From a virus, in the IMG/VR virus record IMGVR_UViG_3300025828_003176, positions 1-27,691 of that record: a stretch of DNA of 27,691 nt; one strand, 5' to 3'. The position numbers were made by a program, and so were the translations under genes. Positions 1-27,691 of this stretch are shown in pieces. Every line of letters begins with the position of its first letter. The stretch's first letter is position 1. The notes beneath the pieces are model-generated. The model worked only from the letters and a program-made list of their open reading frames with translations. It did not search any database and was not told the DNA's origin.

Positions 1-39
1 AAGTCTCTCCACAGATGCAGTAGTTCTGTCTCTCTGTTG

Positions 40-618
40 CTAAAGACGCTTTTCAAAGGAATACCCCAGCAGTCTTAGATCCATTCCATGCTTCTTACGA
101 ACTGCGTTGATTGTTTCAGCATCATAATATGACGAGTAATGATCATGTTCACTTTTGTTCTTTATTTTGAGAGGTTCGTCACTATTGCAGAGCGACTGTA
201 TTTCACGAAAGTCTGTGGCGAGTCTCTCGAAACGTAACACGATGGTTTCACTCTGTATCGTTTCCGAGAACTTAAAGAAAGACGTCTGTAATCTCTTCGC
301 ATTTCCCCACGACGTGTTCAGTACGAAGTCGCGAAAGTTCTCAGGACACCAGGACTTCTTACGACGACGATAGTACGCCCAAGTAGAGACCAGTCTATCA
401 TAGGGATTCCTCACGACGACCACCACGATTCCTGGATTCAAACGGCGACTTCGCATCTGCCTGTTTACTTTAGAGAACTCCCAATGCATACTACCGAAAG
501 AGAGTGGGAAGAAGTCGGTGCCATGTGCGTGGGTTTTTAACCAGTCGGACACGGCGGATCCGGCAGTTTTCGGGATATGAACGAAGGTGAGTGGAATGTC
601 AGGACAATAGACTGCCAT
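40..618 (-). CDS. Sulfotransferase family 2-like protein
   Basis: Predicted to transfer a sulfuryl group from PAPS to a carbohydrate or other acceptor. The 192-residue protein has the two cofactor-binding signatures of the family: HIPKTAGSAV at residues 14-23 (5'-phosphosulfate loop, with Lys17) and VVRNPYDRLVSTW at about 68-80 (3'-phosphate site, Arg70 and Ser78). The ATG overlaps the TAA of the upstream cupin-like gene (TAATG), so translation is probably coupled. It ends the visible run of modification genes; the 39 bases beyond its TAG show no new start. The family assignment rests on these motifs. The acceptor is unknown; a lipopolysaccharide, capsule or phage glycan is inference from the many sugar enzymes in the window. 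Confidence 0.8.
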   Translation of the reverse strand: MAVYCPDIPLTFVHIPKTAGSAVSDWLKTHAHGTDFFPLSFGSMHWEFSKVNRQMRSRRLNPGIVVVVVRNPYDRLVSTWAYYRRRKKSWCPENFRDFVLNTSWGNAKRLQTSFFKFSETIQSETIVLRFERLATDFREIQSLCNSDEPLKIKNKSEHDHYSSYYDAETINAVRKKHGMDLRLLGYSFEKRL

Positions 619-1094
619 TATCTAAGTGCCTTAAAACCAAAGGAACAACCAACACGAGGTTCTGTAAGAGATCTCACTTCATGAAGTGTGTTCGCAGGAA
701 AGTAAATCGCATCATTCTCAGTTAATTTATACTTCATTCCATCTATCTCCCATACTGTCGAACCAACACACTGTATATTCAGAATGTCCGTATCATCAGA
801 GTGTGCACCAAATCCAACACAGTCGGTATCATACGCAACAAAGAAGTGTGCATCGCATGCGAGTGAACCTGTTTCGTTAGAGAGTATCTGACAAAATCGT
901 TTTACTTCATTCGTGGTAATGTAAGCGGTCTGAGAACAATAGTATCCGTGTTCGTACAGTTTTATATTATCCACCGAGCGAGCATACTCTGCGTCTGCTT
1001 CAGCGTCTTCAAGTGTAATGTTTAAATCATAAAAGTTCGGAAGATAGATTACTTCCTCGTTGCGTATTGCATTCTGAAGTTCAAGAGAAAACAT
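618..1094 (-). CDS. Cupin/JmjC-like Fe(II) oxygenase candidate
   Basis: A 158-residue protein with the hallmarks of a small double-stranded beta-helix Fe(II) enzyme. A His-X-Asp pair (H98, D100, in GFGAHSDDTD) is followed by a strand ending in VWEI and a distal His138 in the segment DAIYFPANTLHEV, as in cupin/JmjC-type hydroxylases. The substrate cannot be read from the sequence. Its start overlaps the end of dam by 14 bases and its stop overlaps the sulfotransferase start, so the three form one operon. It is short for a JmjC enzyme, so a non-catalytic cupin or a small-molecule hydroxylase is also possible. Confidence 0.6.
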   Translation of the reverse strand: MFSLELQNAIRNEEVIYLPNFYDLNITLEDAEADAEYARSVDNIKLYEHGYYCSQTAYITTNEVKRFCQILSNETGSLACDAHFFVAYDTDCVGFGAHSDDTDILNIQCVGSTVWEIDGMKYKLTENDAIYFPANTLHEVRSLTEPRVGCSFGFKALR

Positions 1095-1944
1095 AGTTCA
1101 TCAACAGAAGTTCTTTACGATTCTTTTCATCAGCACGATAGTTCTTACCCGAGTGTAATGTATATGTGAGGTCAAAGGTGTGCTGCTCCCAGTCAGAGTA
1201 CATCTCTTTCAGTAATTTATTATTATCGTAAGAGATCATCATGGGTGCCTGACAGAAAGATACCTGTGTATGAAACTCGGTATGATCGAAGTGCTTATGC
1301 ATGTCACCATTACGACCATAGAGAAACGAGTTGCCATCCTTACCGACCTTGGCATAGGGAGGATCGAGATAGATAAATGTCCCAGGATCATCAATGAGGC
1401 AGTCACTGTAATCGTAATTCGTTATCTTCCAATCCTTTATGTGTGCACCATACTCAAGCAGTGCACGGATATTACTCTGGCTGAAGTTAGACACGGATGC
1501 CTGCTCACTGAAACCTGAGGACTCTCCGAGACCAGAGAAGGAACACTTGTTGCATACCCACCAGCGCCAACCTATCTCGAATGTATTATTCCATGGTTGA
1601 CCACAGTCTATTTTTGTCAAATAGTCCTTGCAGTCGTCAAAAAGTTTACGGTGACCCACTGCGTCATGTGCTTCACTCTTGACGCTCAGAAGGCGATTGA
1701 CGAGGTCTGAGGGACGGTCACGGAGCGTAATCCAGAAACAATACAGATTATAATACTTGTCATTGATATGAATAGGGACGTGAGGGAACTGACGTGAGAA
1801 AGCAAATGCCATAGAACCACCACCGACGAATGGTTCCACGTATTTGCCTATCATGACATTGGGCAGGAAGTTCAACAGTGTCTTGGTGGCACGTGACTTC
1901 CCGCCCATATAACGGAGAGGTGTTTTGTATTTTTTTGCTAGCAT
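1081..1944 (-). CDS. dam: DNA adenine N6-methyltransferase (D12 class)
   Basis: Transfers a methyl group from S-adenosylmethionine to adenine N6 in DNA, as T4 Dam does, and could protect phage DNA from restriction. The 287-residue protein opens with TPLRYMGGKSR (residues 8-18), has the SAM-binding motif EPFVGGGS (37-44) and the catalytic DPPY (194-197), in the order typical of the D12/alpha group. The recognition sequence (GATC in T4 Dam) cannot be inferred here. The ATG used is the only one upstream of the conserved N-terminal motif. It has no Shine-Dalgarno sequence and lies about 8 bases after a perfect -10 box, so the message may be leaderless or nearly so. Cupin-like and sulfotransferase genes follow with overlaps. 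Confidence 0.93.
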   Translation of the reverse strand: MLAKKYKTPLRYMGGKSRATKTLLNFLPNVMIGKYVEPFVGGGSMAFAFSRQFPHVPIHINDKYYNLYCFWITLRDRPSDLVNRLLSVKSEAHDAVGHRKLFDDCKDYLTKIDCGQPWNNTFEIGWRWWVCNKCSFSGLGESSGFSEQASVSNFSQSNIRALLEYGAHIKDWKITNYDYSDCLIDDPGTFIYLDPPYAKVGKDGNSFLYGRNGDMHKHFDHTEFHTQVSFCQAPMMISYDNNKLLKEMYSDWEQHTFDLTYTLHSGKNYRADEKNRKELLLMNYVFS

Positions 1945-1952
1945 AATATAAT

Positions 1953-1980
1953 ATTATACTCAGATCGGGTCAAATGTCAA
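1953..1980 (-). promoter_or_regulatory. Perfect sigma70 consensus promoter for dam operon
   Basis: On the minus strand TTGACA (1980-1975) and TATAAT (1958-1953) are separated by 16 bases, both hexamers matching the bacterial consensus exactly. The -35 box contains the TGA stop of the upstream small gene. Expected initiation near 1946 is within a few bases of the dam ATG at 1944. It is probably an early promoter read by the unmodified host polymerase. Confidence 0.85.
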
Positions 1981-2240
1981 CCCATGTATAGTTTGTCAAT
2001 GTGATCCGAGAATGCTTCTATCTTAGTCAGACGCTCCGGCCAGTAGATATAGTCTCGCTCAGGGTCTTTCTTGAGATTGTTCAGAAGTGGTTGGATTGCC
2101 TTGTAGATGTTATCGAGTCGTGCCTTGACCTCACTCGCCTCTGCTGTAGTTGATTCCAACTGCGCAGTGGTTTCCTGAATGACCTCAAGTTCGTCGAGTG
2201 TAACTGCTGTAAAACCAAAGTCAAAGATGTCGTCACTCAT
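1977..2240 (-). CDS. Small acidic coiled-coil hypothetical protein
   Basis: 87 residues beginning MSDDIFDFGF. I do not recognise a family. A central stretch rich in Glu, Ala, Thr and Leu (VIQETTAQLESTTAEASEV) looks like a helix or coiled coil. No Cys, membrane segment or nucleotide-binding motif is visible. The ATG at 2240 was chosen because it forms an exact ATGA overlap with the stop of the preceding gene; an open frame continues upstream to a more distant start but would overlap that gene. Its TGA lies within the -35 box of the dam promoter, so it is the last gene of its operon. Confidence 0.6.
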   Translation of the reverse strand: MSDDIFDFGFTAVTLDELEVIQETTAQLESTTAEASEVKARLDNIYKAIQPLLNNLKKDPERDYIYWPERLTKIEAFSDHIDKLYMG

Positions 2241-2461
2241 TCTTCGTCCTCCTCCCATGCGCCACAATAGTCGCAGGTTTCTTCCTTACCGATCCACACG
2301 ATTGCCATCTCTACAGTACAAGAGTGCTGCCACATATTGTCATAGTTGACTTCGTGTAGCATCTGATGTTGTTTTGGTTTGCTGAAGATACGATCCCAGT
2401 TAGATTCAAACTGTTCTCTGCTTACCGAGAATGGTCTCGGCGTGTCACCCTTTCCGTTCAT
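2237..2461 (-). CDS. Small GKGD-motif hypothetical protein
   Basis: 74 residues starting MNGKGDTPRPF. Many short phage and bacterial proteins of unknown function start with a GKGDxPRP motif followed by a helix containing NWDRIF, and this one fits that pattern. A C-terminal CDYCGAW followed by acidic residues has a CxxC pair but too few ligands to call a zinc finger. The ATG at 2461 gives an ATGA overlap with the upstream stop. A longer form from 2494 (11 extra residues, weak GAG ribosome site) is possible. Function unknown. Confidence 0.6.
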   Translation of the reverse strand: MNGKGDTPRPFSVSREQFESNWDRIFSKPKQHQMLHEVNYDNMWQHSCTVEMAIVWIGKEETCDYCGAWEEDEE

Positions 2462-2730
2462 TGTAAAATAATTCCACTTGTTTGCTGTCGCCATGCTTTC
2501 TCAAGTTCCGGAGAAGTCACTACCACAGCAACAATGCTGCCCTTGTAAAACACACCACCAGTCGGATCCTTGATGCCAGTCAAACAAATCCCAGGAGCAA
2601 GACCTGCACCCTCTGCTTGATTGACAAATAGTCGTGGATCTTTGAGTTCAAATGAATCAGAAGTTTCTTCCTCTACCTGACCAATGATCTCTCCAATGTG
2701 CGTTACCAAAGTTACAACAGTGCCTTTCAT
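2458..2730 (-). CDS. Small beta-rich hypothetical protein
   Basis: 90 residues. The N-terminus MKGTVVTLVTHIGEIIGQV followed by FELKDPRLF and later GSIVAVVV reads as short alternating strands, like a small barrel of the Sm/SH3 kind, but this is only an impression. It resembles small conserved hypothetical proteins seen in T4-like marine phages. Both ends are ATGA junctions (start with the upstream membrane protein, stop with the GKGD protein), so it is translationally coupled within a cluster of small genes. Confidence 0.6.
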   Translation of the reverse strand: MKGTVVTLVTHIGEIIGQVEEETSDSFELKDPRLFVNQAEGAGLAPGICLTGIKDPTGGVFYKGSIVAVVVTSPELEKAWRQQTSGIILQ

Positions 2731-2975
2731 AATTTATCACCTCGATTTACATAATGTTCTCTATGCTTCATTATCCACCGATCAAGTGCTTCTTCAAGTT
2801 CTTCTTGATCGAATGTCCCTTCATCATGTAGGATTTTAATTATTTTCATACCACCTTCAGCGGAACCATCTTGATATCCTAATTGGAATCCTACACTTCC
2901 TCCTAGATATCTGCCTGTGTAATATGCTCCTGCTATCAATAAGGTGGCAATGAGTGTATGCGTCAGCGGATCCAA
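2727..2975 (-). CDS. Small membrane protein with N-terminal TM segment
   Basis: 82 residues. A hydrophobic segment at about residues 6-22 (LIATLLIAGAYYTGRYL) is followed by a glycine-rich stretch, then an amphipathic acidic/basic helix ending HREHYVNRGDKL. It is probably a single-pass membrane protein with a cytoplasmic tail. The start is TTG at 2975, two bases after the upstream stop; no ATG lies before the hydrophobic segment. It directly follows another small protein with a C-terminal membrane segment, so the two may form a membrane pair such as a lysis or exclusion accessory. That is inference from topology only. Confidence 0.55.
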   Translation of the reverse strand: MDPLTHTLIATLLIAGAYYTGRYLGGSVGFQLGYQDGSAEGGMKIIKILHDEGTFDQEELEEALDRWIMKHREHYVNRGDKL

Positions 2976-2977
2976 TA

Positions 2978-3193
2978 TTAAACGCCAAGGAACCCTTGAA
3001 TGGTTGGTAATACCTGAAGGATAACCAAACCACCGAGCACCATGTATGTAATACGCTCAACTCGTACAAGACGAGATTCAATACCATCAAGTTGCGCTTT
3101 CAGTTGGTGCATCGACTCGTCGATATGTTCGATTTTAGTTTTCAATACTGCTACCTCTACCTGAAGTTCAACTTCTGCGTCGTCTTGTAACAT
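2978..3193 (-). CDS. Coiled-coil protein with C-terminal TM segment (XhlA-like layout)
   Basis: 71 residues. Residues 1-47 are a charged heptad-type helix (repeated Val/Leu/Ile every three to four residues with Glu, Lys and Gln between), ending in a basic patch LVRVER. Residues 49-66 are hydrophobic (TYMVLGGLVILQVLPTI). A coiled coil followed by one membrane helix is the layout of XhlA-type lysis accessory proteins, but I see no diagnostic residues. The start codon is ATG with AGGA nine bases upstream. It opens the small-gene cluster and has its own predicted promoter. Confidence 0.6.
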   Translation of the reverse strand: MLQDDAEVELQVEVAVLKTKIEHIDESMHQLKAQLDGIESRLVRVERITYMVLGGLVILQVLPTIQGFLGV

Positions 3194-3216
3194 TAGTTGG
3201 GTTCCTAGAGAAATAA

Positions 3217-3245
3217 ATTGTAGAGTTATTTAGTTGAATTGAAAA
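3217..3245 (-). promoter_or_regulatory. Candidate promoter of small-gene cluster
   Basis: Minus strand: TTTTCA (3245-3240, four of six consensus bases), a 17-base spacer and TACAAT (3222-3217, five of six). The spacer contains CTAAATA (3233-3227), which includes the gp41 stop codon and resembles the T4 late motif in six of eight positions. It lies in the short gap before the coiled-coil gene. Which of the two motifs is used, if either, cannot be decided from sequence. Confidence 0.45.
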
Positions 3246-4633
3246 CCCTCTGCACTTATTTTCTTACCCGCATTAGTTAAATCGAACGCAGGAATATCCT
3301 CTTCAGGTATTTTTTTACCAGATGCCACGTCATTTATCAACTCATGCTCTGGATCTTCCACATCAAACAGTTTCATCTTACTCCTGTCCACACCGATCAC
3401 GAATCGTTTATGCATATTCGGGTCGTTGTATCTGTTCTTCAATTGCTTAACCATAATCTGATTTAATGCATTGAGTTCATCGTTAGACACCAGCGCGAGC
3501 ATCAGGTCAGCGGTAGCAGGTAGACCGAACGACTCACTCGTATCCTCAAGACCAGGATCGGATGACCCATAACCTGATCGTGTAGTCTGTGTTGCTGACA
3601 CGATAGGCAGGTTAAACTCAACAGCAAGACCTCGTAACTCCTCGGCGATTGCCTTGATAAACGTGTATGAGTTAACTGCACCGCCTACAGACTTGATACG
3701 AGAAGACGCACAGATATTCAGATAGTCGATGAATACAATATCAGGTACGAACTTCTTCTTCAACTTGAGTTCATTCATCAGTGCACGGAAGTGACCCGAG
3801 TGTGCCTGTGATGTAGGATACTCCTTGATCACCAGAGTGCCTTGTGTTTTCTCAGCAATCTTTTCTACCTTGCCAATGAACATATCTTTGGACAGTGTAG
3901 AGATCTGATCGAGTGACACGTCTAGCAGGTTGGCGTCGATACGTTCAGCGATACGCTCCTCTGCCATCTCCATAGTCACATACAACACGTTCTTGCCTTG
4001 CGCCAACGCTGAGGCAGCACAGTGACACATGAACAGCGACTTACCCACACCTGTACCAGCAAGGATAATATTCAGCGACTTGTTGGGCAATCCACCATTC
4101 GTGACTTTGTTTAGATAGTCAAGGTCAAATGGGATACGCTCCTCGACAGTGTGATAGAAGTCATACCGACTCTCAACGTCCTGCAAGTAATCGTGACCGA
4201 TGTTGGTGTCAAAGGTAACAGCAAGTGCCTTGGATAAAATATCAGGCAGTGCGTTCTTGGTTAGAGTCTTGTGCTTACCATCAATGATAGAGATAGACTC
4301 CATGACTGCATTGAACAGAGCACGGTCTTGACACCACTTTTCGGTATTATTTACTAACCAGTCAATGTCAGTGTCAGCATCCTTGCGGAACAGATCAGGC
4401 AGGATATCCATGGCATGCCTGAATGCTTCCTCAGAGAACGTCTCCTCGCTCTCCTGTAGCGATACCTTGAATGCATCTATAGAAGGGATACCATTATACT
4501 TTGCCACATACTTGGCGAACTCTTTGAACAGCTGTTGACCCACTCCCTCAAAGTATTTGGGGTCCATGAATGGGACAACCTTGCGCATGTAGTCCTCGTT
4601 AGTAAAGAACGAACGCAGTATCATATTTTGCAT
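3230..4633 (-). CDS. 41: Replicative DNA helicase, T4 gp41-like
   Basis: Hexameric DnaB-family helicase that unwinds DNA ahead of the gp43 polymerase and recruits primase. With the ATG at 4633 the protein has 467 residues and its first ten align one-to-one with T4 gp41. Walker A is AGTGVGKS at about 192-199; later signatures include YVTMEMAEERIAERIDANLLDVSLD, VFIDYLNICAS (Walker B) and SYTFIKAIAEELRGLAVEFNLPI, all close to T4 gp41. A longer start at TTG 4645 has a GGAGG upstream, but that sequence also encodes Glu-Glu of the preceding gene. It follows the small acidic gene and ends at a predicted promoter. Confidence 0.95.
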   Translation of the reverse strand: MQNMILRSFFTNEDYMRKVVPFMDPKYFEGVGQQLFKEFAKYVAKYNGIPSIDAFKVSLQESEETFSEEAFRHAMDILPDLFRKDADTDIDWLVNNTEKWCQDRALFNAVMESISIIDGKHKTLTKNALPDILSKALAVTFDTNIGHDYLQDVESRYDFYHTVEERIPFDLDYLNKVTNGGLPNKSLNIILAGTGVGKSLFMCHCAASALAQGKNVLYVTMEMAEERIAERIDANLLDVSLDQISTLSKDMFIGKVEKIAEKTQGTLVIKEYPTSQAHSGHFRALMNELKLKKKFVPDIVFIDYLNICASSRIKSVGGAVNSYTFIKAIAEELRGLAVEFNLPIVSATQTTRSGYGSSDPGLEDTSESFGLPATADLMLALVSNDELNALNQIMVKQLKNRYNDPNMHKRFVIGVDRSKMKLFDVEDPEHELINDVASGKKIPEEDIPAFDLTNAGKKISAEGFQFN

Positions 4634-4634
4634 A

Positions 4635-5078
4635 TCACTGTTCAACAGTTATTTCCTCCGAAACTTCTTTGATCAATTTACCATCCTCATCCCTCATCTC
4701 AACAGCACCATTCAACCAGCACTCATGCATGTGATTGGCAATGCACCCAGTGAGATAATTTAAGAAGTGAGTATGGTCTTCAGGTTCATCAGCGTCTTCA
4801 GGTATAGACAGAGGTTCCCAATCAAACTGAATGTCCTCTCCCTCTGTAATGATATCGCTCACTCGAACCAAGAAGTCTTTGTATGGATCTTGTAACAATA
4901 ACATGGTCCATGCTGTATCGCTCTGGTCGCTGTCTACCATCGGGTCAGGTAGAATAAGATAATGCTCATGCTCTGCTGCATCAACATATTCGTATTCTTC
5001 AGTCCCTACAATAGTGATCGCGTCCAGTTTAGGATTATGTTCTATGATATTGTCAAGGATTTTATCTGTATCAGACAT
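4635..5078 (-). CDS. Acidic hypothetical protein
   Basis: 147 residues from MSDTDKIL. Strongly acidic throughout, with runs such as EEYEYVDAAEHEH and PEDADEPEDH. No catalytic motif or membrane segment is visible and I do not recognise a family. Such acidity could mark a DNA-mimic or a protein-binding role, but that is speculation. The ATG at 5078 has GAGAG seven bases upstream and overlaps the nuclease gene by 8 bases; an upstream in-frame extension exists but lacks this signal. It sits between the nuclease and gp41. Confidence 0.6.
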   Translation of the reverse strand: MSDTDKILDNIIEHNPKLDAITIVGTEEYEYVDAAEHEHYLILPDPMVDSDQSDTAWTMLLLQDPYKDFLVRVSDIITEGEDIQFDWEPLSIPEDADEPEDHTHFLNYLTGCIANHMHECWLNGAVEMRDEDGKLIKEVSEEITVEQ

Positions 5079-5481
5079 CAATAAACTCTCGGTTCTTAAT
5101 GTGTTGCTCGGCAATCTCATCTTTAGATTGTCCGTGGTATTCTACACCGATGTGCTTCTCGATCATCATAGCATTGACGCTGCGATATGAGTCAGTCTCA
5201 CCGTCGTAGATCATAAACTCACCAAGGATGCGACCGAACTTACCACGACCATCCTTCTTGGTGCGAATGATACCTGTCTTACCCAGTGCGTTCTTCAGGT
5301 AGTTCTTGGCATACATTCCATATTTCTTTTCTTCTTTGTCACGAGTGCGCGACTCAGGCGTGTCGATACCATACAGTCGGATACGTTGGTCCCGCAAGAC
5401 TACATCAAATCCCAGATCAATATCAACATCAACTGTATCACCGTCAACTACCTTGACAATCTTACATTGATACTCAAACAT
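5071..5481 (-). CDS. Thermonuclease-like (SNase family) nuclease
   Basis: Calcium-dependent nuclease fold predicted to cleave DNA or RNA phosphodiester bonds. In 136 residues the staphylococcal nuclease active site is present in order: D13/D15 in VVDGDTV, R35 and D40-T41-P42-E43 in RLYGIDTPE, and R84 in KFGRILGEF. No signal peptide is present, unlike secreted bacterial homologues, so it acts in the host cell, perhaps on host DNA. The ATG has GGAG five bases upstream inside the end of the radical SAM gene. It is a complete single-domain protein. Confidence 0.9.
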   Translation of the reverse strand: MFEYQCKIVKVVDGDTVDVDIDLGFDVVLRDQRIRLYGIDTPESRTRDKEEKKYGMYAKNYLKNALGKTGIIRTKKDGRGKFGRILGEFMIYDGETDSYRSVNAMMIEKHIGVEYHGQSKDEIAEQHIKNREFIDV

Positions 5482-6238
5482 TTACACTCCTTATCAGTTC
5501 TAAACCCTTGTTGTAGTTTTTATTATCTGCCTTGGCGTTCAAACTCTTCCAAGGGTTTTTCTTTGGTGGCCAACAGCAATCCGTGCATGCTGCCAGCGGA
5601 GCATCCCTCTCCACGTATGTTTTTACTTCTTCTGCGTCGTTCCACTCGCATAAATCGGACCTGTCATTCATAGCAACAACACAACGATACAGTCCTTCTT
5701 CAGTAATGGTAAGGCAGTTATCTTTTACATAACATATGTTCCAGTTTTTCTCTGGCGTTGTACCCATAACCTCAACCATCTTTGACGGTTCTTTCAGATG
5801 TAGAAAATAATCCTGATGCCAATACTCAACCGACTGTAACTTTTTATGTAACCCTGACTCGATAATATCATTTTCTATGGGCATGCCAGGATATACAGAA
5901 AACACAACACGATCAACCTTGAGTAGACTGTTTACCACCTCGTCGGTCAAGTTCAGTCCGTTGGTGATCACTGTTAACTTCTGATGCGTAGTGTGTTCAT
6001 TCCTTATATAATCTATAATCTCAGAAAATTGTTTGTGGAGAGTGGGTTCACCACCAACTATTTTTATTTCCTCAAATGTCAGGCAAAGTTTCTTGATCTT
6101 ATCGAAGATCCTATTGATCTCCCACATATCCATGTGGTGTATAGTCGCCTTACCATTCCAATCAAGAACACTACACTTTTGACAGTGCAGGTTGCAAGCA
6201 TTATTAATGTATAGATCGTAACTGCCCTGAAGTATCAA
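5474..6238 (-). CDS. Radical SAM protein
   Basis: Predicted iron-sulfur enzyme that cleaves S-adenosylmethionine to start radical chemistry. The cluster motif CxxxCxxC is C15-C19-C22 (ACNLHCQKC). A GGEP motif (IKIVGGEPTLH, SAM amino-group contact) follows at about residue 60 and a TNG strand at about 91. The C-terminus has further cysteines (CTDCCW), suggesting an auxiliary cluster as in SPASM/Twitch enzymes that modify peptides or sugars. The start is TTG, overlapping the uvsX stop as TTGA; the first in-frame ATG is after the cluster motif, so TTG is needed. The substrate is unknown. Confidence 0.85.
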   Translation of the reverse strand: MILQGSYDLYINNACNLHCQKCSVLDWNGKATIHHMDMWEINRIFDKIKKLCLTFEEIKIVGGEPTLHKQFSEIIDYIRNEHTTHQKLTVITNGLNLTDEVVNSLLKVDRVVFSVYPGMPIENDIIESGLHKKLQSVEYWHQDYFLHLKEPSKMVEVMGTTPEKNWNICYVKDNCLTITEEGLYRCVVAMNDRSDLCEWNDAEEVKTYVERDAPLAACTDCCWPPKKNPWKSLNAKADNKNYNKGLELIRSVNV

Positions 6239-7278
6239 TCTTCTAAATCCAACTCTAGTTCTTCAATCTCACCGCCAATCTGATAGGACTTCCTCACGAA
6301 CTCTTTGAAGTCAGATTCGGTAAGGATCGACTCCCAGAAAGTATCTGCTCTTGTGTCTTTCTCTCTGACCTTGTTGCCAACGAGTTGTCCAGTGCTCTTA
6401 TCAACAAGTTGATACCACCCGTTGCTAGGTTTAATGACATACCCACCAGCAAGAGCAACATCCAAAAGACCAGAGTAACGCTCAATACCACCTTCCCAAC
6501 TAACAGAGACAGGAACTTTCGACTTCTCTCTAACATAACGCGACTTCTCCACGTTGATTATGAAATCGTAACCAGTGACTTCAGTACCAGTCTTGTTCTG
6601 GCGACGACCAATGATCCACACATTATCAGCAGAGTACATAATACCTGTGCCGCCCGATACAATATCTTTGGGGAACAGACCAATCTCTTTGTATGTGTGA
6701 TTGATAGCAAGCATCGGGATATCTTTCATAGTCAGATATGGTGTAACCATACGGAACAGACCCTTCAATGCTTTCGCTCTTGACATATCTGCGACTGACT
6801 TCTCATTGATAGCATCCTCAAGTTCTTTCTTTGATGCTAGATTACCGATAGAGTCAATCACGATTACTACATCGTCGGTTGCCTCAAGTGCCTCCAACTG
6901 AGAAATCAAGTCAAACTTCAACTCCTCGACGTTAGCGATAGGAGTGTGTAATACACGATCAGTGTCGATACCGAACGTCTTGAAGTATGCTTGGGGTGAA
7001 CCAAACTCTGAATCATAGAATAACACGACTGACTCGGGTTTCGCTTTCTGATATGCTGCTGCCATCAACAAAGCGAACGAAGTCTTGAAGTGTTTACTTG
7101 GTCCAGCGAGCACAGTCAATCCAGAGGACAAACCACCATCAATGTCGCCACTCAAAGCAACGTTGACCATCGGTACACCTGTGTCAATCAATGGTCGCTC
7201 TACGAAGAACTTAGAATCAGACAGCGTTTCCGCTGCCTTAATCTTGCTGTTCTTCTTTAATTTATCCATCACGCTCAT
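6235..7278 (-). CDS. uvsX: UvsX/RecA-like recombinase
   Basis: Forms filaments on single-stranded DNA and catalyses strand exchange for recombination-dependent replication. The 347-residue protein has the T4-type Walker A GPSKHFKTS at 59-67, Walker B VVIVIDSIG at about 137-145 and a core like T4 UvsX, including INHTYKEIGLFPKDIVSGGTGIMYSADN. The acidic C-terminus (EIEELELDLED) fits the regulatory tails of this family. The ATG at 7278 is preceded by GGAG at a good distance; a longer frame to 7311 enters the upstream gene and lacks support. The start region shares a 15-base sequence with gp62. The radical SAM gene follows with a TTGA overlap. Confidence 0.95.
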   Translation of the reverse strand: MSVMDKLKKNSKIKAAETLSDSKFFVERPLIDTGVPMVNVALSGDIDGGLSSGLTVLAGPSKHFKTSFALLMAAAYQKAKPESVVLFYDSEFGSPQAYFKTFGIDTDRVLHTPIANVEELKFDLISQLEALEATDDVVIVIDSIGNLASKKELEDAINEKSVADMSRAKALKGLFRMVTPYLTMKDIPMLAINHTYKEIGLFPKDIVSGGTGIMYSADNVWIIGRRQNKTGTEVTGYDFIINVEKSRYVREKSKVPVSVSWEGGIERYSGLLDVALAGGYVIKPSNGWYQLVDKSTGQLVGNKVREKDTRADTFWESILTESDFKEFVRKSYQIGGEIEELELDLED

Positions 7279-7289
7279 AATATAATCTC
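7275..7289 (-). promoter_or_regulatory. Candidate RegA operator at uvsX start
   Basis: GAGATTATATTATGA spans the ribosome-binding site and start codon of uvsX. The identical 15 bases occur at the start of gp62 (20763-20777), and an 11-base subset at dam. T4 RegA represses early messages by binding AU-rich start regions, and a regA gene is present here, so this is a reasonable operator candidate. Binding is inferred. Confidence 0.45.
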
Positions 7290-7291
7290 CT

Positions 7292-8011
7292 TTATGGAAT
7301 CCAAATTGCATCCATGGTTATTCTATTCGTGTTCTTAAATTCTGATTTGGCAGGGAACTCATCAGTGCTTCTAAAAGGTTTGTACCCACAATCACGAAGA
7401 ATTTTTGTCGCTTTTAAATATGATTTTGGATAGATTGATCTCTCTACAATTATGACAGGGTTGAATTCTGTTACGGTTTCAAGGGCACCTTCTAGAGCAT
7501 TGGGTTCATGCCCCTCCAAGTCTAAATGTAATAGGTCTAACTCAGTCAAATTTAAATCATCAAGGCGAACTGTTTCTACATTTCCATTGCTATCCTTAAT
7601 CAGTCTAATAGACCCCCGATTGTCATTCTGGACTCTTTCCAATGAGTAATTGTCAGTTGAGGCAGTATTACTCAGTGCACGTTGATCTAAGATATATTTG
7701 TCGCCATCGCAATTTAACTGTAAACAGTCAAAGCAAGCAGGGTCTGGTTCAAAGGAGTAAACTGTGTTAAAGTATTCGCCATAAAATCTTGGGTACATAC
7801 CACAATTACCGCCAGCGGAAACAACAGTTCCAAAGTTACTGACCTTCGCCATCCAAGCAGGTGAGTGTTTACGCCAATCTTTAAGCATACCACCCCAACC
7901 ATCATAATCAACAGAAAGCCAATGAAGTCCTGCTATGCCCTCAACATCCTCACTCAGTTCTCCATTACCATCAGCGTATTTGTTAAAATTACGAAACTCT
8001 ACATGTTTCAT
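7292..8011 (-). CDS. FkbM-family methyltransferase
   Basis: SAM-dependent methyltransferase predicted to methylate a hydroxyl, often on a sugar or polyketide. In 239 residues the N-terminal third is followed by the SAM site VVSAGGNCGMYPRFY, the acidic strand FEPDPACFDCL, the family-typical DDLNLTELDLLHLDLEGHEPNALEGA, and VIIVERS. That motif II region (LDLEGHE) is characteristic of FkbM proteins. It overlaps the sugar dehydrogenase by ATGA and precedes uvsX by 13 bases. Its likely role is O-methylation of a sugar made with the upstream dehydrogenase; the pairing is inference. Confidence 0.85.
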   Translation of the reverse strand: MKHVEFRNFNKYADGNGELSEDVEGIAGLHWLSVDYDGWGGMLKDWRKHSPAWMAKVSNFGTVVSAGGNCGMYPRFYGEYFNTVYSFEPDPACFDCLQLNCDGDKYILDQRALSNTASTDNYSLERVQNDNRGSIRLIKDSNGNVETVRLDDLNLTELDLLHLDLEGHEPNALEGALETVTEFNPVIIVERSIYPKSYLKATKILRDCGYKPFRSTDEFPAKSEFKNTNRITMDAIWIP

Positions 8012-9072
8012 GCTGCATCCTCGTCGAACATATCTAGTTCTATTTGTCCTGTTGTATCCAGGACATCCTCTTCTGTGATAATGTTAACATCGTCTGCTTT
8101 AAAGGTTACATTGGCAACCTTCTCGCGTTCATCCAAATCATACTCCGAACGCATATCGTTATTGAGAGAAAGCACTTCCTCCATCAAACTCATTTTATTG
8201 GTGTAATTTACCAATGCCGAGATATCTTTCGGGAAGCATGCACCGCCAAATCCTTTCTTACCATCAGGACCAGGAACACGCCAGTGCGAACTACCAAGTC
8301 TTGGTTCATCTGATAGAGAACGCAACACCTGTAACGGATTGATACCATGCTCTACCTCGTCTCCCATAGCATCGACCAATTGATTTAAGAAAGTCACTTT
8401 CATTGCCAAGAAACTGTTGATTGCATATTTTATGAATGATGCCTCCATGGGATGAACCACATGCACTGTTGCATCTTTCTTCATCTTACAGAAAGTGTTG
8501 TTTGCTAAGAACTCCATGTATTGCCCCACGGTTGATTGCATGCCACCGAACACAAGATAGGTAGGATTACAATACTCAAAGTCAGCATTTTTCTCAGTCA
8601 AAAACTCCGGAGCATAGATGAAGCGATGCGCTGCTTCCGCTTGTTCTACTGCTCGAATGATCTTACCGATGATATCAGGCGTAACAGTTGACTTCAGAAT
8701 CACTGCTGATTTAGTCAGTCGGATCAACTTCAAGACAGCATCAACAGTGTCAGCAGCATCAATGCGACCGTTACCAAGGACTGGTGTTGGTGTACACACA
8801 TATGTGAGAACTGGTTTCGCCTCAATTAGTTGATCAATATTGGTTTTGTATATTGGATCTACCAGGAACCGTTCAAGTTCAGGGTGCAGTGCTCGTTCAA
8901 CTGCCTTGCCCACGAAACCATGACCGACAATACCGAATACAGGTTTTTCCTTAAAGTATTCTGGGTCGGTAGGGAACAGCATCTGCTGCTCTTGCTGTTG
9001 CTCTTGCTGTTGCTGTTCACGGATCGCATCTGCTTCGGCAAGCAATCGTTGTTGTTCTTCAGTCAGTGGCAT
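8008..9072 (-). CDS. UDP-glucose/GDP-mannose dehydrogenase family protein
   Basis: NAD-dependent enzyme oxidising a nucleotide sugar to its uronic acid. The 354-residue protein has an unusual Gln/Glu-rich leader (about residues 19-30) before the Rossmann motif GIVGHGFVGKAVE (47-59). Further landmarks are VCTPTPV, AVILKSTVTPD, APEFLTEKNA, the dimer helix EASFIKYAINSFLAMKV and the catalytic-cysteine loop GFGGACFPKD. It is shorter than the usual 390-450 residues; the C-terminal substrate domain appears reduced. The start has GAGGAG at a good distance. A strong sigma70-type promoter lies upstream and FkbM follows with an ATGA overlap. UDP-glucose is the likeliest substrate but specificity is not proven. 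Confidence 0.9.
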   Translation of the reverse strand: MPLTEEQQRLLAEADAIREQQQQEQQQEQQMLFPTDPEYFKEKPVFGIVGHGFVGKAVERALHPELERFLVDPIYKTNIDQLIEAKPVLTYVCTPTPVLGNGRIDAADTVDAVLKLIRLTKSAVILKSTVTPDIIGKIIRAVEQAEAAHRFIYAPEFLTEKNADFEYCNPTYLVFGGMQSTVGQYMEFLANNTFCKMKKDATVHVVHPMEASFIKYAINSFLAMKVTFLNQLVDAMGDEVEHGINPLQVLRSLSDEPRLGSSHWRVPGPDGKKGFGGACFPKDISALVNYTNKMSLMEEVLSLNNDMRSEYDLDEREKVANVTFKADDVNIITEEDVLDTTGQIELDMFDEDAA

Positions 9073-9100
9073 TATTTATCTCCTCAATAACAATACACAT

Positions 9101-9129
9101 ATTGTACTATAATTCGTTTCATATGTCAA
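9101..9129 (-). promoter_or_regulatory. Sigma70-type promoter of sugar dehydrogenase-uvsX operon
   Basis: Minus strand: TTGACA (9129-9124, perfect), 17-base spacer, TACAAT (9106-9101, five of six). The -35 box lies in the end of the deaminase gene. Expected initiation near 9094 leaves a leader of about 20 bases carrying GAGGAG before the ATG at 9072. Confidence 0.8.
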
Positions 9130-9571
9130 GCATTATCTCAACGTTGACACCGCTCTTCTTAAGGAACTCTAGTCCTGATCCAACGCTGGCGTCGTAAGAC
9201 TTAGCGACATACACTTCTTTGATGCCAGACTGATAAATCAGTTTGGCGCACTCGATACATGGGGTGTGAGTACAGAACAGGGCAGCACCCTCGCTACTCT
9301 CACTGCTCCTCGCTATCTTTGCGATTGCGTTCTCCTCAGCATGGATTACTTCAGGTTTGGTGCGATAGGACAGATCTGGTTCCCAGTCGCCCTCAGACCA
9401 CTCAGGTGCCTCACACTCGTTATCCCAACCAGTAGGGGTTCCATTGTATCCTATGCTGATAATACGTTCGTCCTTGACCACTATGGCGCCGACCTTGAGT
9501 TTCTTTGCGTGACTCAGGTTAGCAAAGGTGTGTGCAACTTCCATGAATGCTTTCTTAAACTTCTGCTTCAT
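9119..9571 (-). CDS. cd: Deoxycytidylate deaminase
   Basis: Zinc enzyme converting dCMP to dUMP, supplying thymidylate precursors for phage DNA. In 150 residues the zinc and proton-shuttle motifs are present: HAEENAI (His ligand and catalytic Glu) and CTHTPCIECAKLI (two Cys ligands in PCxxC). The AxxxGAIVVKDERIISIGYNGTPTGWDNECE segment is typical of T4-like dCMP deaminases. The ATG at 9571 forms an ATGA overlap with the upstream oxygenase and starts the conserved MKQKFKKAFMEVA; an earlier frame extension is not needed. The promoter for the next operon begins within its last codons. Confidence 0.93.
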   Translation of the reverse strand: MKQKFKKAFMEVAHTFANLSHAKKLKVGAIVVKDERIISIGYNGTPTGWDNECEAPEWSEGDWEPDLSYRTKPEVIHAEENAIAKIARSSESSEGAALFCTHTPCIECAKLIYQSGIKEVYVAKSYDASVGSGLEFLKKSGVNVEIMLDI

Positions 9572-10269
9572 ATTCTGGTCCTGTCGTAATCTATAGTATT
9601 TGTTGCCCCGTGAAATATTTTTTCTTTGGCGGCAATATATTCCCAAGCAAGGCTGTATCTTGTCCCTTTGGACTTATTTATGTAACAACCATGAATTAAA
9701 TTCGGATGAAAGAAAACAGCATATGGTGCTTTCCTTTCTAGGTCAACAATGTTATCCAAACTATCCTCATCTATCCAGTACAGATCTTTTACAGCACCGT
9801 CAGGTTTATTGTGTTGTTGTATACCTGTCATGTGAGATTTAGGGACTACTCGTAAACATCCATTTTCTTTGGTGGTGTCCTGTAAGTAAACAGCGCATGA
9901 TATCATGTTGTTGTTACGCTCACGAATGTAGTAATTGTCTTGATGCATTAACGTAGATCTAGCATTAGGTTGCATTGGGAAAAATTTGCTGATATACACA
10001 TCTAGGGTGTATGGTAGAATCTCTCTCGCTGCCTCTGTTAGTTTAGGATGACTGGCAAGGGAGAGGAACTCAGGAACTCTAGCACAAGCACCTCGCATTT
10101 TTTGCATAGTATCGTTTTCATTGTACGCCCAGTCATATCCTTTGGGGTTAGCAACTAGTGTGTCGCAGACATCTAATAACTTGGAATGGGTTTCATCATC
10201 GAGGAAATCGTCAATGATAAAGTACCCTTCTTGATCATACTGCTCTCTTATTTGACTTGTATTAACCAA
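9568..10269 (-). CDS. Phytanoyl-CoA dioxygenase (PhyH) family protein
   Basis: Fe(II)/2-oxoglutarate-dependent hydroxylase of unknown substrate. In 233 residues, the N-terminal QYDQEGYFIIDDFLDDE is the family opening; the metal triad is H109-x-D111 (LMHQDNYY) and H193 (NLIHGCY), with R204 placed to bind 2-oxoglutarate; CLRVVPKSHMTG is also typical. The start is TTG at 10269 with AGGGA six bases upstream; no ATG precedes the conserved region. It overlaps the upstream methyltransferase by 22 bases and the deaminase by ATGA. Relatives in marine phages are common, but the reaction, perhaps on a sugar or lipid, is unknown. Confidence 0.85.
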   Translation of the reverse strand: MVNTSQIREQYDQEGYFIIDDFLDDETHSKLLDVCDTLVANPKGYDWAYNENDTMQKMRGACARVPEFLSLASHPKLTEAAREILPYTLDVYISKFFPMQPNARSTLMHQDNYYIRERNNNMISCAVYLQDTTKENGCLRVVPKSHMTGIQQHNKPDGAVKDLYWIDEDSLDNIVDLERKAPYAVFFHPNLIHGCYINKSKGTRYSLAWEYIAAKEKIFHGATNTIDYDRTRI

Positions 10270-10850
10270 CTCGTATCCCTGAATATTGCACTTGGTTTAC
10301 CCAGCACTTTATGTACTGCTTCTGTAACACCAAACTCTGGATCAGGTATCATGTAATCATGACCTCCAATATATCCACCGTCTTTTACTTTTGGTAGATA
10401 TAATTCTATATCTTTCTTCACTGATTCATAGTCATGCGCACCATCAATGTAAACGAAGTCATAACCTTTGTCTTCAAATTTATCAACACAGTTGTAACTG
10501 TAATCTGAATGATGAGTAATGTAGTCCCAATGCCTTGTATTCATTTCAAACTCTGACTTCAATTCATTATAGAACTCATTGTCCCATGGTGTCCATGGAT
10601 CTATAGTTTCGATGTTGTTGAAGAAACCAGACATAGCAAATATGGAGGTTGACTCTCCTGCCCAAGTACCTATTTCTATCATGCTTAATTTCTGGTTTTT
10701 ATTTTTGGCAACAGCATTACACAGTTTGGTAATACCATGAAACAAATAGTTGCCGTGATAGTTTAACTTGGACAACCACCAAGCAGGTGGGTTATATCGC
10801 ATAGAGTTAACATTGCGATCATCTCCTGCTTCATAAGGTAGTTTTGACAT
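10248..10850 (-). CDS. Class I SAM methyltransferase (Methyltransf_24-like)
   Basis: 200 residues with the Rossmann SAM site MIEIGTWAGESTSIFA (about 57-72), the acidic strand ETIDPWTPWD, and FVYIDGAHDYESVKKDIELYLPKVKDGGYIGGHDY. The IDGAHxYxxVxxD signature and GGxxxGHD strand match small methyltransferases associated with cell-surface glycan genes. The substrate is not readable. The ATG overlaps the preceding stop as TAATG and the end runs into the PhyH-type oxygenase, suggesting joint action. A second, shorter relative lies directly after gp43. Confidence 0.8.
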   Translation of the reverse strand: MSKLPYEAGDDRNVNSMRYNPPAWWLSKLNYHGNYLFHGITKLCNAVAKNKNQKLSMIEIGTWAGESTSIFAMSGFFNNIETIDPWTPWDNEFYNELKSEFEMNTRHWDYITHHSDYSYNCVDKFEDKGYDFVYIDGAHDYESVKKDIELYLPKVKDGGYIGGHDYMIPDPEFGVTEAVHKVLGKPSAIFRDTSWLIQVK

Positions 10851-11050
10851 TATGAGTCTAGAATCTTATCAACACCTTCTACCATCTCAAGTGCATGGAC
10901 ATACTTGTCGACCTGTTCTTCGACTGCACTAACAAGATCGGGGTGTTCACCGATACCCACTGCTTTTTCGTACACATCAATATTGACTAGTGCTTCTTCC
11001 ATCACTGCTAGATGCTTTGCTCTTACTGCTTTCAATAGTTTTTCTTTCAT
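10850..11050 (-). CDS. Small helical hypothetical protein
   Basis: 66 residues, largely helical by composition, starting MKEKLLKAVRAKHLAVMEEALVN. It has no Cys, no membrane segment and no motif that I recognise. Both ends are TAATG junctions, with isocitrate lyase upstream and a methyltransferase downstream, so it is co-translated with them. Small helical proteins of this size are frequent in T4-like phages. Confidence 0.6.
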   Translation of the reverse strand: MKEKLLKAVRAKHLAVMEEALVNIDVYEKAVGIGEHPDLVSAVEEQVDKYVHALEMVEGVDKILDS

Positions 11051-12258
11051 TAAAACTGCTCCGCTTCAGTTGAACCTGACAAGGCAGCGGTAGAACTACC
11101 AAGTGCCTCGGTGATCACATCAAAATATCCAACGCCCACTTCGCGCTGGTGTTTGGTGCTAGTGTATCCAAACTGCTCGGCGGCGAACTCCTCCTCCTGT
11201 AACCAAGAGTATGCCAGCATGCCATGCTTCTTATACGAACGGGCAAACTGAAACACTGCGTTATTCGTAGCATGGAAACCAGCGAGAGTGATAAACTGAA
11301 ACTTGAATCCCATCTTGCCTAACTCCCACTGGAAGTCAGAAAGTTCTTGATCTCCTGGGATACTCTTGCGCCAGTTGAATGAAGGCGAACAGTTGTACGC
11401 GAGCATCGCGTCAGGGAAAGCACCCTTTACTGAATCAGCGAAACGCCTGGCTTCTTTGAGACACGGTTTTGAGGTTTCGCACCAGACGAGGTCTGCATAT
11501 TCTGCGTATCGTTGTCCTCGTTCGCATCCGAACTCGAGTCCTCGTCCTTCTTGGATGGAGTAGAATCCTTCTGGGGAACGATCTCCGGTGAGGAACTTAC
11601 GGTCAAGATCGTCGACATCGGTCGCAAGGAACTTGGCAGATTCTGCGTCCGTTCTAGCAATAATAACAGTGTCGGTCCCAGCAACATCACTAGCGAGACG
11701 AGCAGCATTAAGATTACGAATCGCTTGGGAGGTTGGGATGAGGACTTTTCCTCCGAGGTGTCCGCACTTTTTTTCTGAGGAGACTTGGTCTTCAAAGTGG
11801 ACGGCTGCTGCGCCTGCCTCAATAAGATTTCGTGCCAGTTCGTAAGCATTTAAAACTCCTCCGAATCCTGCTTCCGCATCCGCGATGATAGGAGCGAACG
11901 GAAACCCTTCGCCACCCTCAGATACAGAGATTTGATCTTGGCGGCGAAAACTATTATTGATATTCCTAACAACGTCAGGAACAGAGTTAACAGGGTATAG
12001 ACTCTGGTCAGGATAAGTTTCCAGCGCACTATTAGACGACGCTGCGACTTGCCATCCCGATAAGTATATTGCATGGATACCAGCCTTGACATGTTGTACT
12101 GCCTGTTGACCGTTGTATGCTCCGAACGTATTTATATATGGGTGCGTAGCGAACAACTTACGGAGATTGTTTGCACCCATCTTTGCCAATGTGTGCTCTA
12201 CTTGCACTGACCCTTTTAGTTTGTCCACTACTTCTGGGTCGTAGTCACGCTTCTTCAT
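11050..12258 (-). CDS. aceA: Isocitrate lyase
   Basis: Cleaves isocitrate to glyoxylate and succinate, the first step of the glyoxylate shunt. All 402 residues align with bacterial AceA (E. coli about 434) from the segment VVDKLKGSV onward; only about 30 N-terminal residues are missing. Catalytic features are intact: DAEAGFGG (D127, E129), HFEDQ (H154), the signature KKCGHLGGKVL with nucleophile C165, WCETS (E261), NCSPSFNW, TLAGFH, and the C-terminal GSTEAEQF lid. The ATG has GAGGA seven bases upstream, so the short N-terminus is real. It overlaps the psiE-like gene by 14 bases and a small phage gene by TAATG. Malate synthase is not in the window. Confidence 0.96.
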   Translation of the reverse strand: MKKRDYDPEVVDKLKGSVQVEHTLAKMGANNLRKLFATHPYINTFGAYNGQQAVQHVKAGIHAIYLSGWQVAASSNSALETYPDQSLYPVNSVPDVVRNINNSFRRQDQISVSEGGEGFPFAPIIADAEAGFGGVLNAYELARNLIEAGAAAVHFEDQVSSEKKCGHLGGKVLIPTSQAIRNLNAARLASDVAGTDTVIIARTDAESAKFLATDVDDLDRKFLTGDRSPEGFYSIQEGRGLEFGCERGQRYAEYADLVWCETSKPCLKEARRFADSVKGAFPDAMLAYNCSPSFNWRKSIPGDQELSDFQWELGKMGFKFQFITLAGFHATNNAVFQFARSYKKHGMLAYSWLQEEEFAAEQFGYTSTKHQREVGVGYFDVITEALGSSTAALSGSTEAEQF

Positions 12259-12670
12259 TACTATTCCTCATTAATAATTTGTCTAAACTAATCTTATCTT
12301 TCGCCGACATAATATATGCCGAGATTGCCAAAATCAAAATACCACCACTCTCAAAAATTATATCCAAAGGTTCGTTGCCTTTGGTTTGTAATATGATCAT
12401 ACGAGTCAATGCTGTCATCGCAATAATCAACGGGAGTGTAACTGGTATCCTATGATCTTTGTAGAAAGCACCAACCATACCCAATATCTCTGCGTAGATA
12501 AACAGGAGGAAAAGATCGGCAAGTGCCATCTTACCCTGTCCTGCAAACATAGCAACGATATCGTATCCAGCTGCCCAGACCGTGCCTGCTACAATGAAAA
12601 GAAGGAGTGCCTTCTCAATATGCATGATGCCTTCGCCGACACCATGTTTAATTCTGTTCTTATTGATCAT
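12245..12670 (-). CDS. psiE: PsiE-like (phosphate-starvation-inducible) membrane protein
   Basis: 141-residue inner-membrane protein with about four hydrophobic helices (near residues 18-36, 48-67, 75-94 and 107-122). The middle resembles E. coli PsiE closely: FIYAEILGMVGAFYKD followed by HRIPVTLPLIIAMTALTRMIIL and PLDIIFESGGILIL correspond to LYFEFIALIVKYF, a FPL-turn, IGITAIVRLIIV and PLDVLIYSAAILLL. PsiE is induced on phosphate starvation, but its biochemical role is not known. It starts inside the mazG end (11-base overlap) and overlaps aceA by 14 bases. An alternative start at the internal MHIEKALL is possible. Confidence 0.8.
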   Translation of the reverse strand: MINKNRIKHGVGEGIMHIEKALLLFIVAGTVWAAGYDIVAMFAGQGKMALADLFLLFIYAEILGMVGAFYKDHRIPVTLPLIIAMTALTRMIILQTKGNEPLDIIFESGGILILAISAYIMSAKDKISLDKLLMRNSNEEA

Positions 12671-12956
12671 CGTCTTTCACAAATACGCCATCAACCATAC
12701 GACCTGTACGATCTTTGATGTCGTTCCATGCATGTAACAAGCACTCTTCTAAATTTGTGCCGTTACGTTCCGCAATATTTATAAGCACAACCATGCAGTC
12801 TCCAATATCATCTTTGATATCTTTGCCCTTACATACGTTGTCGCTCAACTCACCAACTTCTTGAATCAGTTTACATACCTGATCTTTGTCAGTAGCACCC
12901 CAGATCAAGTTACGATCGTGATGCCATCTTGTTACTAAATGCATTAACTCTTTCAT
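12660..12956 (-). CDS. mazG: MazG-like nucleotide pyrophosphohydrolase
   Basis: Predicted to hydrolyse nucleoside triphosphates, or possibly (p)ppGpp, to monophosphates. The 98-residue single-domain protein has the all-alpha MazG metal motif: E33-x-x-E36 in KLIQEVGELSDNV and D50-x-x-D53 in KDDIGDCMVVL. The ATG at 12956 forms an ATGA overlap with the glycosyltransferase stop. It is followed at once by psiE and aceA. Marine T4-like phages often carry mazG and it has been discussed as a regulator of the host stringent response; here the target is unknown. Confidence 0.88.
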   Translation of the reverse strand: MKELMHLVTRWHHDRNLIWGATDKDQVCKLIQEVGELSDNVCKGKDIKDDIGDCMVVLINIAERNGTNLEECLLHAWNDIKDRTGRMVDGVFVKDDDQ

Positions 12957-13741
12957 AATGTTTCCTCGTACCATTCAAAATCTACAAATGTTTTATCTTT
13001 CCATGTTTCCGGATGCTCGTTACGATAGTAAGAGATCTCTTTTAATAATTTGTCAAACTTCATGTAAGAAGGGGGATGACGAATAACGTCCTTATCGTAT
13101 TCAGTTATTTCTACATCTTGTATTACAACTTCCCTTCCTGGTCTCATTGCACCTGCTATAATACCGTCAAAGTGTTTTCTCTCTAGAAAAGTTTGTAACC
13201 TTTCAACGAACACTCTTGACCCTCCATGCATGTTACGAAAGTCTTCATCATACCCACGCGTCTTCAAGAAAGTTTCTTTACGAATCCCATACGTGTTGTA
13301 TTCGACTGGATCTATGTGGTCCATATAGTTCTTGCCAACATAAAGCCAAGCAACACTATCGCAAGGATATGGTCTTGCCCAAACGCCAAGGAACTGATCC
13401 TCTGTCAACTCAGGAATATGTTTGTAAACTGCTTTGACGCTCTCCTCACTGATTTCCATATCAACATCCATGAGAAACACCCAATCATGCGTTGCTTGTT
13501 GTACACCAAGATTACGACACCCATGACCGTTGAATCCATAGTTTATAGGCACACGAAGTATCCTGATGTTTATATCGTCATCCGCCCACCTCTCCACAAC
13601 TTCTTTGGCAAGTTCTTTTGTGGATCCATCATCGACTATGATAACTTCGTCCCAGAGTTTTGTACTCCCCATGGTCAATAATCTAGAGAGTTGTTCCTCG
13701 TCCTCAAAGTATGGGACTACAAGACTAACCTTCGTATGCAT
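12953..13741 (-). CDS. Glycosyltransferase family 2 protein
   Basis: GT-A fold glycosyltransferase of 262 residues from the ATG at 13741. N-terminal VSLVVPYFEDEEQLSRLL and EVIIVDDGS form the nucleotide-sugar site; YGFNGHGCRNLGVQQATHDWVFLMDVDMEIS contains the DVD metal motif. The body shares its order of motifs with two further glycosyltransferases in the window. The start is uncertain by two residues (ATG at 13747 also possible) with only a weak GGG upstream. It overlaps the primase-like gene by 17 bases. No membrane segments, so it probably acts in the cytosol on a phage or host glycan. Confidence 0.87.
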   Translation of the reverse strand: MHTKVSLVVPYFEDEEQLSRLLTMGSTKLWDEVIIVDDGSTKELAKEVVERWADDDINIRILRVPINYGFNGHGCRNLGVQQATHDWVFLMDVDMEISEESVKAVYKHIPELTEDQFLGVWARPYPCDSVAWLYVGKNYMDHIDPVEYNTYGIRKETFLKTRGYDEDFRNMHGGSRVFVERLQTFLERKHFDGIIAGAMRPGREVVIQDVEITEYDKDVIRHPPSYMKFDKLLKEISYYRNEHPETWKDKTFVDFEWYEETL

Positions 13742-14648
13742 TTGCATATGCCCATTTAATTGCTGAGTTCGCCTCAAGTTCTAGTGGTCGATTCTTGTAC
13801 CAGTTGCCAGTCTCTGCGTCAAGTTGTTTACACATAGAAGCAATCTGTTGTGAAGTAATGGGATAACCTGCCTTCACTGCATTACAAGCAGTCGCCACCA
13901 TGATACGATACATCTGATGATACCAACCTGTTCCTGATACTGACTTATAATCTATTGCCATCTTATTTGGGAAGAAAGGGCAGTCCAAGTATCCGCTCCA
14001 TACAATTTCAGTATTAGTCAATGAGTTCTTGCGATGCTCGATAACTGTTTCCCTCACGTCATCAGGCAGTATGTCCAACAAATCATTACCTGTCTTTTCT
14101 TGATAAGGAAACTCTCTTAAGAGATCATCAACACCAAGTGGAATCCCAGAGTTAACATGGAAAAAATTATGAGCGCCTGCATATCTCGCTGGAATGTAAT
14201 ACATACGCGAAGAATCTTTTGTCTGCTTGTCTCCGAGATCGCCGATGGATTTATTAAGAGCATACCAGAATTGCTTGATTTCTTCTCCTTTAACTCTCCT
14301 TGCCAGATCGAATACAATCCGGAACTTAATTTTTTCTGGCGTAGAAGAAGCAGTACTGTACACAACAATATTATTGTCTGCAAACCTATCAAGTATTCCA
14401 TCTATAGTTCCCTCATAATCGTCAACGTCTACACATGCCCAGTTGCCCCAGTATTCGACATTCCTGTTTGCACGTGTAGTCCCCTCCTTGTACACAGCAG
14501 GGGATATTAATTCAGCATCCTTCTTACCAGCAAGGGGTTGCTCTGATAGTTTTTCAAGAAGATAAACAAGTGAGTCCCAATCAGGCATCTTTAAATACCT
14601 GTGGGTCTTATTGTCATACGCTGACTTGAAAATAGTTAGTTCGTACAT
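13725..14648 (-). CDS. Primase-like protein (archaeo-eukaryotic primase fold candidate)
   Basis: 307 residues placed just downstream of gp43. ACVDVDDYEGT (D74, D76) resembles the metal-binding aspartate motif of AEP primases. VVYSTASSTPEKIKFRIVFDL (S98-S101, K108, R110) and DSSRMYYIPAR (about 145-155) fit the later substrate motifs seen in AEP and related plasmid/virus primases. No zinc finger or DnaG Toprim signature is present, so it is not a gp61-type primase. The C-terminal half is helical with no motif that I recognise. Function as replication primase is inference; a non-catalytic relative is possible. The ATG overlaps the upstream stop as TAATG. Confidence 0.6.
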   Translation of the reverse strand: MYELTIFKSAYDNKTHRYLKMPDWDSLVYLLEKLSEQPLAGKKDAELISPAVYKEGTTRANRNVEYWGNWACVDVDDYEGTIDGILDRFADNNIVVYSTASSTPEKIKFRIVFDLARRVKGEEIKQFWYALNKSIGDLGDKQTKDSSRMYYIPARYAGAHNFFHVNSGIPLGVDDLLREFPYQEKTGNDLLDILPDDVRETVIEHRKNSLTNTEIVWSGYLDCPFFPNKMAIDYKSVSGTGWYHQMYRIMVATACNAVKAGYPITSQQIASMCKQLDAETGNWYKNRPLELEANSAIKWAYANAYEG

Positions 14649-14824
14649 TACTTCTCATATTTTTCTACAATAGTAGATTTGATCACGTCCTCAAGTTTAT
14701 TATCTGTGACGTTCCAAACTACGATTCGTTCGCTGCTAGGGTTGACAGGTAGATTGTGCTCTTTGTACTCAATCGTTTTCACCTCGCCCGTTTTCCAGTG
14801 CTTGAACTTCATGTACTTTTTCAT
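14648..14824 (-). CDS. 58-residue hypothetical protein
   Basis: A short frame running MKKYMKFKHWKTGEVKT... to EKYEK-TAA, 58 residues, filling the gap between the methyltransferase and the primase-like gene. It starts in an ATGA overlap and ends in a TAATG overlap, which is the junction style of neighbouring genes and is the main evidence that it is real. The protein is rich in Lys and Glu with two short beta-like segments; no family is recognised. Confidence 0.65.
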   Translation of the reverse strand: MKKYMKFKHWKTGEVKTIEYKEHNLPVNPSSERIVVWNVTDNKLEDVIKSTIVEKYEK

Positions 14825-15384
14825 GCGATTAATAATCCCATAACATTAATCCTATCGTCATCTGATACATAAGGGAACATATCTATCATAGTCCATTTAG
14901 AGTGATTGACTGCCTGAAGCACTTGGTGTTGATCCACGTTATCCATCAACAGTCTTTTCACTACAAAATGTTTGCAACAATTCAAGTCAAGAGAACTGTG
15001 CTCATATGTATGTTGACCATCTATGAACGCAAAGTCGAATGGTCCATAGGTTTCCAGTGCTTCAAAAGCGTCACAAGTTTGCTTGGGTATCCAATCAAAC
15101 CTTTCCCCGAACAACTCTTTCATAATCACTGCCTGCCTTTGCCTAGTATCTGCTATCATGCAAGCGTTGGGCAGCGTGCCCTCAAAGGCAGGACTGATAG
15201 TGGTGATACGAGCATCAGCATATGCCTCTAACTGATATGTTGTTGAGTGTCCAAGGTGAAACCCAATCTCTAGCACGTTTTTAGGAGCAAACCTTTCTTG
15301 TATAATGTGCCAGACATCGAGACCGTCAGGAACGTAACCCCAACCGTCTATGTGTACAAGATGTTTACGCGAAGAAGTCTTCAA
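14821..15384 (-). CDS. Class I SAM methyltransferase
   Basis: 187 residues. NVLEIGFHLGHSTTYQLEAY is the SAM-binding loop, TTISPAFEG the following acidic region, and FDFAFIDGQHTYEHSSLDLNCC matches the IDGxHxY signature of the methyltransferase at 10248-10850, so the two are distant relatives. The start is TTG at 15384, 20 bases inside gp43, with GAGGAG about ten bases upstream; no ATG, GTG or other TTG lies near the N-terminus. The stop overlaps the next small gene as ATGA. The substrate is unknown, probably carbohydrate-linked by context. Confidence 0.75.
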   Translation of the reverse strand: MKTSSRKHLVHIDGWGYVPDGLDVWHIIQERFAPKNVLEIGFHLGHSTTYQLEAYADARITTISPAFEGTLPNACMIADTRQRQAVIMKELFGERFDWIPKQTCDAFEALETYGPFDFAFIDGQHTYEHSSLDLNCCKHFVVKRLLMDNVDQHQVLQAVNHSKWTMIDMFPYVSDDDRINVMGLLIA

Positions 15385-17884
15385 GACTTACTGTCTCCTC
15401 TTCAGTCCAACCGATCGCTTCTAGCACTGGACGCACCACTGCTAAGAATGCTTTCTCAAACTGCTTTTCATAGTCAATGTATCTATGTAAGTTTAACTCC
15501 TCTGGGAGGAAGTCATAAAACGCAATGATATTTTCCCTGATAGGATTCTTCTCGTCAAGGTACAAGAATTTAATCTTCTCGCCATTATTAATAATATTAT
15601 ACCTGCGATCGAGTCCCTTGTCAAGAAGTAATTTGTTGTAGAGCAAAGATCCTCTCACGTGGATCGGTGTACCCTGCTTGTATATGTTCTTGGCATCGCG
15701 CCACTTATCCACATCAGACACTCCGCGAGGGAAAGCAATCTCATGAGGATCAAGTGTACGGAAGTGTGCCCTGAATATCTGTATTGCCTGTTGAGTCTGT
15801 GCTTCGGTGCCTGTAATCATCACTTTGAATAGACCCTTCAGCGCATCACGACAGGAAGCAGGGGTAGAGGACTTGACTGCCTCAATGCCCATGATTTTTA
15901 GTTTGGGTTTGGCATACTGTACACCCTCGCTGTTGTGTACGTTGAGGATATATCGTTTCTTCGCTGTCCAGATACCTGCGTCGGCGATCACCTCGCGACC
16001 CATCACCATCTTGTTCTCATATGCATTCATATACTCGGCGAGGTCACTGTACGATCTTTCGAACAGCGGTTCAAACTTCTCCTCGCCAATCTGCGACAAC
16101 ACCTGTACAGTCTGGTCAGTATCCGTCAGTCCCATCTTCTCGACGAGAGGACCAAAGTTTACATACACGGAGTCAGTATCAATCGCGATAACATAGTCAA
16201 CATCTTTCGTGTCGAGGATGTTATTCATGTACTCGTTGACTGCTTTCTCTGCCCAACGGATAGACAACTGACCTGACATCGTAATCGCTTCTGCCATACG
16301 AATATCGTAGTAACGGAACCAGCGATTACCCAACCCACCATAAAGTGAGTTCATCATAATTTTAATCGCCATCTGTTGAGTGTCAAGTTTCGTTACAGTT
16401 TTACCAGCGTTCTTATCACCTGCCTCAACCTTTGATTGTAACCCGAGCATATCTTTCTTGATCTGTTTGCGTTCAGCATACAGACCATCAATCACTGCTG
16501 GTAGAACACCACGAAAGTCTTTGGAGAAGTGTACACCGTTGGCGGCGATACAATCATGTGGCGACTTGCTCTCGGGTCGCTGGCGAGCGAGGCAGTTATC
16601 AACTGTCACACCAGAGGTGCGTGTACTTACGATAGTCTCGGGTGACATATTATACTGCATGATCAAGTGAGGATACAGACTATTCAGGTCAAACGAGATA
16701 ACCCATGAGTGGCGACCGATATGCGGTGCCTTCACGTATCCACCACCGAAGTCGGTTTTCATATTCTCTTTCTTGGGCGGCACGACGATCTTGCGTTTAC
16801 ACAGCTCGCGATAGATGTAAGTATCCCACAACTGCGTAGTCCCGAATGCTTCCTGATAATTACAACCACCTTTGTACGCGATAGTCATAGCGAGGTCAAT
16901 CAGACCCATCTTCTCGTCGATGCGTTCAACCAACTGTACGTCTTTGATGTTGTAGTCGATAAACTTCTGATAATCTTCCTTATACAGCGTGTACAGATTA
17001 CCGTGCTCCTCGTAGGATAGTTTCTTCTCGCCGAGTACAACGTTCGCGATATGATCCAGTTTGTACGACTCCTGTACACCATAAGAGTACACGCCAAACT
17101 TTTGAAACAGATCCCAGTAATCCAGCTGCTCGATACCAACCAACTCATAGACTTGTTGCTTTCTGCCCTTGAGACTAATCATCTTCTCGCGGACGATACC
17201 CCATGGTGACATCTTCTTGAAAGCATCACCACCGAGCAGGTTGTTTACACGATTAATCAGATATGGGATATCAAACAGTCGGACGTTCCAACCTGTTACG
17301 ACATCGGGGCAGGTATCCTTACCACTCCAGAAACCAAGAAACTTGAGGATAAGGTCTAGTTCGCCATCACACTTAATAAACTTGATATGCTCCGGAGCAA
17401 CGTCGATCTGAGTTTTCTCGGGATCATACTTATCTTCAAGTGCGAATATGAAAAAGTCAGGGCGACCATGATACTTGAGGCAGATAGATTGTACTTCCTT
17501 CTCTGCTCGCTCAGGTTCAGGGAATCCATCATCGGACTCAACCTCGATGTCGATATTAGCGACGAGGATCTGGGCAGGGTCATAGGTTATTTCGTTGGGA
17601 TAATGTTTCTGTATGTACTGCGCAGCGAAGTTGTTGTTACCATGAACCTCAACATTATCTACGCCATCGTACTGTTTCCAAAACTCAGTCGCTTCGGACA
17701 ACGTCTCAAACTGCACCTCCGACACAGTCCGACCATCCAGAGTTTTCCAGATAGAGTCGGGTTTATTTGCGGGGAGATACATAACAGGTTTAAAGGTGTC
17801 GCGATACTGCTTGCGTTCACCGTTCTCGTATCCTCGATAACAAATACTGTTACCAACACGAGAGATGTTAGTATAAAACTTCAT
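15365..17884 (-). CDS. 43: Family B DNA polymerase, T4 gp43-like
   Basis: Replicative polymerase with 3'-5' proofreading, 839 residues (T4 gp43 has 898; marine relatives are shorter). Exonuclease motifs: NIDIEVE (D112, E114), TGWNVRLFDIPYLI (near 197-210) and YNIKDVQLVERID (311-323). Polymerase motifs: SFDLNSLYPHLI (A, D399), KIMMNSLYGG (B, 508-517) and AIDTDSVYVNFG (C, D569 and D571). All catalytic acids are present and no split or intein is seen. The ATG has GGAG six bases upstream and a predicted promoter. The first genes after it are a methyltransferase, a 58-residue ORF and the primase-like protein. Confidence 0.97.
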   Translation of the reverse strand: MKFYTNISRVGNSICYRGYENGERKQYRDTFKPVMYLPANKPDSIWKTLDGRTVSEVQFETLSEATEFWKQYDGVDNVEVHGNNNFAAQYIQKHYPNEITYDPAQILVANIDIEVESDDGFPEPERAEKEVQSICLKYHGRPDFFIFALEDKYDPEKTQIDVAPEHIKFIKCDGELDLILKFLGFWSGKDTCPDVVTGWNVRLFDIPYLINRVNNLLGGDAFKKMSPWGIVREKMISLKGRKQQVYELVGIEQLDYWDLFQKFGVYSYGVQESYKLDHIANVVLGEKKLSYEEHGNLYTLYKEDYQKFIDYNIKDVQLVERIDEKMGLIDLAMTIAYKGGCNYQEAFGTTQLWDTYIYRELCKRKIVVPPKKENMKTDFGGGYVKAPHIGRHSWVISFDLNSLYPHLIMQYNMSPETIVSTRTSGVTVDNCLARQRPESKSPHDCIAANGVHFSKDFRGVLPAVIDGLYAERKQIKKDMLGLQSKVEAGDKNAGKTVTKLDTQQMAIKIMMNSLYGGLGNRWFRYYDIRMAEAITMSGQLSIRWAEKAVNEYMNNILDTKDVDYVIAIDTDSVYVNFGPLVEKMGLTDTDQTVQVLSQIGEEKFEPLFERSYSDLAEYMNAYENKMVMGREVIADAGIWTAKKRYILNVHNSEGVQYAKPKLKIMGIEAVKSSTPASCRDALKGLFKVMITGTEAQTQQAIQIFRAHFRTLDPHEIAFPRGVSDVDKWRDAKNIYKQGTPIHVRGSLLYNKLLLDKGLDRRYNIINNGEKIKFLYLDEKNPIRENIIAFYDFLPEELNLHRYIDYEKQFEKAFLAVVRPVLEAIGWTEEETVSLEDFFA

Positions 17885-17908
17885 TCACTACTCCATAACA
17901 GAGTATCT

Positions 17909-17937
17909 ATTGTAACCTATTTTGAAAGAAAAAGCAA
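17909..17937 (-). promoter_or_regulatory. Candidate promoter of gp43 operon
   Basis: Minus strand: TTGCTT (17937-17932, three of six consensus bases), 17-base spacer and TACAAT (17914-17909, five of six) in the 58-base gap before gp43. The leader of roughly 20 bases includes GGAG. The -10 sequence is the same TACAAT as at the sugar dehydrogenase promoter. Confidence 0.6.
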
Positions 17938-17942
17938 GTAGT

Positions 17943-19073
17943 TTAGAGACCGTGGACACCAGTTGTTAGTGCTGCGTGATCATCAAGAGCAGTCGAATTC
18001 TCAAGATTGTAAACCCTTGTTGCTAGATTATCAAGTGCCGCTTTGACAGCACTGGGTGATGATCCACCCCAATAAACAGCAGCAATACCTGAGGTAAAGT
18101 GGTAATCATATGACCAAATCTTTTTGAATTTAAGATTAGTTGTACCGAGTTCAGTGGTGTTATCAACTGCTGGTTGCATACCAGCATCAGCACCAGCTGT
18201 GCCATAAACAACAAACTTGAACCCGTGAACCCAGTTGAACTTGAAGTCAGCATTACCGATATCCATAATCCTATCAGTTGGATCACCGCACACACCAGCA
18301 TTACGGACAGCGGGCCACATGATTGAAGTCGCGGGAGCATTATCATATTCGTCTAACAGTATACCACCATCTAGACCATGTAGCATGATCTTATTCATAC
18401 TACAAGAATCGTCGAACGATCCTTGGAACAAACAACTGCGTACACTGTCAAGTGCACACAATGGTCCATCAGATTTTATGCCACCGCCACCATCTGGATA
18501 CAGAATGGCAGTTCCGACAGTGTCTTCGACGGTAGCATTGTCGCCGCCACCGCCACCGCCACCTTGTCCAGAACCACCTTGACTACCGCCAGAGTAGGAT
18601 CCACCTCCTCCTCCGCCACCGCCACCTCCGGCACCGCCACCTCCGGCACCGTCTACCAGCAGTGCTTTTTGCTCATCAGTAAGACCCCAACAAGCATAGT
18701 GACCTTCACCAAGAGGAGGAGCACTAGAATCTCCATCACTGTCTATCCAACCACCAAAAGTACCGTCGCCATTAGGGCGAGTTGAATCCCAATACCATGG
18801 ATCAAATCTAGGGATAGGAACAAGGATTGGATTACCTAAAGAGTCTAATCCTACGAACGGATCGTCTGGATAACCATAATGCCCTACGGTGATGCCGTAT
18901 CCAGTCCAATAACCATCTGAATCATTACCTTCAGGAGTAATCAGTGAAGTGCCTGTTCTGATTACTGTGGTAGCAGCTTCAACGAAAGAAGAACCGGATT
19001 TTGTGTTGCACGCTTCCTCAATGGCAAATCCAGTGTTAGTGTCGTAGATAATGTATTCGGGTTTTTTTGGCAT
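17943..19073 (-). CDS. Glycine-rich fibre-like structural protein
   Basis: 376 residues, probably a tail-fibre or other virion appendage protein. An N-terminal Tyr/Gly/Pro/Asp-rich part (1-135) leads to a Gly/Ser low-complexity linker (about 143-178). The C-terminal part has ELGTTNLKFKKIWSYDYHF, reminiscent of repeat units before fibre tips, and ends DDHAALTTGVHGL, a motif common in phage fibre and collar proteins. No chaperone-peptidase (S74) domain is present. It lies downstream of a glycosyltransferase-like gene, away from any tail module visible here. The ATG is only six bases after a CTAAATA motif. The exact structural role is unknown. Confidence 0.6.
   Translation of the reverse strand: MPKKPEYIIYDTNTGFAIEEACNTKSGSSFVEAATTVIRTGTSLITPEGNDSDGYWTGYGITVGHYGYPDDPFVGLDSLGNPILVPIPRFDPWYWDSTRPNGDGTFGGWIDSDGDSSAPPLGEGHYACWGLTDEQKALLVDGAGGGGAGGGGGGGGGGSYSGGSQGGSGQGGGGGGGDNATVEDTVGTAILYPDGGGGIKSDGPLCALDSVRSCLFQGSFDDSCSMNKIMLHGLDGGILLDEYDNAPATSIMWPAVRNAGVCGDPTDRIMDIGNADFKFNWVHGFKFVVYGTAGADAGMQPAVDNTTELGTTNLKFKKIWSYDYHFTSGIAAVYWGGSSPSAVKAALDNLATRVYNLENSTALDDHAALTTGVHGL
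18525..18660 (-). repeat. Gly/Ser low-complexity codon repeats
   Basis: Inside the fibre-like gene the coding strand is a run of GGN codons with short tandem copies of a GGTGCCGGAGGTGGC-type unit. It encodes about 35 residues that are almost all Gly and Ser. Slippage could change linker length between strains. Confidence 0.8.
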
Positions 19074-19078
19074 ACTGT

Positions 19079-19085
19079 TATTTAG
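19079..19085 (-). promoter_or_regulatory. CTAAATA motif before fibre-like gene
   Basis: CTAAATA embeds the TAA stop of the preceding gene and is close to the T4 late motif TATAAATA (six of eight over ACTAAATA). The same heptamer is at 3227-3233 and 20389-20395, each time at a stop codon followed by a gap. It is only six bases from the ATG at 19073, very close for a promoter with a leader. Chance occurrence is possible. Confidence 0.3.
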
Positions 19086-19918
19086 TCTTCAATGATCACG
19101 AAATCGCGACTCCAAGTCGGTCCTCCGCCAGCAGCATTAGTAACAGCACCATTTGCTGTTTTAAAACTCATAGTTTCAAACATTGGTTTGTCGAGGTCAT
19201 ATTTCATTTGATTGGTGTTGCCGCCATTACGAAACATAAACTGCTTACAAGCAGGATCGTAGAACTCATACCCTATACCTTCAGTGCTAGTTTTGATGCT
19301 GGGCGACAAACACTGTCTATCTATATCCTCTCTCACCTTAGTCGGCACCAACACTTCATAGTCAGGGAAAGGTAAACCCATCTGCTCAAGCAATAGCATA
19401 GCACCAAACGGACCTGATATCCTGCTGTCAGTGTAAGGAAAGTTATACATGAGGTCTACAAATTTTTCAGCATATCGCTGCGTCATACCATAAAACTCCA
19501 TACAGGTTCCTGGCATAAACACATCAACTTCGCCCCAATGCTCATCTACCATGGTACGGAAAGTTTCTTCGTTAATCAAGGCAGCGTCATGCTCCATGAT
19601 AGCGATAGGTTCACCAGCGGCGATACGTTCAATCAGCATCAACTGGGAATGCATGATAGAGTTGTAGACTTCGTTATCGCAGAACGTACCGCCAAAGAAA
19701 CGAGCGTGAAGATAATCGTCCGGACCTGCCTCGCCAACATAGAAAGGGATGGGTTCTTGATTCTTCTCGAACCTGATAGGCAGAGTATCTGGTGTGGTGC
19801 ATTGAACAGGAGTGATACTGACGATATCACTCACTGGTTCAAAGGATGCTAAAGAAAGTTCTACATACCGCATCGACAAGGGATTGCCCATGTCGCAAAT
19901 CATATAAGCGTCGATCAT
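19082..19918 (-). CDS. Glycosyltransferase-like protein (family 25-like)
   Basis: 278 residues. The segment NSIMHSQLMLIERIAAGEPIAIMEHDAALI resembles the core of family-25 glycosyltransferases, where a helix is followed by a hydrophobic strand and an E-x-D metal motif (here EHDA). FMPGTCMEFYGMTQRYAEKFVDL and DSRISGPFGAMLLLEQMGL fit the later part of that fold. Identity is low by eye and the classic EDDA is altered, so this is a tentative call. The ATG follows regA by six bases, and the fibre-like gene follows by eight, suggesting that the enzyme may modify that protein or a host receptor. Confidence 0.5.
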   Translation of the reverse strand: MIDAYMICDMGNPLSMRYVELSLASFEPVSDIVSITPVQCTTPDTLPIRFEKNQEPIPFYVGEAGPDDYLHARFFGGTFCDNEVYNSIMHSQLMLIERIAAGEPIAIMEHDAALINEETFRTMVDEHWGEVDVFMPGTCMEFYGMTQRYAEKFVDLMYNFPYTDSRISGPFGAMLLLEQMGLPFPDYEVLVPTKVREDIDRQCLSPSIKTSTEGIGYEFYDPACKQFMFRNGGNTNQMKYDLDKPMFETMSFKTANGAVTNAAGGGPTWSRDFVIIED

Positions 19919-19924
19919 ATATTT

Positions 19925-20332
19925 TTAGTGCTTGACCCCTATATTATATTTGGGGCAAAGTTCCCATTCACTTTTCTCTCTAAACGAAACAACTTTAATC
20001 TGGCGCAAAGGTGCTTTATCTCGCGTCATAGAATTGTCGATTATATTAACTAAACCCCAATCGCTCAAAAGAGTTGCGATTGTGTTTCTTCTGGCAATGT
20101 CAGCTTCTTCAAGAGTTGCTTTTTTGCCATCAAGTAAAAATAGTTCTTTAAAATGAACAATAAAATATCTGCCTTGCTTGTGCAAAATGTGGCAAGATTG
20201 AAACAGTTTCTTTTCTTTTCGAGAGGCAATGCCTATCCTTGTCAAGGTCTCTCGTACTTTTAGAAAATCGTCTGGTTCGTTCAGCGTGACTTCCAACATG
20301 TCCGCTGGCGTCCATGATACTACCGATTCCAT
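19925..20332 (-). CDS. regA: RegA translational repressor
   Basis: RNA-binding protein that blocks translation of early phage messages by covering their start regions. The core is very close to T4 RegA: EVTLNEPDDFLKVRETLTRIGIA, KLFQSCHILHKQGRYFIVHFKELF, EEADIARRNTIATLLSDWGL and EWELCPKYNIG all align in order, with full length. The T4 start corresponds to the internal MLEVTL (ATG at 20299); the longer start at 20332 has a GGGA ribosome site that the internal one lacks, so 135 residues are given here with the shorter 124-residue form as alternative. It follows gp62 as in T4. Confidence 0.95.
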   Translation of the reverse strand: MESVVSWTPADMLEVTLNEPDDFLKVRETLTRIGIASRKEKKLFQSCHILHKQGRYFIVHFKELFLLDGKKATLEEADIARRNTIATLLSDWGLVNIIDNSMTRDKAPLRQIKVVSFREKSEWELCPKYNIGVKH

Positions 20333-20388
20333 ACACTAGTCCCATATTTTAGATTGTAGTTATTATTTCACAGAATACTGCTTAGGAC

Positions 20389-20395
20389 TATTTAG
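20389..20395 (-). promoter_or_regulatory. CTAAATA motif in gp62-regA gap
   Basis: CTAAATA spans the TAA stop of gp62 and starts the 59-base gap before regA, whose remainder is AT-rich with a TACAAT (no good -35 at the right distance). It could be a late-type promoter motif giving separate regA expression. The evidence is one short motif. Confidence 0.3.
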
Positions 20396-20766
20396 CGTTT
20401 CCCTCCTTTGGAGAGTTTCTTGGACAGGTTGTCGATATCTTCCTGAGTAAAGAGATCGGATACTGCCTCTGCTTTCGCAGTGCTGTACCCATATGCTTCC
20501 TTGATCACGTCAATGTTATCTATCTTCGCCTTCTTCGCCCACTTACTAAATCGCTTCCTCGCTCTGATGGCATTACGAAGGAAGTCAAACTGTAGGCGAC
20601 CATCGAGATGATGATTCCTGTTCATCTCGTTGGCAAGTAAAACGGTGTCGCGGAAGTATGAAAGACCACGGTTGACCATGAACGCTGGATACTGCTTCTC
20701 GTTCTCAGCATCAAGTATGTCTTTCTTGTTATGGTTTACACTATTCAAAACGTCAAATGGATTCAT
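20392..20766 (-). CDS. 62: Clamp-loader small subunit, T4 gp62-like
   Basis: Partners gp44 to load the sliding clamp onto primed DNA. It has 124 residues against 187 in T4; marine relatives are also short. Shared landmarks with T4 gp62 are FMVNRGLSYFRDTVLLANEMNRN (T4 [21 protein letters not shown]), LQFDFLRNAIRARKRFSKWAKK (T4 [21 protein letters not shown]) and a lysine-rich C-terminus. The start codon shares a 15-base sequence with uvsX, a candidate RegA operator, and has only a weak GAG ribosome site. The metalloprotease gene separates it from gp44 and the small ORF. Confidence 0.9.
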   Translation of the reverse strand: MNPFDVLNSVNHNKKDILDAENEKQYPAFMVNRGLSYFRDTVLLANEMNRNHHLDGRLQFDFLRNAIRARKRFSKWAKKAKIDNIDVIKEAYGYSTAKAEAVSDLFTQEDIDNLSKKLSKGGKR

Positions 20767-20777
20767 AATATAATCTC
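20763..20777 (-). promoter_or_regulatory. Candidate RegA operator at gp62 start
   Basis: GAGATTATATTATGA around the gp62 start, identical over 15 bases to the uvsX start (7275-7289). The ribosome site is weak, so a repressor covering this stretch would be effective. Assignment to RegA is inference. Confidence 0.45.
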
Positions 20778-22242
20778 AAAATAAACAAATTTGCGGATCA
20801 TCCTCTATAGTCAATCCGTCCATTTTTCTAAAATTGTTCCAAGAGAACGCAGAAGATTCTGCAATCTCATGTCCTAGTTCATTTAACTGACTCATCAACC
20901 AACGAGTTCGAAGGATAGTCTCTGCATTATTTGTAGGCGGTGGTTGATCTTCTATTGGATCCAAACAAAAACATCCACCAGTTGTTCCCAATGGTACTGA
21001 TTGCCCTTCGTATTCACCAGTACCTTCACCGAGAGTACATCTAACATTATAGTCTGAAAATCGACCCGTTGGTAAATCGGCATAAGTCATGATTGTACCA
21101 AACCCACCATAGACACCCTCGTAGTCAGGATTATCTGCTTGTGGATTATACCCTTCTATGTGGTGACCGTATGAATATTCAAAGAGACCATAACTTCCTC
21201 TAACGTCATTATATTCATGTTGAGCACCCAATAGATGTCCGACCTCATGGGCGAATGTTTCGTGTGCTCGTTCGTAATATCTCGTCGCCTCATATTCTTG
21301 GAACACTGTATTATGAAAACACTGTGTGATGCCTCTTGTTTTATCAATGCCACGAGTTGCATCAAGATTAGCAACACCACATGCGATTGGTTCCTCGGGC
21401 AGTTTTTTAAATAAGAATGCCAAGTCAGCTTCTGCTTCTCGTTGCCAATCACTAAGACCTTGAAACTCATATCGCTCATCAAAGAATGCACTATACTGAC
21501 GGTACAAATCACCCTCAGCAACATCTACCATTACAATCCCTGCTCGGCGAACAAGAGTGTATGTGCCTGATACCATATACATGTGATTTAATTCATAGAT
21601 TTGTTTATCGACAAACTCCTCTACAGTCATACCATCGCGATCTTCTTCGGTCAATGCAGTATCAACGACAAACAACATATCAATGATCGCTCTTCCAGCA
21701 TGTTCTGACCTTGGTTGGTATGGAAAACTGACTCCAGTTTTTTGTTTGATGCCATCGCAAGTCAGGTAATCATATCGAGAATCATTATTGTCAGTCGGAT
21801 CTGTAGGGCAGTCATCAGGTTTTTCCATCTGTACAAAGCATGATTGATCGAGGTGTGCAGTGCGCTCAGTATATGAACCACCTTCGCCGTCAGCATAGTC
21901 TTGAAACCTGTCCTCGCCTAATGCATGGCTGATGCTGTCTAACAGTTGTAGGAATCTATCTTCTGGTAAACTTCTACCACAGTATGATTCACCAATTGGT
22001 GTTCCTATAGGTGCAAATTGAGGAGGTTCGTAACCACAATCCTCTGAGTTTTCAGTTTCTTCTGTTGTCGAACCACCATTGCCGTCAGCAATGGTTTCGA
22101 TGAGTGTCGTGCCTTCGCACGCTGTCTCCAGAACAGTTCCTGCTGCTGGAGGTGGTGTTACCACCACTTCTTCTTGCTCTTGAGTACCACTTCCCCCACC
22201 GCATGCGGTCAACGCAAAAAATATGGGGATAAGTTTTTTCAT
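20776..22242 (-). CDS. Metzincin zinc metalloprotease lipoprotein
   Basis: Predicted exported protease anchored by a lipid. From the ATG at 22242 (TAATG overlap) it has 488 residues. A signal peptide KKLIPIFFALTAC ends in a lipobox LTAC with C14 as lipidation site, then a Gly/Glu/Pro-rich tether and a Cys-rich region. The catalytic domain holds HEVGHLLGAQH (H332, E333, H336, G339, H342), the extended HExxHxxGxxH zinc motif, and a Met-turn IMTY near 384-387, both typical of metzincins such as reprolysin-like M12 peptidases. VDMLFVVDTA-type strands precede it. A phage copy between clamp-loader genes is very unusual; the target could be a host envelope protein or a competing phage receptor. Confidence 0.88.
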   Translation of the reverse strand: MKKLIPIFFALTACGGGSGTQEQEEVVVTPPPAAGTVLETACEGTTLIETIADGNGGSTTEETENSEDCGYEPPQFAPIGTPIGESYCGRSLPEDRFLQLLDSISHALGEDRFQDYADGEGGSYTERTAHLDQSCFVQMEKPDDCPTDPTDNNDSRYDYLTCDGIKQKTGVSFPYQPRSEHAGRAIIDMLFVVDTALTEEDRDGMTVEEFVDKQIYELNHMYMVSGTYTLVRRAGIVMVDVAEGDLYRQYSAFFDERYEFQGLSDWQREAEADLAFLFKKLPEEPIACGVANLDATRGIDKTRGITQCFHNTVFQEYEATRYYERAHETFAHEVGHLLGAQHEYNDVRGSYGLFEYSYGHHIEGYNPQADNPDYEGVYGGFGTIMTYADLPTGRFSDYNVRCTLGEGTGEYEGQSVPLGTTGGCFCLDPIEDQPPPTNNAETILRTRWLMSQLNELGHEIAESSAFSWNNFRKMDGLTIEDDPQICLF

Positions 22243-22478
22243 TAGTGTACAGTATCCTCTAAGTATGGTTGTGAGAGGATCCACTGCAAGTCAGGAAGCA
22301 TGCGATATGTAAAATGCGTACCGTACATCTCTTCAACCTTCTCCAACTCTACTTGTGTAAAGTCTCTCATCAATTTATGAACAACCAAATCTTGGACTTC
22401 ATGGGCGAGAACATCAACTTTATCGCGGATCTTCTCGATGTCGCTATCAGTCCAATCTATATCAATTAAACTCGACAT
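22242..22478 (-). CDS. Small conserved hypothetical protein after gp44
   Basis: 78 residues beginning MSSLIDIDW. Mostly helical by composition, with LVVHKLMRDFTQVELEKVEEMYG and an acidic first third. It has no motif that I can name. Small ORFs between gp44 and gp62 are frequent in marine T4-like phages, and this one overlaps the gp44 end by 17 bases. Its TAA overlaps the ATG of the lipoprotein protease, coupling the two. Confidence 0.65.
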   Translation of the reverse strand: MSSLIDIDWTDSDIEKIRDKVDVLAHEVQDLVVHKLMRDFTQVELEKVEEMYGTHFTYRMLPDLQWILSQPYLEDTVH

Positions 22479-23403
22479 TTGCCATCATCTCCGTTAGACA
22501 AGCAACCATATTTAGTTCTGCGTCAGCAACAAATGCTGCCTTGTATTGATAGTCCGCAAGGATTAGAACTAACTGAGGAATGCTGTTTGGTGCGACATAC
22601 TCTGACATTGCGTCATAGATGCCACGGAAGATAGCAGCAGATTCAACATCCATGTTGTTCGCTACCCATGTTCGCATATTCTTGAAGTCTTTGTTCTTGA
22701 TATGAGAAAACAGGTCAGCGATACTTGCGCTGGTAGACTTACTCAGCACATCTAACTGAAGTTCGCCACCACGTGAGTGACGTTGAAGTTCGTTAAGCAC
22801 TCTACGCCAGTCGGGGGCGTGACGCATGATCAACTCAGCAACAAGAGTCGGGTTTGATACTGACACACCTTCATCTTCTAGGATAGTCATGGTGCGTGTC
22901 ATAAATGACTCGCACAGATTCACCATGTCTTTTTTGCTGGTGTTGAACTCAATCACACCACAACGAGAGTGTAGTGGTTCGATGATCTTGTTCTTGAAAT
23001 TACAAGTCAGGATGAATCGACAGTTAGCACTGAACTCCTCAATGAAACCACGGAGGGCAGGTTGAGTCGACTGTGCGTTCAGATAATCTGCCTCGTCAAG
23101 GATGACAACCTTGTAACCACCCTGAAGTGAGATGCTAGAAGCAAACTGTTTGATCTTGCCACGGAGAGTGTCAATGTTACCACTCTCCGATGCGTTGATC
23201 AAGATGTAGTCAAGGGAAAGTTCGTTACAGATCGCTCGGGCGACAGTGGTCTTGCCAAGACCAGCGGTGCCAGTAAACAGCATGTTGGGAACCTCACCAG
23301 TGGCGACGATCTCCTTAAACTGCTGCTTCAAGTGATCCGGCAGGATGCACTCCTCGACTGTGCGTGGTCTGTATTTTTCTACCCAAAGTGTATCAATCAT
23401 CAT
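22462..23403 (-). CDS. 44: Clamp-loader large subunit, T4 gp44-like
   Basis: AAA+ ATPase that opens and loads the sliding clamp. The 313-residue protein has Walker A TGTAGLGKT (44-52), Walker B VVILDEAD (99-106), sensor-1 LTCNFKNKI (132-140) and the arginine-finger SRC motif (146-148). Opening VEKYRPRTVEECILP matches T4 gp44 (QKYRPSTIDECILP). Two ATGs stand in tandem; the second, at 23400, is seven bases from GGAG and equally plausible. It begins an operon driven by a near-consensus promoter and continues into the small ORF, the protease and gp62. Confidence 0.95.
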   Translation of the reverse strand: MMIDTLWVEKYRPRTVEECILPDHLKQQFKEIVATGEVPNMLFTGTAGLGKTTVARAICNELSLDYILINASESGNIDTLRGKIKQFASSISLQGGYKVVILDEADYLNAQSTQPALRGFIEEFSANCRFILTCNFKNKIIEPLHSRCGVIEFNTSKKDMVNLCESFMTRTMTILEDEGVSVSNPTLVAELIMRHAPDWRRVLNELQRHSRGGELQLDVLSKSTSASIADLFSHIKNKDFKNMRTWVANNMDVESAAIFRGIYDAMSEYVAPNSIPQLVLILADYQYKAAFVADAELNMVACLTEMMANVEFN

Positions 23404-23424
23404 ATATCTCCATCATCAACATAT

Positions 23425-23453
23425 ATTATACTAAATTTCACGTCGCCAGTCAA
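23425..23453 (-). promoter_or_regulatory. Sigma70-type promoter of gp44 operon
   Basis: Minus strand: TTGACT (23453-23448, five of six), 17-base spacer and TATAAT (23430-23425, six of six). Initiation near 23418 gives a leader of about 15 bases containing GGAG. The -35 box and spacer lie over the last codons of the upstream glycosyltransferase. Confidence 0.8.
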
Positions 23454-24159
23454 ACGTGATTTTCGGTATATTTTTCCACGACTTACGGTCGGCATTCCGA
23501 GCATGAATCATGTCCAGAATACCCTGTATGTGCTTCTGGTCTCTCTGCACGACCGTGTAGTCGTCTGGATATTGAGTCCCCGTACAGGTATCATCCACAA
23601 CTATTTGTCTCCCTATGCGATTTGAGGGGAATCTGGTGGACATCAACAAGGGGTCGTAGAGAGTATCCAGTCGCTCACGAAAGATCTTATCACCCATATG
23701 ATACCCACGAAGTTCCTCGTCGTATCCACCTGCCTCAAAGAATTGAGCACGGCGACATGCAAATATATTTCCTGGGTCGCCGCCATACAAATTGCAAAGC
23801 ACATACTGCGACTCGTCACAGGATTCTATCTCGCGGAACAGTGCTTCACAAAATTCTTCAGTCAACTCAAGATCAACATCCATGAACAGCATCCATTCAG
23901 TCTTGCATATGGATGCTGCTAAATTTCTGGCACCATGAGCATTGAACCCATAGTCCAACGCCACTCGATACAGAAACATTTTCTTTTTGTTACAACAGCA
24001 TTCTTCTATGTGTGCTTTTACGATAGGTCTTGCTGGATACTTTGATGAGGCATCATCTACGACGATAACTTTATCAAAATATTTAAAGGTGCAATCGTTG
24101 TATAGTATAGACTCTAACCTATGAGGATCTTCATAATATGGTATACACAGAGATATCAA
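23431..24159 (-). CDS. Glycosyltransferase family 2 protein
   Basis: 242 residues of GT-A fold. ISLCIPYYEDPHRLESIL and KVIVVDDASSKYPA form the nucleotide-binding part; DYGFNAHGARNLAASICKTEWMLFMDVDLELTEEF holds the DVD metal motif. It is clearly paralogous to the next gene upstream and more distantly to the one at 12953. The start is TTG at 24159 in a TTGA overlap; no ATG or GTG precedes the conserved strand. The end carries the gp44 promoter. No membrane segment. Donor and acceptor unknown. Confidence 0.87.
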   Translation of the reverse strand: MISLCIPYYEDPHRLESILYNDCTFKYFDKVIVVDDASSKYPARPIVKAHIEECCCNKKKMFLYRVALDYGFNAHGARNLAASICKTEWMLFMDVDLELTEEFCEALFREIESCDESQYVLCNLYGGDPGNIFACRRAQFFEAGGYDEELRGYHMGDKIFRERLDTLYDPLLMSTRFPSNRIGRQIVVDDTCTGTQYPDDYTVVQRDQKHIQGILDMIHARNADRKSWKNIPKITFDWRREI

Positions 24160-25034
24160 CTTGTTTTGTCTCTTTCCATCAAATGCCTCAATAAAAATGC
24201 AAAAGGTGTCTCGTCGATATAGACTTGTTGCCTCAGTTGGTGCGCAGACTCACCAAGATCTAACTCAAGTTGGTGGCATTCAAGATCGACTTCATACCAC
24301 ATAAATTTTGATTGGTGCTTTTCAATTTCATGCCAACGAGTTCTATCTTCGTTTCTTTCATACATGAATTTTTCCCAAACAATCCTGTATTTTTCCGGAG
24401 GATGGGTCATACTGTTGTCTTTGTTATAGACTATTTTCCTACAGTCATCTCTATGCTTGTAATGATGCATCGGTCTATTCATGATAAGGTATGGTGGCGG
24501 CATCATGATAGGTCTATACATTGCATCCAATCTGTATCGGAATATTCTGTCACCATAATGAATACCCATACATTCTTCATCGTATCCTTTGACACGCCAG
24601 AACTGCCATTCTCTTATGGAAAAGTGGTTTAGAGTATCTTTGTCTGGTGTACGGTCAATATTATGTATTAGGAAACTGTCTCGAGGACAGGACTCTATTG
24701 AACGGTGTAGTTGTTCACAGAACCCTTCGGTGATCTCATTATCAATATCAAGTAGGGAGCACCACTCATTACGCACAAATCTCATACCAAGGTTACGAGC
24801 ACCGTGCGCATTAAAACCGTAGTCTACTGGTATGCGGAACAAACGTAAACGATCACGATACTCTGGGTTGTCAAGTATGAAGTCTACCAGAGTTTCTTTG
24901 GCGGGATGATCATATGATCCATCGTCTACTATGATAATCTCATCAAAATACTTGAAGTTGTTTTCATTCCATATGAAATCAAACAGACGACGAGCATCCT
25001 CATAGTAAGGACAGACTAATGATATTGGAGTCAT
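24156..25034 (-). CDS. Glycosyltransferase family 2 protein
   Basis: 292 residues from the ATG at 25034, which has GAGG six bases upstream; a GTG at 25064 is less likely. MTPISLVCPYYEDARRLFDFI, EIIIVDDGSYDHPAKE and DYGFNAHGARNLGMRFVRNEWCSLLDIDNEITEGF show the same plan as its downstream neighbour, with DID in place of DVD as metal motif. The C-terminal part is longer, with a His/Arg/Lys-rich region and an acidic LELDLGE segment. The pair looks like a tandem duplication that has since diverged. Confidence 0.87.
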   Translation of the reverse strand: MTPISLVCPYYEDARRLFDFIWNENNFKYFDEIIIVDDGSYDHPAKETLVDFILDNPEYRDRLRLFRIPVDYGFNAHGARNLGMRFVRNEWCSLLDIDNEITEGFCEQLHRSIESCPRDSFLIHNIDRTPDKDTLNHFSIREWQFWRVKGYDEECMGIHYGDRIFRYRLDAMYRPIMMPPPYLIMNRPMHHYKHRDDCRKIVYNKDNSMTHPPEKYRIVWEKFMYERNEDRTRWHEIEKHQSKFMWYEVDLECHQLELDLGESAHQLRQQVYIDETPFAFLLRHLMERDKTS

Positions 25035-25124
25035 ACAGTTCCTCAAAGAGAGCAGTTTTGCCACTTACTCAGGTGACGGTGCGTACCGACCAGAGCGAGT
25101 TTATAGTCATCTCGGGACAATTAA

Positions 25125-25292
25125 TTAAGATCTAAGGAACTCGTCTATTTTTTCGCCGACCACTAGATCAACCCATGAGGCACCTTTATGTAGTTTCGTG
25201 ATACACCAAAAGATGATATCCCAAACCAATGCGATTGGCGCCACCAATGCTATTTTAGTCCACTGAATCAATTCTTCTTTTCTTATATTCAT
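25125..25292 (-). CDS. Small membrane protein
   Basis: 55 residues from MNIRKEELIQW. A hydrophobic stretch (TKIALVAPIALVWDIIFWCITK, about 13-34) suggests one membrane helix, followed by an acidic/basic tail. It overlaps the preceding small gene by 38 bases in another frame. A longer version of the same frame, from 25403, would lie wholly within that gene and is less likely. There is no clear ribosome site. Function unknown. Confidence 0.45.
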   Translation of the reverse strand: MNIRKEELIQWTKIALVAPIALVWDIIFWCITKLHKGASWVDLVVGEKIDEFLRS

Positions 25293-25458
25293 AAAAGTCT
25301 TTCGTCCATTCTGGGTGCCTGACCAAGTAAACTTTTTCGTATCCGTACCACCACTGACCCGCACTGTCTCCATGTGGTATATGATAATCTTTGATAGGCG
25401 CATTTCTTTTCTTTCTTTTCCTTCCTACTAAAAACCTTTCTGTTAGGTTGTCAAGCAT
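25255..25458 (-). CDS. Small basic hypothetical protein
   Basis: 67 residues from MLDNLTERFLVGRKRKKRNAP. The N-terminal third is strongly basic; the rest is rich in Trp and Tyr (AGQWWYGYEKVYLVRHPEWTKDFYEYKKRR), as in small phage proteins with a compact beta fold. The ATG overlaps the end of the upstream oxygenase-like gene by eight bases. No family is recognised; nucleic-acid binding would fit the charge but is speculation. Confidence 0.5.
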   Translation of the reverse strand: MLDNLTERFLVGRKRKKRNAPIKDYHIPHGDSAGQWWYGYEKVYLVRHPEWTKDFYEYKKRRIDSVD

Positions 25459-26137
25459 CGCATTCGTACACGAACGAACAACCATGCCTCACTTCAATGT
25501 CGTAAGGAATGTGTGCACAATGCGGTACGTTCGTTTTGTATATTGTCATGGTTTTGTATTTCGATGGTGCCATGCCTAGAAACTCAAACCCCCAAGCTTC
25601 CCAACCATAGTTTATATATTGCTTTTTCTTAGGCATATCTTTTAGACGAACATAACTTCCATTCAATGCGTGGTTGGGGTCTACGCAGAAGTCATACCTA
25701 TTGTCAATCATTTCGCCGTGATACTTGTACAGATTAGTACCACTATGTTCTACTTCGTCAGTCAACCAAAGGTTGCATGCTATCCCAGTATCATAAAATC
25801 CTTCTTCGATATCTTGATGAGGGATTAGTGCTTGCTCATAGCAACCAAACAATTCTTTTGAGTAGAAATTTGACCAAGAAGAAAGATTAGCAAAAGTTGG
25901 TTTCGCCTCAGGATTGACATACTCCCTGTAGAACTCATTTAAGAATTGGTATATCGCTTCCGTACCATCTAGTTGTGTAATATTTTTATTGAGGAAAGGG
26001 TTGTTTGGGGTATCCTTACCATTGTACTCGCATTTGTTAACATCAGCAACGAAAACATCGAAATCTAATATTGAGTCGATGTCTTCAACGACCCAGTATC
26101 CTACATCATATTTGAGAGGATGGTAATTGACTAACAT
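25451..26137 (-). CDS. 2-oxoglutarate-oxygenase-like hypothetical protein
   Basis: 228 residues from MLVNYHPLKYDVGYW. A His-x-Asp pair (H107, D109 in ALIPHQDIEEGFYDTGIACNLWL) followed by SGTNLYKYHG and a distal histidine in NVPHCAHIP looks like the metal site of Fe(II)/2-oxoglutarate oxygenases. I do not recall a named family with this exact sequence. The ATG at 26137 has GGAAAG upstream and overlaps the previous PhyH-like gene by 32 bases, so the two oxygenase-like genes are co-translated. The substrate is unknown. Confidence 0.55.
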   Translation of the reverse strand: MLVNYHPLKYDVGYWVVEDIDSILDFDVFVADVNKCEYNGKDTPNNPFLNKNITQLDGTEAIYQFLNEFYREYVNPEAKPTFANLSSWSNFYSKELFGCYEQALIPHQDIEEGFYDTGIACNLWLTDEVEHSGTNLYKYHGEMIDNRYDFCVDPNHALNGSYVRLKDMPKKKQYINYGWEAWGFEFLGMAPSKYKTMTIYKTNVPHCAHIPYDIEVRHGCSFVYECDA

Positions 26138-26807
26138 TAAATCTTTCCGTATAGAATCCTTTAAACTGTGGCAAAGGATGTTTGTCGTTATTAAACAAGT
26201 GTCCAATACTTTTGGTGGTATACTGAGTTGCCCAACAACGTCTTACCTTTTTACTGTTGTTCTTTGTGGACCAGTGCACAGTGTTACCATCAAATATAAC
26301 TGCGTCTCCTGCCTTTGGACGTGGTGCGAAAAATTTTTTCTTCGTCCGAAAAGATATGGGACCGTTATTACTAGTTATATCATCCAAAATCCAATTAATG
26401 TTGACCAGTTTGTAGTCCCCTCTGGCAGCTGCCTCAGGGTCAGGACCCCATTCGTTGTCTGTATGAATCATAAACTCAAACTCTTCGTTAGGATACTTGG
26501 CGACAATCTCATCATTAAAGAAATATATTTCGTCAGTCTCTAAAAACTTAGTGGCAGTATCATACTGCTTTTTGCTGGTGTACAACTCCATGAGTTTAGG
26601 ACTCATGTCTCCAGCACGTTCTAACCCACGCCAGTATCTACCAGTACCAACATCTCTTGGTTTACCGTCCATCTTATGGATCAGATACCAGCGTTTGAGT
26701 TTGAGAGTCTCCCACTGTGCTATCTTCAGTTCTTTAGGAGTGATGTAGTTTTCTACGATAGTGAACCCATGGTTCTTGTATTCTTCAAGATGGCGTTCTT
26801 CGATCAT
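26106..26807 (-). CDS. PhyH-like Fe(II)/2-oxoglutarate dioxygenase
   Basis: 233 residues from MIEERHLEEYKNHGFTIVENYI, the usual family opening. The metal triad is H115-x-D117 (MIHTDNEWG) and H178 (GNTVHWS), with a nearby Arg pair (189-190) for 2-oxoglutarate; KAGDAVIFDGNTVHWS is typical for PhyH proteins. The ATG forms an exact ATGA overlap with the small membrane protein upstream, which decides the start. It is distinct from the PhyH-type protein at 9568, with little similarity outside the metal motifs. The substrate is unknown. Confidence 0.78.
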   Translation of the reverse strand: MIEERHLEEYKNHGFTIVENYITPKELKIAQWETLKLKRWYLIHKMDGKPRDVGTGRYWRGLERAGDMSPKLMELYTSKKQYDTATKFLETDEIYFFNDEIVAKYPNEEFEFMIHTDNEWGPDPEAAARGDYKLVNINWILDDITSNNGPISFRTKKKFFAPRPKAGDAVIFDGNTVHWSTKNNSKKVRRCWATQYTTKSIGHLFNNDKHPLPQFKGFYTERFNVSQLPSSQI

Positions 26808-26983
26808 AAACCGATAAGACCCCAACCATGGTTGGCGATAGCATTTAAGATAATGAACCAGCAGGTTGCCATATGTGTAACCCACCAGATTGTGCGAATG
26901 ACAGCGACGGAGTCTGCTTGACGATTGGTCTCGCCGACTTTTTCACCGAGGGACTGCGCCCATATTCTCCACCACTTTCGCAT
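26804..26983 (-). CDS. Small Trp-rich membrane protein
   Basis: 59 residues, MRKWWRIWAQSLGEKVGE... followed by a hydrophobic segment (IRTIWWVTHMATCWFIILNAIANH, about 29-52) and a Gly/Leu tail. It is probably a single-pass inner-membrane protein with a basic, Trp-rich N-terminus. Similar small proteins occur in T4-like marine phages as far as I recall. The TGA overlaps the next ATG (ATGA). The ribosome site is weak (AAAGA). It lies 18 bases after the tRNA. Confidence 0.7.
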   Translation of the reverse strand: MRKWWRIWAQSLGEKVGETNRQADSVAVIRTIWWVTHMATCWFIILNAIANHGWGLIGL

Positions 26984-27001
26984 AATTCTTTTTCATTGCT
27001 T

Positions 27002-27075
27002 TGGTCAGGGTGGGAGGAATCGAACCTCCGACAAATGCTCCCAAAGCACTTATGTTACCTCTACACTACACCCTG
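27002..27075 (-). tRNA. tRNA-Pro(UGG)
   Basis: Cloverleaf by hand: acceptor CAGGGTG pairs with CACCCTG, D stem GTGT/ACAT, anticodon stem AGTGC/GCATT with loop TTTGGGA (anticodon TGG), T stem GGAGG/CCTCC with loop TTCGATT. The discriminator is A and the 3' CCA is encoded in the DNA (27004-27002). The C1-G72 pair, A73 and G37 agree with bacterial tRNA-Pro. It reads CCA codons. The end of the HNH frame overlaps its 5' part. Confidence 0.95.
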
Positions 27076-27514
27076 AAACTTTAAACTCTTCGAGATACTG
27101 TTCGATCAATGGTTGGACAATATCTCTATGTTTGCTATGGAACATCTCATGATGATTCGGACAAAGAGGCACCAAATTTTCTGGCGAGTTATTACTCTTG
27201 TCCTCATCAACATGATGAACGTCCACTACATAATCGAAGTCACAAATAATGCACTTCTTCTCATGGTAATGGAAACACGTTGATCTGTATGAAGTCGATT
27301 TCCAGTTAGGATTGTTTGGACCACTTCGATACAACGTGTTATAACATCCAGTAGAACAGGTTGTTGCATACTTCCAATCTGCAATAGGGGTGCCGCACGC
27401 TTCACAATCTCTTTTATTTTTCGGGTTCAAGTAACAAGATTCTTCGTGCCGCTTGATTACCACATTAGCATATTCGCTAGAACAATGCGGGCATTTTACT
27501 TTTGGGTATTTCAT
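27050..27514 (-). CDS. HNH endonuclease
   Basis: 154 residues. Several zinc knuckle pairs (CPHC at 8-11, CEAC at 37-40, CSTGC at 53-57) precede the HNH core: CIICDFDYVVDVHHVDEDKSNNSPENLVPLCPNHHEMFHSKH, with H100/H101, N113 and H121/H122, and Cys88, Cys91 and Cys118 as metal ligands. Such free-standing HNH proteins in T4-like phages are often homing endonucleases. The ATG at 27514 is six bases after GGAG; another ATG directly adjoins that site and is unlikely. The last eight codons lie within the tRNA gene. An exact late-promoter motif lies upstream. Confidence 0.88.
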   Translation of the reverse strand: MKYPKVKCPHCSSEYANVVIKRHEESCYLNPKNKRDCEACGTPIADWKYATTCSTGCYNTLYRSGPNNPNWKSTSYRSTCFHYHEKKCIICDFDYVVDVHHVDEDKSNNSPENLVPLCPNHHEMFHSKHRDIVQPLIEQYLEEFKVSGCSVEVT

Positions 27515-27533
27515 AGACATCTCCTTTCAGAAA

Positions 27534-27541
27534 TATTTATA
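27534..27541 (-). promoter_or_regulatory. T4-type late promoter TATAAATA
   Basis: Exact TATAAATA on the minus strand, the T4 late consensus, 19 bases before the HNH start codon and 45 bases after the terminator. Initiation would be a few bases downstream, with GGAG in a short leader. Late timing for HNH and tRNA-Pro follows if it is used. Confidence 0.7.
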
Positions 27542-27586
27542 AAAACCCAAATCTCAAACGCTTAGTGCTAATCCCCGAAAAGGTTA

Positions 27587-27606
27587 GGTGTTGCCGAAGC
27601 AACACC
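27587..27606 (-). terminator. UUCG-loop terminator hairpin
   Basis: Perfect 8-bp stem GGTGTTGC / GCAACACC around a TTCG loop, eight bases after the stop of the partial gene, followed by TAACCTTTTCGG. C(UUCG)G hairpins are typical of T4 terminators. The T tract is short and interrupted, so it may be leaky or act as an RNA-stabilising end. Confidence 0.7.
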
Positions 27607-27613
27607 CGTCCTA

Positions 27614-27691
27614 TTACGCACCCAACGCAGCGTAACCAGCGGCGACCATCGCACGAGTAGGAGTACCCAGACGATAGAAGTTCTTGGTTTG
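27614..27691 (-). CDS. C-terminus of an unidentified gene (partial)
   Basis: The last 25 residues, QTKNFYRLGTPTRAMVAAGY then AALGA and TAA, of a gene continuing past the window edge. Its position before a terminator and late promoter suggests a structural gene, possibly a capsid or tail protein, but the fragment is too short for me to assign. Confidence 0.7.
   Translation of the reverse strand, partial: QTKNFYRLGTPTRAMVAAGYAALGA

Follow-up and report, generated by a model that had tools for sequence, protein, structure and literature searches.

The window considered here, from a marine T4-like virus of bacteria, is an entire IMG/VR record, itself a fragment of 27.7 kb (27,691 nucleotides), in which an identical 15-base sequence, GAGATTATATTATGA, lies on two start codons. 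Exact matching confirmed the preliminary description, which had placed the sequence precisely on the starts of uvsX and gp62, and found two copies in the window, 7275-7289 (-) and 20763-20777 (-), and none further. The first copy, which includes the core word UAUAUUAUG and the SD AAGGAG, covers the start of the uvsX recombinase gene (6235..7278, -; phrog_97 E=5e-91, Pfam T4_UVSX_C). The motif ATG at 7278 is the best uvsX start, the alternative longer frame from 7311 being without an SD. An fkbM-type methyltransferase gene (7292..8011, -; PF05050) separates uvsX from the gene for UDP-glucose dehydrogenase. The second copy covers the start of gp62, the clamp-loader small subunit (20392..20766, -; PF16790, phrog_225), whose best start is again the motif ATG (20766). 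This copy runs into the gene upstream, the GA in the copy being the tail of that gene's TGA stop, and is without a strong SD. Cargo consisting of a 78-aa ORF and a reprolysin-like protease (502 aa; Pfam Reprolysin) occupies 20776..22478 (-), between gp44 and gp62. The metalloprotease gene itself (20776-22284, -) splits a gp44/gp62 block that is usually contiguous in T4-like phages.

Related sequences are found at two other starts. The clamp-loader ATPase gene gp44 (22462..23403, -; phrog_168 E=1e-113) begins in the region GGAGATATATGATG (23398..23411, -), a degraded element that aligns with GGAGTTATATTATG of the relative G001, the second ATG of the window gene aligning with the G001 start (GGAG-ATATATG-ATG vs GGAG-TTATATT-ATG); the earlier reading of this start as a looser version of the motif is thus upheld. 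The 11-base ATTATATTATG, reported earlier at the dam start, was recovered as an exact match at 1942..1952 (-), at the head of a Dam-type DNA methyltransferase gene (1081..1944, -; PF02086) whose start is conserved in G001. A sigma70-like promoter, TTGACA-N16-TATAAT (1953..1980, -), also conserved in G001, precedes it, and the dam transcript is probably leaderless, since the TATAAT ends merely 8 nt before the ATG. No gp45 was identified within the window. RegA, the translational repressor proposed to act in trans, is encoded in the same window, as had been described, at 19925..20332 (-) (PF01818 E=3e-45; T4 RegA 1REG E=2e-41).

The coincidence of the two 15-mers was evaluated against start sites in relatives, in which the same 15-mer is present at both starts in 3 of 52,760 within-contig start pairs, which corresponds to about 0.05 such pairs in a window with 41 starts. 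The pair alone is modest evidence, being uncommon and not extraordinary for a pick made after the fact. As the record is only a fragment, the regulon was sought in relatives. The matches listed by an exact 15-mer scan of the collection include non-T4 phages, and therefore such a scan cannot define a regulon. Scanning of related phages for the motif at start codons, the check proposed in the preliminary description, was carried out with the core word as a family survey of 222 dereplicated T4-like loci (3.05 Mb; 4,439 genes clustered into families), employing a simple home-made gene caller and exact-word matching; the loci share ancestry, and the family counts are not fully independent.

The word stands out at the level of all starts. 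When the 56 arrangements of three A and five T before ATG were compared on the coding strand of 169 dereplicated loci, ATTATATT was the most frequent (38 occurrences against a median of 3). In a set of 3,353 dereplicated starts, TATATT ranks first among the hexamers before ATG, with 103 occurrences where a position-specific Markov model predicts 16. TATATTATG is present at offset 0 in 84 of 2,668 ATG starts, where 13 are expected, and its offsets are bimodal, either 0 or 11-17 nt upstream and just 5' of the SD, with almost none elsewhere within 60 nt; reversed and complementary control words gave a flat offset profile with no peak.

Enrichment is concentrated in a few families. The word is carried by 29 of 77 gp44 start sites (dinucleotide shuffles of the same leaders, mean 0.71, maximum 3), 13 of 66 start sites of the sliding-clamp gene gp45 (0.35 from dinucleotide shuffles) and 10 of 14 start sites of a CobS-like ATPase, phrog_249 (0.09 from dinucleotide shuffles), with Fisher p values across 118 families of 2e-20, 5e-6 and 4e-10, respectively. 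Among the 222 loci, a small WYL_2-domain family is further enriched and gp55 more weakly so, with no enrichment at gp62, regA, gp41 or primase and hardly any at uvsX. Some of the word-bearing genes are late or unrelated, a baseplate-like gene being one example. In two marine podovirus clades the word was found at 0 of 403 and 0 of 410 starts, and RegA is absent from their reference members, HTVC010P and P-SSP7. These comparisons identify UAUAUUAUG as a genuine start-site element of a marine T4-like phage branch. For gp44, gp45 and a CobS-like gene they strongly support the part of the earlier proposal under which replication genes share an AU-rich start word fitting a RegA operator; the part that concerned uvsX and gp62 largely failed. 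The 15-mer at these two genes is best explained as two copies of the translation-initiation-region (TIR) word UAUAUUAUG.

The history of the two copies is a local one. When conservation at uvsX and gp62 in relatives was examined, a test set beforehand, the core was present at 2 of 55 and 1 of 78 dereplicated start sites, respectively. Beyond the window, the uvsX copy of GAGATTATATTATGA is present only in the near-identical phages L083/L084, and L085, whose UvsX is 97% identical to that of the window, has a different start site without the motif. The gene fkbM is missing in L085-L088, L175 and L183, where homology restarts exactly at the uvsX ATG, again without the motif, and the context in which uvsX formerly started, GAGGATGCAGC-ATG, is found in the window ahead of fkbM. 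These alignments place the insertion of fkbM precisely at the start codon of uvsX, whose previous start context fkbM took over. The gp62 copy has been retained within a close clade (L163-L169 and L172-L174), down to about 80% protein identity, and with one change in L170/L171. The cargo stretch 20776..22478 is without similarity in L175, L176, L182 and L183, and in distant relatives devoid of the 78-aa ORF and the protease, homology restarts at the gp62 ATG and the motif is absent. Since homology restarts at the uvsX and gp62 ATGs in the cargo-free relatives, both copies lie on the inserted-DNA side of a junction. They are recent acquisitions bordering on inserted genes. The earlier notion of uvsX and gp62 as a conserved regulon was rejected, the copies being local, the L085 uvsX lacking the motif and the core being nearly absent at both genes. 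uvsX and gp62 may or may not be regulated through their copies.

It is possible, with a probability somewhat below one half, that the two 15-mers reflect chance and insertion history, the word having been recreated, or used as microhomology, during cargo insertion at the uvsX ATG and upstream of gp62. The restart of homology at both ATGs, the capture of the former uvsX context by fkbM and the expected number of identical pairs per window agree with such an origin, which does not explain why the word is enriched at gp44, gp45 and a CobS-like gene and sits less easily with the persistence of the gp62 copy at about 80% protein identity. It addresses the pair alone, and could hold together with the core word being a RegA operator.

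The placement of the word bears on its nature. Among the 21 gp44 sites that carry TATATT within -30..-10, an ATG follows in 17, even though translation of gp44 does not start there, and in 8 of these 17 the non-start AUG is separate from the SD. Retention of a non-start AUG 5' of gp44 points to recognition by a protein, and marks the word as more than an AT-rich spacer, since at this gene its position is often upstream of the SD. Together with the absence of the word from the podovirus clades, the kept AUG fits its reading by a phage RNA-binding protein. Alternatively, UAUAUUAUG could be a ribosome-side initiation word, either an unstructured AU-rich spacer or an S1 landing site, favoured for high expression with no repressor involved. 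The occurrence of the word in diverse, partly late genes, its mild elevation in a small non-T4 set (5 vs 1.3) and the presence of AGGAGATTATATT-ATG at several starts in the jumbo-phage-like contigs L329 and L357 are in line with such a role; however, the word is missing from podovirus clades of co-occurring marine hosts, is held by few families rather than by all highly expressed genes, and at gp44 is accompanied by the non-start AUG 5' of the SD, and a purely ribosomal function is regarded as unlikely. In L329 and L357, AGGAGATTATATT-ATG is reused at several small genes.

For most of the gp45 and CobS-like sites a TATAAT box is found about 30-44 nt upstream, so the word is probably part of the transcript. 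This spacing also bears on whether the word is a promoter part, either a -10-like TATATT or an initially transcribed region, and not an RNA operator. The dam site and some of the gp43 and gp44 sites do have a TATAAT 11-14 nt before the motif ATG, which would give leaderless transcripts or very short leaders; but at offset 0 a -10 element read from TATATT would place the transcription start within the gene. For most gp45 and CobS-like sites the promoter reading was rejected on account of their separate TATAAT, and overall it is considered very improbable. In many relatives (L013, L015, L021, L046 and L075), gp44 starts a few bases after the end of a terminator-like hairpin with its T run, an arrangement that suggests fusion of a terminator to the gp44 leader. 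Inside the gp45 matches of P-SSM4 and ACG-2014e (L646 and L645), one in-frame TGA each was reported.

The genes gp44 and gp45 are classical targets of RegA. The T4 protein acts on about 30 messages, in which it covers the AUG region at A+U-rich sites without structure, including gene 44 (AAAUUAUGAUU) and rIIB (AAAAUUAUGUAC), and selects the SELEX ligand AAAAUUGUUAUGUAA, while RB69 RegA protects the gene 44 and gene 45 TIRs (PMC3014915). AUUAUG is common to the word, the T4 gene 44 site and the rIIB site, and UUAUG to the word and the SELEX ligand. The RegA of the window retains the RNA-binding residues K14, T18, R21, W81 and F106, so that the same genome encodes the protein with an intact RNA-binding groove. 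No correlation was seen between the word and the RegA groove residues. RegA is therefore the best candidate, gp44 and gp45 being its classical targets, AUUAUG being present in T4 sites and the RNA-binding residues being conserved. The sites overlap the AUG or lie immediately 5' of one (offsets 0 and 11-17 nt); those of the window are A+U-rich with an AUG and show no clear secondary structure, their folding being no more structured than that of shuffles (z 0.58 to 0.67). In relatives the word occurs at gp44 and gp45 in the proportions given above, the gp44 form of the window being degraded. The 5' poly(A) tract of the T4 sites is not present, its place being taken by UAUAU.

Several observations count against RegA. 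In T4, RegA is regarded as regulating its own production, yet none of the 40 representative regA start sites bears the word. Cultured cyanomyoviruses encode RegA without the word at gp44 or gp45; the gp44 and gp45 words fail to co-occur within contigs (p=0.76); some carriers of the word are the late or unrelated genes noted above; and, among the matches listed, GAGATTATATTATGA is found at start sites of contigs without a T4-like classification. On balance, the word is somewhat more probably than otherwise a RegA-type translational operator with RegA as its reader. Under this reading, the phage's own RegA would bind UAUAUUAUG as an operator in single-stranded RNA, block 30S access and thereby shut off early replication genes.

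A wider proposal is advanced tentatively and with rather less than even confidence. In the marine T4-like branch, UAUAUUAUG may have evolved into a RegA operator defined by its sequence and gained anew at shifting TIR positions of gp44, gp45, the CobS-like gene and others, giving a predictable regulon where T4 shows no clear consensus, and inserted genes might bring their neighbours under RegA by creating the word at a junction. RegA has long been puzzling, as its T4 targets lack a clear common sequence; a conserved nine-base word at clamp and clamp-loader starts of abundant marine phages would, if true, make the RegA regulon searchable and allow a direct test of how the protein reads RNA. A literature search, with most subscription papers outside its reach, found no paper describing the word. 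The analysis also illustrates that a striking local repeat can lead to a real signal via the wrong genes.

Comparison with known systems places the word among RegA sites with features of its own. The cyanomyoviruses S-PM2, Syn9, P-SSM2, P-SSM4 and S-CAM9 share the gene block and a RegA homologue whose groove residues are the same apart from position 106, which is mostly Y, but UAUAUUAUG is missing at their gp44 and gp45 starts. Among distant T4-like phages, matches at gp44 in Klebsiella Tauntaun (TATATTATG), Serratia SP1 (GATATTATG) and Citrobacter Moon (AAATTATG) are no more than suggestive; Ackermannviridae phages and Vibrio K446 with a RegA homologue have no such match there. The T4 RegA operators are similarly A+U-rich and not clearly structured, overlap or abut the AUG, have an AUUAUG or UUAUG core and include gp44 as a main target; they differ in carrying an A tract on the 5' side and in showing no evident sequence in common, whereas the marine word has 5' UAUAU, recurs across genes and often lies 5' of the SD. 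In RB69, RegA likewise acts between the SD and the AUG at gp44 and gp45, but its sites (SELEX AAUAAUAAUAAnA) consist of UAA triplets without an AUG, while here the AUG belongs to the word. RB69 RegA shows that RegA specificity varies, which bears on the missing poly(A) tract of the marine sites.
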